64,000 nucleotides of DNA. It comes from Haliovirga abyssi. GTDB taxonomy: Bacteria > Fusobacteriota > Fusobacteriia > Fusobacteriales > Haliovirgaceae. Below, one piece after another: positions 1 through 64,000 of this stretch. The notes below the pieces were generated by a model. That model was not told the origin of the DNA and did no database searches. It saw nothing but the letters and a program-made list of their open reading frames with translations. The translations under genes were made by a program, and so were the position numbers. The stretch covers positions 620,001 to 684,000 of the forward strand of contig NZ_AP027059.1 in assembly GCF_030295325.1 (NCBI RefSeq), given 5' to 3'. Within the stretch, counting starts at the first letter, position 1, and every line of letters begins with the position of its first letter.

Positions 1-1
1 T

Positions 2-466
2 AGTACAGGGAAATTAATAAGCGATAAAGTGGAAACTGAATATAAGGGTAAGCCAAGATCTATAGGAGAGAAAATTTTAATAATTAAAAGTGATGGTGAA
101 AATTTATATGTAGCTTTTAATACAGATGAGGATAGATATCCAGGTGGAAATATTTTGTGTATAGATAAAAATAGTCTAGTTGTAAAAAGTCATAAACATA
201 TAAATGGATATTTTATAAGTGATTTTAAAATTTTAAAAGATAATATTATATTTTCAACAAAAACAACAGTTAGACGAATTTTAAATGTTGGAATTGATAA
301 TAGAAATACTATATTTGTTTATGATAAAAATAGTTATAACATGAAATTTATGAAAAATGTAACAAGTGAAAAAATAGATATTTATAATAATGATAACTAT
401 TTATATATATTAGGTTATAGTTTAGATGATTATAATTGTGAAATAGAGCAAATAGAAATTTATTAA
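2..466 (+). CDS. C-terminal part of a beta-propeller-like protein (5' end outside window)
   Basis: The frame is open to the left edge, so this is the tail of a longer gene. The GTG at 29 has no ribosome binding site and is probably internal. The visible protein is about 154 residues of alternating short hydrophobic strands and polar turns (for example LYVAFN, NILCID, YFISDFKI, NIIFST, LYILGYS), as in beta-propeller or WD-like repeat proteins. There is no enzyme motif, and the function is unknown. The next gene is 181 bases downstream, beyond an inverted-repeat element, so the two need not share an operon. The frame is certain; the fold is inferred from the strand pattern only. Confidence 0.6.
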   Translation, partial: STGKLISDKVETEYKGKPRSIGEKILIIKSDGENLYVAFNTDEDRYPGGNILCIDKNSLVVKSHKHINGYFISDFKILKDNIIFSTKTTVRRILNVGIDNRNTIFVYDKNSYNMKFMKNVTSEKIDIYNNDNYLYILGYSLDDYNCEIEQIEIY

Positions 467-506
467 ATTAGGGAAATTAAAAGTTAATGACAAAAGTTTA
501 TTTTGA

Positions 507-625
507 CAGACCTCATTCCTTGTTGTCGTTTTCTCCTAACTTAGGAGAAAACTATAGCGTGGATATTGGGTTTATTGTTTTGCACCATTCTCCTAAGATA
601 GGAGAAGGGCTGGGGATGAGGTCTG
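507..625. repeat. Inverted-repeat (MITE-like) element between genes
   Basis: The outer arms CAGACCTCAT (507-516) and ATGAGGTCTG (616-625) are exact reverse complements. Two short inner palindromes lie at 531-549 (TTCTCCTAA-C-TTAGGAGAA) and 588-606 (TTCTCCTA-AGA-TAGGAGAA). The whole 119-base stretch can fold into a branched hairpin. It has no coding frame and is less AT-rich than the flanks. This layout is typical of small non-autonomous repeats. No second copy was seen in the window, so mobility is only inferred. Confidence 0.6.
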
Positions 626-647
626 ATTAAAATTAAGGAGTCGTATT

Positions 648-1538
648 ATGAAAAAATTTTTAATATTTGGATTTTTTATACTAAATTTAACAATTGCATT
701 TTCTAAAGATACAAATTTTTACAATCTAGAGTTTTGGAAAAAGTTAGAAAAAGTAGATTATCCAATTGTTTTTATACATGGGATAGGTGGAGGATTTAAA
801 AACTGGGATATAGCAGCAACTTTAGTTTCAAATGAAAATTATTATGAGATGAGATATTTAGATGGTAAAGGATTATTTCATAACTATTTCCCAGAAAATC
901 AAAATAAAAGTAAAAAGCCATGGGTTTGGAATGTATCATATTATACAATGAATCCACTAAAAGAATCTATAGAAGGAGATTTAACTACTTATGCAAAACG
1001 ATTAGAAGAGATTATTGAAAAAATAAAGCTAATAACTGGAAAAGAAAAAGTAGTTTTAATTGCTCACAGTATGGGCGGCCTTGTAGCTAGGAAATATATG
1101 ACATTAAACGATAAAAACTGGGATAGTGTATATAAAATATTAACGGTAGGAACACCAAATATAGGAGTTTCTACATCTGTTCCAATAGTTGGACAATTGA
1201 GAGATTTAGGTATGAATAATAGTTTTCAAAAAGATATGAATAAAGTTTGGTATTCCAAAGATTATAAGAAAAAATGGGGAGTAGTTGGAGGAGTAGAAAC
1301 AAAATTATGGATTAATTATAAAAATAATAAGTTTGCAACTGACTTAGCTGGAATTGGATATGTAGAAATAAGATCTTCAATACCAAATGGCGAATGGAAA
1401 GAAGCGGTAAGAGAGTTAAATAGAGCAAAGTATAATACAAAGAATTATGGATTTAGAATAGCGGTATCAGATAACCATATGGGACTGTTATATAACAAAG
1501 GAACTTTAGAAGGAATAGTTTGGGCTATAAAAAAATAA
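648..1538 (+). CDS. Exported alpha/beta-hydrolase, lipase/esterase type
   Basis: A 296-residue protein with a signal peptide over about residues 1-20 (MKKF, a hydrophobic core, then AFSK), so it acts outside the cytoplasm. The mature part is an alpha/beta-hydrolase: oxyanion-hole motif FIHGIGGG at about 42-49, nucleophile elbow AHSMGG with Ser141, and a likely catalytic histidine at about 277 in DNHMG. The HSMGG elbow followed by LVARKYM is typical of triacylglycerol lipases and PGAP1-like esterases that release acyl chains. The substrate cannot be read from the sequence. The start has an AAGGAG site, and the gene ends at a strong terminator that overlaps the next promoter. Confidence 0.8.
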   Translation: MKKFLIFGFFILNLTIAFSKDTNFYNLEFWKKLEKVDYPIVFIHGIGGGFKNWDIAATLVSNENYYEMRYLDGKGLFHNYFPENQNKSKKPWVWNVSYYTMNPLKESIEGDLTTYAKRLEEIIEKIKLITGKEKVVLIAHSMGGLVARKYMTLNDKNWDSVYKILTVGTPNIGVSTSVPIVGQLRDLGMNNSFQKDMNKVWYSKDYKKKWGVVGGVETKLWINYKNNKFATDLAGIGYVEIRSSIPNGEWKEAVRELNRAKYNTKNYGFRIAVSDNHMGLLYNKGTLEGIVWAIKK

Positions 1539-1540
1539 AA

Positions 1541-1576
1541 GCAAAAAAACAGTTGACAATGCAACTGTTTTTTTGC
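1541..1576 (+). terminator. Rho-independent terminator overlapping the marR promoter
   Basis: Perfect 15-bp stem (1541-1555 with 1562-1576) around a six-base loop, ending in a seven-T run inside the stem. It stands directly behind the lipase stop codon. The same bases contain the -35 box and the first operator half-sites of the following marR gene, so the stem has a double role. Confidence 0.8.
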
Positions 1577-1598
1577 TACAATAGTTGCATACACAACT
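1551..1598 (+). promoter_or_regulatory. marR promoter with two matching operator palindromes
   Basis: The -35 box TTGACA (1553-1558) and -10 box TACAAT (1577-1582) are 18 bases apart. Two palindromes of identical design, AGTTG-N6-CAACT, lie at 1551-1566 (covering the -35) and 1583-1598 (just after the -10). Their centres are 32 bases apart, about three helical turns, so two repressor dimers could bind the same face. MarR proteins usually repress their own promoter through such palindromes, so this is very likely the autorepression site for the marR-MATE pair. Confidence 0.75.
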
Positions 1599-1611
1599 AA
1601 AGGAGGGCAAG

Positions 1612-2058
1612 ATGAATATTGCAAAAAATTCTCTTGGCAGACAAATATCAAGAATAGCTTTTAAATTAAGAGAGTATATTAATAGTGAATTGAAGGATTA
1701 TAATATTAGTGGAGGAAAAATCCATTTTTTAATGAAAATTCAAAATGAAGATGGAATGTGTCAAGAAAAGTTAACAGAGATTTTAAAAGTGGATAAAGCA
1801 ACAACAGGTAGAGCGATAAAAAAACTTGTAGATTTAGGATATGTCACAAGAATAAAAGATGAAAAGGATAAAAGATATTATAGATTACATCTAACTGAAT
1901 CAGGAAAAAACATTGCGAATATAGGTAAAAAAGTATTAAAAGAAACAAGCGAGATGTTAGAGAGTGGATTTGAAGATGAGGAAAAAATAGTCATTCGAAA
2001 ATTACTAAGTAAAATAAATATTAATTTAGAGACAGCACGAGGAGGACAAAATGAATAA
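1612..2058 (+). CDS. MarR-family transcriptional regulator
   Basis: A 148-residue MarR-type repressor. The start chosen is the ATG at 1612, which follows AGGAGGG; an upstream in-frame TTG at 1585 would lie inside the operator. The winged helix-turn-helix spans roughly residues 35-95, with recognition helix KATTGRAIKKLVDLGYV and wing RIKDEKDKRYYRLHLT, and dimerisation helices lie on both sides. It overlaps the MATE gene by 8 bases, so the pair is translationally coupled. The regulator probably senses a drug or phenolic compound and controls the pump through the twin AGTTG-N6-CAACT sites. The ligand is unknown. Confidence 0.9.
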   Translation: MNIAKNSLGRQISRIAFKLREYINSELKDYNISGGKIHFLMKIQNEDGMCQEKLTEILKVDKATTGRAIKKLVDLGYVTRIKDEKDKRYYRLHLTESGKNIANIGKKVLKETSEMLESGFEDEEKIVIRKLLSKININLETARGGQNE

Positions 2059-3406
2059 AAGAAAAGAGATGTTAGCAAAAGAAAATATAGGGAAATTACT
2101 TTTTAAATTATCTATGCCAGCTACAATAGGAATGATAGTTCAAGCGTTATATAATGTTGTAGATACAATATTTGTAGGAAGAGGAGTTGGTACTTTAGGA
2201 ATAGGAGCATTAACAATAGCATTTCCAATACAGATGTTAATAATGGCAATTGCCCAAACATTTGGGATAGGTGGAGCTTCCATGATCTCAAGAGCTTTAG
2301 GAGCTCATGAAGATGAAAAAGCAGAAAATATATTTGGTACAATGATATCTTCGCTAGTTATAATAAGTGTTGTAATAACTGGAGTTGGGTTACTATTTAT
2401 TAATGATATATTAAAAATATTTGGAGCTACAACAACAATTCTTCCATATGCAAGAGATTATATTGGAGTTATTTTTGTTGGAGTTATATTTTCTAATTTT
2501 GCAATGAGTGTTAATAATATAGTAAGATCAGAAGGAAATGCAAAAGTGGCAATGAAGTCTATGTTAATCTCTGCAATAATGAATACGATATTAGATCCTA
2601 TTTTTATATTTGGATTTCATATGGGAGTAAAAGGAGCGGCAATAGCTACAGTTTTATCTCAAATTTTTGTTGTGATTTATTTGATTTATTATTTTTATTC
2701 AGGAAAAAGTATGTTAAGGATTGATTTAAAACATTTTAGAGTTAAATTTGATATATTAAAAGAGATGGTATCTGTAGGAGTAGCATCATTTGCAAGACAG
2801 GTAGCAGGAAGTGTTATGGCGATTATATTAAATAATGAGCTTGGATTTTATGGTGGAGATACATCTATTGCAGCATTTGGTATTGTAAATAGATTTATGA
2901 TGTTTGTATTTATGCCAATGTTTGGAGTAGTGCAAGGAGTACAACCAATAGTTGGATTTAATTATGGTTCTAAAGATTATACAAGAGTAAAAAATGTATT
3001 AAGGCTAGCTATAAAAGTAGTAACTCTTTTTTCAATAGTAGGATTTTTAGTATCTCAACTGTTTTCAGTACAAATTTCCTCTATTTTTACAAAGGATATA
3101 GATCTAATTAATTCTTCTGCATTTGCAGTGAAAATAATTGTAATTGCATTTCCTTTAATAGGTTTTCAAATAATAGGAGGAGGATTTTTCCAATCAATTG
3201 GGAAAGCAAAACCAGCACTGTTTTTAGCTTTAAGTAGACAAGTACTATTTTTAATTCCTCTAGTTATTGTTTTACCAATGTTTTTTAAATTAAATGGAGT
3301 TTGGATTTCGTTTCCACTAGCAGATACAATGGGGTTTATAGTAACTTTTTTTATGTATAAAAGAGAAATTAAAGTGATGACAAAATTAGAAAAAATAAAA
3401 ATATAA
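2051..3406 (+). CDS. MATE-family multidrug/Na+ antiporter
   Basis: A 451-residue integral membrane protein with about 12 hydrophobic helices in two similar halves. The opening (GKLLFKLSMPATIGMIVQALYNVVDTIFVGRGVG) and the EGNAK and GFNYGSKDY segments are typical of NorM/DinF-like MATE exporters, which expel cationic compounds in exchange for Na+ or H+. Its ATG overlaps the end of marR and uses an AGGAGG site inside that gene. Regulation by the neighbouring MarR repressor is the natural reading. The transported compound cannot be deduced. It is the last gene of this operon. Confidence 0.9.
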   Translation: MNKRKEMLAKENIGKLLFKLSMPATIGMIVQALYNVVDTIFVGRGVGTLGIGALTIAFPIQMLIMAIAQTFGIGGASMISRALGAHEDEKAENIFGTMISSLVIISVVITGVGLLFINDILKIFGATTTILPYARDYIGVIFVGVIFSNFAMSVNNIVRSEGNAKVAMKSMLISAIMNTILDPIFIFGFHMGVKGAAIATVLSQIFVVIYLIYYFYSGKSMLRIDLKHFRVKFDILKEMVSVGVASFARQVAGSVMAIILNNELGFYGGDTSIAAFGIVNRFMMFVFMPMFGVVQGVQPIVGFNYGSKDYTRVKNVLRLAIKVVTLFSIVGFLVSQLFSVQISSIFTKDIDLINSSAFAVKIIVIAFPLIGFQIIGGGFFQSIGKAKPALFLALSRQVLFLIPLVIVLPMFFKLNGVWISFPLADTMGFIVTFFMYKREIKVMTKLEKIKI

Positions 3407-3415
3407 AAAAAAAGT

Positions 3416-3444
3416 TTGACAAGATAAAGTTTTTATGATATACT
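3416..3444 (+). promoter_or_regulatory. Promoter of the tRNA-Gly/tRNA-Lys unit
   Basis: TTGACA at 3416-3421 and TATACT at 3439-3444 are separated by 17 bases, giving a near-consensus housekeeping promoter. The predicted start lies a few bases before the tRNA-Gly 5' end at 3458. Confidence 0.75.
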
Positions 3445-3457
3445 TCTTTTGCCTTGA

Positions 3458-3533
3458 GCGGGAATAGCTCAGATGGTAGAGCGTCAGCCTTCCAAGCTGA
3501 ATGTCGCGAGTTCGACCCTCGTTTCCCGCTCCA
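3458..3533 (+). tRNA. tRNA-Gly (anticodon TCC)
   Basis: A 76-base cloverleaf with acceptor stem GCGGGA/TCCCGC, D-arm AGCTCAGATGGTAGAGC, anticodon arm CAGCC-TTCCAAG-CTG reading TCC, T-loop TTCGACC, and an encoded CCA end. It is followed after seven bases by tRNA-Lys. Confidence 0.96.
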
Positions 3534-3540
3534 AGTAAAT

Positions 3541-3617
3541 TGCGCTATTAGCTCAGTTGGTAGAGCACACGACTTTTAATCGTGTTGTCACAGGTTCGAC
3601 CCCTGTATAGCGCACCA
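3541..3617 (+). tRNA. tRNA-Lys (anticodon TTT)
   Basis: A 77-base cloverleaf with acceptor stem TGCGCTA/TAGCGCA, D-arm AGCTCAGTTGGTAGAGC, anticodon stem CACGA/TCGTG around CTTTTAA reading TTT, T-loop TTCGACC, and an encoded CCA. It probably shares a transcript with tRNA-Gly. The rimP promoter begins 22 bases further on. Confidence 0.96.
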
Positions 3618-3639
3618 TTTTTAAAATATTGAAAAAGTA

Positions 3640-3668
3640 TTGAAAGAATCTTTTAAAAGTGTTATAAT
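3640..3668 (+). promoter_or_regulatory. Promoter of the rimP-nusA-infB operon
   Basis: TTGAAA (3640-3645) and TATAAT (3663-3668) are separated by 17 bases. Transcription would begin near 3675, leaving a leader of about 50 bases before rimP. Confidence 0.75.
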
Positions 3669-3684
3669 AGAATAAATTCTTATT

Positions 3685-3710
3685 AAAGTGGGTGAAAACC
3701 CACTTTTTAT
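3685..3710 (+). terminator. Leader hairpin with T-run (candidate attenuator) before rimP
   Basis: AAAGTGGGT (3685-3693) and ACCCACTTT (3698-3706) pair around a GAAA loop and are followed by TTATTTT. It lies downstream of the predicted rimP promoter and upstream of the rimP ribosome binding site. It could therefore stop or slow most transcripts of the nusA operon, rather than only ending the tRNA transcript. Confidence 0.65.
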
Positions 3711-3726
3711 TTTAGGGGGTGAATTT

Positions 3727-4182
3727 ATGGAAATACAAGAACAAATTTTTGCAATTATAGAACCAATTACAGAAGAGATGAAATTAGAACTTGTAGATGT
3801 TGAGTATGTGCAAGATGGAAGTCATCTATTTATAAGAGTTTACATAGACAAAGATGGTGGAGTAGATCTTGATGATTGTGAAAAAGTAAGTAGAGCAGTG
3901 GAAGAAAAAGTTGATTCTATTGTGAAAGATAAGTTTTTTTTAGAAGTATCTTCACCTGGACTAGAGAGACCTTTAAAAAAAGAAAAAGATTTTTCTAGAT
4001 TTGAAGGGGAAAAAGCTTTAATTAGAACAAGACAAAAGATAATGGATAAAAGGAAATTTGAAGGAAGAATAAAAAAATATGAAAATGGAATAATAAATTT
4101 AGAAGTAGAAAATGAAATTATAGAGATAGAATTTAAAAATGTAAAAAAAGCCAATTTGATATTTGAATTTGAAGAAATTTAG
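3727..4182 (+). CDS. rimP: Ribosome maturation factor RimP
   Basis: A 151-residue cytoplasmic protein needed for late assembly of the 30S subunit. The start at ATG 3727 follows AGGGGGTG. The N-terminal alpha/beta domain covers about residues 1-80 with the family signature VEYVQDG..LFIRVYIDKDGGVDLDDCEKVSR. The SPGLERPL motif at about 80-87 leads into an SH3-like C-terminal domain. Length is normal for the family. It is first in rimP-nusA-ylxR-infB-rbfA, a gene order conserved in many bacteria. Confidence 0.95.
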   Translation: MEIQEQIFAIIEPITEEMKLELVDVEYVQDGSHLFIRVYIDKDGGVDLDDCEKVSRAVEEKVDSIVKDKFFLEVSSPGLERPLKKEKDFSRFEGEKALIRTRQKIMDKRKFEGRIKKYENGIINLEVENEIIEIEFKNVKKANLIFEFEEI

Positions 4183-4194
4183 CAGGAGGGAATG

Positions 4195-5265
4195 ATGAAA
4201 GAAAAAGATTTTAAGGCTTTTTTAAATGCCTTATCACAATTAGAAGAAGAAAAAGGTATTGAAAAAGAAAAAATGATAGAAACAGTAGAACAAGCTCTTT
4301 TAGCAGCATATAAAAAAAATTATGGTGAAGAGAAAGAGGCTACTATTAGGATTGACAGAAAAAAAGGGTATGTAAAAGTTTATGCTATAAAAAGAGTTGT
4401 AGACGAATTACCTTCTAATCATGATGAGATTTCTTTGAAAGAAGCAAGGTCTTATGATAAGACAGTCGAAATTGGTGATGAAATTGAGATTGAAGAGAAA
4501 TGTGAAGCGTTTAAAAGAAATGCAATTCAAAATGCAAAACAAATAGTTATCCAAAAAGTAAGAGAGGCAGAAAGAGAAACTCTTTTTTCAGATTTTAAAG
4601 AAAAAGAAGATAGTATTATAACTGGAACAATAAGAAGAATTGATGAAAGAGGAAATGTTTTTATAGAAATTGGATTAAATGAAATATTATTACCAACAAT
4701 AGAACAATCAATAGGAGATGTTTATAGAGTTGGAGAAAGAATAAAAGTATATGTAGCAGGAGTAGAAAAAACTACAAAACATCCTAAAATAATCATATCA
4801 AGAAAAAGACCAGAATTGGTAAAAAAATTATTTGAAATAGAAATTCCAGAGATAGAAGATGGAGTAATAGAAGTGAAATCAATAGCTAGAGAAGCAGGAA
4901 ATAGAAGCAAAGTCGCAGTATATTCAGAAGATATTAATGTTGATACGGTTGGGGCATGTATAGGTCAAAACGGAATGAGAATTAAAGAGGTCGTAAGGGA
5001 ACTAAATGGAGAAAAAATAGATATAGTAAAATGGGTGGAAGATAAAGAGGAATATGTAGCAAATGCTTTAAGTCCGGCGAAAGTAAAATCAGTAAAAATT
5101 ATAGCAGGAGAAGGGGCAAGAGTGATTGTGACACCAGACCAATTATCATTAGCTATTGGGAAAAGTGGTCAAAATGCAAGACTTGCAGCAAAATTAACAG
5201 GAATAAGAGTAGATATAAAAACAGAAGAAAAAAAAGAGGATATAGTGAAAGAAGATGAAGAGTAA
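4195..5265 (+). CDS. nusA: Transcription termination/antitermination factor NusA
   Basis: A 356-residue RNA polymerase-binding factor that modulates pausing, termination and antitermination. Domains in order: NusA N-terminal domain (about 1-125, with a typical NYGEE segment), S1 domain (about 133-200, from ITGTIRRIDERGNVFIEIG), then KH1 and KH2 with IGQNGMRIKEV and IGKSGQNARLAA loops. It ends after KH2, without the acidic repeats of enterobacterial NusA, as in most other bacteria. Two ATGs occur at 4192 and 4195; the second has better spacing from AGGAGGG. The end overlaps ylxR by 11 bases. Confidence 0.95.
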   Translation: MKEKDFKAFLNALSQLEEEKGIEKEKMIETVEQALLAAYKKNYGEEKEATIRIDRKKGYVKVYAIKRVVDELPSNHDEISLKEARSYDKTVEIGDEIEIEEKCEAFKRNAIQNAKQIVIQKVREAERETLFSDFKEKEDSIITGTIRRIDERGNVFIEIGLNEILLPTIEQSIGDVYRVGERIKVYVAGVEKTTKHPKIIISRKRPELVKKLFEIEIPEIEDGVIEVKSIAREAGNRSKVAVYSEDINVDTVGACIGQNGMRIKEVVRELNGEKIDIVKWVEDKEEYVANALSPAKVKSVKIIAGEGARVIVTPDQLSLAIGKSGQNARLAAKLTGIRVDIKTEEKKEDIVKEDEE

Positions 5266-5791
5266 TCCAATAAGAACTTGCGTAGCTTGTAAAGAAACAG
5301 CAGAGAAGGCAACTCTTTTTAAATTAGTAGAGCGAGAAGGAAAATATGTATTAGATGAAAAACATAAAATGGATGGTAGAAGTATATATATATGCAAATC
5401 ACCACTTTGTGTAAAAAAGATTTCAAAAAATAAAAAATATAATATTGATACAGAACTATTATTATTACTTATGAACAAAATAAAAATAGCGAGAAAAGAG
5501 CCAATAAAAGCTTTGAAATCTATAATAAACTCAGGAAAAGTAACATTTGGAATAAAACTTGTACAAGAGCAAGTGGCTAGAAATAAAGCTTCTTTACTTG
5601 TGTTAGCTGAAGATATAAGTAAAAAAAATGAAGAAAAAATAAAATTTGGAATAAAGGATAAAAAAATTCCTATTGTAAAATTTTCGACAAAAGAAGAATT
5701 AGGAGAGTTGTTTGGAAAAGACGAAGTTACTGTTATTGCAATTTTAAATAAAAAAATTGCAGGAGGTTTTTTTAAAGCGTTAGGGAGGTAA
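5255..5791 (+). CDS. YlxR (DUF448) and L7Ae-type RNA-binding domains fused in one protein
   Basis: A 178-residue protein joining two families that are separate genes (ylxR, ylxQ) in Bacillus. Residues 1-75 are YlxR: RTCVACK near the start, DGRSIYIC, and a second cysteine in SPLCVKK. Residues about 85-178 match the L7Ae/L30e fold: ALKSIINSGKVTFGIK, then VLAEDIS, ending VTVIAILNKKIAGGFFK. YlxR has been linked to RNase P (RnpM) and L7Ae proteins bind kink-turn RNA, so a role in RNA maturation or ribosome assembly is inferred. It lies between nusA (11-base overlap) and infB, the usual place for both. Confidence 0.85.
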   Translation: MKSNPIRTCVACKETAEKATLFKLVEREGKYVLDEKHKMDGRSIYICKSPLCVKKISKNKKYNIDTELLLLLMNKIKIARKEPIKALKSIINSGKVTFGIKLVQEQVARNKASLLVLAEDISKKNEEKIKFGIKDKKIPIVKFSTKEELGELFGKDEVTVIAILNKKIAGGFFKALGR

Positions 5792-5795
5792 TAAC

Positions 5796-7814
5796 ATGAC
5801 ACATAAAATAAGAGTGCATGAATTAGCAAAAGAATATGGGATTTCAAATAAAGATTTTTTAGAAAAATTAAATGAGTGGGATATTGCAGTTTCATCTCAT
5901 TTATCAGGATTGACAGAGGAGCAGGTTGAAATAATTAAGAAAAAATTAGATGTTAAAAAAAGTAAAAAAGAAAAAATGAAAGAACAAAAAGAGGAACAAA
6001 GAAAAGCTAAAGAGATGAAAAAAGCCAAAATAGCAGAAGAAAAAGCCAAGGAAGAAGAGTTAAAAGTTATAAACATTTTAAGTGAAATAACAATAAAAGA
6101 GTTAGCAGAAAAAATGAATATTTCGCCTACTGAAATAATTAAAACTTTATTTCTTCAAGGTAAAGCATTTACAATAAATAGTAATATAGAGTTTGAATTA
6201 GTAGAAGAGATAGCAGAATCATATGGATATTTAGTAGAACAAGAAGAAAAAGAAGAAGAAACATATGGTGAGAAATTTAGTTTGGAAATAGAAGATAAAG
6301 AAGAAGAGTTATTAGATAGACCGCCAGTAATAACTGTAATGGGGCATGTTGATCATGGTAAAACTTCGTTATTAGATGCAATAAAAGAGACAACAGTTGC
6401 TGAAGGAGAAGCTGGAGGAATCACTCAAAGAATAGGTGCATATCAAATAATAAAAGATGGACAAAAAATAACATTTATAGATACTCCAGGTCATGAAGCT
6501 TTTACGGAAATGAGAGCTCGTGGAGCAAAAGTTACAGATATAGCAGTATTAGTAGTAGCTGCTGATGATGGAGTTATGCCACAAACAATAGAGGCAATAG
6601 CTCATGCTAAGGAAGCAGAAGTACCTATAATTGTAGCAGTAAATAAAATAGATAAAGATGGAGCTAATCCAATGAGAGTGAAACAAGAACTTTCAGAATA
6701 TGATTTGTTACCAGCTGAATGGGGAGGAACTACAGATTTTGTAGAAATTTCTGCGAAAAAAAGAATTAATTTACAAGATTTATTAGATACAATTGTAGTA
6801 ACAGCTGAAATTTTAGAATTAAAAGCTAATCCTAAAAAAAGAGCAAAAGCAGTTGTTTTAGAATCAAGATTAGACCAACAAAGAGGTCCAGTTGCAGATA
6901 TTTTGATGCAAGAAGGGACTTTGAAAGTAGGAGATACAGTTATAGCAGGAGAATCATATGGTAAAGTAAGAGCTATGACAGATGATAAAGGAAAAAGAAT
7001 AAAAGAAGCATTACCATCTCAACCAGTAGAAATTATAGGGTTTGATAAAGTTCCTGAAGCTGGAGATGTAGTTTATGCAGTTCAAAATGATAAACAAGGT
7101 AAAAAAATAGTTGAACAAATGCAATTAGAAAATAAAGCAAGAGATTATCAACAAAGAGGTCATATAAGTCTTGATAGACTTCATGATAAAATAGAAGGCG
7201 AAGAATTTAAAGAGTTAAAATTAATAATAAAAGCTGATACAAGAGGTTCTGTAGAAGTATTAAAAGAATCTATTTCAAAGTTATCAAATGAAGAAGTTGC
7301 AGTAAAAATAATTTATGCAGCAGCAGGAGCTATATCAGAAGGAGATGTAAAATTAGCAGAAGCATCAGATGCTATTATTATAGGATTTAATGTAAGACCT
7401 TCTACAAAAGCTAGATTAGAAGCTGAAAAAGAAGAAGTTGAAATTAGAAATTATAATGTTATTTATCATTTAACTGAAGAGCTAGCAGAAGCTATAAAAG
7501 GTATGCTTTCGCCTAAATTTAAAGAGGTTTATCAAGGAAGAGTTGAAATAAAAAAAGTATTTAAAATAACAAATGTAGGAAATATAGGTGGAGCAGTTGT
7601 AGTAGATGGATTAATAAAAAGAAATTCTGAAATTAGAGTTTTGAGGAATGGAATAATTGTATATACAGGAGAATTATCTTCATTAAAAAGATTTACTAGT
7701 GATGCAAAAGATGCAATAGTAGGTCAAGAATGTGGAATTGGAATAGCAAACTTTAATGATATAAAAGAGGGCGACATTATAGAAGCTTATATGATGGAAG
7801 AAATTCCTAGATAG
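5796..7814 (+). CDS. infB: Translation initiation factor IF-2
   Basis: A 672-residue GTPase that brings fMet-tRNA to the 30S subunit. An IF2-N helical domain at about 1-55 ([21 protein letters not shown]) is followed by a Lys/Glu-rich coiled segment. A second IF2-N domain at about 95-145 is followed by the G domain, with [16 protein letters not shown] and NKIDKDG motifs starting near residue 180. Domains II, III and the fMet-tRNA-binding C-terminal domain follow. The short charged linker makes it smaller than the E. coli alpha form. It begins 4 bases after ylxR and uses GGGAGG. Confidence 0.97.
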
Positions 7815-7827
7815 GAAGTGAAAAAAG

Positions 7828-8166
7828 ATGAATAAAAGAAGATTAGCAGGAATAGAAAAAGAGATGGCTAGATTTATAAGTAAGCTATTTTATGAAGAAG
7901 TGAAAAATCCTAAAATAAAAGGATTAGTATCTATTACAAAAGTAAAAGTTACAGAAGATATGAAATTTGCAGATGTATATGTAAGTGTTTTTAATGCAGA
8001 TGCAAAAGAAGTTTTGAAGGGTGTGGAAGAAGTAAAAAGATTTTTAAGAAAAAGAGTAAGCGAAGAGATGAGACTTAGATATGTTCCAGAACTTAGAATA
8101 AAACATGATGATAGTATGGAATATGGAGCTAAAATAGATAAAATATTAAATGATTTGAAACATTAA
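7828..8166 (+). CDS. rbfA: Ribosome-binding factor A
   Basis: A 112-residue KH-type protein that binds immature 30S subunits near helix 1 of 16S rRNA. It matches the family in length and in its central KVTEDMKFADVYVSVF and C-terminal RYVPELRIKHDDS segments. It is the last gene of the rimP-nusA-infB operon, 13 bases behind infB. No clear terminator follows; a small hairpin repeat lies 55 bases downstream. Confidence 0.95.
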   Translation: MNKRRLAGIEKEMARFISKLFYEEVKNPKIKGLVSITKVKVTEDMKFADVYVSVFNADAKEVLKGVEEVKRFLRKRVSEEMRLRYVPELRIKHDDSMEYGAKIDKILNDLKH

Positions 8167-8221
8167 ACTGTTTGTAAAGTTTAGTTTTGAAAATATATAT
8201 AATAATAGAAAAAATAAATAA

Positions 8222-8243
8222 GGGCGAACACAGGGGTTCGCCC
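8222..8243. repeat. Short hairpin repeat (family C)
   Basis: GGGCGAAC (8222-8229) and GTTCGCCC (8236-8243) pair around ACAGGG. Its GC-rich composition is unlike the surroundings. Related copies with the same loop or arms lie at 16308-16337 and 16409-16430. Confidence 0.65.
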
Positions 8244-8305
8244 CTACGGAGATGAAAATATAAAAAACATTTTATATTAGTAATAATTGTTTTGGGGAGA
8301 ATAAA

Positions 8306-10012
8306 ATGGAATGGGATTGTGTGAATGCAGATATAGATAAAGTTAGGGATATATCTAAAAAATATAATATCTCTCAAAGACTGGGAACTATATTAAATGT
8401 AAGGAATATAACTTTAGATAATGAAATAAAATTGTTATTAGATGTTGACTATAAAAATTTTAATTCTCCATTTGATTTTGAAGATATGGAAGAAGTGGTA
8501 AAATGTATATTAGAAAAAAGAGAAGAAGGAAAAAAAATTTTTATATATGGAGATTATGATGTAGATGGAATAACCTCTGTAGCATTTCTCGTTATTGCTC
8601 TTAGAAATATAGGGTTTGATGTTGGATATTATATTCCAAATAGAATGGAAGAGGGATATGGTTTAAATAAAAAATCTATTGAGTATATAAAAGCTAATAA
8701 TGGAAATTTAATTATCACAGTTGATATTGGAATAAATTCTGAGGAAGAGATTAATCACGCAAGAAAATTAGGTATGGATATAATTGTAACTGACCATCAT
8801 AAAGTGTTGGAAACTGATAATTATAAAGTACTAACTATAAATCCTAAAATAAGTAAAAATTATAAATTTGAGTTTCTTGCAGGAGCAGGAGTTGCTCTAA
8901 AATTAGCTCAAGCAATATATATTTATGATGATAAAAAATTAGAAGATTTATATAAATTTATAGATATAGTTATGATTGGGACAGTTGCAGATGTAATGCC
9001 CTTATCTGGAGAAAATAGAATAATAGTAAAAAAAGGGCTTGAACTTATAAATAATAGTAATATAAAAGGGTTAAAATATTTAATACACTATTTAAGATTA
9101 GACCATAAAAAAATCAGCACAAGTGATATTAGTTTTAATATTTCACCAATGTTAAATGCTTTAGGTAGAATCAAAGATTCTAAAATAGGAGTAGATTTTT
9201 TTCTTGAAGAAGATGAGTTTAAAATTTATAATATTATAGAAGAGATGAAAGAAGCAAATAAAACAAGACGTTCTTTAGAACGAAAAATATATCAAGATGT
9301 AGAAAAAAAATTAAAAACATTAGGTAGTAAGAAATATATTTTTTATTCTAGCAGCGAGTGGCATCCTGGTGTAATAGGTGTAGTAGCAGCTAGAATTTCA
9401 TTAAAATATAAATTACCTACAATATTAATTTCTATTAATGGGGATTATGGCAAAGCATCTTGTAGAAGTGTTAAAGGAATAAATATTTTTGAGATACTAA
9501 ATCAAAAGTCAGATAAATTTATTAGATTTGGAGGACATGATTTTGCAGTTGGATTTATAGCAAAAAAAGATAATTTAGAGGAACTGGAAAATCATTTAAA
9601 AAATAGGTTGGAAAATTTTGATGTTTGTACTCTAAAAAAACGACAAAAATTAGATATGGAAATAAAAAGCTTAGAGGAAATTAATGAAGATTTTTTTGAA
9701 GATATGGATAAATTAGCACCTTTTGGATTAGAAAATGAACAACCTGTTTTTTTAACAAAAGGAGTGTATTTTGATTCAATAAGATATTTTGGAGTTGATA
9801 TGCAGCACTTTAAGTGTTATATAAGAAAAGATAATATGTTATTGGCTTCTATATCCTTTAATATTGCACATAAATTAAAAGAAATATTGTCATTAGCTCA
9901 AAAATTTGATATAATTTATTATCCAGAAAAAATATGGAATAAAGGTGAGGAAATAGTACAGCTAAAAATAAAAGATTTTAAAGAAAGTATAGATGAAAAT
10001 AAAATGTTTTAA
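8306..10012 (+). CDS. recJ: Single-stranded-DNA-specific exonuclease RecJ
   Basis: A 568-residue DHH-family nuclease that degrades single-stranded DNA 5' to 3' in recombination and repair. Motif I DYDVDG is at 83-88, TVDIGI follows, DHH at 163-165, and GTVADVMPL lies near 225. The DHHA1 part carries GGHDFAVGF near residue 412, and an OB-like C-terminal region completes the protein. The length is typical for RecJ. The start follows GGGGAG. It is the only gene between rbfA and tig and may have its own promoter in the 139-base gap, where no convincing -35/-10 pair was seen. Confidence 0.93.
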   Translation: MEWDCVNADIDKVRDISKKYNISQRLGTILNVRNITLDNEIKLLLDVDYKNFNSPFDFEDMEEVVKCILEKREEGKKIFIYGDYDVDGITSVAFLVIALRNIGFDVGYYIPNRMEEGYGLNKKSIEYIKANNGNLIITVDIGINSEEEINHARKLGMDIIVTDHHKVLETDNYKVLTINPKISKNYKFEFLAGAGVALKLAQAIYIYDDKKLEDLYKFIDIVMIGTVADVMPLSGENRIIVKKGLELINNSNIKGLKYLIHYLRLDHKKISTSDISFNISPMLNALGRIKDSKIGVDFFLEEDEFKIYNIIEEMKEANKTRRSLERKIYQDVEKKLKTLGSKKYIFYSSSEWHPGVIGVVAARISLKYKLPTILISINGDYGKASCRSVKGINIFEILNQKSDKFIRFGGHDFAVGFIAKKDNLEELENHLKNRLENFDVCTLKKRQKLDMEIKSLEEINEDFFEDMDKLAPFGLENEQPVFLTKGVYFDSIRYFGVDMQHFKCYIRKDNMLLASISFNIAHKLKEILSLAQKFDIIYYPEKIWNKGEEIVQLKIKDFKESIDENKMF

Positions 10013-10067
10013 GCTGTTTCTAAATTAAAAAAAACAAAAATTAAAATATCAAGGAGGAAGTAAAATT

Positions 10068-11360
10068 ATGAATTATGAAGTAAAAAAATTAGAGAATTCA
10101 AGAGTAGAAATTTTAATTAAATTAGAGGGAGAAGAAGTAAAAAAATATACTAAAGAAGTTGTGAATAAAATAAGAGGAAAAGCTGAAATACCTGGCTTCA
10201 GAAAAGGGAAAGCTCCTGATTCAGTTATTCTTAAACAATTTGAAGAAGCAGTAAAAGAAGAATTAGCAGAAAAAGCAGTTAATAGCAATTATGGGACAAT
10301 ATTAGATAAAGAAGGATTAAAACCAATAGATTATGCTAATATAATGAAAGTAGAGAGTACAGAAGATAAAATAGAAGTAGTATTAACAGTTGATGTTATG
10401 CCAGAAGTAAAAGTAGGACAATATAAAGGATTAGAGATAGAAAAAGAAAAATTTGAATTAAAAGATGAACATGTAGAAGAAGAGTTAAGAAAATTACAAG
10501 ATAAAAGTGGAAAATTAAAAGAAGTTGCAGAAGGTGAAGAAGCAAAATTAGATGATACTGTATCAATAAATTTTGAAGGATTTGTTGATGGAGTTGCTTT
10601 CGAAGGTGGAAAAGGAGAAAATTATGATCTTAAATTAGGAAGTCATAGTTTTATAGATAATTTTGAAGATCAAATAGTGGGACATAAAGTTGGAGATGAA
10701 TTTGATGTAAGCGTAAATTTTCCTGAACAATATAAAGAAGATCTTGCAGGAAAAGCAGCAATTTTCAAAGTAAAAGTTAATGCAATAAAAAGAATGGAGC
10801 TTCCAGAACTTAATGATGAATTTGCTAAAGAGGCTGGGTTTGAAACTTTAGCAGATTTGAAAGAAAAAAAAGAGATAGAAATTAGAGAAAGAGAAAATTC
10901 TAAAATAGAAAATGGATTTATAAATACTATATTAGAAAAAATAAAAGCTGGATCAGAAATAGAAATTCCAGAAGCATTAATAAAACAAGAGGTTAAAGCA
11001 AGAATTGCAGAATATGAAGCTCAATTGCAATCACAAGGAATTTCAATTGATTTATACTTATCAATGAATCAAATGAAAAAAGAGGATTTAGAAGCTCAAT
11101 TGAGACCAATTGCAGCAGATAAAGTAAAAGTTGATTTAATCATAAATGAAATTGCAAAACTTGAAAATGTAGAAGTAAAAGAAGAAGAGATAGAAGAAAG
11201 AATGGCAGAAGTTGCTAAATATTATGGAATGGAAATAGAAAAATTAAGAGCTGAGTTAAAAGCAAAAGGAAATTATGAAAATTTCTTAGAAAGTTTAAAA
11301 CTTGAAAAAATAACTCAAAAAACTATAGATTTATTAGTAAGTGAAACAATAGAAAAATAA
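10068..11360 (+). CDS. tig: Trigger factor, ribosome-bound chaperone and peptidyl-prolyl isomerase
   Basis: A 430-residue chaperone that meets nascent chains at the ribosome exit. The ribosome-binding signature GFRKGKAP lies at about residues 44-51. The FKBP-like isomerase domain is at about 150-240 (DTVSINFEGFVDGVAFEGG, FPEQY). The helical C-terminal chaperone domain runs to the end. Spacing and length are standard. It heads tig-clpP-clpX-lon, a common order, and its AAGGAGG site is strong. A hairpin follows before clpP. Confidence 0.96.
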   Translation: MNYEVKKLENSRVEILIKLEGEEVKKYTKEVVNKIRGKAEIPGFRKGKAPDSVILKQFEEAVKEELAEKAVNSNYGTILDKEGLKPIDYANIMKVESTEDKIEVVLTVDVMPEVKVGQYKGLEIEKEKFELKDEHVEEELRKLQDKSGKLKEVAEGEEAKLDDTVSINFEGFVDGVAFEGGKGENYDLKLGSHSFIDNFEDQIVGHKVGDEFDVSVNFPEQYKEDLAGKAAIFKVKVNAIKRMELPELNDEFAKEAGFETLADLKEKKEIEIRERENSKIENGFINTILEKIKAGSEIEIPEALIKQEVKARIAEYEAQLQSQGISIDLYLSMNQMKKEDLEAQLRPIAADKVKVDLIINEIAKLENVEVKEEEIEERMAEVAKYYGMEIEKLRAELKAKGNYENFLESLKLEKITQKTIDLLVSETIEK

Positions 11361-11365
11361 AAAAA

Positions 11366-11389
11366 GGGCCACAACTTATGTTGTGGCCT
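11366..11389 (+). terminator. Hairpin between tig and clpP
   Basis: GGCCACAAC (11367-11375) and GTTGTGGCC (11380-11388) form a stable 9-bp stem with loop TTAT. The downstream bases are AT-rich but lack a clean T-run. It may terminate weakly or protect the tig mRNA end. Confidence 0.6.
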
Positions 11390-11398
11390 AATAAATAT

Positions 11399-11446
11399 TT
11401 AGGAATGGTTTAAAAATAACAAAATTATTTTTAAAATATTTTTTAG
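11399..11446. repeat. Degenerate family A hairpin repeat before clpP
   Basis: It begins AGGAATGGTTTAAAAATAAC and continues AAAATTATTTTTAAA, resembling the left and right arms of the longer family A elements at 47465, 55041 and 58765, but with a decayed right end. It stops just before the clpP ribosome binding site. Confidence 0.45.
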
Positions 11447-11456
11447 GAGGTATAAT

Positions 11457-12047
11457 ATGTATAGTCCAGTAGTTATTGAAAATACAGGGAATTCAGAGAG
11501 AGCTTATGATATATATTCAAGATTATTAAAAGATAGAATTATATTTTTAGGAACAGAAATAAATGATCAAGTTTCTAATGCTATAGTTGCACAATTGCTA
11601 TTTTTAGAGGCACAAGATCCAGATAAAGATATTATTATGTATATAAATAGTCCAGGAGGAGTAGTTACTTCAGGGCTTGCAATATACGATACAATGCAAT
11701 ATATAAAACCAGATGTATCAACTGTTTGTATTGGGCAAGCAGCAAGTATGGGTTCTTTATTATTAACAGCGGGAGCAAAAGGAAAAAGATATTCTTTAGC
11801 AACTTCTAGAATAATGATACATCAACCACTTGGAGGAGCACAAGGTCAAGCTACAGATATAGAGATTCATACAAAAGAGATATTGAGAATTAGAAATATT
11901 ACAGAAAATATTTTAGTAAAACATACAGGTCAAACTTTGAAAAAAATAAAAAAAGATACTGAAAGAGATAACTTTATGTCAGCAGAAGAAGCAGTAAAAT
12001 ATGGATTGATTGATAAAGTTTTTTATAAAAAAAGAGGTGAAAATTAA
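11457..12047 (+). CDS. clpP: ATP-dependent Clp protease proteolytic subunit ClpP
   Basis: A 196-residue serine peptidase forming the barrel-shaped core of ClpXP/ClpAP. The catalytic Ser97 lies in GQAASMGS and His122 in MIHQPLGG. The Gly-rich NSPGGVV segment near 64-70 forms the oxyanion region. The length matches the family, with a short N-terminal propeptide-like stretch. The start follows AGGAGG. It overlaps clpX by one base (TAATG), which couples the protease to its unfoldase. Confidence 0.97.
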
Positions 12048-13288
12048 TGGCTAAAAAAGCATCTTGTTCATTTTGTGGAAAATCAGAAGATGAAGTTTAT
12101 AGATTAATAGCAGGTCCTAATGTATATATATGTGATGAATGCGTAGAAGCTTGTTATGATATGATAGATATAGAAGGAGAAAAATTTTCTAGTAATGTTT
12201 CAGATATAAATTTATTAAAACCACAAGAATTAAAAAATAAATTAGATGAATATGTAATAGGGCAAGATGAGACTAAAAGAGTTTTGTCTGTAGCTGTATA
12301 TAATCATTATAAGAGAATATTAAGTAAGAAAAAGAATTCAAATAAAGAAGATGATGTAGAACTTCAAAAAAGTAATGTTTTAGTAATAGGGCCTACAGGT
12401 AGTGGAAAAACTTTATTAGCAGAAACATTAGCAAAAATATTAAAAGTTCCATTTGCAATTGCAGATGCAACAACATTAACAGAAGCAGGGTATGTAGGAG
12501 AAGACGTTGAAAATGTATTGGTAAGATTAGTTCAAAATGCTAATATGGATGAAAAAGCAGCAGAAACTGGGATAATATATATAGATGAAATAGATAAAAT
12601 TGCAAGAAAATCAGAAAACACTTCTATCACAAGAGATGTATCAGGTGAAGGAGTACAGCAATCTTTGTTAAAAATAATTGAAGGAACAAAATCTAATATT
12701 CCACCTAATGGAGGAAGAAAGCACCCAAATCAAGAATTTTTAGAAATTGATACTAAAAATATTTTGTTTATAGTTGGTGGAGCTTTTGATGGATTAGAGG
12801 GGATAATAAAACATAGAACTAATGAAAAATCAATAGGATTTGGGGCAGATATAAAATCAAAGAAAGAAAATGAAAAAGAAAATATGTTAGGAAAAGTATT
12901 ACCAGAAGATTTAACTAGATACGGGCTTATTCCAGAATTAATTGGAAGATTACCTATAATAACAGTTTTAGAATCTTTGGATGAAAAAGCTTTGATAAAT
13001 ATTCTTACAGAGCCAAAAAATGCACTTGTAAAACAATATGAGAAATTTTTTGATATGGAAAATGTAGAAATAGAAATTGAAAAAGAAGCATTAGAAGAGA
13101 TAGCTAAACAAGCAATAAAAAGAAAAACAGGAGCAAGAGGACTTCGTTCAATAATGGAAGCATCTATGCTTGATTTAATGTATAAAATACCATCTATGGA
13201 TAATGTAGAAAAAGTAATTATAACAAAAGAATCAATTAGTGATAGTAGTAAAGTAATTATAAAAAAGACTGATGAAAAATCAGCATAA
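12047..13288 (+). CDS. clpX: ClpX, ATP-dependent unfoldase of the ClpXP protease
   Basis: A 413-residue AAA+ protein that unfolds substrates for ClpP. The N-terminal zinc-binding domain has C7/C10 and C29/C32 (CSFC, CDEC). The Walker A motif GPTGSGKT, Walker [10 protein letters not shown] and sensor regions follow, and an R-finger region [11 protein letters not shown] is visible. The ClpP-binding IGF-type loop appears as SIGFGAD. Length and order are canonical. It starts inside the clpP stop codon and is followed 14 bases later by lon. Confidence 0.97.
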
Positions 13289-13302
13289 AACAGGAGGGAA
13301 TT

Positions 13303-15606
13303 ATGAAGCAAGCACCACTTATTCCTGCAAGAGATTTATTACTTTTTCCAGGTGTAATAGCACCAATATTTATAGGAAGAAAAAAAAGTATTGGTAGTTT
13401 ACAAAAATCTTTATTAGATAATAATCAAATGATATTATTTATGCAAAAAGAAAAAACAAAAGAAAAAATAAAATTACCAGAAGATATATATGATATAGGA
13501 TTGCTTGTAAATATTGTGCAAACAGTTAAAATGCCTGATTCCACAATAAAAACTCTTGTAGAAGTTAAAAATAGAGTAAGATTATTAGAAGTTATAGAAA
13601 ATAAAGATGAAATTTCAGGAAAATATGAAAATATAAATTTTGAAACAGTTGATGAAGAACAATTAGAAGCAACTAAAAGAAAAGTTATTACTATATTTGA
13701 AAAATATGCAAGAATTACAAATAAAGTTTCTCCAGAGTTGGTTTTAAATTTAAGAGGTATAGATTCAACTTCAAAAATGTTTGATTTAATTAGTGCTAAT
13801 TTAAATATTTCAACTCAAAGAAAGCAAGAACTTTTAGAGATTTTTACTTTAGAAGATTATGGATATAAATTAATTGAAGTTTTAACTCATGAAGTAGAAA
13901 TTTTAGAATTAGAAAGAGAAATAGATAAAAAAGTAAAAGAACAAATGACAAATATTCAAAAAAATTATTATTTAAGAGAAAAAGTGAAAGCAATTCAAGA
14001 AGAATTAGGGGAAAAGAAATCAGGAGATGAACTTGCAGAATTAAAAGAAAAAATTGAAAAATCTAACTTGCCAAAATATGCAAGAGAAAAACTAGAAAAA
14101 GAATTATCAAGACTTATGAAAATGCCTTCTCATTCATCAGAAGCATCATTAACAAGAGTATATATAGAAATTATATTAGAGCTACCTTGGAATGAAGCGA
14201 CAAAAGATACATTAAATATAAAAAAAGCAAAAAAAATTCTAGATGAAGACCATTATGGATTAGAAGAAGTAAAAGAAAGAATATTAGAATTTTTGGCTGT
14301 AAAGAAATTAAATAATAAATTATCAGGAACAATTTTATGTTTAGTTGGACCTCCTGGTATAGGAAAAACATCACTTGCGAAATCAATAGCTAGATCACTA
14401 GGTAGAAAATTCAGCAGAATTTCATTAGGTGGAGTTAGAGATGAAGCAGAAATAAGAGGGCATAGAAGAACATATATTGGGGCAATGCCTGGAAGAATTA
14501 TAAAGGAATTAAAACATGTAGGTACAAATAATCCACTTATATTATTTGATGAAATAGATAAAATGGCAACTGATTTTAGAGGAGATCCATCTTCTGCACT
14601 GTTAGAAGTATTAGATCCTGAACAAAATAGAGAATTTACTGACCATTATGTAGATATGCCATTTGATTTGTCAAATATATTTTTTATAACCACAGCAAAT
14701 AATCTTGGAGAAATTCCAGGACCTTTAAGAGATAGACTTGAAATAATTACATTAGATAGTTATACAGAATTTGAAAAATTAAATATAGCGAAAAAACATC
14801 TTTTGAAAAAATCTCAAGAAGAAAATGGATTAAAAGATTATAAAGTAAAAGTTTCAGATAAAGCTTTATTGCGTATAATTAATGAATATACTAGAGAAGC
14901 TGGAGTGAGAGGATTAAAAAGAGAACTAGATAGAATTTTTAGAAAAGGTGCTAAAAATATATTAGAATTTGATAAAAAAGATGTAATAGTAAATTTAAAA
15001 AATCTAAAAAGTTATTTAGGAAATGCTAAATATAGACCTGATAAAATGAGAATAAAAGAGGGGAAAATTGGGGTAGTAAATGGATTAGCATGGACATCAG
15101 TTGGAGGAACAACTTTAGAAGTTCAGTCTATAAAAATGCAAGGGAAAGGAAAACTTCTTCTAACTGGGAAATTAGGAGATGTGATGAAGGAATCTGCACA
15201 AGTAGCACATAGTTTTGTAAAGTCAAAAGCAGAAGATTTTAAAATATCAATAGATTGTTATGAAAAATCTGATGTGCATTTACATTTTCCAGAGGGTGCT
15301 GTTCCAAAAGATGGTCCATCTGCAGGGATAACAATAACAACTGCAATAGTGTCTATTCTAAGTAATAGAAAAGTTCGACAAGATATTGCAATGACAGGAG
15401 AAATAACAATTACAGGAGAAGTTTTACCTGTTGGTGGAATAAAAGAAAAAGTGATTGGAGCTCATAGAGTTGGAATAAGAGAAGTTATTTTACCAATAGA
15501 TAACGAGGTCGATACAGAAAAATTGCCTTCTGAAATAAAAAAAGATATGAAATTTTATTTTGCAAAGGTATATGATGATGTGGAAAAAATAGTTTTTGAA
15601 AAATAA
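13303..15606 (+). CDS. lon: ATP-dependent protease Lon
   Basis: A 767-residue cytoplasmic protease with fused domains: an N-terminal LON substrate domain (about 1-200), a coiled-coil segment, AAA+ with [15 protein letters not shown] and LFDEIDK, and a serine-lysine peptidase domain. The catalytic dyad is Ser673 in PKDGPSAG and Lys714 in GGIKEK. The length is normal for LonA. It removes misfolded and regulatory proteins. The start follows AGGAGGG. It ends the clpP-clpX-lon run, and the gap to engB holds half of a family A repeat. Confidence 0.97.
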
Positions 15607-15637
15607 TATAAAATAATATATGAATGGATTAGAAACA

Positions 15638-15682
15638 ATTTTTTTATAATAAAATATGAAAAACTTATTTTTAAAACGTTCC
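15638..15682. repeat. Right half of a family A repeat, before engB
   Basis: The bases resemble the right arm of the 58765-58865 element: a TTTTTATAA segment, then a GAAAAACTTATTTTTAAAACGTTCC ending that is split here across 15658-15682. No left arm is visible, so this is a truncated copy. It lies 28 bases before the engB start. Confidence 0.55.
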
Positions 15683-15709
15683 ATAATTTTAGGAATAAAG
15701 GAGCAAAAA

Positions 15710-16285
15710 ATGGAAATAAAGAGAGCTGATTTTGTAAAGTCAGCAGTTTATTCAAAAGATTATCCAGAAAAGACAAAAATAGAGTTAGCTTTTGTTGGAA
15801 AATCAAATGTTGGGAAATCTTCTTTGATAAATAGTTTAACTAATAGAAGAAAATTAGCCAAAACCAGTAAAACACCAGGAAGAACTCAACTTATTAATTT
15901 CTTTTTGATAAATAATGAGTTTCATTTTGTTGATTTACCTGGATATGGTTTTGCCAAAATAGCAAAAGTTATAAAAGATACATGGGGAAAAATAATAGAA
16001 GATTATTTGACTTCAGAAAGAAATAAATTAGTTTTTGTATTATTAGATATAAGAAGAACTTTATCAGAAGAGGATGCAAATTTATTAAGATGGTTAGAAC
16101 ATTATGATATTGATTATAAAATAATATTTACTAAAACAGACAAATTGTCAAATAATGAAAGATTTAGACAATTAAAAAAGATTAGGGAAAAAATGGAATT
16201 TTCTAATGAGGATGTGTTCTTTTATTCTTCAGTTACAAGAGAAGGAAGAGATAAACTATTAGAATTTATAGAAAGTATAAAATAG
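15710..16285 (+). CDS. engB: Ribosome biogenesis GTPase EngB/YsxC
   Basis: A 191-residue TRAFAC-class GTPase needed for 50S assembly. It carries GKSNVGKSS (G1), a threonine in switch I (TPGRTQ), DLPGYG (G3), TKTD (G4) and a late SSVT (G5). The start at ATG 15710 follows AAAGGAG; an earlier in-frame ATG at 15656 falls inside a repeat and lacks a binding site. Placement behind lon is common. Little follows it but repeats, up to valS. Confidence 0.94.
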   Translation: MEIKRADFVKSAVYSKDYPEKTKIELAFVGKSNVGKSSLINSLTNRRKLAKTSKTPGRTQLINFFLINNEFHFVDLPGYGFAKIAKVIKDTWGKIIEDYLTSERNKLVFVLLDIRRTLSEEDANLLRWLEHYDIDYKIIFTKTDKLSNNERFRQLKKIREKMEFSNEDVFFYSSVTREGRDKLLEFIESIK

Positions 16286-16302
16286 TGGATAATGCCCTAT
16301 TG

Positions 16303-16438
16303 ATTTTGTAGGGGCGAACCTATGTGTTCGTCCTTATGATATTAGTGTCGCAATTAAAAATTAGTAATAATTTTTAGGATGTTTCTTGTAGGTATCCAAT
16401 AAAAATAAGGGCAATCACAGGGGATTGCCCCTACAAAA
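16303..16438. repeat. Composite inverted-repeat element with two family C hairpins
   Basis: The outer ends ATTTTGTAGGGGC (16303-16315) and GCCCCTACAAAAT (16426-16438) are perfect reverse complements. Inside are two small hairpins, 16308-16337 (GGGGCGAAC/GTTCGTCC, loop CTATGT) and 16409-16430 (GGGCAATC/GATTGCCC, loop ACAGGG). The second shares its loop with the copy at 8222. It is probably a small mobile or expanding intergenic repeat. No coding capacity was seen. Confidence 0.65.
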
Positions 16439-16453
16439 TTTTAAAAACATATC

Positions 16454-16576
16454 ATGATTAGACCCCAAAAAGGTAGTTTTCTAAAATCATACCACTACAT
16501 ATAGTTTCGTAAAAACTTTCGAACACTATATATAGTGGTATGAAGAAAACTAAATACCTTTTTGTGGGTCAATCAT
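16454..16576. repeat. Long near-perfect hairpin upstream of valS
   Basis: The arms pair over almost their full length: ATGATT/AATCAT, GACCC/GGGTC, AAAAAGGTA/TACCTTTTT, GTTTTC/GAAAAC, ATCATACCACTA/TAGTGGTATGA, then CATATAGT/ACTATATATAG, leaving a short loop near 16510-16520. The rest of the 376-base gap before valS (16577-16661) is plain AT-rich sequence without a clear promoter. It is either a single MITE-like element or a structured leader. The T-box consensus is absent. Confidence 0.6.
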
Positions 16577-16661
16577 ATTATTATATCAAAAATTAGTATT
16601 GTGACGTAGTTTGATTTAATGATAGGAATTATAAAGATATAAATTTATGGGAGGCGAAAAT

Positions 16662-19307
16662 ATGTCAAATTTAGAAGGTAAGTATTCTCCTAAGGATATA
16701 GAGGAAAAATGGTATAAAACTTGGGAAGAAAATGGATATTTTCATACAGAACCAAAAGAAGGTCAACCTAAATACACAGTTGTGATACCACCACCAAATG
16801 TAACTGGAGTATTGCATATTGGACATGTATTAAATAATTCGATTCAAGATACATTAATTAGATGGAAAAGAATGCAAGGATTTAATACTTTATGGATGCC
16901 TGGAACTGATCATGCTGGAATTGCTACGCAAAATAAAGTAGAAAGAAAATTGGCAGAAGAAGGAAAAACAAGAGAAGATATAGGTAGAGAAAAATTTATT
17001 GAAGAGGTATGGGATTGGAAAGAAAAACATGGTGGAATAATAACAAAACAGCTTAGAAGACTAGGAGCTTCTCTTGATTGGGATAGAGAAAGATTTACCA
17101 TGGATGATAAATTAGCAGATTCTGTAAAAGAAATTTTTGTAAAATTATATAAAGATGAAATGATTTACCAAGGAGAATATATAGTAAACTGGTGTCCTAG
17201 ATGTGGGACTGCATTATCAGATGATGAAGTAGAACATGAAGATTTGGGGAGCTTTTTATGGGAAATAAAATATCCAATAAAAGATAGTGATGAATTTATA
17301 GTTGTAGCAACTACTCGTCCAGAAACAATGTTTGGTGATACTGGAATTGCAGTAAATCCAAATGATGAAAGATATAAACATTTAATAGGTAAAAAAGTAA
17401 TATTACCTATTGTAAATAGAGAAATACCAATAATAGCAGATGATTATGTAGATTTAGAATTTGGTACTGGTATTGTGAAAATGACTCCAGCACATGATCC
17501 CAATGATTTTAAAATAGGTTTAAAGCATAATTTAGAATTTATAAATGTATTAAATGAAAATGGGACTATGAATGAAAATGCAACTTCAGAATATGAAGGA
17601 ATGGATAGATTTGAGGCTAGAGAAAAAGTTTTAGCTGATTTAAAGGATAGAAAACTGTTTGTAGGAGAAAAAAAGATAAATCATTCTGTAGGACATTGTT
17701 ATAGATGTAATACTGTAATAGAGCCAAGAGTTAGTAAACAATGGTTTGTAAAAATGGGACCTTTAGCTGAAAGAGCTATTGAGGTTGTAAAAAATGGAAA
17801 AGTAAAGATATTACCTGAAAAATGGGAAAAAGTTTATTATAATTGGCTTGATAATATAAGAGACTGGTGTATATCTAGACAAATTTGGTGGGGACATAGA
17901 ATACCTGCATATTATTGCGAGAGTTGTGGAGAAATGGTAGTGTCAAAAGAAGCTCCACACAGCTGTCCAAAATGTGGTGGGGAGAAATTCAGACAAGAAA
18001 CTGATGTATTAGATACATGGTTTTCATCTTGGCTGTGGCCTTTTTCTACTTTAGGATGGCCAGAAAACACAGAAGAATTAAAATATTATTATCCAACTGA
18101 TACTTTAGTAACAGGTGCTGATATATTATTTTTCTGGGTGGCAAGAATGATAATGGCAGGATTATATGTAATGGATGAAATACCATTTGAAAATGTATTT
18201 TTACATGGTATAGTTAGAGATGAACAAGGTAGAAAAATGAGTAAATCTTTAGGAAATTCGCCAGATCCTATAGAAGTAATTAATAAGCATGGAGCAGACG
18301 CACTTAGATTTAGTATGTTATATAATACTTCTCAAGGGCAAGATGTATTTTACTCTGAAAAATTAATAGAAATGGGTAGTAATTTTGCTAATAAAATTTG
18401 GAATGTATCTAAATTTGTATTGATGAATTTAGAAGGATTTTCTCCTGCTGATTTAGATGTAGATAATTTAGAGTTTGAACTTGCTGATAATTGGATTCTT
18501 TCTAAATTAAATCAAACTATACTTGAAGTAAATAGACATTTAGAAAAATTTGCATTAAATGACGCAGCTAAAGAAATTTATGAATTTTTATGGAGAGATT
18601 TTTGTGATTGGTATGTAGAGATTGCAAAAGAGAGATTATATAAAGCACAAACAAATAATGAAAAAGAAACAGCTCAATTTGTATCTTGGTATGTACTAGA
18701 ACAAGGACTTAGATTATTACATCCATTTATGCCATTTATAACAGAAGAGATATGGCAAACATTACCAGGAACAGGAGAAACTATAATGCTTAGTGATTAT
18801 CCAGAAGCAAACCCTGAGATGATAAGTATTACAGTAGATAAAAATTTTGATTTCATACAAAGAGTGATTAGAGCTATAAGAAATATTAGGACAGAAATGA
18901 ATATATCACTAGGAAAAAAATTAACAGGGATATTTAAATCTTCTGATGGAGAAGAAGAAGTTACATTAGAACAAAATAAAAAATATCTAATAAAATTAGC
19001 TAATTTAGATGAGACATTAATAAGCTGTGAAATAGAAAAACCAGAAATGGCTTCTGTAGCAGTTGTTGATAATACAGAAATATTTATACCTTTGGATGGA
19101 GTTATTGACCTTGAAGAGGAAAAAGAAAAATTAAAAAAAGAGATTTTAAAATTTGAAAAAGAATTAGATAGAGTAACTAAGAAATTAAGTAATGAAAAGT
19201 TCTTAGGAAAAGCCCCAGCAGATATTGTAGAAAAAGAGAAAAATAAAGAGAAAGAATTTATAGAAAAATTGGATAAATTGAAAAAAAGTTTAGAGGAGAT
19301 TTTATAA
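16662..19307 (+). CDS. valS: Valyl-tRNA synthetase
   Basis: An 881-residue class I aminoacyl-tRNA synthetase that charges tRNA-Val and edits mischarged threonine. It has the HIGH-type motif GVLHIGHVLNN near residue 48 and the CP1 editing domain with TTRPETMFGDT. Zinc-finger-like cysteine pairs (CPRCG, CESCG..CPKCG) and KMSKSLGNSPDP are present. The anticodon-binding domain is followed by a C-terminal coiled-coil arm (EEEKEKLKKEILKFEKELD). The start at 16662 follows GGGAGG; an earlier ATG at 16647 overlaps that site. A long hairpin lies upstream. Confidence 0.97.
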   Translation: MSNLEGKYSPKDIEEKWYKTWEENGYFHTEPKEGQPKYTVVIPPPNVTGVLHIGHVLNNSIQDTLIRWKRMQGFNTLWMPGTDHAGIATQNKVERKLAEEGKTREDIGREKFIEEVWDWKEKHGGIITKQLRRLGASLDWDRERFTMDDKLADSVKEIFVKLYKDEMIYQGEYIVNWCPRCGTALSDDEVEHEDLGSFLWEIKYPIKDSDEFIVVATTRPETMFGDTGIAVNPNDERYKHLIGKKVILPIVNREIPIIADDYVDLEFGTGIVKMTPAHDPNDFKIGLKHNLEFINVLNENGTMNENATSEYEGMDRFEAREKVLADLKDRKLFVGEKKINHSVGHCYRCNTVIEPRVSKQWFVKMGPLAERAIEVVKNGKVKILPEKWEKVYYNWLDNIRDWCISRQIWWGHRIPAYYCESCGEMVVSKEAPHSCPKCGGEKFRQETDVLDTWFSSWLWPFSTLGWPENTEELKYYYPTDTLVTGADILFFWVARMIMAGLYVMDEIPFENVFLHGIVRDEQGRKMSKSLGNSPDPIEVINKHGADALRFSMLYNTSQGQDVFYSEKLIEMGSNFANKIWNVSKFVLMNLEGFSPADLDVDNLEFELADNWILSKLNQTILEVNRHLEKFALNDAAKEIYEFLWRDFCDWYVEIAKERLYKAQTNNEKETAQFVSWYVLEQGLRLLHPFMPFITEEIWQTLPGTGETIMLSDYPEANPEMISITVDKNFDFIQRVIRAIRNIRTEMNISLGKKLTGIFKSSDGEEEVTLEQNKKYLIKLANLDETLISCEIEKPEMASVAVVDNTEIFIPLDGVIDLEEEKEKLKKEILKFEKELDRVTKKLSNEKFLGKAPADIVEKEKNKEKEFIEKLDKLKKSLEEIL

Positions 19308-19310
19308 TTC

Positions 19311-19520
19311 ATGAATATTGATAAAAATTTGCAAGAAAAAATTTTGAAAATATTAGAAAAACATGATAATTATATATCAACTAAAATTTTATATGAAGAG
19401 ATACCTGATTTAGATGAAAAAAAGCTTAATGGTAATATAGTTTTTTTAGAAAAAGAGGATAAAATTTGCGTTAAGGTTGGAGTAGATAATAAAAACTTTA
19501 AAGTTAAGATGAAAAGATAG
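19311..19520 (+). CDS. Small conserved-looking protein, function unknown
   Basis: A 69-residue protein starting 3 bases after valS, probably co-transcribed and translated by re-initiation (a weak GAGGAG site lies inside the end of valS). It reads as three short helices followed by two strands: QEKILKILEKHDNYISTKILYEEI, then GNIVFLEKEDKICVKVGVDNK. This resembles a small winged-helix unit, but no family was recognised. The last gene before a strong terminator. Codon use matches its neighbours. Confidence 0.6.
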   Translation: MNIDKNLQEKILKILEKHDNYISTKILYEEIPDLDEKKLNGNIVFLEKEDKICVKVGVDNKNFKVKMKR

Positions 19521-19541
19521 GTTTAGAAAATATGTATAATA

Positions 19542-19592
19542 TAAAGGAAGTCCTCTGATTTAGAGGACTTCTTTTTTGTTTTATGATAAAAT
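19542..19592 (+). terminator. Terminator after valS, first copy of a 50-base direct repeat
   Basis: The stem GAAGTCCTCT (19548-19557) and AGAGGACTTC (19563-19572) surrounds loop GATTT and is followed by seven T. With its flanks (ATAAAG before, GTTTTATGATAAAA after) it is repeated almost base for base at 21216-21265, on the other side of adh. Confidence 0.9.
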
Positions 19593-19926
19593 TAAAAGAA
19601 AGAATTATGTTATTTTTCAAGGTGAAATTATTTCAATAAAATAAATTTAATCTGAGTTTTATATAATTTTGTAATAATCCATAAAATTTAAAAAATTTTT
19701 TTCAAATTGGATTTAATTAAAAGAGTGAATGAAAAATTAGGACAAAGTAGTAGAAAAAATAGACATCAAAATATTATAAAATAGAAATAATAAAAGAAGA
19801 AGATGGCAGAAATGCAATAGACATAAAAAGGACAGTATCTGATATAATATTCTAAATATATCTTATTGACAAATATGAAACAGAAATTAAAACTCATCTA
19901 AAAATGTGAAGCGGTTATCTTTTTTA
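19593..19926. other. Non-coding stretch with a possible decayed reading frame
   Basis: Part of the 512-base gap between the small valS-linked gene and adh. No intact gene is present. Around 19717-19785 one frame reads KRVNEKLGQSSRKNRHQ, and a shifted frame at about 19770-19853 reads KYYKIEIIKEEDGRN then AIDIKRTVSDIIF before a stop. Together they look like a short, frameshifted coding remnant with a protein-like composition. The parent family was not recognised. The adh promoter begins at 19927. Confidence 0.35.
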
Positions 19927-19985
19927 TTGACAAACATATATATAAGTTGTATAATAAAAATTGTGAAAGTTAAAACTATCACAAT
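19927..19985 (+). promoter_or_regulatory. adh promoter with a palindrome at the transcript start
   Basis: TTGACA (19927-19932) and TATAAT (19950-19955) have a 17-base spacer, an almost ideal promoter. Immediately downstream, ATTGTGA-A-AGT (19960-19970) and ACT-A-TCACAAT (19975-19985) form a 26-base palindrome around the predicted start. Such a site could be an operator for a redox or catabolite regulator, or a 5' stabilising hairpin. The 12-base gap between the TTGTGA and TCACAA halves does not fit a standard CRP/FNR site. Confidence 0.7.
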
Positions 19986-20032
19986 AAAATTTTCTTTTAT
20001 AGAAAATTAACAAAATAAGGGAGGATTATATT

Positions 20033-21181
20033 ATGTCATTTATGTTTTTTATGCCACCAATGAGTCTTATGGGTGGAGGATGTTTAGAAGATGCAGGGAA
20101 AGAGGTTAAAAAATTAGGGTTAAAAAAAGCATTAGTAGTTACAGATAAGGTATTAGTTAAAATTAATTTAGTTGATAATCTTACAAAAGTATTAGAAAAA
20201 AATGGGATAGAATTTGTTATATATGATGAAACAAAACCGAATCCTACAGTTACAAATGTAAATAATGGATTAAAAATATTAAAAGATAATAATTGTGATT
20301 TTGTTATCTCATTTGGTGGAGGATCGCCTCACGATTGTGCAAAAGGTATTGCTTTATTAGCTACAAATGGAGGAGATATTAAAGATTATGAAGGTGTAAA
20401 CAGATCAGCAAAACCGCAATTACCGTTAGTTGCAGTAAATACAACAGCTGGAACAGCTTCTGAAATGACTATTTTTTCAATAATAACAAATGAAGATACA
20501 CATGTAAAAATGGCGTTAGTAGATAAACATATGACTCCAATTATAGCAGTAAATGATCCTAATTTAATGGAGGCTATGCCAAAAGGATTAACAGCTGCAA
20601 CAGGTATGGATGCATTGACTCATGCGATAGAAGCTTATGTATCAACAGCTGCTACTCCAATAACAGATGCTTGTGCGATTCAAGCTATAAAATTAATTGT
20701 GAAAAATTTAAAAAACGCTGTAGATAATGGAAAAGATAAAGAAGCTAGAGATAAAATGGCATATGCTGAATATTTAGCAGGAATGGCTTTTAATAATGCA
20801 AGTTTAGGGTATGTTCATGCAATGGCACATCAATTAGGTGGTTTTTATGATTTACCGCACGGAGTATGTAATGCAATATTATTACCACATGTAGAGGAAT
20901 ATAATTCTCAAGTAGTTTCTGGAAAATTATCAGAAATAGCAGGTTTTATGGGGGAAGATACTAAAGGATTATCTGAGAAAGAGGGAGCAAAAAAAGCAAT
21001 AGAAGCTATAAAAAAATTATCGAAATCTGTAAATATTCCAAAAGGGCTAGCTGAGTTAGACGTAAAAGAAAAAGATTTTAAAGTGTTAGCAGAAAATGCT
21101 TTAAAAGATGCATGTGGATTAACAAATCCTAAACAACCAACTTTAGAGGATGTAATTGAAATATTTAAAAGATCTATGTAG
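20033..21181 (+). CDS. Iron-containing alcohol dehydrogenase
   Basis: A 382-residue group III dehydrogenase that interconverts aldehydes or ketones and alcohols with NAD(P)H. The nucleotide-binding [11 protein letters not shown] lies near residue 97. The family signatures [22 protein letters not shown] and [20 protein letters not shown] hold the Asp and His ligands of the metal. Length is typical for the 1,3-propanediol and NADPH-butanol dehydrogenase group. The exact substrate is undetermined, but a fermentative role is likely. It stands alone between duplicated terminators with a very strong promoter, which suggests high, independently controlled expression. Confidence 0.92.
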
Positions 21182-21215
21182 TGAAAAGATTAGATTGTAA
21201 AAAGATAGAAATATA

Positions 21216-21265
21216 ATAAAGGAAGTCCTCTGATTTAGAGGACTTCTTTTTGTTTTATGATAAAA
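21216..21265 (+). terminator. Terminator after adh, second copy of the direct repeat
   Basis: Same stem (GAAGTCCTCT/AGAGGACTTC), loop and GTTTTATGATAAAA tail as at 19542-19592; the copies differ mainly by one T in the T-run. It sits between convergent adh and hydF. Confidence 0.9.
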
Positions 21266-21293
21266 ATATAAATTTAATTTAGGAAAAAAATCA

Positions 21294-22523
21294 TTAATTT
21301 TCCAACCATTCATAATAAACTTCAGGGAATGGTTTTAATGCCCTATCCAATATTCCATGTAAAAATACTATAGCAACTCCATAATTTATAATAGGTATTC
21401 CTTCTACTTCACTTGCTTCAATTCTACTTAACATCTCTTTTCTATTTAATACACAACCAGCACAATGAATTACAACTTTATATTCTTTAAGATTATCAGG
21501 ATAATCTCTTCCAGAATAAAAATCAAAATGAACATCTGGCTCAATATTTTGTCTAATCCAACGTGGGATTTTTACACTTCCAATATCATCAGGTTGTTGA
21601 TGATGTGTACAAGCTTCAGCAATTAAAATTTTATCACCTGGCTTCAAATCTCTTAAAGCTTTTGCTCCTTTGACAAGTTTAAATAGGTCACCTTTATATC
21701 TTGCAAATAAAATTGAAAATGATGTTAATAAAATATCGTTAGGAGTATCAGCAGAAACCTTCATAAAAGCTTGCGAGTCTGTGATTACTATTTTTGGTTT
21801 TTGTTTTAAATTAGATAATGCTAATCGCAATTCTCTTTCTTTTGTTATATGAACAATAGCATCATTATCTAATATATCTCTAATAGTTTGAACTTGTGGT
21901 AATATGAGTCGTCCTTTTGGCATTCCTGTATCAATAGGTATAACTAAAACTACAGTATCTCCTGGTTGAATTAAATCTCCAACAATAGAAGGTTGTTCAA
22001 AAGTTTTGGGCGAATATTTTATGATTACTTTTTTTAAATCTTCTATTCCAATTTTTTTTAAAGCACTTACTTTAATATATGGAACTTTTAATGATTTTAT
22101 CTCATTTTCCAATTTTAAATTTAAATCATTTATATCAATTTTATTAATTACAATAATAAATGGAGTTTCAGATTTTTTTAATTTATCAATTACTTCATAA
22201 TCAAAAGTTGTAATTCCATCATCACTAGAGATTACAATAAGAGCAATATCAGTTTTTTTTATGACATCTATACTTTTTTTTATTCTAAGTTCTCCAAGTT
22301 CACCTTCGTCATCAATTCCAGCAGTATCAATCAAAACAACAGGACCTATTGGAAGAATTTCCATAGCTTTATATACTGGGTCAGTTGTAGTTCCTGCAAA
22401 ACCGGATACTATTGCAAGATTTTGATTTGTTATAGCATTTATAAGACTTGATTTACCAGCGTTTCTTTTCCCAAAGATAGCTATATGCAGTCTGTTAGCT
22501 GTAGGGGTTTTATTTAATGACAT
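21294..22523 (-). CDS. hydF: [FeFe]-hydrogenase maturation GTPase HydF
   Basis: A 409-residue scaffold that receives the di-iron subcluster made by HydE and HydG and passes it to HydA. The N-terminal GTPase domain (about 1-175) has GKRNAGKSS, a threonine-rich switch I, DTAGIDDEG and NKID. The dimerisation domain follows. The C-terminal cluster domain shows CTHHQQ near 300 and HCAGC near 352, matching the HydF CxH..HCxxC iron-sulphur motif. It is the only minus-strand protein gene here. Its upstream region carries a perfect 26-base palindrome. No hydE, hydG or hydrogenase gene lies nearby. Confidence 0.94.
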   Translation of the reverse strand: MSLNKTPTANRLHIAIFGKRNAGKSSLINAITNQNLAIVSGFAGTTTDPVYKAMEILPIGPVVLIDTAGIDDEGELGELRIKKSIDVIKKTDIALIVISSDDGITTFDYEVIDKLKKSETPFIIVINKIDINDLNLKLENEIKSLKVPYIKVSALKKIGIEDLKKVIIKYSPKTFEQPSIVGDLIQPGDTVVLVIPIDTGMPKGRLILPQVQTIRDILDNDAIVHITKERELRLALSNLKQKPKIVITDSQAFMKVSADTPNDILLTSFSILFARYKGDLFKLVKGAKALRDLKPGDKILIAEACTHHQQPDDIGSVKIPRWIRQNIEPDVHFDFYSGRDYPDNLKEYKVVIHCAGCVLNRKEMLSRIEASEVEGIPIINYGVAIVFLHGILDRALKPFPEVYYEWLEN

Positions 22524-22562
22524 AATTAGAATCTCCTTTTTTTAATTTTTACAATAACAATA

Positions 22563-22588
22563 TTTTATGATAAAATTTTATCATAAAA
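22563..22588. promoter_or_regulatory. Perfect 26-base palindrome in the hydF/nrdG2 divergent region
   Basis: TTTTATGATAAAA followed directly by its reverse complement (22563-22575, 22576-22588). It lies 40 bases before hydF and about 23 bases before the -35 box of the divergent gene. It could be an operator for hydF or both genes. The half-site sequence also occurs after both copies of the adh-flanking terminator. Confidence 0.55.
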
Positions 22589-22610
22589 CTAAAAAAAATA
22601 AAAGCTTAAA

Positions 22611-22639
22611 TTGAAAAAGAGATATACATATGGTATAAT
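22611..22639 (+). promoter_or_regulatory. Promoter of the nrdG2-hflX-dgc-dus operon
   Basis: TTGAAA (22611-22616) and TATAAT (22634-22639) are 17 bases apart, with a GGGAGG binding site and ATG 22660 following. Confidence 0.8.
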
Positions 22640-22659
22640 AAATAAAATGGGAGGGAATT

Positions 22660-23340
22660 ATGAAATTTGCAGGAATAATAAAAAGTTCTTTTGTTGATTA
22701 TCCAAAAAAGGTTGTAGCAACTATATTTACTGGTGGATGTAATTTTAGATGTGAATATTGTCATAATGGAGTGTTAATAGAGCCAAAAGATGTTGATTTA
22801 TATTTAACAGAAGATGAGATTATAAAATTTTTAAAAAAAAGAAAAAATGTTTTAGATGGATTATGTATTACAGGAGGAGAACCAACTCTTTGGAATGGAG
22901 AATTGGTAAATTTTATAAGAAAAATAAAATTAGAATTAGGAGAAAAATTTTTAATAAAAATAGATACTAATGGAAGTAATCCAAAATTTATATATGATAA
23001 TAAAAAATTAATAGATTTTTTTGCGATGGATTTTAAATCATTAAACTATAATAAATTTTCAAAAATAAATTTGGATACAATTAAAGAAAGTTTAAAACAA
23101 TTAGAGTCAACAAAAGATTATGAAGTTAGGATAACAATGTATCCTAATTATATAAAAGAAGAAGATTTTAATAAAATTGCAGAAATATTAAAAGATGTAA
23201 AAAAAATTGCAATACAACAATTTAATAATAAAGAAGTATATATGGATAAAAATATGGAGCCATATAAAAAAGAGGTTTTGTATAAATTAAAAACTGAAAT
23301 TGAAAATAGGGGTGTATTAGTTGAAATACGAGGTGAATAG
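22660..23340 (+). CDS. Radical SAM activating enzyme of the NrdG2 type
   Basis: A 226-residue radical SAM protein. The cluster motif GCNFRCEYCHN lies at about 29-39 and the SAM-binding CITGGEPTLW at about 68-77. The opening FAGIIKSSFVDYPKKVVATIFTGGC matches the anaerobic ribonucleotide-reductase activating protein family, which makes a glycyl radical on NrdD. NrdD itself is not nearby, so the target protein is inferred from family only. It starts the + strand operon, and its last 20 bases overlap hflX. Confidence 0.85.
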   Translation: MKFAGIIKSSFVDYPKKVVATIFTGGCNFRCEYCHNGVLIEPKDVDLYLTEDEIIKFLKKRKNVLDGLCITGGEPTLWNGELVNFIRKIKLELGEKFLIKIDTNGSNPKFIYDNKKLIDFFAMDFKSLNYNKFSKINLDTIKESLKQLESTKDYEVRITMYPNYIKEEDFNKIAEILKDVKKIAIQQFNNKEVYMDKNMEPYKKEVLYKLKTEIENRGVLVEIRGE

Positions 23341-24391
23341 TAAAAAAGGAATATTAATATCATTAGAAAATAATTACTTAGATGAATTAGAAGAGTTAGT
23401 TAATAATATTGGAATAGAAGTTGTGGAAAGAGCTGTTCAAATTAGAAAAAAACCAGATCCAAAATATTATGTTGGAAAAGGTAAAATAGAAGAAATATTG
23501 AATATAATAGAAGAAAATGAGATTGAATTTGCAATTTTTGATGATGAGATTAGAACTATTCAGAGAAAAAATATAAAAAATAAGTTAGGAATAACTATAT
23601 TAGATAGAACAGATGTTATTTTAAATATTTTTTCAAAAAATGCTCAGACAAAAGAGGCTAAATTACAAATAGAGTTAGCAAAATTAAAGTATAAATTACC
23701 TGAAATCGTTGGATTAGGAAAAGCAATGTCTAGACTTGGTGGTGGAATAGGGACTAGAGGTCCAGGAGAAAAAGAAAAAGAGTATAAAAAAAGAGCAATA
23801 TTAGATAAAATAAAAAAAATTGAAGATGAACTAAAAAAGATTCAAAGAACTAGAGGAGAACAAAGTAAAAATAGAAAAAGACGAAAAGCAAAACAAGTGA
23901 TTCTTGTTGGATATACAAATGCAGGGAAATCAACATTAATGAATAATTTAACAGGTGCTGATGTTACATCTGAAGATAGATTATTTGTGACATTAGATAC
24001 TAAGATGAAGAAAATTTATGCACTTAGAGAAAAAAATATAGTATTAGGAGATACAGTAGGATTTATAAGAAAATTACCTCATGTATTAGTTGCTTCATTT
24101 AAATCAACATTAGAAGTTGTGAAAGAAGCTGATATTTTATTAAAAATAATAGATATTTCAAAAGAAGCTTTTGAAGAAGATATAAAGGTAATAGATGAAG
24201 TGTTAGAAGAAATTGGGGATAGTGATATAAAGAATATATATGTATTTAATAAAGTTGATTTATATGCAAATTATGAAAATGAAATAAAAAAACTAGAAGA
24301 AAAATATAAAAATGTAGCATTTATATCAGCGCAAAATAATATAAACATTGAAGAACTTTTAGAAAAATTAGTGATAGAACTAAGGGGATGA
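23321..24391 (+). CDS. hflX: GTPase HflX
   Basis: A 356-residue ribosome-associated GTPase that splits stalled 70S ribosomes. An N-terminal HflX domain (about 1-180) carries GGGIGTRGPGEKE and a Lys/Arg-rich helix. The G domain starts near 190 with VGYTNAGKSTLMN, then GDTVGFIRKLPH and FNKVD. The start codon is TTG at 23321, inside the end of the upstream gene and preceded by GGGGTG. No ATG gives the conserved N-terminus, so the TTG is likely real. The 20-base overlap implies coupled translation. Confidence 0.92.
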   Translation: MKYEVNSKKGILISLENNYLDELEELVNNIGIEVVERAVQIRKKPDPKYYVGKGKIEEILNIIEENEIEFAIFDDEIRTIQRKNIKNKLGITILDRTDVILNIFSKNAQTKEAKLQIELAKLKYKLPEIVGLGKAMSRLGGGIGTRGPGEKEKEYKKRAILDKIKKIEDELKKIQRTRGEQSKNRKRRKAKQVILVGYTNAGKSTLMNNLTGADVTSEDRLFVTLDTKMKKIYALREKNIVLGDTVGFIRKLPHVLVASFKSTLEVVKEADILLKIIDISKEAFEEDIKVIDEVLEEIGDSDIKNIYVFNKVDLYANYENEIKKLEEKYKNVAFISAQNNINIEELLEKLVIELRG

Positions 24392-24395
24392 TAAT

Positions 24396-26165
24396 ATGTT
24401 TAATAAAATAAGTCAAAAGTTAATATTGTTAGCTCTTGGGCCAGTGATATTCTTTTCATTAATTTTATTTGTTCTTATTAATTTCATTTTTGTTAATACT
24501 ATAGAAAAAAATTTCAAGCAGAAATTAAATGATTCATCAATTTATGTGAATCAAACAATTAATGGAATAATAGAAAGAGAGACAAGTAAAGTTTCAATAT
24601 TAGCAAGAGAAACAGAATTAAATATACTTATAAAGGAAGGATATAAAAAAACAGGGATTCCTTATAAAATTTATAAAACAAAAAATGGAGTTCCATATGT
24701 AAAATTCAAAAAAGTAAAAACAAAATTTGATTATCTAGTTTCTTTGACATATTGGAAAGAAGCTATGTATAATCAAGCTAATAATAGATATAGAGGGCTT
24801 GAATTATTTAATGAAGATGGGAAAATAATTGGAAGAAGTTCTGGAAAAAAGAAAATGTTAAAAACGAAAGATTATGATAATATGGTTATGGCAGTTTTGA
24901 ATAAAAATACAGTTTTTAAAAGGAAAAAAATTGTAAGTAGAATAGAAGTAAATGAAGGGCTTTTATATTTAAAAATATTTGTCCCTGTGCCAACTGATTC
25001 TAATAATCCATATGGTGGTATTATATTAAGCTATCCATTAGATAGAGATGCGTTATTAGAGATAAAGGGAAAAACAGAAAGTGAATTAAAATTTTTAGAT
25101 GAAGATTTTAATAGTAAATATAGTACTATATTATTTAAATCAAATAATGAAATATTAAATTATAAAGACTATAAAGAACTTATAAAAAAAGGTATACCAT
25201 TTAAAATAAAAAATAGAGGGGAATATGCAATAGCAATACCATTTACAAATGTAAAAGATAAAAATATTGGTTATATATTAATTATAAAAAGAATTAAAGA
25301 ACTACAAGAGTTAGAAGATAAATTTCAAAATATAATTATAATTGTATCTATAATATTAATAATTTTAATATCTTTTGTTATATTATTAGAAGCACATAAA
25401 ATAATAGAACAAATTAATAAATTGGTATTAGGAATAGAGAATATAGAAAATGAAGAATATGAAGTTATTGAAGATGGTGAATTTGATATTTATGAATTTG
25501 AACTTCTTAGGAAAAAATATAATGCAATGATTCTAAATTTAAAAAGGAATATAGAAGGGATTAATTATAGAGATGAAGCACTAACAAGGATGAATGAAGA
25601 GTTAATGATGGTAATAAAGGAAAAAGAAAAAGCATATAAAATGTCTATTAGAGATGGATTAACAAAACTATATAATCACAAATATTTTCAAGAAAAACTT
25701 TTAGAAGAGATAAAAAAATCCAAAAGATATGGTGCAAGTTTATCTTTAATAATGTTAGATATAGATTATTTCAAAAAATTCAACGATGATTATGGACATC
25801 AAGTAGGAGATAAAGTTTTGATTAATTTATCCAAAGTATTAAGAGACACAATTAGAGAATATGATATAGCTGCTAGATATGGTGGCGAGGAATTTATGGT
25901 TATTTTACCAAATACTGACCAAATTGGGGTAAGAGTATTAGCCGAAAGAGTAAGGCAGGTGGTAGAAAAGACGAAAGTTGAAAATTTAAAAGTGACCATT
26001 AGTTTAGGAATAACTACATTTCCAGTAGGATGTAAAGAGATAAAAGAGAATGAAGATCCAGTGAAAATTAGAGATATAATGATAAAACAAGTTGATGAAG
26101 CATTATATAAATCAAAAGAAAAAGGAAGAAATAGAGTTACAGAATATATTGGAGGGGAAAGTTGA
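24396..26165 (+). CDS. Membrane diguanylate cyclase with extracytoplasmic sensor domain
   Basis: A 589-residue protein. TM helix at about 9-32, an outside sensor region of about 270 residues (double-Cache-like by layout), a second TM at about 308-332, a HAMP-like linker and coiled coil, then a GGDEF domain. The active-site loop reads GGEEF, and an inhibitory RxxD site (REYD) sits five residues before it. It should therefore make c-di-GMP with product inhibition. The signal sensed is unknown. It follows hflX by 4 bases and overlaps dus by 4. Confidence 0.92.
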   Translation: MFNKISQKLILLALGPVIFFSLILFVLINFIFVNTIEKNFKQKLNDSSIYVNQTINGIIERETSKVSILARETELNILIKEGYKKTGIPYKIYKTKNGVPYVKFKKVKTKFDYLVSLTYWKEAMYNQANNRYRGLELFNEDGKIIGRSSGKKKMLKTKDYDNMVMAVLNKNTVFKRKKIVSRIEVNEGLLYLKIFVPVPTDSNNPYGGIILSYPLDRDALLEIKGKTESELKFLDEDFNSKYSTILFKSNNEILNYKDYKELIKKGIPFKIKNRGEYAIAIPFTNVKDKNIGYILIIKRIKELQELEDKFQNIIIIVSIILIILISFVILLEAHKIIEQINKLVLGIENIENEEYEVIEDGEFDIYEFELLRKKYNAMILNLKRNIEGINYRDEALTRMNEELMMVIKEKEKAYKMSIRDGLTKLYNHKYFQEKLLEEIKKSKRYGASLSLIMLDIDYFKKFNDDYGHQVGDKVLINLSKVLRDTIREYDIAARYGGEEFMVILPNTDQIGVRVLAERVRQVVEKTKVENLKVTISLGITTFPVGCKEIKENEDPVKIRDIMIKQVDEALYKSKEKGRNRVTEYIGGES

Positions 26166-27085
26166 AAATATTTATAGCACCAATAGCGGGAGTTACTGAT
26201 TATACATATAGAAAAATATTAAAAGAATTTAATCCAGATATGATGTTTACTGAAATGATAAGCACAAATGCTATTACTAGAGAAAATAAAAAAACTTTAG
26301 GAATGTTAAAAAGATTACCAGGTGATTCAGTTCAACTATTTGGAAAAGATATTGATATAATGGTAAAAGCAGCAAAATTTATAGAAAGTATAGGAGTGAA
26401 ACATATTGATATAAATATGGGATGTCCTGTAACAAAAGTTGTGAAAAATGGATATGGTTCAGCAATGTTAGGAGATCCTGATTTAATAGAAAAACTTTTA
26501 ATAAAATTAAAAGAAAATGTAAATGTTAGTTTATCAATAAAAATTAGGATAGGGTATAAAAATTTTAAAAATCCCCTGTTAATTGCAAAAATAGCTGATA
26601 AATTAAACTTAGAATTTATTACAATACATGGAAGAACAAGAGAACAGATGTATTCAGGTGTTGCCAATTGGGATATTATAAAAGAGATAAAAGAAAATGT
26701 ATCTATTCCAGTAATAGGAAATGGTGATATATTTACAGCAGAAGATGCTTGGGAAAAAGCAAAATATTCAAATGTAGATGGAATTATGTTAGCTAGAGGG
26801 ATCTTTGGAAATCCTTGGTTAATAAAACAGATAAGAGAGAGATTTGAATTTGGAAAAGTTATAACAATACCAAGTGAAAGAGAAAAAATAGAAATGGCGT
26901 TATTACATTTAAAAATGTCAATAGAAGATAAAGGAGAAAAAAGAGGTATATTTGAATCGAGAAAACATATATGTTGGTATATAAAAGGGTTAAAGAATGG
27001 GACAAATATAAAAAATATAATAAATAAAATAGAAAACTATGAAGAGGTAGTGGAAATATTAAAAAAATATGAATCAACATTCTAA
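26162..27085 (+). CDS. dus: tRNA-dihydrouridine synthase
   Basis: A 307-residue FMN-dependent TIM-barrel enzyme that reduces uridines in the tRNA D-loop. It opens APIAGVTDYTYRKI, carries the family signature DINMGCPVTKVVKNGYGSAM with the catalytic cysteine in GCP, then IHGRTREQMYSG and VIGNGDI. The start is a TTG overlapping the preceding stop codon, with a GGAGGGG site. A DusB-like assignment is likely, but the paralogue cannot be set by eye. Confidence 0.92.
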   Translation: MKIFIAPIAGVTDYTYRKILKEFNPDMMFTEMISTNAITRENKKTLGMLKRLPGDSVQLFGKDIDIMVKAAKFIESIGVKHIDINMGCPVTKVVKNGYGSAMLGDPDLIEKLLIKLKENVNVSLSIKIRIGYKNFKNPLLIAKIADKLNLEFITIHGRTREQMYSGVANWDIIKEIKENVSIPVIGNGDIFTAEDAWEKAKYSNVDGIMLARGIFGNPWLIKQIRERFEFGKVITIPSEREKIEMALLHLKMSIEDKGEKRGIFESRKHICWYIKGLKNGTNIKNIINKIENYEEVVEILKKYESTF

Positions 27086-27098
27086 GGAGGAACTGTAT

Positions 27099-27365
27099 AT
27101 GAAAAAGTTTGATGAAATATTAAAAGATAAAAAATTTCCATGTAAAATATCAAAAGAGGATGGAGGAATATTAAAAAAACAATTTGAATTAGATAAAAAA
27201 TCATTAAATAATCCCAAAGATAAAACTGATATTGAATATATTTATTATAAAGAGTATAATAAAAGAAAATATGTTTTAATAGAAGAATATATGTTTAGAG
27301 ATGGAGAAACGGTTTTGGAGGTAGAAAGAGCTATAGATGTAAATTATTTTTTAAATGTTCTGTAA
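27099..27365 (+). CDS. Small hypothetical protein
   Basis: An 88-residue hydrophilic protein starting at ATG 27099 behind AAGGAGG; an earlier ATG at 27069 overlaps dus and lacks a site. Sequence features: a basic N-terminal helix (MKKFDEILKDKKFPCKI), then alternating strands IEYIYYKEY and YVLIEEYMF, ending in ERAIDVNYFLNVL. One cysteine, no TM segment, no recognised family. It lies between dus and mltG in a tight operon. Expression is likely given the strong ribosome binding site. Confidence 0.7.
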   Translation: MKKFDEILKDKKFPCKISKEDGGILKKQFELDKKSLNNPKDKTDIEYIYYKEYNKRKYVLIEEYMFRDGETVLEVERAIDVNYFLNVL

Positions 27366-27395
27366 GTATTACAAATAAAAAAAGAAGAGGTATAA

Positions 27396-28349
27396 ATGAA
27401 GAAAGTTTTAATTATAATTTTTATTTTTTCTATTACTTTAGTAAGCACAGCGTTATATTTTTACAATTATATATATAATAATCCGATTAGTATAAAAAAA
27501 GTTTTAGAGATAAAAAAAGGAGAAACTGTAAATGAAATTTTAAATAAAATTGGGGGATTAAATAAAAATATTATAAAATTATATTTAAAGATTACAGGAC
27601 TTGATAGTGAAATAAAAACTGGGCACTATACATTTAAAGGAAATAAAATAACTATAGATAAATTAATAAAAAAATTTGTGTCTGGGGAAGTGTCTGTAGT
27701 TAGGGTATCTATTCCAGAAGGATATACAGTTAATCAAATAGTAAATTTATTAGAAAAAAATAATTTGATAAAAAAAGATGATTTTTATAAGAAATTAAAT
27801 GAAATGAAAAATGTAGGATTATTTACCAAAACTAATGATTATGAGGGATATTTTTTTCCAGATACATATTATTTTTATTTGGGAGAGTCAAGCACAGAGA
27901 TTATAGAACAATTTTTTAATAGATTTAAAGAAAAAACATCAAATTATAGGAATATGTTTACAAAAAAAGAGTTTTATAATAAATTAATTTTAGCATCTAT
28001 TATAGAAAAAGAAGCATATTATAATAAAGAAAAGCCTATAATGGCATCTGTATTTTATAATAGATTAAAAATAAATATGAAATTACAGTCTTGTGCTACT
28101 GTAGAATTTTTATATAATTATAAGAAAAAAAAATTATATTATAAAGATTTGAAAATAAAATCAAAATATAATACATATTTATATAATGGATTACCTTATG
28201 GAGCGATATCAAATCCAGGGATTAAATCAATAGAAGCTGCAATATTTCCTAAAGAAACTAGTTATTATTATTTTAGATTAGGAGAGGAAAGACATCATAT
28301 TTTTTCCGAAAAATTTTATAGAAGGGGGAGTTTTAATGGAAACAATTGA
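27396..28349 (+). CDS. mltG: Endolytic murein transglycosylase MltG
   Basis: A 317-residue membrane-anchored enzyme that cuts new glycan strands and sets their length. The N-terminal TM anchor spans about residues 5-25. A LysM-like small domain (about 35-110) precedes the YceG catalytic domain. The catalytic glutamate is in ASIIEKEA near residue 200. The normally conserved LQSDPTV-type motif is here LQSCATVEF, and NPGIKSIEAAI closes the domain. Its end overlaps the STAS gene by 14 bases. Confidence 0.92.
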   Translation: MKKVLIIIFIFSITLVSTALYFYNYIYNNPISIKKVLEIKKGETVNEILNKIGGLNKNIIKLYLKITGLDSEIKTGHYTFKGNKITIDKLIKKFVSGEVSVVRVSIPEGYTVNQIVNLLEKNNLIKKDDFYKKLNEMKNVGLFTKTNDYEGYFFPDTYYFYLGESSTEIIEQFFNRFKEKTSNYRNMFTKKEFYNKLILASIIEKEAYYNKEKPIMASVFYNRLKINMKLQSCATVEFLYNYKKKKLYYKDLKIKSKYNTYLYNGLPYGAISNPGIKSIEAAIFPKETSYYYFRLGEERHHIFSEKFYRRGSFNGNN

Positions 28350-28677
28350 TATAGTGAAAGAAAAAGGGGATATACTTTTTATAAAGCTGACAGATAGTAT
28401 AGTAATAAATAATATTGAACTATTTGAAAGAGAAGTTTATAGTATATTAAGTGATAAAAAATTTAATATAATTGTAGATATATCAAAATCAGAATTTATT
28501 ATAAGTCAAGGATTAGGAATATTAATTAAACTTAATAAAAAATGTAAAGATAATGGAGGGAAAATTGTTATTATGAATCCAAATGATAGATTAAAAAGAA
28601 TTTTAAAAGTTGTTCATATGGATAAAATAATAGATGTAGAATTTAATGAAGAAAATGCTATAAAGAAAATGCTATAA
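28336..28677 (+). CDS. STAS-domain protein (anti-sigma factor antagonist type)
   Basis: A 113-residue single STAS domain. The conserved loop, normally DSSGLG in phosphorylatable antagonists, is ISQGLGILI here, keeping one serine and the following glycine. This suggests membership of the SpoIIAA/RsbV-like group, controlled by a serine kinase, though loss of the acidic residue leaves that open. No cognate kinase or sigma gene is adjacent. The nearest HATPase protein of the RsbW type is encoded at 47659. It is coupled to mltG and followed by cheR. Confidence 0.8.
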   Translation: METIDIVKEKGDILFIKLTDSIVINNIELFEREVYSILSDKKFNIIVDISKSEFIISQGLGILIKLNKKCKDNGGKIVIMNPNDRLKRILKVVHMDKIIDVEFNEENAIKKML

Positions 28678-28704
28678 AAAATAAATGGATGAGGAGAGTA
28701 AATA

Positions 28705-29550
28705 ATGGATAACTTATATAAGAAAGAATTAACTGAAGAGGAATTTAAAAAATTTAGAGATTATATATATAAAAAAAGTGGTATAAATTATACTATAAAT
28801 AAAAAAATAATTTTACAAAATAGGATTAGACGAAGATTGAGAGATTTAGGATTAAATTCATATTTAGAATATTTTAATTTAATAAAAAATAAACCTATAG
28901 ACTCGCCAGAAATGATAAAATTTTTTGATGAAGTTACAACTAATGAAACATCTTTTTTTAGACATGAAAGACAGTTTGTAGCTTTAAAATCTATGATTAT
29001 TCCGGAACTATTAGAAATAAAGAGAAATAAGGACCTTAATGTATGGAGTGCCGCAGCATCAATGGGAAAGGAAGCTTATACAATTTCAATGGTATTAAAA
29101 GAAACTGTTGGATTACATAATTATAAAATGAAAATATTAGGAACAGATTTGAATAATAAAGTGTTGAATATGGCAAAACTTGGAGAATATGATATAAAAG
29201 ATGGAAAAGATATTCCAAGAGAATATGAAAAATATGTGATTAGAGATAAAGAAAATGGAATATTAAAAATAAAAGAAGATTTAAAAAAAATGATAGAATT
29301 TAAGAGATTTAATTTGAAAGAAAGTTATTCTTTCTTTCCTAAAATGGATGTTATATTTTGTAGAAATGTGTTTATTTATTTTGAGAAAAAAACTCAAAAA
29401 GAGATGGTGGATAAATTTTATGATAGACTTATTCCAGGCGGATTTTTTATATTAGGGCATTCAGAAACTTTAAATGGCGTATCAGATAAATTTATATATA
29501 GAAAATTTAATGGAGAAAATTTAATGATATATCAAAAACCATTAAAATAA
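28705..29550 (+). CDS. cheR: CheR-type protein-glutamate methyltransferase
   Basis: A 281-residue protein with the CheR N-terminal helical domain (about 1-75, FRDYIYKKSGINYT) and a SAM-dependent catalytic domain. The TNETSFFRHERQF motif lies near residue 79, the WSAAASMGKEAYTI SAM motif near 113, and the GTDLN acidic loop and FCRNVFIYF late motif follow. It should methylate glutamates of chemoreceptors. No receptors, cheA or cheB lie in the window, so it may serve a distant pathway or a non-chemotaxis system together with the STAS protein. Confidence 0.88.
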   Translation: MDNLYKKELTEEEFKKFRDYIYKKSGINYTINKKIILQNRIRRRLRDLGLNSYLEYFNLIKNKPIDSPEMIKFFDEVTTNETSFFRHERQFVALKSMIIPELLEIKRNKDLNVWSAAASMGKEAYTISMVLKETVGLHNYKMKILGTDLNNKVLNMAKLGEYDIKDGKDIPREYEKYVIRDKENGILKIKEDLKKMIEFKRFNLKESYSFFPKMDVIFCRNVFIYFEKKTQKEMVDKFYDRLIPGGFFILGHSETLNGVSDKFIYRKFNGENLMIYQKPLK

Positions 29551-29660
29551 TAAATTAAAACTTGAAAAATAAGTTTATATAAATTAATTCTAGGAATAGA
29601 TTATTTATTGAAGAACGTTATTTTTAAATTGTTTCTAAATAAAAAAGTATGGAGGTAATA

Positions 29661-30662
29661 ATGTTTAAAAAATGTAAGTATATATTTTTTATAGTTATAA
29701 TGTTATCAAATATATCATATGCAAAAGAACTTCCTATAGATAAAGAAAATTATCTATTTAGAAATGTAAGCGTCGAAGATATTGGAATGGGTTATACCTC
29801 AATTGCAAACAAAATATTGGATGGATTAACAGTAAATCCTGCTTCAGTATATTTTTTGAAAAATAGTTATTTTACAATAGGATATAGTTATGCAGCACCT
29901 AAAAATATATATTATTATCAGAGTGTAAATGATATTATTACGAAATCAGACATTAATTATATCTCATTAACTTCAGATAAAGGTGGAATGTATTGGAAAA
30001 AATATTCGGATGAAAAGGAGTTATCTTTAAAACATAAATATAATTTTAATATAAATGAAATAGGATTATCTATTACTCAAAAAAGTACCACTACAAAAGG
30101 ATTAAGTAGCGGTCTTACATTAAAAATTTATGAAGGCGGAATTCTAGAAGGAAGAACAGATAATGGAATTGATTTGACAGTAGATAAAGGATTAGGATAT
30201 GGAATTGATTTAGGGTTTTTATTAAAAAGAAATTTTGTGTATGCAGGAGTGGTATGGGAAAATATATTAGGAAAAATATATTGGAAAAAATATGATGACG
30301 TATTAGTGAATGGCCGAATAAGAGGAGGAATAGGAGTAAATTTTGGATTTGTGAAATATGGATTAAGCTTTGATAAGGTATTATTGGATACTGTTAGTAT
30401 TAAATATGGACAAGGAATAGAAATGTTAGTTTTGAATTTTCCAAAAGAATATTCTAATTTTATGTTAAAAGGATTAACAGCGAAATTTAGAGCTGGAAAT
30501 TATGGTGAAAATTTATTTACAAATTCAAAAATTAATACTTATGGTTTAGAAATAGGGAATAATAAATATATATTAAATTTTGGAGTGGCTTCAGAGAAGA
30601 TAAATCCTTTTGAAGATCAGAATATGATTTTAAAAAGCTCAATTAGTTATAAACTTAAATAA
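29661..30662 (+). CDS. Predicted outer-membrane beta-barrel protein
   Basis: A 333-residue protein with a signal peptide over about 1-22 ending SYAKE. The start at ATG 29661 follows GGAGG. The mature part starts RNVSVEDIGMGYTSIA..GLTVNPAS, a segment seen in UPF0164/PorV and OmpP1-like barrels. Repeated strand-turn-strand patterns with aromatic girdles follow (YFTIGYSYA, FVYAGVVWENILG, INFGVASEK) to the end. It implies a diderm envelope. The function is unknown, perhaps lipid or hydrophobic-compound uptake. Its own terminator follows. Confidence 0.75.
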   Translation: MFKKCKYIFFIVIMLSNISYAKELPIDKENYLFRNVSVEDIGMGYTSIANKILDGLTVNPASVYFLKNSYFTIGYSYAAPKNIYYYQSVNDIITKSDINYISLTSDKGGMYWKKYSDEKELSLKHKYNFNINEIGLSITQKSTTTKGLSSGLTLKIYEGGILEGRTDNGIDLTVDKGLGYGIDLGFLLKRNFVYAGVVWENILGKIYWKKYDDVLVNGRIRGGIGVNFGFVKYGLSFDKVLLDTVSIKYGQGIEMLVLNFPKEYSNFMLKGLTAKFRAGNYGENLFTNSKINTYGLEIGNNKYILNFGVASEKINPFEDQNMILKSSISYKLK

Positions 30663-30663
30663 T

Positions 30664-30696
30664 AAAAATAAGCAGGATCTTTTCCTGCTTATTTTT
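30664..30696 (+). terminator. Rho-independent terminator after the outer-membrane protein gene
   Basis: A 14-bp stem (30664-30677 with 30683-30696) containing AAGCAGGA/TCCTGCTT, loop TCTTT, ending in a T-run. Confidence 0.85.
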
Positions 30697-30760
30697 ATTA
30701 TTTAATCTATCTAATTTTATAAACCACAAAATAGAGAAACTTAATGAGCCTCTTTTTTTA

Positions 30761-30789
30761 TTGAAGAATATATTGATATATGATATAAT
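30761..30789 (+). promoter_or_regulatory. Promoter of the radical SAM-spoIID-glycosyltransferase-tilS-ftsH run
   Basis: TTGAAG (30761-30766) and TATAAT (30784-30789) are 17 bases apart. The ATG at 30814 follows a TGGAGG site. Confidence 0.75.
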
Positions 30790-30813
30790 TTAATAATAAA
30801 AAATGGAGGTAAA

Positions 30814-32532
30814 ATGAAAAAAATATTATTTGTTGGAATTAATTCTAAATTTATTCATACTAATTTAGCTTTAAGATATATAATTAAATATGCTGAAAAA
30901 AATATAAAAGATGAGAAATATAGTATGAAATTAGTAGAATATACTATAAATAATACAATTTATAGTATTATTAAAAATATATATAAAGAAAAAGCAGAAA
31001 TTATTTTATTTTCAATGTATATATGGAATAGGGAATATACATTAAAAGTTATAAAAGAGGTAAAAAAAGTTTTACCAAATAGTAAAATTATATTAGGCGG
31101 ACCAGAAGCAGCGTATGATGCAGTTGATATTATGAATGAGAATCAAGAGATAGATTTTATAATATTTGGAGAAGGTGAAAAAGTTGTATTGAATTTTTTG
31201 AAGGAAGATAATGCAAAGAGTATAAAAGGTATCTATTATAGAGAAAATGGTGTAATATTATCAAATAAACCAGAAAAATTAATAGAAAATTTAGATGATG
31301 TTCCTTTTCCTTATACAGAAGAAGAGATAAAAGAATTAATAGCAGAAAGAAAAATTATATATTATGAGTCTTCTAGAGGATGTCCGTTCAATTGTTCTTA
31401 TTGTATGTCTTCTATAGAAAAAAGTGTTAGATTTTTCTCATTAGATAGAGTAAAAAAAGATCTGAAATTTTTTATAGAAAACAGTGTTAATTTAGTGAAA
31501 TTTGTAGATAGAACATATAATCTTAAAAAAGATAGATATTTGGAAATTTGGAGATACATTGTAGATAATTATAAAGAGGGAATTAGATTTCATTTTGAAA
31601 TAACTTTAGATCTTTTTGATGAGGAAGTTTTGGAGTTTTTAGAGACAGTTCCAAAAGGGCTTTTTCAATTTGAGATAGGTATTCAAACAATAAATAAGAA
31701 AACATTAAAAGCAATAAATAGGAAAAATGATTTAGAAAGAATAAGTAAAAATATATCACTTTTAAAAAAGAATATACATTTACATTTAGATCTAATAGCA
31801 GGGCTTCCTTATGAAGATTACAAAACATTTGGCAATTCTTTTAATTATGTATATGGATTAAACCCTGAAATGTTGCAATTAGGATTTCTTAAAATATTAA
31901 AAGGAACGCAAATTTCTACTGAAATAGAAAAATACGGGTATAAATATTTAAATTTTCAACCATATGAAGTGTTGGAAAATAAATTTATTTGTTATGGTGA
32001 GATAGTAAAATTAAAAAATATAGAAAAATTAGTAGATTTTTATTTTAATTCAAATGAATTTAATGTATCAGTTCCATTTATTATTAATAATTTTTATGAT
32101 TCATCATTTGAATTTTATGAAGATTTTTCTGAATGGTGGGATAATAAAAAATATTTTGAAGTAGCTCATAAAAAAATAGCTGTATTTGATTTTTTATATG
32201 ATTTTTATTTGGAAAAAGAGTTTGACAAATTGGATATGTTTAAAGATTATTTGAAATTTGATTATATAAAAATGGAAAAGCCTAGATTTTTTCATGAATG
32301 GTATAAGAAAAATGTAACGAAAAATGAATATGAAAATATAATTTCAAATAGTAAACTTAATATTGAATTTAAAAGTGTAAGAGAAAAATATAAAAAAACA
32401 GAGGTTGAAATTTTTAATTATGATATATTAAATGGTGAAAAGGATAATTATAGCAATAATAAAAATGGAAGTGAAAATATAAAAATTTTGTTTATTTATA
32501 AAAATAATGAAACAGAGATAAGGTGTGTATAG
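30814..32532 (+). CDS. B12-binding-domain radical SAM protein (DUF4080 type)
   Basis: A 572-residue protein. The N-terminal cobalamin-binding-like Rossmann domain (about 1-140) opens ILFVGINSKFIHTNLALRYI. The radical SAM barrel carries SSRGCPFNCSYCMSS near 188-202, and a long C-terminal extension of about 200 residues follows (DUF4080-like). Related proteins are common in anaerobes, but their reaction is not established. The classical DxHxxG B12 ligand motif is not visible, so cobalamin may not be bound tightly. It begins the operon that runs on through spoIID. Confidence 0.85.
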   Translation: MKKILFVGINSKFIHTNLALRYIIKYAEKNIKDEKYSMKLVEYTINNTIYSIIKNIYKEKAEIILFSMYIWNREYTLKVIKEVKKVLPNSKIILGGPEAAYDAVDIMNENQEIDFIIFGEGEKVVLNFLKEDNAKSIKGIYYRENGVILSNKPEKLIENLDDVPFPYTEEEIKELIAERKIIYYESSRGCPFNCSYCMSSIEKSVRFFSLDRVKKDLKFFIENSVNLVKFVDRTYNLKKDRYLEIWRYIVDNYKEGIRFHFEITLDLFDEEVLEFLETVPKGLFQFEIGIQTINKKTLKAINRKNDLERISKNISLLKKNIHLHLDLIAGLPYEDYKTFGNSFNYVYGLNPEMLQLGFLKILKGTQISTEIEKYGYKYLNFQPYEVLENKFICYGEIVKLKNIEKLVDFYFNSNEFNVSVPFIINNFYDSSFEFYEDFSEWWDNKKYFEVAHKKIAVFDFLYDFYLEKEFDKLDMFKDYLKFDYIKMEKPRFFHEWYKKNVTKNEYENIISNSKLNIEFKSVREKYKKTEVEIFNYDILNGEKDNYSNNKNGSENIKILFIYKNNETEIRCV

Positions 32533-33717
32533 ATGTTTTTTGAATTAATAAAACAAATAAGTAAAAAAAAATTAATCTTATTATTTATTTTAATAGGAAG
32601 TTTCAACTTGTTTTCTCAAGATTTATTAACAGAAAGTTTTGGGAAAAAGTTAAGAGTAGGAATAAAAAGGATTTCAAATAATGTAGTCTATATTAAAAGT
32701 TATAATGGAGAATTTAATATAGAATTAGAAAATGGTAAAATAATAAAAAAATCTGCTTTAAGATTAATAAGAAAAAATAAAAAAATATATTTCGAGAATA
32801 AAAGTATAGATATATTAAAAATAAGAAGAAGTAATGTGGTTACAATAATAGGCATTGGGAAATCAGAAGAGAAATACCATAAATATAGAGGAGATTTTGA
32901 TTTCATTATATATAAGGGGAAAATATTGCCAATAAATATAATATTGGCAGAAGAGTATTTGTATAGTGTAGTCCCTTCTGAAATAGGAATTAATTTTCCA
33001 GATGAAGCTATTAAATCTCAAATCGTAGCTGCAAGAACTTATCTGTATTATGGTTTGAAAAATAAAAAATATGAAAAATTTGATTTATTAGATGGAACAT
33101 CTTCGCAAATGTATTTAGGTTATGAAAGAGAAAATAGTAAAATAAATAATTTGATAAATCTTACTTCTCATGAAATTATGGTATATAAGGATAAAACTAT
33201 AAATGCACTTTATTATGCAGATAGTGGAGGTTGGACAGCTAATAATGAAGATGTATGGAGTGGAGGGAAGCCAATTCCATATTTGAGAGCAGTGGATGAC
33301 AAAGATAACTGTAAAAATTCTCCAAGGAGTAATTGGAGTTATAGAATAAGTAAAAAAAGAGTTTCAAAAATATTTGGATTTAATATAAATAAAATAAAAA
33401 TTATAGATAAAAAAAATAGGAGAGTAAAAAAAGTTTTAATATATGGAAATAAAAAAAAGATAATTTCCGGCAATGAATTAAGAAGAAAATTAGGGTATAC
33501 AAATGTATTTAGTACAGTTTTGAAAATTTTGGACACAGGAAGTTATTTTATATTTAAAGGACATGGGTCAGGACATGGTGTAGGAATGCCTCAATGGGGG
33601 GCTTATGGACTTGCTAAAAAGGGTTATGACTATAAAAAAATATTGAAATATTATTATACAGGAGTAAAAATAAAAAAGATTGAAAATTTTGATAAATATG
33701 TTATAATAAAAAAATAA
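32533..33717 (+). CDS. SpoIID/LytB-domain cell-wall protein
   Basis: A 394-residue protein, N-terminal hydrophobic segment about 13-28 (signal anchor or signal peptide). The SpoIID domain covers about 130-385: EEYLYSVVPSEIG, AIKSQIVAARTYLYY, then TSSQMYLGYE. YYADSGGWTANNEDVW and the C-terminal GHGSGHGVGMPQWGAYGLA complete it. SpoIID cleaves peptidoglycan glycan strands lacking stem peptides, and non-sporulating bacteria carry homologues for wall remodelling. Its ATG follows the previous stop codon without a gap, so it is coupled to the radical SAM gene. Confidence 0.88.
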   Translation: MFFELIKQISKKKLILLFILIGSFNLFSQDLLTESFGKKLRVGIKRISNNVVYIKSYNGEFNIELENGKIIKKSALRLIRKNKKIYFENKSIDILKIRRSNVVTIIGIGKSEEKYHKYRGDFDFIIYKGKILPINIILAEEYLYSVVPSEIGINFPDEAIKSQIVAARTYLYYGLKNKKYEKFDLLDGTSSQMYLGYERENSKINNLINLTSHEIMVYKDKTINALYYADSGGWTANNEDVWSGGKPIPYLRAVDDKDNCKNSPRSNWSYRISKKRVSKIFGFNINKIKIIDKKNRRVKKVLIYGNKKKIISGNELRRKLGYTNVFSTVLKILDTGSYFIFKGHGSGHGVGMPQWGAYGLAKKGYDYKKILKYYYTGVKIKKIENFDKYVIIKK

Positions 33718-33730
33718 CGAGGTGAATTTT

Positions 33731-34969
33731 ATGAGAATAGGTATTTTTACAGACACATATAAACCTAATATAAATGGAGTAGTGACATCTATAGAGATAA
33801 AAAAAAGAGAATTGGAGAAATTAGGACATAAAGTTTATATAATAGCACCTACAGAACCAAATTATGAAGAGATTGATCCAGATATTATAAGACTAAAATC
33901 TTTTAAATTGGTTTTTCAACCAGAATACCGTTTGACATATCCGCCCAAACTAGAAACGTTAAAACGAATAGAAGTATTAAATTTAGATATTATACATGCA
34001 GAAACTCCATTTTCGTTGGGGTTATTAGGTGCTTATATTGCAAAAAAAACAGGGAAACCGTTAGTACATACATATCATACTTTATTCCCTGAATATGTAC
34101 ATTATTTAAAGTTGCCTAAAACTGGAACAAAAAAAATGGCAGAATCAATAAGTGCCATCTATTGTAATGCTTGTAATTATATTATATCGCCATCAAATCA
34201 AGTAAAAGAAAAACTTTTAGAATATGGGGTGAAAAGAAATATATCAGTTATTCCAACAGGAATAGATGTGTGTAAATTTAAAAATAGTAAAAAAATAGGA
34301 ATTAGAAAGAAGTTAAATATAAAAGAAGAGGAAAAAGTATTAATATTTGTTGGAAGATTAGGAGAAGAAAAAAATATAGATTTTTTATTGGATTCTTTGA
34401 AATTATTAAAAGAAAAAGATGATAATATTAAATTGATGTTGGTTGGAGATGGGCCATATAGAGAAAAATTAAAAAATAGATGTAAAGAGTTAAATATAGA
34501 AGAGAATGTGGTTTTTGCGGGATATGTACAAAGAGAAAATATAGCAGAATATTATAGAGAATCAGATATATTTGTATTTTCATCACTTACAGAAACACAA
34601 GGATTAGTTGTGTTAGAAGCAATGGCAACAGGAATTCCTGTAGTAGCAGTAAAAGCAAGTGGAGTAGAAGATATGGTAGAAAATGGTGTTTCTGGTTTTT
34701 TAACTTCATTAGATGAAAAAGAATTTGTAGAAAAAATAGATTTAATTCTAAATGATGAAGAATTATATAAAGAAATATCAAAAAAAAGTATGGAAGAAGC
34801 TGAAAAATTTACACCTGAAAACACATTTGCAAAAATGGCAGATATATATATAGAACTAAGTGAAAAAAGAAGAATGAAAATAATAAAAAAAGCATTAAAA
34901 CTTAGAAGAAGTAGAGCAGCTAGAATTATAGCTAGATTTGGTAAAAGGAGGAGAAAAAATAAAAAATAA
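33731..34969 (+). CDS. Family 4 glycosyltransferase, probably diacylglycerol glucosyltransferase type
   Basis: A 412-residue GT-B enzyme. It opens RIGIFTDTYKPNINGVVTSI, has HTYHTLFPEYVHY, an acceptor region and the donor-binding ESDIFVFSSLTETQGLVVLEAMATG with the EX7E pattern. This combination is typical of 1,2-diacylglycerol 3-glucosyltransferases and related lipid glycosyltransferases. The last 30 residues are strongly basic (KKALKLRRSRAARIIARFG), suited to docking on acidic membrane lipid. The start at ATG 33731 follows GAGGTG; a GTG at 33722 is within the site. The end overlaps tilS. Confidence 0.85.
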   Translation: MRIGIFTDTYKPNINGVVTSIEIKKRELEKLGHKVYIIAPTEPNYEEIDPDIIRLKSFKLVFQPEYRLTYPPKLETLKRIEVLNLDIIHAETPFSLGLLGAYIAKKTGKPLVHTYHTLFPEYVHYLKLPKTGTKKMAESISAIYCNACNYIISPSNQVKEKLLEYGVKRNISVIPTGIDVCKFKNSKKIGIRKKLNIKEEEKVLIFVGRLGEEKNIDFLLDSLKLLKEKDDNIKLMLVGDGPYREKLKNRCKELNIEENVVFAGYVQRENIAEYYRESDIFVFSSLTETQGLVVLEAMATGIPVVAVKASGVEDMVENGVSGFLTSLDEKEFVEKIDLILNDEELYKEISKKSMEEAEKFTPENTFAKMADIYIELSEKRRMKIIKKALKLRRSRAARIIARFGKRRRKNKK

Positions 34970-36320
34970 AGTTCTTTTAAATTTAAAAGAAAACAGTTTG
35001 ATAAATAAAAAAGATAAAATTGTAATAGGAATATCAGGAGGAGCAGATTCTGTAGCTTTATTTCATTTGTTAATGGAATTAAAAGAAGAACTTCAAATAA
35101 ATTTTATTTTTGCTCACGTTAATCATATGTTAAGAGGAACAGCTGATAGGGATCAGAGGTTTGTAGAGGAGTTAGGAAAAAAATATAATGTGCCTGTGTA
35201 TGTATTAAAAAAAAATATAAAAAAATATGCTAAAGAAAATAAAATAGGTGGAGAAGAAGCAGGAAGAGAGATAAGATATAGTTTTTTTAAAGAAATATTA
35301 AATAAAACTGATGCAGATAAAATTGCACTTGCACATAATCTAAATGATGTAGTTGAAACTTTCATGTTTAGATTAATGAGAGGGACATCTTTAAATGGAT
35401 TGTCATCTATCCCTATAAAAAGAGGTAAGTTTATAAGACCTATTTTAAATATAAGTAAAGAAAAAATTTATAACTATTTAAATGAAAAAGGTTATAAATA
35501 TGTAACAGATGAGACAAATTTTCAAGATATATACACAAGAAATAAAATTAGGCTTAATTTAATACCATATATAAAAGAAAGTTTTAACGTAAAATTTGAA
35601 GAAAAAATTATTAAACTGGTTTCAGAAATAGATGAAACTAATAGATATTTTGAAGGAATTATTTCAAAAATAAATTTAGAGAATGAAATTTATATAAGCG
35701 AATTAAAAAAATATGATGAATTTATTCAAAGAAAAATTATAAATAAATTTTTATCTAATAAAGAAATAGAAATAAATAGTAATAAAATATATGAAATATT
35801 AAATATATTAAATAGCGGTGGTACATTGAAGTTAGATTTAACTAAAGAGTTTATATTAGTAAAAGAGTATGATATTATAAAAATTGTAAAAAGAAATAAA
35901 ATTTTTAAGAATAACCTAAATGGTATTATAGAAAATTTAGAAAAAGAATTAAAAATAGGGGAGGAGATATTATATAAAAATAAACTTATAACAACTGAAG
36001 TAGTAGAAATTTCTAAAATGCAAAAAGATTCTGGAAAAAGAGTGGTATATTTAGATTATAATAAATTAAAAGATAAAGAAAAATTTGTTATAAGAAGTAG
36101 AAAAAATGGGGATTATTTTTATCCTAATGGAATGAATGGAAAGAAAAAATTAAAAAATTTTTTTATAGATATGAAAATTCCAAAAGATGAAAGAGATAAT
36201 ATTATAATTATATTAAATGAAAATGAGATAATATCTGTAGAAAATTTAAGATATAATAAAAAATATCAAATAACAGAAGAGACAAAATATGTAGTAATGT
36301 TAATAATAAGGGAGGTTTAA
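34938..36320 (+). CDS. tilS: tRNA(Ile)-lysidine synthetase TilS
   Basis: An ATP-dependent enzyme that converts C34 of the tRNA-Ile CAT anticodon to lysidine, so that it reads AUA. The PP-loop SGGADSVALFHLL is followed by HVNHMLRG, EEAGREIRY, HNLNDVVETFMFRL and IRPILNI, all typical. The C-terminal TilS domain ends near residue 455. Start choice is difficult: the only conventional codon is TTG 34938, which has no binding site. An AUA at 34959 lies 5 bases after GGAGGAG and gives an N-terminus of family length. It overlaps the glycosyltransferase gene either way. Confidence 0.9.
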   Translation: MVKGGEKIKNKVLLNLKENSLINKKDKIVIGISGGADSVALFHLLMELKEELQINFIFAHVNHMLRGTADRDQRFVEELGKKYNVPVYVLKKNIKKYAKENKIGGEEAGREIRYSFFKEILNKTDADKIALAHNLNDVVETFMFRLMRGTSLNGLSSIPIKRGKFIRPILNISKEKIYNYLNEKGYKYVTDETNFQDIYTRNKIRLNLIPYIKESFNVKFEEKIIKLVSEIDETNRYFEGIISKINLENEIYISELKKYDEFIQRKIINKFLSNKEIEINSNKIYEILNILNSGGTLKLDLTKEFILVKEYDIIKIVKRNKIFKNNLNGIIENLEKELKIGEEILYKNKLITTEVVEISKMQKDSGKRVVYLDYNKLKDKEKFVIRSRKNGDYFYPNGMNGKKKLKNFFIDMKIPKDERDNIIIILNENEIISVENLRYNKKYQITEETKYVVMLIIREV

Positions 36321-38384
36321 ATGGAAAATAATAAAAATTTAAATGAAGAAAATTTAGAAGAAAAAAAAGGCATAAAAAAAGAAAAAGAAGAAAAAGATAG
36401 TTTAGAAGAGCAAAAAGAAAAAAAAGGTATAAATGAAGAAAAAGAGAGTGAAGAAGATAAAAAAGAAGATAAAAAAGAAGATAAAAAGAATATAAAAGAT
36501 GAAATTGATTTCAATTTTTTAAATGATGTTAAAAATAAAAAGATAAATTTTAAAAATGTTGTATTACTTTTATTTTTAATTACAATAATTATATCGTTGC
36601 CAAGTTTATTTAGTAAAAATAATTTTAAGCAAGAAAAAATAGTTAGTTATACATCTTTTGAAAGCCTTATAAATAGTGGAGCAATAAAAGAGGTAGAAGA
36701 AAAAGGCTCGTATATATATGCTATGGTTCCTGGAATGGATAATAAAAATGAAACTATAAAAGCTAGGATGATAGGTTATAGATTAGCAGACGATAAACAT
36801 TTAATGGACCAATTAATAAAAAATAAAGTTAAAATAAAATCAGACGAACCTGATAAAATGCCTTTTTGGGCAAATATTTTAATATCTTGGTTTCCAATGC
36901 TATTATTAATAGGAATATGGCTATATATGTTAAATCAAATGAATAAAGGACCTGGTGGTTCAGGAGGGCAAATATTTAATATTGGAAAATCAAAAGCTAA
37001 AGATAACAATGAAAATGGGCCTAAAGTTACATTCGAAGAGGTAGCTGGAGTAGATGAAGCAAAAGAAGAGTTGCAAGAAGTAGTTGAATTTTTAAAAGAG
37101 CCAAGTAAATTTTTGAAAATAGGAGCAAGAATACCAAAAGGTGTTTTATTATTAGGATCTCCTGGTACTGGAAAAACTCTTTTAGCAAAAGCTGTAGCAG
37201 GAGAAGCAGGAGTACCATTTTTTAGTATTTCAGGATCTGAATTTGTAGAAATGTTTGTTGGAGTTGGAGCTTCAAGAGTAAGGGATCTGTTTAATAAAGC
37301 AAGAAAAAATTCACCTTGTATAGTATTTATTGATGAGATAGATGCAGTAGCTAGACAAAGAGGAGCTGGGCTTGGTGGTGGAAATGATGAAAGAGAACAA
37401 ACGTTGAATCAGCTATTAGTAGAAATGGATGGATTTGGAACTGATGAAAATATAATTATAATTGCAGCAACTAATAGGCCAGATGTACTTGATCCAGCTA
37501 TTATGAGACCAGGAAGATTTGATAGACAAGTTGTAGTAGATAGACCAGATATAAAGGGAAGAGAAGAGATATTAGTAGTGCATTCAAAAGGGAAAAAATT
37601 TAACGCAGATGTAGATTTAAGTATAATTGCTAGAAAAACACCAGGATTTTCAGGGGCAGATTTGGCAAATGTATTAAATGAAGCAGCTATATTGTCAGCA
37701 CGTCATAATAGCGAAACAATAATGATGGACGATGTGGAAGAAGCTGTAGAAAAAGTAATGGCTGGACCAGAAAGAAAAAGTAGAGTTATTAATGAAAAAG
37801 AAAAAAGGATAATTGCTTATCATGAATCAGGACATGCATTAGTTAGATGGTTACTACCGGATACTGATCCAGTGCATAAAATATCAATAGTTCCAAGAGG
37901 AGTTGGAGCATTAGGATATACAATGCATTTGCCTACAGAAGATAGATTTTTAGTAAGTAAATCAGAATTTTATAAAGAGATAAAAACTTTATTAGGTGGA
38001 AGAGCAGCAGAAGAAATTATATTTAAAGATATAACTTCTGGAGCTTCAAACGATATAGAAAGATCAACTGATATAGCTAGAAAAATGATAACTAAATATG
38101 GAATGAGTGAAAAGGTAGGTCCATTAACATTAGGTAAAACAGATGAACAACCTTTCTTAGGAAAAGAGATGGTAAAATCTGGTAATTATAGCGATGAAAC
38201 AGCTAGAACAATAGATAAAGAAATTTTTGAAATAATTAATGGTTCATATGCTGTTGTAAAAAAAATGTTAACTGATAATATGGATAAATTAGATAAATTA
38301 GCAGAAACATTATTAGAAAAAGAGGTTGTTTCAGGTAAAGAGATGGAAGAATTATTTATTGAGGAGGTAGTAGTAAATGAATAG
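36321..38384 (+). CDS. ftsH: Membrane ATP-dependent zinc metalloprotease FtsH
   Basis: A 687-residue protease that extracts and degrades membrane and regulatory proteins. An unusual N-terminal tail of about 70 Lys/Glu-rich residues with EDKK repeats precedes TM1 (about 76-96). A small periplasmic domain and TM2 (about 185-207) follow. The AAA+ domain has GSPGTGKT near 279 and IVFIDEIDA. The zinc site HESGH is at 501-505 in [11 protein letters not shown], and a helical end completes it. Its ATG abuts the tilS stop codon, a pairing (tilS-ftsH) seen in many bacteria. Confidence 0.96.
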
Positions 38385-38943
38385 TAAATTTGATAAAGAA
38401 AAAATAGAAAAAGCAGTTAGAATGATTTTAGAAGCTGTAGGAGAAAACCCAGATAGAGAAGGGTTAGTAGATACACCAAAAAGAGTGGCAAGAATGTACG
38501 AAGAGATATTTGCAGGGATTCATAAAGATCCTGCAGATGAAGTTTCAGTATTTTTTACTGAAGAACATGATGAGATGGTTTTAGTAAAAGACATTGATAT
38601 CTATTCTATGTGTGAACATCATCTGATACCATTTTTTGGAAAAGCTCATATAGCATATATTCCTAAGAATGGAAAAGTTACTGGACTTAGTAAACTAGCT
38701 AGAGTAGTAGATGTAGTTTCTAAAAGGCCTCAATTGCAAGAAAGATTAACAACTACAATAGCAGATGTATTAATGAAAAAACTTGATGCAGAAGGAGTAG
38801 TTGTAGTTATAGAAGCACAACATTTATGTATGGTAATGAGGGGAATAAAAAAAGCAGGTTCAAAAACTATAACATCAGCTGTAAGAGGAATATTTAAAGA
38901 GGATCAAGGTGCTAGAGCAGAGGCATTTGCATTAATAAGATAA
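38377..38943 (+). CDS. folE: GTP cyclohydrolase I
   Basis: A 188-residue enzyme that converts GTP to dihydroneopterin triphosphate for folate. It shows [17 protein letters not shown] at about 29-45, the zinc ligands in [11 protein letters not shown] and HLCMVMRG, and [21 protein letters not shown]. Length is normal. It overlaps ftsH by 8 bases with a GAGGAGG site inside that gene, so both are probably on one transcript. Confidence 0.96.
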
Positions 38944-38965
38944 TAAAGTTTGTAAGGGGAATATT

Positions 38966-40069
38966 ATGAAAAGGTTGGGGATAAAATATTTAAAAGAAGG
39001 AATGGAAATAGCAAGACCTATTTATAGAGCAGACGGAAGAATAGTATTAGGTGTAAATGTAGAATTAACCGAAGACTATATTTTAAGGCTGCCTACCCAA
39101 GGAATAACTTCTATATATGTAAAAGATGATAGAACTACTGATATAGAGGTAATAGATATTCTTTCAGATAATATGAGAACTTTAGCATTAACAGAAGCAA
39201 AAAAAATAAATGATAAATTATTAGAAATATACAATAAATCTAAAGATAAAAAAATAAATGAAAAAATAATGAAAAATGAGCTTGAAATTGTACATGAAAG
39301 ATTAAATAAATTAGGGAAAGAGATGGTAGAGGATTTTATGAGAATAAGAAACCCTCTAATAAATCTTATTGATACAAGATTAAATGAAGATTATATATAC
39401 GCTCATATGGTTAATGTAGCAGCAGTATCTATATTAATAGGAAGAGCTTTGGGGTATAATTTTGAAAAATTGGTTGATTTAGCAAAAGGGGCATTAATAC
39501 ATGATATTGGGATAATAATTGGAATTCCTTATGAAGTAAGAAATAAAAGTGGAAAATTAACAGAAGAAGAATTGGTTATGATGAAATTACATCCAAAAAT
39601 AGGTTATGATTTTATAAGGAAAATGACAGGTATAAATATATTATCAGCTCATGTAGCTTATCAACATCATGAGAGGTATAATGGTCATGGTTATCCAAGA
39701 GGGTTAAGTGATGGGAATATAAGTGAATATGGATATGTAGCAGGGATTGCTGATGTTTATGATGCAATAACTAATAATAAAAGTTATAAATTGAGAGTTT
39801 TACCTGATAAAGCAAGAGAATTTTTTATGGTAGCTAGGGATAAATTTTTTCCGGCATATATTGTAGATTCTTTTTTAAATAAAGTACCAGCATATCCAAA
39901 TGGAACAACTTTAATACTATCAGACGGCAGTGAAGCCGTGGTATTAAAACAGAATAAAGATAACTTATCAAGGCCTTGGGTAAGAATATTAAATAGTAAT
40001 GGAAAAGATTGGGCAGATGTAAATTTGATAAATGAACTGAATATAGGTATAGAAAAAATATTGGATTAA
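38966..40069 (+). CDS. HD-GYP domain protein with altered catalytic motif
   Basis: A 367-residue protein likely to act on c-di-GMP. The N-terminal region (about 1-120) resembles DUF3391-type sensors attached to HD-GYP domains. The catalytic domain has HD at 179-180, HHERYNGHGYPRGL near 236, and DVYDAIT. The usual HDIGKIGIP is HDIGIIIGIP here: the catalytic-loop lysine is missing and one residue is added. The metal ligands remain, so activity may be altered rather than lost. It follows folE by 22 bases. Confidence 0.88.
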   Translation: MKRLGIKYLKEGMEIARPIYRADGRIVLGVNVELTEDYILRLPTQGITSIYVKDDRTTDIEVIDILSDNMRTLALTEAKKINDKLLEIYNKSKDKKINEKIMKNELEIVHERLNKLGKEMVEDFMRIRNPLINLIDTRLNEDYIYAHMVNVAAVSILIGRALGYNFEKLVDLAKGALIHDIGIIIGIPYEVRNKSGKLTEEELVMMKLHPKIGYDFIRKMTGINILSAHVAYQHHERYNGHGYPRGLSDGNISEYGYVAGIADVYDAITNNKSYKLRVLPDKAREFFMVARDKFFPAYIVDSFLNKVPAYPNGTTLILSDGSEAVVLKQNKDNLSRPWVRILNSNGKDWADVNLINELNIGIEKILD

Positions 40070-40072
40070 ATA

Positions 40073-40179
40073 TTTACAAAAAATGGTAGTTATGATATAA
40101 TATAGAAGAATTTAGTCTAAGTTTTGCGTTTGTCAGCGTATTACTTTGATTAGATAATAAAATCAGGAGGTATTTAGAC
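40073..40179 (+). promoter_or_regulatory. rpsO promoter and possibly autoregulatory leader
   Basis: TTTACA (40073-40078) and TATAAT (40096-40101) are 17 bases apart. The leader of about 72 bases contains GTCTAA (40115-40120). This can pair with TTAGA at 40150-40154 or with TTAGAC at 40174-40179, which touches the AUG. The two pairings exclude each other, one leaving the start exposed. S15 represses its own mRNA through leader folding in several bacteria, so a similar switch is plausible. Confidence 0.6.
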
Positions 40180-40443
40180 ATGGCAATGAGATCAAAAGAA
40201 GAAATAGTAAAAGAATTTGGGAAAAAAGAAGGAGATACAGGTTCTACAGAAGTACAAGTAGCTTTATTAACTGAGAGAGTAAAACATTTAACAGAACATT
40301 TGAAATCTCACAAAAAAGATTACCATTCAAGATTAGGTTTATTAAAATTAGTAGGAAAAAGAAGAAGATTATTAAACTATTTAAAATCAAAAGATATTGA
40401 AGGATATAGAGCACTTATCCAAAAATTAGGAATAAGAAAATAA
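40180..40443 (+). CDS. rpsO: 30S ribosomal protein S15
   Basis: An 87-residue primary 16S rRNA-binding protein. It carries the family pattern [24 protein letters not shown] and [20 protein letters not shown]. Length and the four-helix layout are standard. The start follows AGGAGG. It is separated from pnp by a terminator, the same rpsO-pnp arrangement as in many bacteria. Confidence 0.97.
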
Positions 40444-40445
40444 TT

Positions 40446-40472
40446 AAACGGGATTTTTATCCCGTTTTTTTT
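40446..40472 (+). terminator. Terminator between rpsO and pnp
   Basis: AAACGGGAT (40446-40454) pairs with ATCCCGTTT (40459-40467) around TTTT, followed by more T. Partial read-through into pnp is likely. Confidence 0.85.
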
Positions 40473-40504
40473 AAAGAGAAAGAAACGGAAAGGGAGGAAA
40501 CTAA

Positions 40505-42613
40505 ATGTTTAACGAAAAAATGGTAGAAATGGAATTAGCAGGAAGAAAATTAACATTTACTACTGGAAAAATGGCAAGACAAGCAGGAGGAGCAGTTATC
40601 CTTAGCTATGGAGAAACTGTATTATTAGCAACTGTTGTAGGGAAAAAGAAACCAAGAGAAGGGGCAGATTTTTTTCCATTAACAGTTAATTTTATAGAGA
40701 AAACATATTCTGCAGGTAAAATACCTGGAGGATTTTTCAAAAGAGAAGCAAGACCTTCAACAAATGCAACATTAACAGCAAGACTTATAGATAGACCAAT
40801 AAGACCTTTATTTCCAGAAGGATTTAAAAATGAAGTACAAATAGATATAACAGTTTTATCATATGATGGAGAAAACACTACAGATTATCTTGGTATAATA
40901 GGTGCTTCAGCAGCACTTAGCATCTCAGATGTTCCATTTTTAGGACCAGTTGCAGGTGTTATAGTTGGTTATGTTGATGGAGAATATGTATTAAATCCAT
41001 TGCCAGAACAATTAGAAAAAAGTGAAATAAACTTATCAGTGGCAGGAACTAAAGATGCAATTACAATGGTAGAATCTGGAGCAAAAGAAGTTTCAGAAGA
41101 GCTAATGTTAGGTGCAATTATGTTTGGACATGATGCTATAAAAACAATAGTAGCTATACAAGAAGAGTTTCAAAAATTGGCTGGGAAAGAAAAAATGGAA
41201 TTTGAAGTAAAAGAGGTTCCAGTAGAGATTAAAGAGTTTGTAGACATAAATGGAAAAGAAAAATTAGAAAAAGCTGTTTTGGTTCATGGAAAATTAGAAA
41301 GAGAAGAAGCTGTAGACAGTTTAGAATTAGAATTAGAAGAGCTATTAGCTACAAAATATGAAGATGGTGAAATTCCAAAAGAGGATTTAAGTGAATTTAA
41401 AGGATATTTTCATGATTTAATGAAAAAAATGGTTAGAGATACTATTGTATATAAACATCACAGAGTTGATGGTAGAGCGATAGATGAAATCAGACCAATT
41501 AGTATAGATATAGATATATTACCAATTCCTCATGGAACAGCACTATTTACAAGAGGAGAAACTCAAGGATTGGTAATAACTACATTAGGAACAGCAGAAG
41601 ATGAACAAATTATAGATGGACTTGATAAAGCAATTAGAAAACATTTTTATTTGCATTATAACTTCCCACCTTACAGTGTAGGTGAAACTGGATTTTTAAG
41701 AGGTCCTGGAAGAAGAGAATTAGGACATGGAGCTTTAGCAGAAAGAGCTTTAAGAGAGGTTATGCCTTCACAAGAAGAGTTCCCATATACAGTAAGAGTT
41801 GTATCTGAGATTTTAGAGTCAAATGGTTCTTCATCTATGGCAACAGTTTGTGGTGGTTCATTGTCGTTAATGGCAGCTGGAGTTCCAATAAAAAAACATG
41901 TTGCTGGAGTTGCAATGGGACTTATTAAACAAGGAGAAGATTTTGTTGTATTAACAGATATAATGGGATTAGAAGATCATATAGGGGATATGGATTTTAA
42001 AGTTACAGGAACTAGAAAAGGTATTACAGCTTTGCAAATGGATATAAAAATTACTGGAATAAGCAGAGAAATAATGGAGAAAGCATTAGAACAAGCTCTA
42101 AAAGGAAGATTATTTATATTAAATAAAATGGAAGCTGTAATTGATAAACCAAGAGTAGAATTTGCTCCAACTGTACCAAGATTAGCTACATTAACTATAG
42201 ATAAAGAAAAAATTTCTGACTTAATTGGACCTGGTGGAAAAAATATTAAGGGAATAATAGAAAAAACAGAAGCAAAAATAGATATAAAAGATGATGGGAA
42301 TGTTAGTATATTTGCTATTAATGAAGAAAAATTAAATGAAACATTAACTATGATAAAAGCATATACTCAAGATATTGAAGTAGGTGAAATATATACAGGA
42401 AAAGTTATCAAAATAATGAAATTTGGAGCTTTTGTAGAAGTATTACCTGGAAAAGAAGGGTTATTGCATGTATCAGAATTAGACCACAAAAGAGTTGCAA
42501 ATGTAGAAGATGTATTAAAAGAAGGCGAAGAAGTTATGGTAAAAGTTATAGGAAAAGAAAAAGGTAAATTTAGTCTTAGTAGAAAAGCATTAATACCAAA
42601 AGAAGAAAAATAA
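40505..42613 (+). CDS. pnp: Polynucleotide phosphorylase
   Basis: A 702-residue phosphorolytic 3'-5' exoribonuclease. Two RNase PH-like domains flank a helical linker. The first begins [19 protein letters not shown] with FFKREARPS; the second contains [27 protein letters not shown] and [21 protein letters not shown] ([11 protein letters not shown], about 565-625) and S1 ([20 protein letters not shown] to the end) domains bind RNA. Length is normal. GGGAGG precedes its ATG. A terminator follows. Confidence 0.97.
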
Positions 42614-42634
42614 AGGGAATTTATTCCCTTTTTT
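42612..42634 (+). terminator. Terminator after pnp
   Basis: AAAGGGAA (42612-42619) and TTCCCTTT (42624-42631) pair around TTTA and run into T-rich sequence. Confidence 0.8.
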
Positions 42635-42642
42635 ACTTACTA

Positions 42643-42780
42643 GGAAAGTATAAATTTGTCTAGAAAATAAGCTACGCTATTTTTTTGAAATATGCGATTT
42701 TTCAAAGCGAAATTTTTCAGAAGCCAAAAATTTTGAAAAACATTTATGTTCTACCAGATGAAGCGTAGCTTATTTTTTTA
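42643..42780. repeat. Family B long hairpin repeat, copy 1
   Basis: The arms AATAAGCTACGCT (42666-42678) and AGCGTAGCTTATT (42762-42774) are exact reverse complements, separated by an AT-rich loop of 83 bases. The left end GGAAAGTATAAATTT, the inner ATTTTTCAGAA and the right-side ATTTATGTTCTAC segment recur in the same order at 62271-62390. No gene is present. The T-run after the right arm could also act as a terminator. It ends just before the Rpn-type gene. Confidence 0.7.
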
Positions 42781-42815
42781 CTTTAATGTTTTTTAAGAAA
42801 GGAGATTATAAAATT

Positions 42816-43661
42816 ATGTGTAGAATAAATCCAAGAGTAGATTTCGTATTTAAAAAATTGTTTGGTTCGGAAGAGAATAAGGATTTATTGTTAGATTTTA
42901 TAAATTCAGTAGTATCAGAAGATGATAGAGTAACAGAATTAGAACTAAAAAATCCATATAATGATAAGAATTTTAGAAATGATAAATTATCAATATTAGA
43001 TATAAAAGCAGTAGATCAAAGAGGGCGTTGGTATAATATAGAGATGCAGATTATTGATCAAGAATATTTTGATAAGAGGGCTTTATATTATTGGGCTAGA
43101 TTATATTCAGGTCAATTGTCAACAGGAATAAATTATGATAATTTAAAGAAAACAATAAGCATAAATATATTAAATTTTAAATGTTTAGATGAGGAAAATT
43201 ATCATAATATTTATAAGATAATAAATATGGAAAGTAAAGAAGAGTTTATAGATCATCTAGAGATACATTTTATAGAGTTAGAAAAATATAACGAAAATTT
43301 TAGCACAATGTTAGATAGATGGGTAAATTTTCTGAAAAGAGCAGAAAAATATGAAGAAAATAAACTTCCAAAAGAATTAGCAGAAGTATCTACAATAAAA
43401 AAAGCAGTAGAGATATTAGAAGAGATGTCATTAAATAAGGATGAGCGAGAAAGTTATGAAGCTAGATTAAAATGGTTAAGAGATGAAGATGCAGCTTTAA
43501 AAAAAGCTGAAAAAAAAGGAAGAGAAAATGGGAAAGAAGAAGGAATAAAAGAAGGAATAGAAAAAATTGCTAGAGAAGCATTAAAAAATAAATTGGATTT
43601 AAAAACTATATCAAAAATAACAGGATTAAGTGAAGAAGATATTTTAAGATTAAAAAATTAG
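42816..43661 (+). CDS. Rpn-family PD-(D/E)XK nuclease
   Basis: A 281-residue protein of the recombination-promoting nuclease / PD-(D/E)XK transposase-like family. It starts at ATG 42816 behind AAAGGAG. The opening NPRVDFVFKKLFGSEENKDLL is diagnostic. The nuclease core appears as ILDIKAVDQ..WYNIEMQ (Asp and Glu-x-Gln). The C-terminal part is helical, with a Lys/Glu-rich EGIKEGIEK stretch and a final helix-turn-helix-like SKITGLSEEDI. Such genes often spread without a transposon of their own. A family B repeat lies directly upstream. Confidence 0.88.
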   Translation: MCRINPRVDFVFKKLFGSEENKDLLLDFINSVVSEDDRVTELELKNPYNDKNFRNDKLSILDIKAVDQRGRWYNIEMQIIDQEYFDKRALYYWARLYSGQLSTGINYDNLKKTISINILNFKCLDEENYHNIYKIINMESKEEFIDHLEIHFIELEKYNENFSTMLDRWVNFLKRAEKYEENKLPKELAEVSTIKKAVEILEEMSLNKDERESYEARLKWLRDEDAALKKAEKKGRENGKEEGIKEGIEKIAREALKNKLDLKTISKITGLSEEDILRLKN

Positions 43662-43691
43662 AGATACAAATCTTCTTTAGAAAGGAGAAAA

Positions 43692-45035
43692 ATGAAATTA
43701 GCTTTAGTAAGTTTAGGATGTCATAAAAATTTAGTAGATAGTGAGAATTTAATTGGGATATTATCAAAACGAAAAGATGTTGAGATAATATCTAATATAG
43801 AAGAAGCTGATGTAGCTATAGTGAATACTTGTGGATTTATAGGAGATGCAAAAGAAGAATCTATAGAGACAATAATAGAAGTTGGAGAATTAAAAGAAAC
43901 TGGTAATTTAAAAAAACTAATTGTGGCTGGATGTTTAGCACAGAGATATTCAGAGGATTTGATGGAAGAATTATCAGAAATAGATGGAATAATAGGAACA
44001 GGTGAAATAGATAAAATAGAAGAAGTTTTAGATGAAGTGATTGATGGGAAGAAAATAATCAAAAGTGAAAGTTTAGATTTTCTAGCTAATAGTGAAACAG
44101 AAAGAGTCATTACAACTATGCCACATACAGCATATATAAAAATTGCTGAAGGGTGCGATAATAGATGTGCTTTTTGTATAATACCTTATTTAAGAGGAAA
44201 ATATAGAAGTAGAACAATAGAAGATATAATTAAAGAAATAGAAAATTTAGTATCAAACGGAGTAAGAGAAGTGAATATTATAGCCCAGGATACTACAGAA
44301 TATGGAATTGATATATATGGAAAAAGAAGATTAGCAGACCTTTTAAGAGAAATTGCAAAAGTGGAGGAATTGGAAAGAATAAGAGTTTTTTATACATATC
44401 CTAGTAATTTTGATGACGAATTAATTAAAGTTATTAAAGAAGAAGATAAAATATGTAAATATATAGATATTCCTATTCAACATGTGTCAGATAAAATATT
44501 GACATCTATGAGAAGAAGAGGGACTGCAAAAGAGATGAAAGAACTACTTTATAAAATAAGAAGAGAAATACCAGAAGCAGTCTTTAGAACATCTTTAATT
44601 GTTGGATTTCCTGGAGAAACTGAAGAAGAATTTGAAGAGTTAAAAGATTTTGTAGAAGAATTTAAATTTAATTATGCAGGAATATTTAATTTTTCAAGAG
44701 AAGAAGACACACCTGCTTTTGATTTAGAAAATCAAATAGATGATGATACAAGACACAAGAGATGGGTAGAGCTTACCAATATACAAAGTAAAATAGCAGA
44801 AAATATAAATAGAAAATATATAGGAGAAGTTGTAGAAGTAATAATAGATGGCGTATCTGAAGAATCAGAGTATATGTTAGAAGGTAGAACTTGTGGACAA
44901 GCTCCAGAAATAGATGGAAAAGTTTTGATTAATGATGGAACTGGAGAAAGAGGAGAAATTGTAAAAGTTAAAATTGAACAAAATTTTGATTATGATTTAT
45001 TAGGAGGGATAATAGAAAATGAATTTACCAAATAA
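43692..45035 (+). CDS. rimO: Ribosomal protein S12 methylthiotransferase RimO
   Basis: A 447-residue radical SAM enzyme that adds a methylthio group to an aspartate of S12. The N-terminal UPF0004 domain starts LVSLGCHKNLVDSE, with further conserved Cys in VNTCGFI and VAGCLAQRY. The radical SAM motif is EGCDNRCAFCIIPYLRGKYRSR. A C-terminal TRAM domain (about 375-447) binds substrate. The LVDSE opening separates RimO from MiaB. It overlaps pgsA by 17 bases. Confidence 0.95.
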   Translation: MKLALVSLGCHKNLVDSENLIGILSKRKDVEIISNIEEADVAIVNTCGFIGDAKEESIETIIEVGELKETGNLKKLIVAGCLAQRYSEDLMEELSEIDGIIGTGEIDKIEEVLDEVIDGKKIIKSESLDFLANSETERVITTMPHTAYIKIAEGCDNRCAFCIIPYLRGKYRSRTIEDIIKEIENLVSNGVREVNIIAQDTTEYGIDIYGKRRLADLLREIAKVEELERIRVFYTYPSNFDDELIKVIKEEDKICKYIDIPIQHVSDKILTSMRRRGTAKEMKELLYKIRREIPEAVFRTSLIVGFPGETEEEFEELKDFVEEFKFNYAGIFNFSREEDTPAFDLENQIDDDTRHKRWVELTNIQSKIAENINRKYIGEVVEVIIDGVSEESEYMLEGRTCGQAPEIDGKVLINDGTGERGEIVKVKIEQNFDYDLLGGIIENEFTK

Positions 45036-45531
45036 ATTAACTCTTTTAAGAATAGTATTAATAGTTCCATTTTTAATATTTTTAGAATTGGATATGCCAA
45101 TTGCAGCAGTTTTAATATTTGCAATAGCTTCAATTACAGATTTTTTTGATGGATATATAGCTAGAAAAGATAATTTGATAACAAAATTTGGTAAATTAAT
45201 GGATCCATTAGCAGATAAAATTTTAGTTTTATCTGCTTTGACGGTTTTTGTGGAATTACATTATATACCTTCTTGGATGGTAATTATTATATTTACAAGA
45301 GAATTTTTAGTGACAGGTTTGAGAATTTTGGCAGCTTCAGATGGAGTGGTTATAGCTGCTGCAAAAATTGGAAAATATAAAACAGCATCTCAAATGATAG
45401 TGATTATAATAGTTATTTTTACTAAAAATTCTATAATTAGTCAACTATTAATGTTGATCCCTGTGGTACTTACTATATGGTCTGGGTATGATTATGTAAT
45501 AAAAGGTAAAAAATATTTTTTGGATGATTAA
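45019..45531 (+). CDS. pgsA: CDP-diacylglycerol-glycerol-3-phosphate 3-phosphatidyltransferase
   Basis: A 170-residue multi-pass membrane enzyme that makes phosphatidylglycerol phosphate, the first step to phosphatidylglycerol. The CDP-alcohol phosphotransferase motif DG-x2-AR-x8-G-x3-D-x3-D is complete (DGYIARKDN...GKLMDPLAD). NLPNKLTLLRI at the start and about five hydrophobic helices fit the family. Its start lies inside the end of rimO, and rimO-pgsA is a common pairing. Confidence 0.94.
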   Translation: MNLPNKLTLLRIVLIVPFLIFLELDMPIAAVLIFAIASITDFFDGYIARKDNLITKFGKLMDPLADKILVLSALTVFVELHYIPSWMVIIIFTREFLVTGLRILAASDGVVIAAAKIGKYKTASQMIVIIIVIFTKNSIISQLLMLIPVVLTIWSGYDYVIKGKKYFLDD

Positions 45532-45634
45532 TCTACAATAGGAAATTACATTTTTAGGGTTTAATCATTAGATGATTAGAAATTAAAATGATTTTATGAA
45601 ATTTATAAAAATAATATAAGGAAGTGAGATAATT

Positions 45635-46429
45635 ATGAAAATAGGATTTATTGGTGCTGGAAATATGGGTGAAGCTTATATAAGTGCTTTATATAAAGAA
45701 AAAGAAATTTTATTTTATGAATTAAATAATGATAGAAGAGAATATATAAAATCAAAGTATAATGTGGAATCAGCAAATACTATTTCAGATTTAATATTGG
45801 GTGTTGATATAATTTTCTTAGCAGTAAAGCCACAAGTTATGAAATATGTATTAGAAGAATTAGCAGAATTAAAGCTTGATAATAAAATTATAATTTCTAT
45901 TGCAGCAGGAATAAATTTGAATTTTTATGAAAAATATCTTGGAAAAAATAAAAAAATAGTTAGAGTAATGCCAAATACTCCAGCATTAATAAGAAAAGGG
46001 ATGTCAGGGGTAGTATTTAATGAAAATTTCAGCGAAAAATCTGAAAAAAATGAGATATTAGAACTATTGTCTGCAACGGGAGAAACTATAGAAATAGATG
46101 AAAAAGGATTAGATATATTAACTGCAATATCAGGAAGTGGGCCAGCATATGTTTTTGTATTGATAAATAGTTTAGCAGATGGTGGAGTTAAATTAGGACT
46201 TTCAAAAGAGGTGGCTTTAAAATTAGCTGTTGAAACATTTATTGGTTCAGCGGAGCTCATAAAACAAACAGGGAAGCATCCTGAGCAGTTAAAAGATATG
46301 GTAACTTCACCAGGTGGAACTACTGCAGCAGCACTTTTTGATATGGAGAAAAATGGAATTAGATATACAATGGAATCAGCTGTGGAGGCTTGTTATTTGA
46401 AAGTTAAGGAATTAGCTGGAAATAAATAA
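45635..46429 (+). CDS. proC: Pyrroline-5-carboxylate reductase
   Basis: A 264-residue NAD(P)H enzyme for the last step of proline synthesis. The Rossmann start KIGFIGAGNMGEAY, a middle AVKPQVMKYVL, VRVMPNTPALIRKGMSG and the C-terminal signature VTSPGGTTAAAL are all present. Length is normal. It follows a 103-base gap with no recognised element and uses GGAAG; likely cotranscribed with yggT. Confidence 0.95.
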   Translation: MKIGFIGAGNMGEAYISALYKEKEILFYELNNDRREYIKSKYNVESANTISDLILGVDIIFLAVKPQVMKYVLEELAELKLDNKIIISIAAGINLNFYEKYLGKNKKIVRVMPNTPALIRKGMSGVVFNENFSEKSEKNEILELLSATGETIEIDEKGLDILTAISGSGPAYVFVLINSLADGGVKLGLSKEVALKLAVETFIGSAELIKQTGKHPEQLKDMVTSPGGTTAAALFDMEKNGIRYTMESAVEACYLKVKELAGNK

Positions 46430-46501
46430 AATAAAAGAGATAAAAAGATTTTTTTAACCACAGGATTAAAACGGATAAAAGAGAACAGGGAGGATTAAAA
46501 G

Positions 46502-46759
46502 ATGATTGTACTTATAATTAATTTAGCAGTTAGAGTAATAGAAGCGTTAATATTTATTAGGATAATATTGTCTTGGATTATGCCACGTGGTGGACAAAAC
46601 AGTGATTTTGGAAGGTTTATTAATGATTTGACAGAACCATTACTTGCTCCTTTTAGAGTGGTTTTGCCACTAGGAAATATGGGAGGATTAGATTTATCAC
46701 CAATTATATTGTTGTTTATTTTAGATATTGTTAGAAACTTTGTAGTGAGAATGCTTTAG
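46502..46759 (+). CDS. YggT-family small membrane protein
   Basis: An 85-residue protein with two hydrophobic segments (about 3-25 and 60-80) around a loop with RIILSWIMPRGG and DLTEPLLAPFRVVLPLG. This LTEP-x-L-x-PFR pattern defines the YggT family, linked to cell shape, division-site assembly or osmotic stress in various bacteria; the biochemical role is unknown. It lies between proC and yggU, an order seen in many genomes, and starts behind AGGGAGG. Confidence 0.9.
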   Translation: MIVLIINLAVRVIEALIFIRIILSWIMPRGGQNSDFGRFINDLTEPLLAPFRVVLPLGNMGGLDLSPIILLFILDIVRNFVVRML

Positions 46760-46787
46760 AAATGGATTAAAAAAATAGGAGATAAAA

Positions 46788-47066
46788 ATGTTTGAAGAAA
46801 AAGATGGGAAAATATATATAAATCTATATGTGCAGCCTAAAAGTCAAAAAAATGAGATAATTGGAGAATATAATGGTAGATTAAAAATAAAAATAAGAGG
46901 TCTGCCAGCTGACGGAGAAGCCAATAAAAATATAGTTAATTTTTTCTCTAAATATTTAAAGACTGCTAAAAAAAATATAGAAATCGTATCAGGAAGTACA
47001 GGAAGAAATAAAAAAATAGCAATATTAGGACTTAACTTGGACGAAATTAAAAATAAGATTTTATAG
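46788..47066 (+). CDS. DUF167/YggU-family protein
   Basis: A 92-residue alpha/beta protein. It shows the family core YVQPKSQKNEIIGEYNGRLKIKI, then GLPADGEANKNIVNFFSKYL and IEIVSGSTGRNKKIAI. The function is unproven. It is commonly found with yggT and proC, and here follows yggT by 28 bases. A normal-length member without oddities. Confidence 0.9.
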   Translation: MFEEKDGKIYINLYVQPKSQKNEIIGEYNGRLKIKIRGLPADGEANKNIVNFFSKYLKTAKKNIEIVSGSTGRNKKIAILGLNLDEIKNKIL

Positions 47067-47085
47067 TTTAAAAGTAGGAGGGAAA

Positions 47086-47430
47086 ATGAAATTAAAAGAG
47101 ATAATGGAATTAATTGATGCGGAAATTATAGTTGGAGAGGAATATATAAAAGAGATGGATATAAAACATGTTGGTGCAGCTGATTTAATGAGTGAGGTTT
47201 TAGCATTTGCCAAAGAAGATTCGTTATTGCTAACAGGGCTAACAACACCTCAAATTATAAGAACAGCTCAAATGATGGATTTAGCAGTAATTGTTTTAGT
47301 AAGAGGGAAAATACCTCAACAAGATACTATAAATTTAGCGAAAGAGGTAGGAATACCAGTTCTTACTACAAAAGAACTTTTATATACTGCATGTGGTAAA
47401 TTATATAACGAAAAACTTGAAAGTTGTTAA
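47086..47430 (+). CDS. DRTGG-domain protein
   Basis: A 114-residue single DRTGG domain. Key segments are KEIMELIDAEIIVGE, AADLMSEVLAFAKED and GIPVLTTKELLYTACGKLY. DRTGG domains occur as ligand-sensing parts of phosphotransacetylase-like and CBS proteins. Stand-alone copies in anaerobes are often encoded with HATPase and PHP proteins near [FeFe] hydrogenases. Those two partners lie just downstream here. AGGAGGG precedes its ATG. The 228-base gap to the next gene holds a family A repeat. Confidence 0.85.
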   Translation: MKLKEIMELIDAEIIVGEEYIKEMDIKHVGAADLMSEVLAFAKEDSLLLTGLTTPQIIRTAQMMDLAVIVLVRGKIPQQDTINLAKEVGIPVLTTKELLYTACGKLYNEKLESC

Positions 47431-47464
47431 AATTTTTATCATAACAACATATTTTTAAATTATT

Positions 47465-47613
47465 AAGGAACGGCTTAAAAACAACCTTTTTATTTTGTTT
47501 TAAAATACGCAACGGTTCAAGCGTTTTTATAACAAAATATATAAAATTATTTTTAAACATTCTTCAAGCGTTTTTATAACAAAAAATGAGAAACTTATTT
47601 TTTAAACGTTCTT
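47465..47613. repeat. Family A hairpin repeat, expanded copy before the CBS-HATPase gene
   Basis: The outer ends AAGGAACGG and AACGTTCTT are inverted. Inside is one left unit (TTTTGTTTTAAAATACGC) followed by two right units (GCGTTTTTATAACAAAA, at about 47521-47537 and 47568-47585). It matches a nested copy like 55041-55242 that has lost one left unit. It splits the DRTGG gene from its partners without interrupting a gene. Confidence 0.7.
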
Positions 47614-47658
47614 AAATGGGGGATGTTAGTTTTAAGCCATTCACAACTGGAGGTTAAA

Positions 47659-48597
47659 ATGGATGTAAAAAATATGGATATTTTGCAGAAATATAAAGAT
47701 TTTTTTAAAGATTTAACTGCAAAAAATGTAATGAATAGTATGCTAATAGTACTAAAAGAAGAAAATACATTTAAAGAAGCTCAAGAGATAATGAAGAATA
47801 AAAAAATATCTGGGATACCAATTGTAGATGATAATTACCAAGTTATAAATATTATAACAATGGAAGATATAATAAATGCACTTTCTAACAATCAAATTGA
47901 TATGAAAATATCAGTTAAACAAAGGAAAAAAGTTGTGGCTTTAAAAATGGAGGATGATTTTGAAAAAATAGTAGAATTTTTAAGTACTTATGGATTTGGA
48001 AGATATCCTGTAGTTTCAGAAAACAATACTTTAATTGGAATAATAACAAAACAAGACCTGTTATTTTCAGTAGTTAGTAAATTGTCAGTATTATATTTGC
48101 ATGATGAAAGAAGAAAAGAGATATTGGATTCTCCACTTTCTGTTTTTGTTAAAAATAATATTAATAAAAATGAACCTCAATTTTGCTATTCTATAAATAA
48201 TAGTAATGTTAATAACGCAGGAGAAGGTTCAGCATTATTAAAAAATTTCTTAAAAGAAAAAGGGATAGAGACTAAATTAATAAGAAAAATAAGTATATCA
48301 ACATATGAAGCAGAAGTGAATGTGGTTATTCATGGTGGCGGAATAGGAAAAATAGTTGCTGAAATTACTGATGAAAGTATAGTGGTATTTGTAGAAGATA
48401 TTGGTCCTGGAATAGAAAGTATAGAAAAGGCTATGACAGCTGGATTTTCAACTGCTCCTGAATATATAAGGGCACTTGGATTTGGTGCTGGAATGGGAAT
48501 ACCGAATATAAAAAGATTTGCTGACAAATTAATAATCACTTCTGAAAAAGGGAATGGAGTAAAAATGGAAATGATATTTTGGAGGGAGAAATTATGA
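47659..48597 (+). CDS. CBS-pair / anti-sigma-type HATPase fusion protein
   Basis: A 312-residue signalling protein. Two CBS motifs (about 20-140, with ISGIPIVDDNYQVINIITMEDI and GRYPVVSENNTLIGIITKQDL) would bind adenine nucleotides. The C-terminal RsbW-like HATPase domain (about 180-310) has an N-box region, VEDIGPGIE and GFGAGMGIPNIKRFAD ATP-lid motifs. It probably acts as a serine kinase or anti-sigma-like switch responding to energy charge. The start at ATG 47659 follows CTGGAGG; an earlier ATG at 47623 lies next to the repeat. It overlaps the PHP gene by four bases. Confidence 0.88.
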   Translation: MDVKNMDILQKYKDFFKDLTAKNVMNSMLIVLKEENTFKEAQEIMKNKKISGIPIVDDNYQVINIITMEDIINALSNNQIDMKISVKQRKKVVALKMEDDFEKIVEFLSTYGFGRYPVVSENNTLIGIITKQDLLFSVVSKLSVLYLHDERRKEILDSPLSVFVKNNINKNEPQFCYSINNSNVNNAGEGSALLKNFLKEKGIETKLIRKISISTYEAEVNVVIHGGGIGKIVAEITDESIVVFVEDIGPGIESIEKAMTAGFSTAPEYIRALGFGAGMGIPNIKRFADKLIITSEKGNGVKMEMIFWREKL

Positions 48598-49271
48598 TGA
48601 AATTGGGGAATAGATATGAATTTCATACGCATACTTTATTAAGTGATGGAGAACTTTTAATTAGTGAACATGTAAGAAGAGCCGAAAATTTAGGTTATGA
48701 GGTTATTTCAATAACAGACCATGCAGATGTTACAAATATAGATGAAATTTTGTCAAAAATAGGTGAATTTATAAAATCAGAAGGACAATATTATAAAATA
48801 AAAGTTTTGCCAGGAGTGGAATTAACTCATGTACCACCTCAAATGATAAATGAATTAGCAGAATATTCAAAAGCAAAAGGTGCAAAAATTGTTGTAGTCC
48901 ATGGAGAAACAATTGTAGAACCAGTAGCTTTAAAAACAAATTTATATGCTGTTAAATCAAAATATGTAGATATATTGGCACATCCTGGATTGATTACAGA
49001 AGAAGAAGTAAAATTAGCTGTAGAAAACAATGTATATTTAGAACTGTCAGCAAGAAAAGGACATTCTTTAACTAATGGACATGTCGCAAAATTGGCTAGC
49101 AAATTTGGAGCAAATATGTTAGTTGATACTGATGCACATTCGCCAGATGATTTTATATCACAAGAATTTGCATATAAAGTGGCACTTGCTAGTGGATTAA
49201 ATAGTGAGCAGGCATATAAAGTAGTATCATTAAATCCTTTGAATTTTATAAAGAAAATTTTAGATTTATAA
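48594..49271 (+). CDS. PHP-domain phosphoesterase
   Basis: A 225-residue metal-dependent phosphohydrolase. All four PHP motifs are visible: EFHTHTLLSDGE (HTH), SITDHADV, GVELTH, then VVVHGE, LAHPG and VDTDAHSPDDF carrying further metal ligands. The length is that of stand-alone histidinol-phosphatase-like PHP proteins; the substrate is unknown. It starts in an ATGA overlap with the CBS-HATPase gene. The DRTGG/HATPase/PHP set tends to occur beside hydrogenase genes in other anaerobes (established context from memory). A terminator follows. Confidence 0.88.
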   Translation: MMKLGNRYEFHTHTLLSDGELLISEHVRRAENLGYEVISITDHADVTNIDEILSKIGEFIKSEGQYYKIKVLPGVELTHVPPQMINELAEYSKAKGAKIVVVHGETIVEPVALKTNLYAVKSKYVDILAHPGLITEEEVKLAVENNVYLELSARKGHSLTNGHVAKLASKFGANMLVDTDAHSPDDFISQEFAYKVALASGLNSEQAYKVVSLNPLNFIKKILDL

Positions 49272-49376
49272 TAAGGGACTTTAAAAAAATTAATGAGTCA
49301 TTTGTTTGAAAAATATGAACGAATCTACAGATTTTCTCAAACAATTTTGACGAATTTATTTTTTATTGTACCTAAC

Positions 49377-49408
49377 AAAAAGAATAGCAATTTTTAGCTA
49401 TTCTTTTT
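49377..49408 (+). terminator. Terminator after the PHP gene
   Basis: AAAAAGAATAGC (49377-49388) and GCTATTCTTTTT (49397-49408) pair around AATTTTTA, followed by T. Confidence 0.85.
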
Positions 49409-49466
49409 TTATAATTATGGTAAAATATAGATAAGGGTCGTAAAAATAAAAAAGAGAGTGAATTTT

Positions 49467-50777
49467 ATGATTAATATAAATTTAGATAAAAAATTAATTA
49501 ATATGTTTAATGAAATAATAAAAAATGGTGGGAAGCCTTATATTTGTGGCGGATATATAAGAGATTATATATTAAATATTAAAAATAAGGATATTGATAT
49601 TGAGGTTTTTAATGTAGAATTTCAAAAGTTATATGATATATTAAATAAATTTGGAAAAGCTAGAATCGTTGGAGAAAGTTATAAAATAATTTTAATTGGA
49701 GATTATGAATTTTCTGTTCCAAAAGAAAATTTAGATATAAAATCAGCAGGAAGAAGAAGAGATTTTACAATGAATTCTATATATTATGATTTTGAAAGTA
49801 AAAAAATAATAGATTTTTTTAATGGAATAGAAGATATAAAAAATGGTATAATTAGATTAGTTGATGATAAAAATATAGATGATGACCCTTTAAGGATTTT
49901 AAGGATAGCACAATTTTTAGCGAGATTAAATTTTAAAGTAGATGAAAAAACAGAAAAGATAGCAATAAAAAATAGAGAAAAAATTTTAAACATAGCAAAA
50001 GAAAGAATATTTATAGAATTTGAAAAAATATTGTTGAAGGCAAAAAAACCTTCGTTAGCATTTCAATGGATGAAAAAAATTGGATTATTAAAGTTATTAT
50101 TTCCTGAATTGGATAGATTAAGCGAAATCGAACAAGGAGACAAATTTCATCCTGAAGGGGATGCATTCACACATACAATGTTAACATTAGATGTGTTAGA
50201 AATTAATGAAAGGAATATAGAGGTTATGTTGGCTATATTATTTCACGACATAGGAAAGGCAATTGTAAAAACTAATAAAATAGGGAATCATATTACATTT
50301 TATAGACATGAAATAGAAGGAGCTAAATTATCAAAAAAAAGTATAAAAAAAATGACTAGTTCTAAAGAGTTAGCTAAAAATGTTTTTAGTTTAATAAAAT
50401 ATCATATGGTACCATTTAATTTTTCAAAATCAATAAATAGAAAAACTATAAAAAAATTATCAGTAAAAGTTGATTTTTTAAATTTGATGTTACTGCATAA
50501 AGCAGATTATTTAGGGAGAAAGAATATAGATGAAAATATTTTATACGTTAAGGAATCAATTGAAATATACGAAAATATAAAAGAAGAGACAAAACCTATA
50601 ATTAAAGGGAAGGACGTTATAAAACTAGGTATAAAACCTGGTCCTGAAATAGGTAAAATATTAAAATTAATATATATAGCTCAATTAGAAGAAAAGTTTT
50701 CAGATTATGAAAGTGGGATTAAATATTTGGAAAACTATATTTCAAAATGGAATAAAAATATAAATAAGGAGATGTAA
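49467..50777 (+). CDS. tRNA nucleotidyltransferase / poly(A) polymerase-family protein with HD domain
   Basis: A 436-residue class II nucleotidyltransferase. The head has GKPYICGGYIRDYIL and DIDIEVFN (metal-binding aspartates). RRRDFTMNSIYYD and DDPLRILRIAQFLARL follow, typical of CCA-adding enzymes. The C-terminal half carries an HD phosphohydrolase domain with ILFHDIGKA near residue 258. Since encoded tRNAs here already carry CCA, the enzyme is likely to repair ends or polyadenylate. The start at ATG 49467 follows AGAGAGTG; a GTG at 49458 lies within that site. Confidence 0.9.
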   Translation: MININLDKKLINMFNEIIKNGGKPYICGGYIRDYILNIKNKDIDIEVFNVEFQKLYDILNKFGKARIVGESYKIILIGDYEFSVPKENLDIKSAGRRRDFTMNSIYYDFESKKIIDFFNGIEDIKNGIIRLVDDKNIDDDPLRILRIAQFLARLNFKVDEKTEKIAIKNREKILNIAKERIFIEFEKILLKAKKPSLAFQWMKKIGLLKLLFPELDRLSEIEQGDKFHPEGDAFTHTMLTLDVLEINERNIEVMLAILFHDIGKAIVKTNKIGNHITFYRHEIEGAKLSKKSIKKMTSSKELAKNVFSLIKYHMVPFNFSKSINRKTIKKLSVKVDFLNLMLLHKADYLGRKNIDENILYVKESIEIYENIKEETKPIIKGKDVIKLGIKPGPEIGKILKLIYIAQLEEKFSDYESGIKYLENYISKWNKNINKEM

Positions 50778-50779
50778 AA

Positions 50780-51826
50780 ATGGCAACATATACAAAAAAG
50801 ATAAAAGTAGGAGATATATTTATAGGTGGGACAGAAAATGTAATAATTCAATCAATGACAAATACAGACACAAGAGATATAGAGGCAACTGTAAATCAAA
50901 TTTTAGAACTTGAAGAAGCAGGTTGTGAATTAGTGAGAGTTACAGTTCAAGATATAGAAGCAGGAAATGCTATAAAAGAGATAAAGAAAAAAATTAATAT
51001 TCCTCTTATAGCAGATATACATTTTGACTATAGATTAGCAATATTAGCAATAGAAAATGGGATAGATAAGTTAAGAATAAATCCAGGGAACATTGGAGAA
51101 GATTGGAAAGTAGAAAAAGTTGTAGAAAAAGCAAAAGAAAAAAATATTCCAATTAGAATAGGTGTAAATGGTGGTTCATTAGAAAAACATATATTAGAAA
51201 AATTTGGACATCCTACAGCTGAAGCTATGGTGGAAAGTGCAATGTATCATATAAAATTATTAGAAAAATTTAATTTTAAAGATATATTAATTTCGTTAAA
51301 ATCAAGTGATGTAAGAGTGATGAATAAAGCATATAGAATGATAAAAGAAAAAGTTGATTATCCACTTCATCTTGGAGTAACAGAAGCTGGGACTTTCTTT
51401 CAAGGAACTGTAAAATCAGCAATTGGAATAGGAAGTTTATTATTAGATAATATTGGTGATACAATGAGAGTATCATTAACAGAAAATCCTGTTGAAGAGA
51501 TAAAAGTGGCAAAAGAGATTCTAAAAGTTTTAGGTATAAGGAAAAATGGAATAGAGATAATATCTTGTCCAACTTGTGGAAGAACAGAAATTGATTTAAT
51601 TGGACTTGCAAAAAAAGTGGAAAAAGAGTTTAGTAATATAGAAAAGCCATTAAAAATTGCTGTAATGGGGTGTATTGTAAATGGTCCTGGGGAAGCCAAA
51701 GAAGCAGATTTTGGAGTAGCAGGAGGAAAAGGTGTGGGAATAATATTTAAAAAAGGGGAAATAGTTAAAAAAGTAAAAGAGGCGGATATACTTAAAGAGC
51801 TAAGGGAAATTGTGAATAGGGGATGA
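50780..51826 (+). CDS. ispG: 4-hydroxy-3-methylbut-2-en-1-yl diphosphate synthase
   Basis: A 348-residue [4Fe-4S] enzyme of the MEP isoprenoid pathway that makes HMBPP from MEcPP. It contains IIQSMTNTDTRD, LIADIHFDYRLA, NPGNIG, and the cluster ligands in SCPTCGR and VMGCIVNGPGEAK. It is the short bacterial form without the central insertion. AAGGAG precedes the ATG, 2 bases behind the nucleotidyltransferase gene, so both are in one operon. Confidence 0.96.
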   Translation: MATYTKKIKVGDIFIGGTENVIIQSMTNTDTRDIEATVNQILELEEAGCELVRVTVQDIEAGNAIKEIKKKINIPLIADIHFDYRLAILAIENGIDKLRINPGNIGEDWKVEKVVEKAKEKNIPIRIGVNGGSLEKHILEKFGHPTAEAMVESAMYHIKLLEKFNFKDILISLKSSDVRVMNKAYRMIKEKVDYPLHLGVTEAGTFFQGTVKSAIGIGSLLLDNIGDTMRVSLTENPVEEIKVAKEILKVLGIRKNGIEIISCPTCGRTEIDLIGLAKKVEKEFSNIEKPLKIAVMGCIVNGPGEAKEADFGVAGGKGVGIIFKKGEIVKKVKEADILKELREIVNRG

Positions 51827-51831
51827 TATGA

Positions 51832-53526
51832 ATGAAAAGTAGTAAATTAAAAATGATATATGCTTTAATAACTATTTTATTTATATTTATAATTGTTGAA
51901 TTAAATATAAATAGCGGGATTGAAGATATAAAAAACAATAAAAAGATTTTAAAAAATATAAATTCTGAATTAAATGAAAGATATTTTATGAAAATAGAAA
52001 GATTATTAGATAAATTATCTAATAATAAAAATATATTTAATAAAAATGTAGGAGAAAATATTTTTGAAATTTTAAAAGAAAATTTAGATTTAGGTATAAT
52101 TTATATATTGGATAAAGATGGAAACGTTTTTATATCTACAACAAAAGGGATGTACGGAAAAAATTATAAGTTTAGAGATTATTATAAAAAAATAATATTG
52201 GATGGGAAAGATAAATATATTGATTATGCAGTAGGAAATGTTACAAAAAAAAGAGGAATGTACTTTAGCAAATTAATAGTTAATAATAAAGATAAATTCG
52301 TATTAGTAATAAAATTAAATTTGAAAAAAGTTGATAGTTTTTTAAAAAAATATAAAGAAAATATAAATTTAATATTAAGTGATGGAGTAATAATAGCTTC
52401 AAATCGAGAAGAAAATATATTAAAAACAACTGGAAAAAATATGAAAAAAGATTATAAAAAATATAATGGAATAAATATTATAAGTATAAAAAATAAATTA
52501 GATAAAAAATATAATATGATACTATATAAAAATCATACCAATGATAAAATAGTAATGTTTGAAGAAAAAAATATAATAAATTTAAAAGAAAAAGACTATA
52601 AAATTATATTGATAATTTTCATTATAATGTTTTTATTTATTATAATTATATATTTTATTTTAAAGAAACTTAATGAAATAGAGGAAATAAAAGAAAATTT
52701 AAAAAAATATCTTTGGGTAATAGAGCAAAATCCTCTTTCTATTATTTTAACAGATAAAGAGTTTAATATCGAGTATGTAAATGTTGAGTATCTAAAAAGA
52801 TATAAGATATATAAACCTATAGTTGGAGAAAAATTTGAATTAAAAGAGGATTGGAATGAGATACATAAATTTTTAAAAAGTGATAATGTTTGGCAAGATG
52901 AAAGAAGAAATACTAAAAATGGAAATTGGGAAAAATTAATAATGTCAACATTAAGAGATGAAAATGGTGAAATAGTAAATCATGTAATAACAGAAGAGGA
53001 TATAACAGAAAGAAAATTATTAGAAGAGAAATTAAAAAAATTAGCAACAATAGATGAAATGACAAAAACATATAATAGAAGAGCAGGTTTGGAAATTTTA
53101 GATAGAAAGATATTAATGGCAAATAGAGAACATATAGGAATATCTGTGATATATGTAGATGTTGATAATTTGAAATCAACAAATGATATATATAGTCATA
53201 AAGAGGGTGATAATCTTATATTAACAGTAGTAAAAATAATGAAAGAAAGCATAAGAGAAGAGGATATAATAACTAGATTAGGTGGAGATGAATTTTTAAT
53301 TGTTTTAATAGATTGTAAATTAGAAGATATAAATTTAGTATTAAATAGAATGGAAGAAAAAAGAAAAATATATAATAATAATTCAAATAAAGAATATGAA
53401 ATTTCTTTTAGTTGTGGAACTGCTAATTATAATAAAAAAAGACATAAAAATAGTATGAAATTAATTAATGAAGCTGATAGTAAAATGTATATTGAAAAAT
53501 CAAAACATAAAAATTGCGAGGAGTGA
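51832..53526 (+). CDS. Membrane PAS-GGDEF diguanylate cyclase
   Basis: A 564-residue protein. TM1 is at about 8-25, an outside Cache-like region at about 30-245 (YILDKDGNVFISTTKGMYGKNY), and TM2 at about 260-283. A PAS domain (about 293-400, from WVIEQNPLSIILTDKEF) is followed by GGDEF. The active loop is LGGDEF and an RxxD inhibitory site (REED) lies five residues earlier, so active c-di-GMP synthesis is expected. Its last bases overlap no partner; MazG starts 4 bases later. The ligand of the sensor is unknown. Confidence 0.92.
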   Translation: MKSSKLKMIYALITILFIFIIVELNINSGIEDIKNNKKILKNINSELNERYFMKIERLLDKLSNNKNIFNKNVGENIFEILKENLDLGIIYILDKDGNVFISTTKGMYGKNYKFRDYYKKIILDGKDKYIDYAVGNVTKKRGMYFSKLIVNNKDKFVLVIKLNLKKVDSFLKKYKENINLILSDGVIIASNREENILKTTGKNMKKDYKKYNGINIISIKNKLDKKYNMILYKNHTNDKIVMFEEKNIINLKEKDYKIILIIFIIMFLFIIIIYFILKKLNEIEEIKENLKKYLWVIEQNPLSIILTDKEFNIEYVNVEYLKRYKIYKPIVGEKFELKEDWNEIHKFLKSDNVWQDERRNTKNGNWEKLIMSTLRDENGEIVNHVITEEDITERKLLEEKLKKLATIDEMTKTYNRRAGLEILDRKILMANREHIGISVIYVDVDNLKSTNDIYSHKEGDNLILTVVKIMKESIREEDIITRLGGDEFLIVLIDCKLEDINLVLNRMEEKRKIYNNNSNKEYEISFSCGTANYNKKRHKNSMKLINEADSKMYIEKSKHKNCEE

Positions 53527-53530
53527 AAAG

Positions 53531-53836
53531 ATGAATTTTAAATATTTTCCAAAATTAAACGGATTAAATAAAATAACAATGGAAACAACAGCTTTAAAAC
53601 TTATGGAAGAAGCTGGAGAATTGTCACAAGCTATTTCTAAATTTAGAGGATTAAATGGAGAAAAAGTTAATATGACAGAAGAAGAGGTATTGGAAAAAAT
53701 AACAGGAGAACTTTTGGATGTAATGCAAGTGTGTGCAACAATGACATATGTTATAGAGGAAAAATATGATATTAACTTAGATGATGCTTTAGTAAAACAT
53801 TTGAAAAAACTAAAAGATAGAGGTTATGTAAAATAG
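53531..53836 (+). CDS. MazG-like nucleotide pyrophosphohydrolase
   Basis: A 101-residue all-alpha NTP pyrophosphatase. It has LMEEAGELSQAISK (the EExxE/Q metal motif) and ITGELLDVMQVC (second ExxD-type motif). Such short proteins hydrolyse non-canonical or excess (d)NTPs. The start at ATG 53531 follows GAGGAG. It is in tight order with the diguanylate cyclase upstream, with a 40-base gap to the DUF362 gene. Confidence 0.85.
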   Translation: MNFKYFPKLNGLNKITMETTALKLMEEAGELSQAISKFRGLNGEKVNMTEEEVLEKITGELLDVMQVCATMTYVIEEKYDINLDDALVKHLKKLKDRGYVK

Positions 53837-53876
53837 TTTTTGGAGTATGATTATATATTATAATAGGGAGGTAACT

Positions 53877-55007
53877 GTGAGTAAAGTAGCTTTGATGAAA
53901 TGTGATGATTATAAATTTGATAATTTATATAAAGTTATAAAAGAAGGATTAGAATTAACAGGAGGAATCAAATTTGTTAAAGATAAAAAAGTTTTATTAA
54001 AACCTAATTTACTTTCACCTGAAAAGCCAGAAAAAGCAGTTACCACTCATCCAGAAGTTGTAAGAGCTGTGATAAGAATATTACATGAAGCTGGAGCGAA
54101 AGTTTATGTTGGAGATAGTCCAGGAACAGGAACTCAGGAGATAATTTATAATGTAACTGGTATGAAAAAAGTTATTGAAGAAGAAGGCGCAGAATTTGCT
54201 GATTTTAAAAATAAAGTTGAAGTATTAGTAGATGGAAAAGTAGTGAAAAAATTTATATTTGCTAAAGCAGTAAAAGATGTAGATTATATATTTTCATTGC
54301 CCAAATTAAAAACTCATGCAATGACATATTATACAGGTGTTATAAAAAATTTATTTGGGACAGTACCAGGCATATTAAAACCTAAATTTCATTATACTTT
54401 TTCAGAAAAAGATAAATTTTCTGAAATGTTAATAGATTTAAATATTGCATTAAAACCAATTTATGGTATAATGGATGCAGTAGTTGGAATGGAAGGGAAT
54501 GGTCCTAGAAATGGAGACCCTAAAAAAATAGGAGCTATTTTAATATCAAAAGATTTTATAGCCTTGGATGCGACAGCTTGTAGATTGGTAAATATATCGC
54601 CGTATGATGTAATGCCAATAGTAAAAGGATTTGAAAGAGGATTAGGAGAAATAGATAAAGATAAAATAGAGATATTAGGAGAAAAAATAGAAAAATTAGA
54701 AGTAAAAGATTTTAAAAAAGTAAAAAAAGAGCTTAAAGTTGGAATGCTTATACCTGTTCCAAATTTTATAAACAAATTTATAAAAAATATATTGGTGCCA
54801 AAGCCATATTTTGATGAGAAAAAATGTATTTTATGTGGTGAATGTGTAAAAGTATGTCCACCAACTCCAAAAGCTTTAAAAATAGAAGATGGAAAAGTAA
54901 AAATCAATAGAGAAAGATGTATAAGATGTTTTTGTTGTCAAGAGATGTGTCCTGTAAATGCAATAGAGCCTAGAAGAATAACAGGGAATAAAAATACATT
55001 TAAATAA
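53877..55007 (+). CDS. DUF362 domain protein with C-terminal bis-[4Fe-4S] ferredoxin domain
   Basis: A 376-residue protein. The DUF362 domain (about 1-285) has VLLKPNLLSPEKPEKAVTTH, YVGDSPGTGT and PKLKTHAMTYYTGVIKNLFG. The ferredoxin part (about 310-370) has two clusters, CILCGECVKVCPP and CIRCFCCQEMCP. The start is GTG 53877 behind GGGAGG; the upstream ATG at 53847 lacks a site. Family members are frequent in anaerobes and presumed to be redox proteins; the electron partner is unknown. Confidence 0.88.
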   Translation: MSKVALMKCDDYKFDNLYKVIKEGLELTGGIKFVKDKKVLLKPNLLSPEKPEKAVTTHPEVVRAVIRILHEAGAKVYVGDSPGTGTQEIIYNVTGMKKVIEEEGAEFADFKNKVEVLVDGKVVKKFIFAKAVKDVDYIFSLPKLKTHAMTYYTGVIKNLFGTVPGILKPKFHYTFSEKDKFSEMLIDLNIALKPIYGIMDAVVGMEGNGPRNGDPKKIGAILISKDFIALDATACRLVNISPYDVMPIVKGFERGLGEIDKDKIEILGEKIEKLEVKDFKKVKKELKVGMLIPVPNFINKFIKNILVPKPYFDEKKCILCGECVKVCPPTPKALKIEDGKVKINRERCIRCFCCQEMCPVNAIEPRRITGNKNTFK

Positions 55008-55040
55008 TTTTTTAAAGGTTTATTATGATAAAAAAATATT

Positions 55041-55242
55041 AAGGAATGGCTTAAAAATAACCTTCCGATTTTGTTTTAAAACACGCAATGGTTTAGGAAC
55101 GCTTTAAAAACAACCTTATCCTTTTGTTTTAAAATACGCAACGATTCAAGCGTTTTTATAACAAAATATATAAAATTATTTTTAAACATTCTTTAAGCGT
55201 TTTTATAACAAAAAATGAGAAACTTATTTTTTAAACGTTCTT
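55041..55242. repeat. Family A hairpin repeat with a second copy nested in its loop
   Basis: Order of units is left-left-right-right. The outer left arm is AAGGAATGGCTTAAAAATAA and the outer right arm ends TTTTTTAAACGTTC. An inner element of 100 bases (55095-55194), starting AGGAACGC and ending ACATTCTTT, sits exactly where the simple copy at 58765 has its loop. Short TA/TTTA-like bases border the inner copy. It fills most of the 254-base gap before the methyltransferase gene. No gene seen in the gap. Confidence 0.75.
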
Positions 55243-55261
55243 AAAAGAGATGAGGTATAAA

Positions 55262-55987
55262 ATGCATTCTGAATTTGCGTATATTTATGATGAGGTTATG
55301 GAAATAGCGAACTATAACGAATGGTATGATTTTTTAAAATTAATGTTAAAAGACATAAATTTTAATGGAACAGATATAATGGATTTGGGTTGTGGAACAG
55401 GAGAGATATTGATAAGGTTATATAAAGATGGGTATAAAGTATTAGGGGTTGATATATCTTCAGATATGTTATCAGTGGCACAAGATAAAATGGTAGAAGA
55501 TGGCATTAGTATACCTTTAGTAAATATGGATATGAGAGAACTAAGATTACCTGTTGAAGTAGATTTGGTAGTCTCATTTTTTGATACAATAAATTATCTA
55601 ACTTCAGAAAATGAGTTGGAAACAACTTTGGAAAATATATATAAACATTTGCCTAAAAATGGATTTTTTATATTTGATATTGTAACAAGAAAATTAATAG
55701 ATGATATGTTTGAAAATAATATATTTTTGGATGAAAGAGAAGAAATAACAATTATTTGGAGACATTTTTATAATGAAGAGGAAGGATTAGATGATTTTCA
55801 TACAGTTTATTTTGTGGAATTTGAAAAAAATTATTATAAAAAAATAGAAGAATTTCATCAAAAAAAGATTTTTGAAATAGGAGTTGTGGAAAAAATAGCA
55901 GAAAAAGTTGGATTTAAAATTGCCAAAAAATATGAAAATATAGAATTAGCTGGGGAAAGAATATTTTTTGTACTAGAGAAAGTTTAG
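55262..55987 (+). CDS. SAM-dependent class I methyltransferase
   Basis: A 241-residue Rossmann-fold methyltransferase. Motif I MDLGCGTGEILIRLY near residue 42, acidic loop LGVDISSDML, and motif for the middle strand LVVSFFDTINYL. The substrate is unknown; length and sequence style resemble small-molecule methyltransferases (UbiE/ycgJ-like). ATG 55262 lies behind GATGAGG; a nearer-upstream ATG at 55250 is part of that site. A family A repeat ends 20 bases upstream. It is followed by the MFS gene after 17 bases. Confidence 0.85.
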   Translation: MHSEFAYIYDEVMEIANYNEWYDFLKLMLKDINFNGTDIMDLGCGTGEILIRLYKDGYKVLGVDISSDMLSVAQDKMVEDGISIPLVNMDMRELRLPVEVDLVVSFFDTINYLTSENELETTLENIYKHLPKNGFFIFDIVTRKLIDDMFENNIFLDEREEITIIWRHFYNEEEGLDDFHTVYFVEFEKNYYKKIEEFHQKKIFEIGVVEKIAEKVGFKIAKKYENIELAGERIFFVLEKV

Positions 55988-56004
55988 GAAAACGGGAGGA
56001 AAAT

Positions 56005-57165
56005 TTGAAAAAGATTGCTAGAATTAGTTACATAAATTTTTTATTAATTGGATTAACTTTTAATTTATTAGGAGTAAGTTTAATTTATATTGCAAAACAT
56101 TTTAGTGTTGATACAGCAATAATAGGGTATCAATTTGGATTTTTTACTATTGGAAGTACTAGTGGAATATTTTTTACTAATTTTTTATTAAAAAAAATGG
56201 ATATGAAAAAAATCTATATATTTGATTATGTTTTGTTAATTATAGGTATTTTAATTATAGGAAATACATTAAGTTTAGATGTTTTTAGAATTGGATTAAT
56301 TATATATGGATTAGGTCTTGGAGGGCTTGTATCTAGTTCTAATTTTTTAATAATAGCTGGATTTAAAGAAAATAGAGCATCTATTTTAACAATGGCTAAT
56401 TTTTTTTATAGCTTTGGAGCAATATTATCTCCATTAATAGCTGGATACATTTTAAAAATAAATATTAATTGGGTATGGATATATAGAGGAACAATTTTAT
56501 TGATTATTATATTATTTTATTTAGTGATAAAATCTGATTTTAAATTTTTAAAAGATAGTAATGAAGATAAGAGTGAAAATGAAGAAAAAGAAAAATGGGG
56601 AATAACAATTTATTTAGTAGCTTTTGCAATATTTTGCTATGTTTTAGCAGAAATGGTTTTTTCATATTGGATAGTAACATATTTAAAAATGGATACAGGA
56701 TTTAAAATAGAGATAGCAAGTTTTGGATTATCTTTATTTTGGATATTTATGGCAATTGGAAGATTTTTTTCAAGTTATATAGTAAAGAAAATGAAAATAG
56801 AAAGTTATATTATTTTGTCAGCTGGAATAGGATTTTTAGGATATATACTAATATCACAATTTAATTCTATAATTTTAATTTATGTTTTAATTGCTATTAC
56901 AGGATTAGGATTTTCTGGAGTATACGCAGCTGTTTTAGATTTTGGAACAAAACAATTAAGAAATACTTCTGCAAATTTAATGACATTTATAATAGTATCA
57001 GGTTCCTTTGGTGGAATTATGTCATCTCCTATTTCAAGTTTTCTTAAAGAAAGAGTTTCTATAAAATATTCATTTTTTTCAGGTGCAATTGCAATTTTAT
57101 TAGTACTTGTATTAATAGTAATTGCAGAAATTTTACAAAAAAGAAGGGGAAGAAATGAGAGATGA
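56005..57165 (+). CDS. Major facilitator superfamily transporter
   Basis: A 386-residue membrane protein with 12 predicted helices in two halves of six, linked by a charged loop (DSNEDKSENEEKEK) near residues 185-200. The pattern resembles FucP-like or sugar/hexuronate MFS carriers. Start codon is TTG 56005 behind GGGAGG. The substrate is not predictable. The end overlaps the phosphatase-superfamily gene by 11 bases, which suggests a functional link. Confidence 0.85.
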   Translation: MKKIARISYINFLLIGLTFNLLGVSLIYIAKHFSVDTAIIGYQFGFFTIGSTSGIFFTNFLLKKMDMKKIYIFDYVLLIIGILIIGNTLSLDVFRIGLIIYGLGLGGLVSSSNFLIIAGFKENRASILTMANFFYSFGAILSPLIAGYILKININWVWIYRGTILLIIILFYLVIKSDFKFLKDSNEDKSENEEKEKWGITIYLVAFAIFCYVLAEMVFSYWIVTYLKMDTGFKIEIASFGLSLFWIFMAIGRFFSSYIVKKMKIESYIILSAGIGFLGYILISQFNSIILIYVLIAITGLGFSGVYAAVLDFGTKQLRNTSANLMTFIIVSGSFGGIMSSPISSFLKERVSIKYSFFSGAIAILLVLVLIVIAEILQKRRGRNER

Positions 57166-58756
57166 TTTTAATGCAAATATTGCAGGATATAGACGAAAAG
57201 GAAAAAAAATATTTATTCAAATAGATGCATTACCATATGAAATGTTATTAAGAGCTATAGATAGAGGATATACCCCTTTTTTGAAAAAATTAATAAATAA
57301 AAAAGGGTATACAGTGAATAAAATATTTTCAGAATTGCCAAGTAATACTCCAGCAGCTGAAATGAAAATAATGTATGGTATAAAAAATTGGATAAAAGGT
57401 TTTAGATGGTATAATAAAAAAGAGAAGAGACATTACAATTTTAAAAATCCTTTGACAGCAAATTATTTTGAAGAAAAAGCTGAAAAATTCACAGAAAAAC
57501 CTATTTTAAAAAATGGGGCTAGTTACATTACATTTTATTCTGCAGGAGCGAAAAGGACAATACTTACATTTAGCAGAGGTTTAAAAATAGATGTAAACAA
57601 ATCAATTACAAATAATAAAATTTGGCAATTTATACTTATAAATACAGATTTTTTAATAAAAGTAACAATTGATGTAGTTGAAGAACTATTAAAAGAAGGA
57701 TTAAAATTTATAAAATATATTTTAATAAAAAAAAGAAAGATAAGAGGTTTATTATTTCCTTATGTTAGAATAGTTAATAATGTATTATTTAGACATATTG
57801 CTACAATGGGCTCTATTTTAGAAATGAATGAAGGTGTAGAAAGAATATATTTAGTGTATAATGGATATGATGAAGTGGCTCATCAACTTGGAGCAGATGC
57901 AACAGAATCTTTAAAAACATTAAAGAAAATAGACAAATCTATAATGAATATTTATAAAACAGCTACAAAAAAAGGATATGAACTGTATATTTTTTCAGAC
58001 CATGGTCAAACTAATAGTATACCTTTTGAAGAATATTATGGAATATTATTAACAAATTATATAAAGCAAGAAATTTCCAAAGATATAGGAATTTCTGAAT
58101 ATAGTTCTGATAATGAAAATAGAAAAGAATTACATTTATATTTTTTAGATAAAATTTTTAAAACTGTTTCAGAGCTAAATCATAAAATTATAAATAAAAT
58201 CATAAAAAAGTTTTTAAAAAAAACGAATGAAAACATAAAAAATGAAAATGAAATTATAGAAAATGATATTATAGTTACAAATTCAGGGCCTCTATCTCAC
58301 ATATATTTTTTAGAAGAAGAGAATAGGATGTTAAAAGATGAAATTATAGAATATTTTCCTGAAATAATAGACAAGATTTTTTTACATAATGGGATTGAAT
58401 TTGGAGTAGTTAAAACTAAATATGGATTTGAGATAAAAGGTAGAAAAGGAAAAATAGAGTTAAACAATGAGTTTGAAATTGTAAATGAAACAGGGAATCT
58501 GTTTAAAAATATATTAAGAAATATAAAAAAAGAGACTATAATATCTAGTTTAAAGGAAATTAGTTGTGGTGAAAATGTAGGAGATTTAATAATTTTTGGA
58601 GCTTTATTAAAAAATAATTTAATTATAAATTTTGAAAATCAATATGGCGGACACGGTGGAATTGGTGGAATGCAAAATTTTCCTTTTTTAATAGCTAATA
58701 AGGAGTTAGAAAAAGATAAAAAATCGATTTCAAATTTATATGAAATTTTCAAATAA
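57155..58756 (+). CDS. Alkaline phosphatase superfamily phosphodiesterase/phosphatase
   Basis: A 533-residue predicted metallohydrolase. Metal-binding and nucleophile motifs: IQIDALPYEM (Asp) near residue 25, SNTPAAEM (Thr nucleophile) near 60, DEVAHQLG near 238, SDHGQTN near 286, and the late GGHGGIGG near 502. This layout fits nucleotide pyrophosphatase/phosphodiesterase-like members. No signal peptide is seen, so it is probably cytoplasmic or membrane-associated. ATG 57155 follows GGGGAAG inside the MFS gene. The substrate is unknown. Confidence 0.8.
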   Translation: MRDDFNANIAGYRRKGKKIFIQIDALPYEMLLRAIDRGYTPFLKKLINKKGYTVNKIFSELPSNTPAAEMKIMYGIKNWIKGFRWYNKKEKRHYNFKNPLTANYFEEKAEKFTEKPILKNGASYITFYSAGAKRTILTFSRGLKIDVNKSITNNKIWQFILINTDFLIKVTIDVVEELLKEGLKFIKYILIKKRKIRGLLFPYVRIVNNVLFRHIATMGSILEMNEGVERIYLVYNGYDEVAHQLGADATESLKTLKKIDKSIMNIYKTATKKGYELYIFSDHGQTNSIPFEEYYGILLTNYIKQEISKDIGISEYSSDNENRKELHLYFLDKIFKTVSELNHKIINKIIKKFLKKTNENIKNENEIIENDIIVTNSGPLSHIYFLEEENRMLKDEIIEYFPEIIDKIFLHNGIEFGVVKTKYGFEIKGRKGKIELNNEFEIVNETGNLFKNILRNIKKETIISSLKEISCGENVGDLIIFGALLKNNLIINFENQYGGHGGIGGMQNFPFLIANKELEKDKKSISNLYEIFK

Positions 58757-58764
58757 AAACTATA

Positions 58765-58865
58765 AAGGAACGGCTTAAAAATAACCTTCCGATTTTGTTA
58801 TAAAATACGCAATGGTTTAAGCGTTTTTATAACAAAAAATGAGAAACTTATTTTTTAAACGTTCC
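58765..58865. repeat. Family A hairpin repeat, simple 101-base form
   Basis: The clearest copy. The outer arms AAGGAACGGCTTAAAAATAA and TTATTTTTTAAACGTTCC bracket an inner stem TTTTGTTATAAAATACGC (58793-58810) and GCGTTTTTATAACAAAA (58821-58837). The inner loop is AATGGTTTAA. The entire element can fold as one hairpin. It separates the phosphatase gene from the next gene, and its right end touches that gene's ribosome binding site. Confidence 0.8.
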
Positions 58866-58880
58866 AAAGGGAGAATTTAA

Positions 58881-59720
58881 ATGAGAAGGTTAATATTATC
58901 GGTACTGTTTTTTGACAAATTTTTAAAATTTTGGGGACCTGGGATACATTTACATCTTGGGAATAAACTTTTAAATTCAGATAAAGATTTTGAGGGAAAA
59001 GATATAATAAAAAATTACAAAAAAGAGTTTTTATATGGGAATATTGCACCAGATATTACGTTAGGAAAAAAATATATAAAAGATTTGGAAAAACATTCAC
59101 ATAGTTGGAATGTGGGGTTTGAAATACTAAATAAAGCTAACAGTGATAAAAATAAAGCTCTTGCCTATGGATATTTATCTCATTTAGCATCAGATATTAT
59201 TGCACATAATTTTTTTATTCCAAAAAATTTACTAGTTTCAAAAGGAATGAGAAGCTTTTCTCATATGATACTTGAGATAAAATCAGATATGATGTTATAT
59301 AAGGATACTTATGAACTTGTTTATAAAATGTCAAAAGTTAATTTAAAAGATGAAGACCTATTTTTGAAATCTGTTATTTCAGAATCTTTTTTACCATTTA
59401 AAGCAAATAGAAAAATATTTGAATATTCATTAAAAGCAATGAAAAGTAAATATATGTATTCAGGTATAAGAATTTTTACCAATTATGAAAATTGGATTCA
59501 AGAAAATAAAAAAATACTGGAAAAATACCATAAAATATCTTATAATCTAATAGAGAATATTTTAGAAAAAAAAGAAAGGTCTATTTTGTTGAAATATGAC
59601 CCAAATGGCGAAAAAAATATAGGAATATTAAATGAATTAAAAAAAGAGTATAAATTATTTAAAATGAAAGATTATGAAACTAATATTTTTAACATACCTG
59701 AAGAATTAAGGGGGATTTAA
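58881..59720 (+). CDS. Zinc-dependent phospholipase C-like protein
   Basis: A 279-residue helical protein. Histidine and aspartate ligands typical of the zinc-dependent phospholipase C family are visible: WGPGIHLHLG near 19-28, GNIAPDI near 53, KHSHSW near 71, and YLSHLASDIIAHNFF near 95-109. The N-terminus is hydrophobic but not a clear signal peptide. The substrate is unproven. Neighbours are a phosphatase-superfamily enzyme and a transporter upstream, and a membrane sensor-like protein one base downstream. AAAGGGAG precedes its ATG. Confidence 0.82.
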   Translation: MRRLILSVLFFDKFLKFWGPGIHLHLGNKLLNSDKDFEGKDIIKNYKKEFLYGNIAPDITLGKKYIKDLEKHSHSWNVGFEILNKANSDKNKALAYGYLSHLASDIIAHNFFIPKNLLVSKGMRSFSHMILEIKSDMMLYKDTYELVYKMSKVNLKDEDLFLKSVISESFLPFKANRKIFEYSLKAMKSKYMYSGIRIFTNYENWIQENKKILEKYHKISYNLIENILEKKERSILLKYDPNGEKNIGILNELKKEYKLFKMKDYETNIFNIPEELRGI

Positions 59721-59721
59721 T

Positions 59722-61170
59722 ATGGGAAAAAGAAGAAGTAGTATTTTAATAGATTTTTTATTGGGAGTTATTATATCAGTAGCTGTTTTAATTTCTATAA
59801 TTACATTCTTCAATATAAAATCCACACAAAAAGCAGCTTTAAAATCAGCATCTCAATCAACTAGATATTTAACTTTAGCATTAGAAAACAATGCTAAAAA
59901 ATCAATTTTATATGATGACACTACAGATTTTATAAATTCTATAAATTCAATATTAAAAACAGAAAAAGATAAAATATATGAAATAGATTTATATAAACTA
60001 AGCACAAAAGACAGTTTAAAAATATTATATTCAACTTCTAAAGATAAAACAGGGAAAACTTTAAAAAGTATTGGAGTAAAAGATACTTTAGAAAAAAGCA
60101 GTTTATTAGAGGGAGCAGGAGAACATGAAGGATTAAGAACATATGATTATATTTTAACTATAAAAAATAGAAATAAAGCAATAGGAGCGTTAAACATAAG
60201 TCTATCATTGGATTATTTGAATAAAGCAAGTGGAAATATGTTGAAAGTAGATATAATTTTAGCTATTATATCTATATTATTTATTGTGGCTATAACTTCT
60301 CTTATGTTATACAAAAGAATTTATAAACCTATAAATCAATTAATAAAAGAAGTTGGGAAAATAAGAGAGGGAGAAGTTACATATGAAGTAGATGTAAAAG
60401 TTAATAATGAACTTAAATCTCTTGCAGAAGAGATAAATGAAATGAAATCTTCTATTTGGGAAAATAATTTAGAAGATAGATTTGCAAATCCAATTACTGG
60501 ATTGCCAGGATTGATTCATGCAATTGAAATAATAGAAGATAAAATAGATAACGATGAATTTTTTGCAGTGTTATCAATAAGTATAAAAAATGTAGAACCA
60601 TATGTATTATATTATGGATTGGCAAATGGAGAAAATATTTTGAGATTTGCAACTCAATTAATAAAAGAACTCTTAATTGAGAAAAAAATAGATGGTTATT
60701 CATTGGCACAAATGAGAGAAAATCATTATATGTTAGTAACAAAACCTGAAGTTGTAGATGATATAGCACAAGAGTTATTAGAAAAATTTGATAATGAAGT
60801 TTTTTCTTTGTATAGAGAAGATGAAAATCAAGGATATATAAAATTTACAAATAAAAACGGAGATGAAATCCATTATTCAATGATGAGTGTAACGATGGTT
60901 TCTGTAAATAATAAAATAAGAGGCGAGATAAATACTTACAAAGATATTGAAGATAGAATATTAAAAGTAGAAAAATCATATTATGATACAAAAGAAGGAA
61001 GTGTATATATACCTTATGATGAATATTTGAAAACAGATAATGTTTCTACAAAAAAAGAAAATGAATTAGCAGAAGATATAACAGAAGAGCCTAAAGAAAA
61101 GACAGAAGAAGATTTAGAAACAGACGATTTATTAGAAGGGTTAGAAGATTTAGGAGGAGATTTTGAATGA
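59722..61170 (+). CDS. Membrane HAMP protein with degenerate GGDEF-like domain
   Basis: A 482-residue protein. TM1 is at about 10-29, an outside sensor of about 140 residues follows, and TM2 is at about 178-196. HAMP ([20 protein letters not shown]) and a GGDEF-fold region from about 250 ([14 protein letters not shown]) come next. The active-site loop is RENHY (332-336) instead of GGDEF, and the metal-binding aspartate is lost, so it should not make c-di-GMP. An acidic 40-residue tail ends the protein. A c-di-GMP receptor, GTP sensor or scaffold role is possible. It overlaps the dCMP deaminase gene by 4 bases. Confidence 0.8.
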
Positions 61171-61622
61171 CAAGGCCTAGTTGGGATAAATATTTTATGG
61201 AAATAACAGAACTGGTAGCAAGTCGTTCAACTTGCTTAAGGAGAAAAGTAGGAGCAGTAATAATAAAAGATAAAAGAATATTAGCTACAGGATATAACGG
61301 AGCTCCTAGTGGATTAAATCATTGTTTAGATATTGGATGTTTGAGAGATAAATTAAATATACCCAGTGGAGAAAGGCAAGAACTTTGTAGAGGAATACAT
61401 GCAGAACAAAATGCAATAGTACAAGCAGCAAAATTTGGAATAAGCTTAGATGGTGGGGAAATATATGTAACAAATCAACCTTGTATAACTTGTAGCAAAC
61501 TTTTAATTAATTCAGGGATAAAAAAAATTGTATATAAAAATCCATATCCTGACGAATTGGCAATAGAATTATTGGAGGAAGCAAAAATAATATTAGAAAG
61601 ATATGAAGATGAAAACAGATAG
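61167..61622 (+). CDS. dCMP deaminase-family zinc enzyme
   Basis: A 151-residue cytidine/deoxycytidylate deaminase. The zinc site HAEQNA (with catalytic Glu) lies near residues 71-76, and the PCITC motif near 98-102 gives the two cysteine ligands. [29 protein letters not shown] is the typical start. It should convert dCMP to dUMP for thymidylate synthesis, as ComEB-like proteins do. It is coupled to the upstream gene by an ATGA overlap. Confidence 0.92.
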
Positions 61623-61653
61623 AGAGAACAGAAAATTGGAATCTAACTTTTTC

Positions 61654-61682
61654 TTGACATTAGAACTAATTAGGAGTATGAT
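61654..61682 (+). promoter_or_regulatory. Promoter-like sequence at the start of atpI
   Basis: TTGACA (61654-61659) and TATGAT (61677-61682) with a perfect 17-base spacer. Transcription would begin at about the atpI ATG (61688), so the transcript would be leaderless for atpI, or mainly serve atpB onward. The AGGAG ribosome site lies inside the spacer. Confidence 0.55.
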
Positions 61683-61687
61683 TAATT

Positions 61688-62071
61688 ATGGATAAAGTAT
61701 TAAAAAATGTAATAAAAAAGGCAGTTGTAGTAACATTAGTATTAATTATATATGGGTTAATAATTAAAGAACCTTCAATTTATTTTGGAATGGCAAGTGG
61801 TTGTATTATATCAATATTAAATTTTTATTTATTGATAAATGATACTAAAAAATATATTGCCATTTCAAATAAAGTTCAAAGAATTGCTTTTGCAGGATAT
61901 TTAAAGAGATATGCTATTAGTGGAATTCTTTTATTTATAATGATAAAAATAGGAATTGATTATTTTTTTGGAGCAGTTTTAGGAATTTTATTAGTGAAAT
62001 TTATAATTTTATTTACACAATTTTATAATATTGCAAAAGAAAGATTGAAAATGATTTTTAATAAGAGATAA
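61688..62071 (+). CDS. atpI: ATP synthase subunit I-like membrane protein
   Basis: A 127-residue protein with four hydrophobic segments. In Na+-type operons AtpI assists assembly of the c-ring. Position before atpB is the main evidence, with typical GMASGCIISILNFYLL in the second segment. ATG 61688 has an AGGAG site 11 bases upstream, slightly far. The 356-base gap to atpB holds two hairpin repeats. Confidence 0.75.
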   Translation: MDKVLKNVIKKAVVVTLVLIIYGLIIKEPSIYFGMASGCIISILNFYLLINDTKKYIAISNKVQRIAFAGYLKRYAISGILLFIMIKIGIDYFFGAVLGILLVKFIILFTQFYNIAKERLKMIFNKR

Positions 62072-62135
62072 TATAGATTTAAAGTAAGTAATATAGAAAA
62101 AAGTTATTGGGAAAAAGTAAAAAAAGATATAGTTT

Positions 62136-62190
62136 AAGGAACGTTTAAAAAATAAGTTTCTTATATTTTGTTATTTTTAAGACGTTCCTA
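62136..62190. repeat. Family A hairpin repeat, minimal outer-arm form
   Basis: AAGGAACGTTTAAAAAATAA and TTATTTTTAAGACGTTCCT are inverted around GTTTCTTATATTTTG. Only the outer arms of the 101-base form remain. It lies in the atpI-atpB gap. Confidence 0.7.
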
Positions 62191-62270
62191 AGTATAAAAA
62201 AGAATTTAGATAGATCGCTTTCAAAGGGTTAGTCATAATTGGCAAGTTATTTTTAAGCCATTTTTTAATA

Positions 62271-62390
62271 GAAAAGTATAAATTTATTCAGAAAAGAAGT
62301 TACACTATTTTTTAAGTATGGAATTTTTCAGAAACAAAAGATTTAGAAAAATATTTATACTCTACGAAATGCAGCGTAACTTCTTTTTAA
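62271..62390. repeat. Family B long hairpin repeat, copy 2, before atpB
   Basis: AGAAGTTACACT (62295-62306) pairs with AGCGTAACTTCT (62373-62384) with one mismatch. The AAAGTATAAATTT start, ATTTTTCAGAA centre and ATTTATACTCTAC right part match the copy at 42643-42780. It ends 38 bases before the atpB start and may affect its expression. The remaining parts of the gap (62072-62135 and 62191-62270) show nothing further. Confidence 0.7.
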
Positions 62391-62427
62391 TATAGATAAC
62401 TAAAAATTAATGAAAGGAGGTAAATTC

Positions 62428-63216
62428 ATGTTTAAATTTGTAGCACCACCCTTAGTTGAAGGACCACATGTAATGTTTGCCATTCATACTAGCGAACATT
62501 TTCCTTTTGCTATGAAATTAGCAGATGGAAGTTTCGGATTACCTGTAACTAATACAGTAACCACAACATGGTTTATTATTGTATTTCTTGCTGTATTATT
62601 TTGGTGGGGACTAAAAGATTTAAAACTCAAACCAACCAAGAAGCAGGTATTTTTTGAAATATTATTTTCGTTTTATGACAGCTTGGTAGAAAGTACTTTT
62701 GGAAAGAAGAGGAAGAAGAAGTATGTTTTGTATATATCTACATTAATAACTTTTTTATTAATAGCAAATACAATAACTTTTTTCCCAATACCAGGAATAT
62801 CATTTGAGAATGGTGGAATATCAATTGCACCACTATTTAGAGGTCCAACAGCAGATATGAACACAACAGTTGGATTAGCTTTAATAACAACTATGACTTT
62901 CTTATTTGCTTCAATATCAACAAGAGGCTTCTTAGGGTATTTAAAGGGATTAGCAGAACCTAATATATTGATGTTTCCATTAAATGTAATAGGCGAATTT
63001 GCAAAACCAATTAATATTTCTATGAGACTTTTTGGAAATATGTTTGCAGGAATGGTGATACTTGGGTTACTTTATATGGTGGCTCCAGCAATAATTCCAG
63101 CACCATTACATTTGTATTTTGATCTTTTTTCAGGAGTGGTACAAAGTTATGTATTTACAATGCTAACAATGGTATACATAAGTTCAGCTTTAAAAGAAGA
63201 AGAAGCAGAAATTTAA
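62428..63216 (+). CDS. atpB: F-type ATP synthase subunit a
   Basis: A 262-residue membrane stator subunit with about five helices that carries ions to the c-ring. The essential stator arginine lies in PINISMRLFGNMFAGMVI (helix 4). A C-terminal QSYVFTMLTMVYISSAL helix closes the channel. The start at ATG 62428 follows AAAGGAGG; an ATG at 62410 is upstream of that site. With the Na+-type c-subunit encoded next, this should conduct Na+. Confidence 0.95.
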   Translation: MFKFVAPPLVEGPHVMFAIHTSEHFPFAMKLADGSFGLPVTNTVTTTWFIIVFLAVLFWWGLKDLKLKPTKKQVFFEILFSFYDSLVESTFGKKRKKKYVLYISTLITFLLIANTITFFPIPGISFENGGISIAPLFRGPTADMNTTVGLALITTMTFLFASISTRGFLGYLKGLAEPNILMFPLNVIGEFAKPINISMRLFGNMFAGMVILGLLYMVAPAIIPAPLHLYFDLFSGVVQSYVFTMLTMVYISSALKEEEAEI

Positions 63217-63256
63217 AAATTTTAGAAAATCTGTAAATGAAACAAAAAAATTATAA

Positions 63257-63571
<315 letters not shown>

Positions 63572-63631
63572 AAAAATTAAAGATAGTAAAAATCAAAGAT
63601 AGAAATATGTGAAGCAGAGAGGAGGTTAGAA

Positions 63632-64000
63632 ATGGGTGGTAATATGCCTGCGGTATCTTTAGATGTGAATATGCTTTTTCAAATGGGAAATTTTATCTTG
63701 TTACTTTATGTATTCGCAAGATTTATGTTTAAACCTATGTCAAAATTTTTAGAAGAAAGAAGACAACAAATTACAGATGATATAGAAACAGCAAAATCAA
63801 ATAGAGAAAAAGCAATTGAAATGGAAAAAGAGATGGAAAAAGAGTTGAAAAGTGCTAAAATGAAATCTCAAGATATATTAAATGAAGCAATAAGAAAAAC
63901 TGAGGATATAAAAGATGACATTTTGAAAGAAACACATGCTACAAGAGAAAAAATGTTAAAAGCAGCAGAAGCTGACATAGTGAAAATGAAAGAACAAGTA
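63632..64000 (+). CDS. atpF: F-type ATP synthase subunit b (3' end outside window)
   Basis: The frame is open to the right edge, and the first 123 residues are visible. The N-terminal membrane helix (about 12-30, VNMLFQMGNFILLLYVFARF) is followed by KPMSKFLEERRQQI. A long charged helix (KSNREKAIEMEKEMEKELKSA) then forms the peripheral stalk, which holds the catalytic head against rotation. AGGAGG lies before the ATG. Order atpB-atpE-atpF is standard. Confidence 0.93.
   Translation, partial: MGGNMPAVSLDVNMLFQMGNFILLLYVFARFMFKPMSKFLEERRQQITDDIETAKSNREKAIEMEKEMEKELKSAKMKSQDILNEAIRKTEDIKDDILKETHATREKMLKAAEADIVKMKEQV

Follow-up and report, generated by a model that had tools for sequence, protein, structure and literature searches.

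A MITE-like hairpin repeat of Haliovirga abyssi nested at a single loop base within copies of its own family

Introduction

The closest described systems to the repeat studied here are bacterial MITEs such as Chunjie of Geobacter and the QMITEs of Coxiella, which are short and AT-rich, have inverted-repeat ends, carry a target duplication, and lie mostly between genes in many copies that include size variants and truncated forms (PMC10969869). The Haliovirga abyssi family shares all of these traits. It differs in that about two dozen of its copies contain another family member, always at one position of the loop, and in that no parent IS was found for it in the families tried. The MITE review makes no mention of nesting (PMC10969869), and in the literature we searched, which is incompletely covered, we found no bacterial case in which a MITE lineage is restricted to its own family's loop.

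Insertion into palindromes has several precedents. IS1397, IS621 and ISKpn1 also insert at a defined point inside a repeated palindrome (PMC1525189); however, they are autonomous IS elements entering an unrelated palindrome, whereas in H. abyssi insert and target belong to the same family and the insert is probably not self-moving. Nested small elements are known in archaea, where SMR insertions into PATEs of Haloquadratum walsbyi likewise place small mobile repeats inside others within one prokaryotic genome, but these belong to different families, and PATEs have neither terminal inverted repeats nor target duplications (PMC3119063). The palindromic clusters of yeast mitochondria (GC42) and the double-hairpin elements of Allomyces mitochondria are similar in being small hairpins that merge, shuffle and are exchanged by recombination, although they reside in organelle DNA and are GC-rich and shorter with different ends; we found no account there of elements nested at one constant base of the loop and flanked by a 3-bp duplication (PMC4478555). 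REP/BIME palindromes, mobilised by RAYT tyrosine transposases, are 20–40 bp long and lack a target duplication, and we rejected them as a model because our units are ~100 bp and make a 3-bp duplication.

Here we describe the family and its nested copies. The explanation we favour, which we consider about equally likely to be right or wrong, is that a single original loop insertion was followed by homology-directed copying between copies.

Results

The analysed window is a 64,000-nucleotide stretch of the H. abyssi genome (2.73 Mb in two contigs, C1 and C2), the sole listed representative of its taxonomic family. Genome-wide, copies were located by pattern and BLAST searches, which miss very worn copies, and the surrounding stretches were taken. 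A right-arm pattern matched 140 times and a left-end pattern 214 times, each against 0 for the reversed control, and the genome holds well over a hundred copies of the hairpin element. Forty genomes of the same order gave short, chance-like matches and no real copies, and we found none in viral contigs (searched with one exact pattern), plasmids or phages.

The simple unit of ~100 bp has the ends GGAAYGGCTT...AACGTTCC, with terminal inverted repeats GGAAYG.../...CGTTCC evident both from folding and from reverse-strand self matches. The window copy at 58767–58865 forms a near-complete hairpin with ends GGAACG...CGTTCC. Its DNA fold has a z-score of −5.5, the RNA fold of the nested copy one of −3.8, and in neither case was any shuffle as good. 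An exact 3-bp duplication flanks 82 of 103 scorable copies (shuffled mean 28.4, maximum 46 in 5000 shuffles), and the signal is lost when the register is shifted. Ordinary copies use TTA (37 of the 82) and TAA (26) alike; a Y mostly precedes and an R mostly follows these duplications, which gives the target consensus Y-TWA-R. Placement is intergenic in 108 of 117 copies with enough flank, and minimal copies of 41–51 bp with duplications also exist. Being short, without a transposase gene and dispersed in many copies, the family is a non-autonomous MITE-like hairpin transposon, for which no parent IS emerged among the families tried. Rfam matched two tRNAs and nothing else across the whole window, and gave no match up to E 1 in the 54980–58900 segment.

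IS5-group (IS1031/ISL2) and PIF/Harbinger elements make 3-bp TNA/TWA duplications, which the TWA duplication seen here resembles. We do not claim membership of either group because matching transposase domains are absent: the genome contains neither PF01609 (DDE_Tnp_1) nor PF13359 (DDE_Tnp_4) transposases. The preliminary description had proposed looking for an autonomous partner with matching ends, but no transposase with GGAACGGCTT ends was found among those tried (PF01609, PF13359 and one rve IS), and ~40 regions around further left-end matches held no longer element with such ends. The rve IS itself was rejected as a partner, its TGTACCC ends being unrelated.

At the nested locus, arm profiles give the order L-L'-R'-R on the plus strand, in agreement with the left-left-right-right arrangement first proposed. 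The outer copy spans 55043–55241, so the 55041–55242 reported earlier was off by 1–2 bases, and lies between TAA duplications at 55040–55042 and 55242–55244. Its left arm (55043–55095) ends in the first TTA of the loop (55093–55095); the inner copy L'-R' follows at 55096–55192, and then a second TTA (55193–55195) and the remainder of the outer right arm (55196–55241). The empty loop, ATGGTTTAAGCG, has a single TTA. The insertion borders are thus real, and the complete inner element described at 55095–55194 is indeed a nested copy, although it measures 97 bp rather than 100.

The other window copies noted in the preliminary description are real too, with small corrections to their limits. The simple form placed at 58765–58865 is the 99-bp plus-strand copy introduced above, with an AAA duplication (58764–58766/58866–58868). 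The copy at 47465–47613, read as a nested copy that had lost an arm, is an L-R'-R deletion derivative at 47467–47612 on the plus strand with a TAA duplication (47464–47466/47613–47615): its left arm follows the outer arm for ~10 bases and then an inner one. The minimal form at 62136–62190 consists of the ends only, 51 bp on the minus strand (62138–62188), with an exact TAA duplication in the plus-strand reading (62135–62137/62189–62191). Of the plus-strand fragments noted at 11399 and 15638, the former is a short worn copy at 11402–11442, starting TTA|GGAATGG and with an approximate right end, and the latter a lone right arm (15641–15682). The gaps between collinear ORFs at 47431–47622, 55008–55249 and 58757–58880 are nearly filled by the three large copies, which stop ~8–15 bp upstream of the next start codon and, being so close, may affect expression of the downstream gene.

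Arm profiles run over 377 kb of stretches around located copies counted 104 L-R, 18 L-L-R-R, 6 L-L-R and 2 L-R-R arrangements, besides some fragments and tandems. One L-L-R-R copy runs on into a further L-R, and there are a few true tandem L-R-L-R arrays. The nested set thus comprises 18 intact copies and at least 8 derivatives, about two dozen genome-wide. Such a survey had been suggested at the outset, and it gave a uniform picture: in all intact nested copies the inner element sits at the same loop base in the same orientation, and nearly all have an exact TTA on both sides of it.

That base is a regular target. The loop TTTAAG is an instance of Y-TWA-R, and within the element YTWAR occurs only in the loop and at both ends. 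Insertion at an end would break the element; the loop, as the sole site outside the ends, is therefore where an insertion leaves both ends whole. YTWAR is also common. The 64-kb window by itself has 1285 such sites, and under ordinary transposition the inner module would not be confined to loops. Confined it nevertheless is, and it has almost never entered the very many other target sites.

The inner copies are themselves distinctive. Sixteen of 18 form one lineage with three sublineages, I1–I3; the inner copy at 55096–55192 joins a left arm of I2 type to a right arm of I1 type. Their L' ends read GGAAY(G/A)(A/C)TTT in place of GGAAYGGCTT, a signature that occurs 22 times (≤1 mismatch), 21 of them in loops; the one outside a loop is a hybrid copy at C1:2167458. 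The canonical right end AACGTTC is found in none of 18 inner copies, 64 of 84 simple copies and 14 of 18 outer ones, and its lack is in keeping with an inner copy that has ceased to be under selection to move. The preliminary description had pictured a mobile unit that targets its own hairpin loop. Insertion into the loop stands, but self-targeting is not supported as stated: the loop matches the general target, and because the inner copies belong to one lineage, have drifted ends and include one non-loop hybrid, they do not behave like a self-targeting unit that jumps on its own. A further two nested copies, C1:2173786 and C1:1569677, are more diverged and carry other inners; they were excluded from the tree tests and may be separate nesting events.

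Inner and outer copies have had different histories. Most outers lie 0–4% from ordinary simple copies of different subfamilies, and the inners lie 7–17% from any simple copy. In a tree of 116 rows and 98 columns, a single inner clade was not rejected (p-AU 0.49) but a single outer clade was (p-AU 0.0003). On the tree of outer and simple copies, nestedness needs 14 changes, close to what shuffled labels need (mean 15, 131 of 500 as low), although well-supported branches alone force only 3. Some outers that differ from each other at 8 sites contain identical inners, and the correlation between inner and outer distances is only weak (Mantel r 0.16, p 0.05). Because the inner is one lineage and its hosts are scattered, the insert was passed from loop to loop; it has gone into several loops that already existed, on at least three and possibly more than ten occasions. 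In nested copies whose inners are near-identical, the first differences between the outers lie 3 bp left and 14 bp right of the junction.

Several copies are mosaics. In the derivative at 47467–47612 the switch after ~10 bases is to an I1 arm; this copy is a recombination deletion product with a chimeric left arm. At C1:200250 the switch falls within the last bases of the arm, and the simple-looking copy at C1:2020817 combines an outer left arm with an inner middle. Moreover, an unrelated 47-bp module (GGCTCAAGGTTCTTTTATGAAAACCACATAAAAAACTACGCCCAACG) makes a 146-bp variant of the element. Its internal position is the same in all ten copies that carry it, although the left arms preceding it belong to several subfamilies (C1:9118, 244699, 408252, 414560, 475962, 506320, 1701715, 1961303, 2019195 and 2038696). 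Chimeric arms and the shuffled module together show that segments are exchanged between copies, and recombination is therefore the more parsimonious way to account for the movement of the inner module as well.

Discussion

We propose the following course of events. One family copy would have inserted once into the TTTAAG loop of another, and the resulting composite, with its two outer ends unharmed, could persist. The inserted copy would then have lost its own end sequences and stopped moving alone. Later its module would have been copied into the loops of pre-existing copies of several subfamilies, by homology-directed recombination between arms of ~50 bp, with base and orientation the same each time; breakage or stalling at the hairpin tip, followed by templated repair, is a possible trigger. 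Recombination between the direct repeats L/L' and R'/R also removes arms and yields the L-R-R, L-L-R and chimeric L-R forms. The loop-to-loop spread is thus probably due to DNA recombination rather than repeated jumping.

Several considerations temper this proposal. The trees are built on 98 columns, dispersed loci are expected to recombine only rarely through arms of ~50 bp, and the limits of the transferred segment (3 bp left, 14 bp right) look cleaner than ordinary gene conversion; they would fit a clean insertion or templated filling of a broken loop, and long-tract conversion less well. A hairpin-tip nuclease is only suggested, by one SbcD-like match just below the family cut-off. In E. 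coli, the palindrome at which SbcCD acts is 246 bp long (PMC3315005), but the hairpins here are shorter.

The main rival is repeated loop-specific transposition, in which the inner copies make up a separate mobile subfamily, with a transposase that recognises the outer hairpin loop or cruciform much as IS1397 recognises REP palindromes. The exact TTA flanks and very clean boundaries suit this reading, and the distinct inner ends, which we take as drift, could instead reflect a different transposase specificity. Palindrome-targeting IS elements are known (PMC1525189), and an IS of this same genome repeatedly sits in another palindromic repeat family. Yet only a single orientation is seen, the one copy outside a loop is a hybrid, no transposase with such ends turned up in the families tried, and the 47-bp module, which is not a transposon, has been shuffled in a similar way. 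We therefore regard loop-specific transposition as possible but rather doubtful.

It is unlikely that the composite arose once and spread as a unit by transposition via its outer ends, inner and outer diverging together. The outer ends of composites are intact, with outer duplications in 12 of 13 scorable L-L-R-R copies, and there is one inner lineage, as unit spread would have it; but the nested outers come from several ordinary subfamilies, the single clade is rejected, inner and outer distances correlate weakly, and identical inners sit in different outers. These results contradict unit spread as the sole explanation, while within a subfamily it may hold.

Tandem arm expansion by replication slippage with no insertion event, named in the preliminary description as what would overturn nesting, we reject as highly improbable: direct-repeat recombination between arms clearly occurs and a few L-R-L-R arrays exist, but the L-L'-R'-R order with a complete inner element and flanking TTA duplications does not come from duplicating one arm, nor do the inner arms duplicate the outer arms of the same copy.

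Returning to homology-directed copying, it is tempting to speculate, though only tentatively, that the inner module rides in hairpin loops as a 'homing' passenger: degenerate and non-transposing, copied into empty sister loops when the tip breaks or stalls, and so spreading like a homing intron without an endonuclease of its own. As the nested insert and its hosts have different histories, repeat-to-repeat traffic in a bacterial genome becomes directly readable. Should recombination be what spreads the module, then homology remodels small repeats even through arms of ~50 bp, which would affect the dating of MITE/REP families and the reading of composite forms.

Other repeats of this genome show related arrangements. 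The IS mentioned above is a 1.48-kb element with an rve transposase and ends TGTACCC...GGGTACA (e.g., C1:1187069 and C2:104083). In most of six copies examined it lies inside the other palindromic family (AAATAAGCTACGCT...ATGAAGCGTAGC), four of the six sharing the point CTT|CATC, and 3-bp duplications are apparent; on this basis it appears to target a repeat. That palindromic family is also present in the window (42637–42777 and 62265–62388), and a fragment of it (AAAAAATAGCGTAGCTTATTTTCTGAACAAATTTATACTTTCC) occupies the loop region of a copy of our element at C1:2335448–2335580. At C1:346788–347103 a related repeat that shares the GGAACGGCTTAAAAA end but has another interior (TTAGTTGCTCTTCACGA...) forms an array, its copies separated by CTA or TTA and one copy of our element lying between them. 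Finally, in both rRNA operons examined (C1:256600–257100 and C1:533400–533900) the spacer contains a worn copy of the element in the same position, just upstream of the apparent 5S rRNA.
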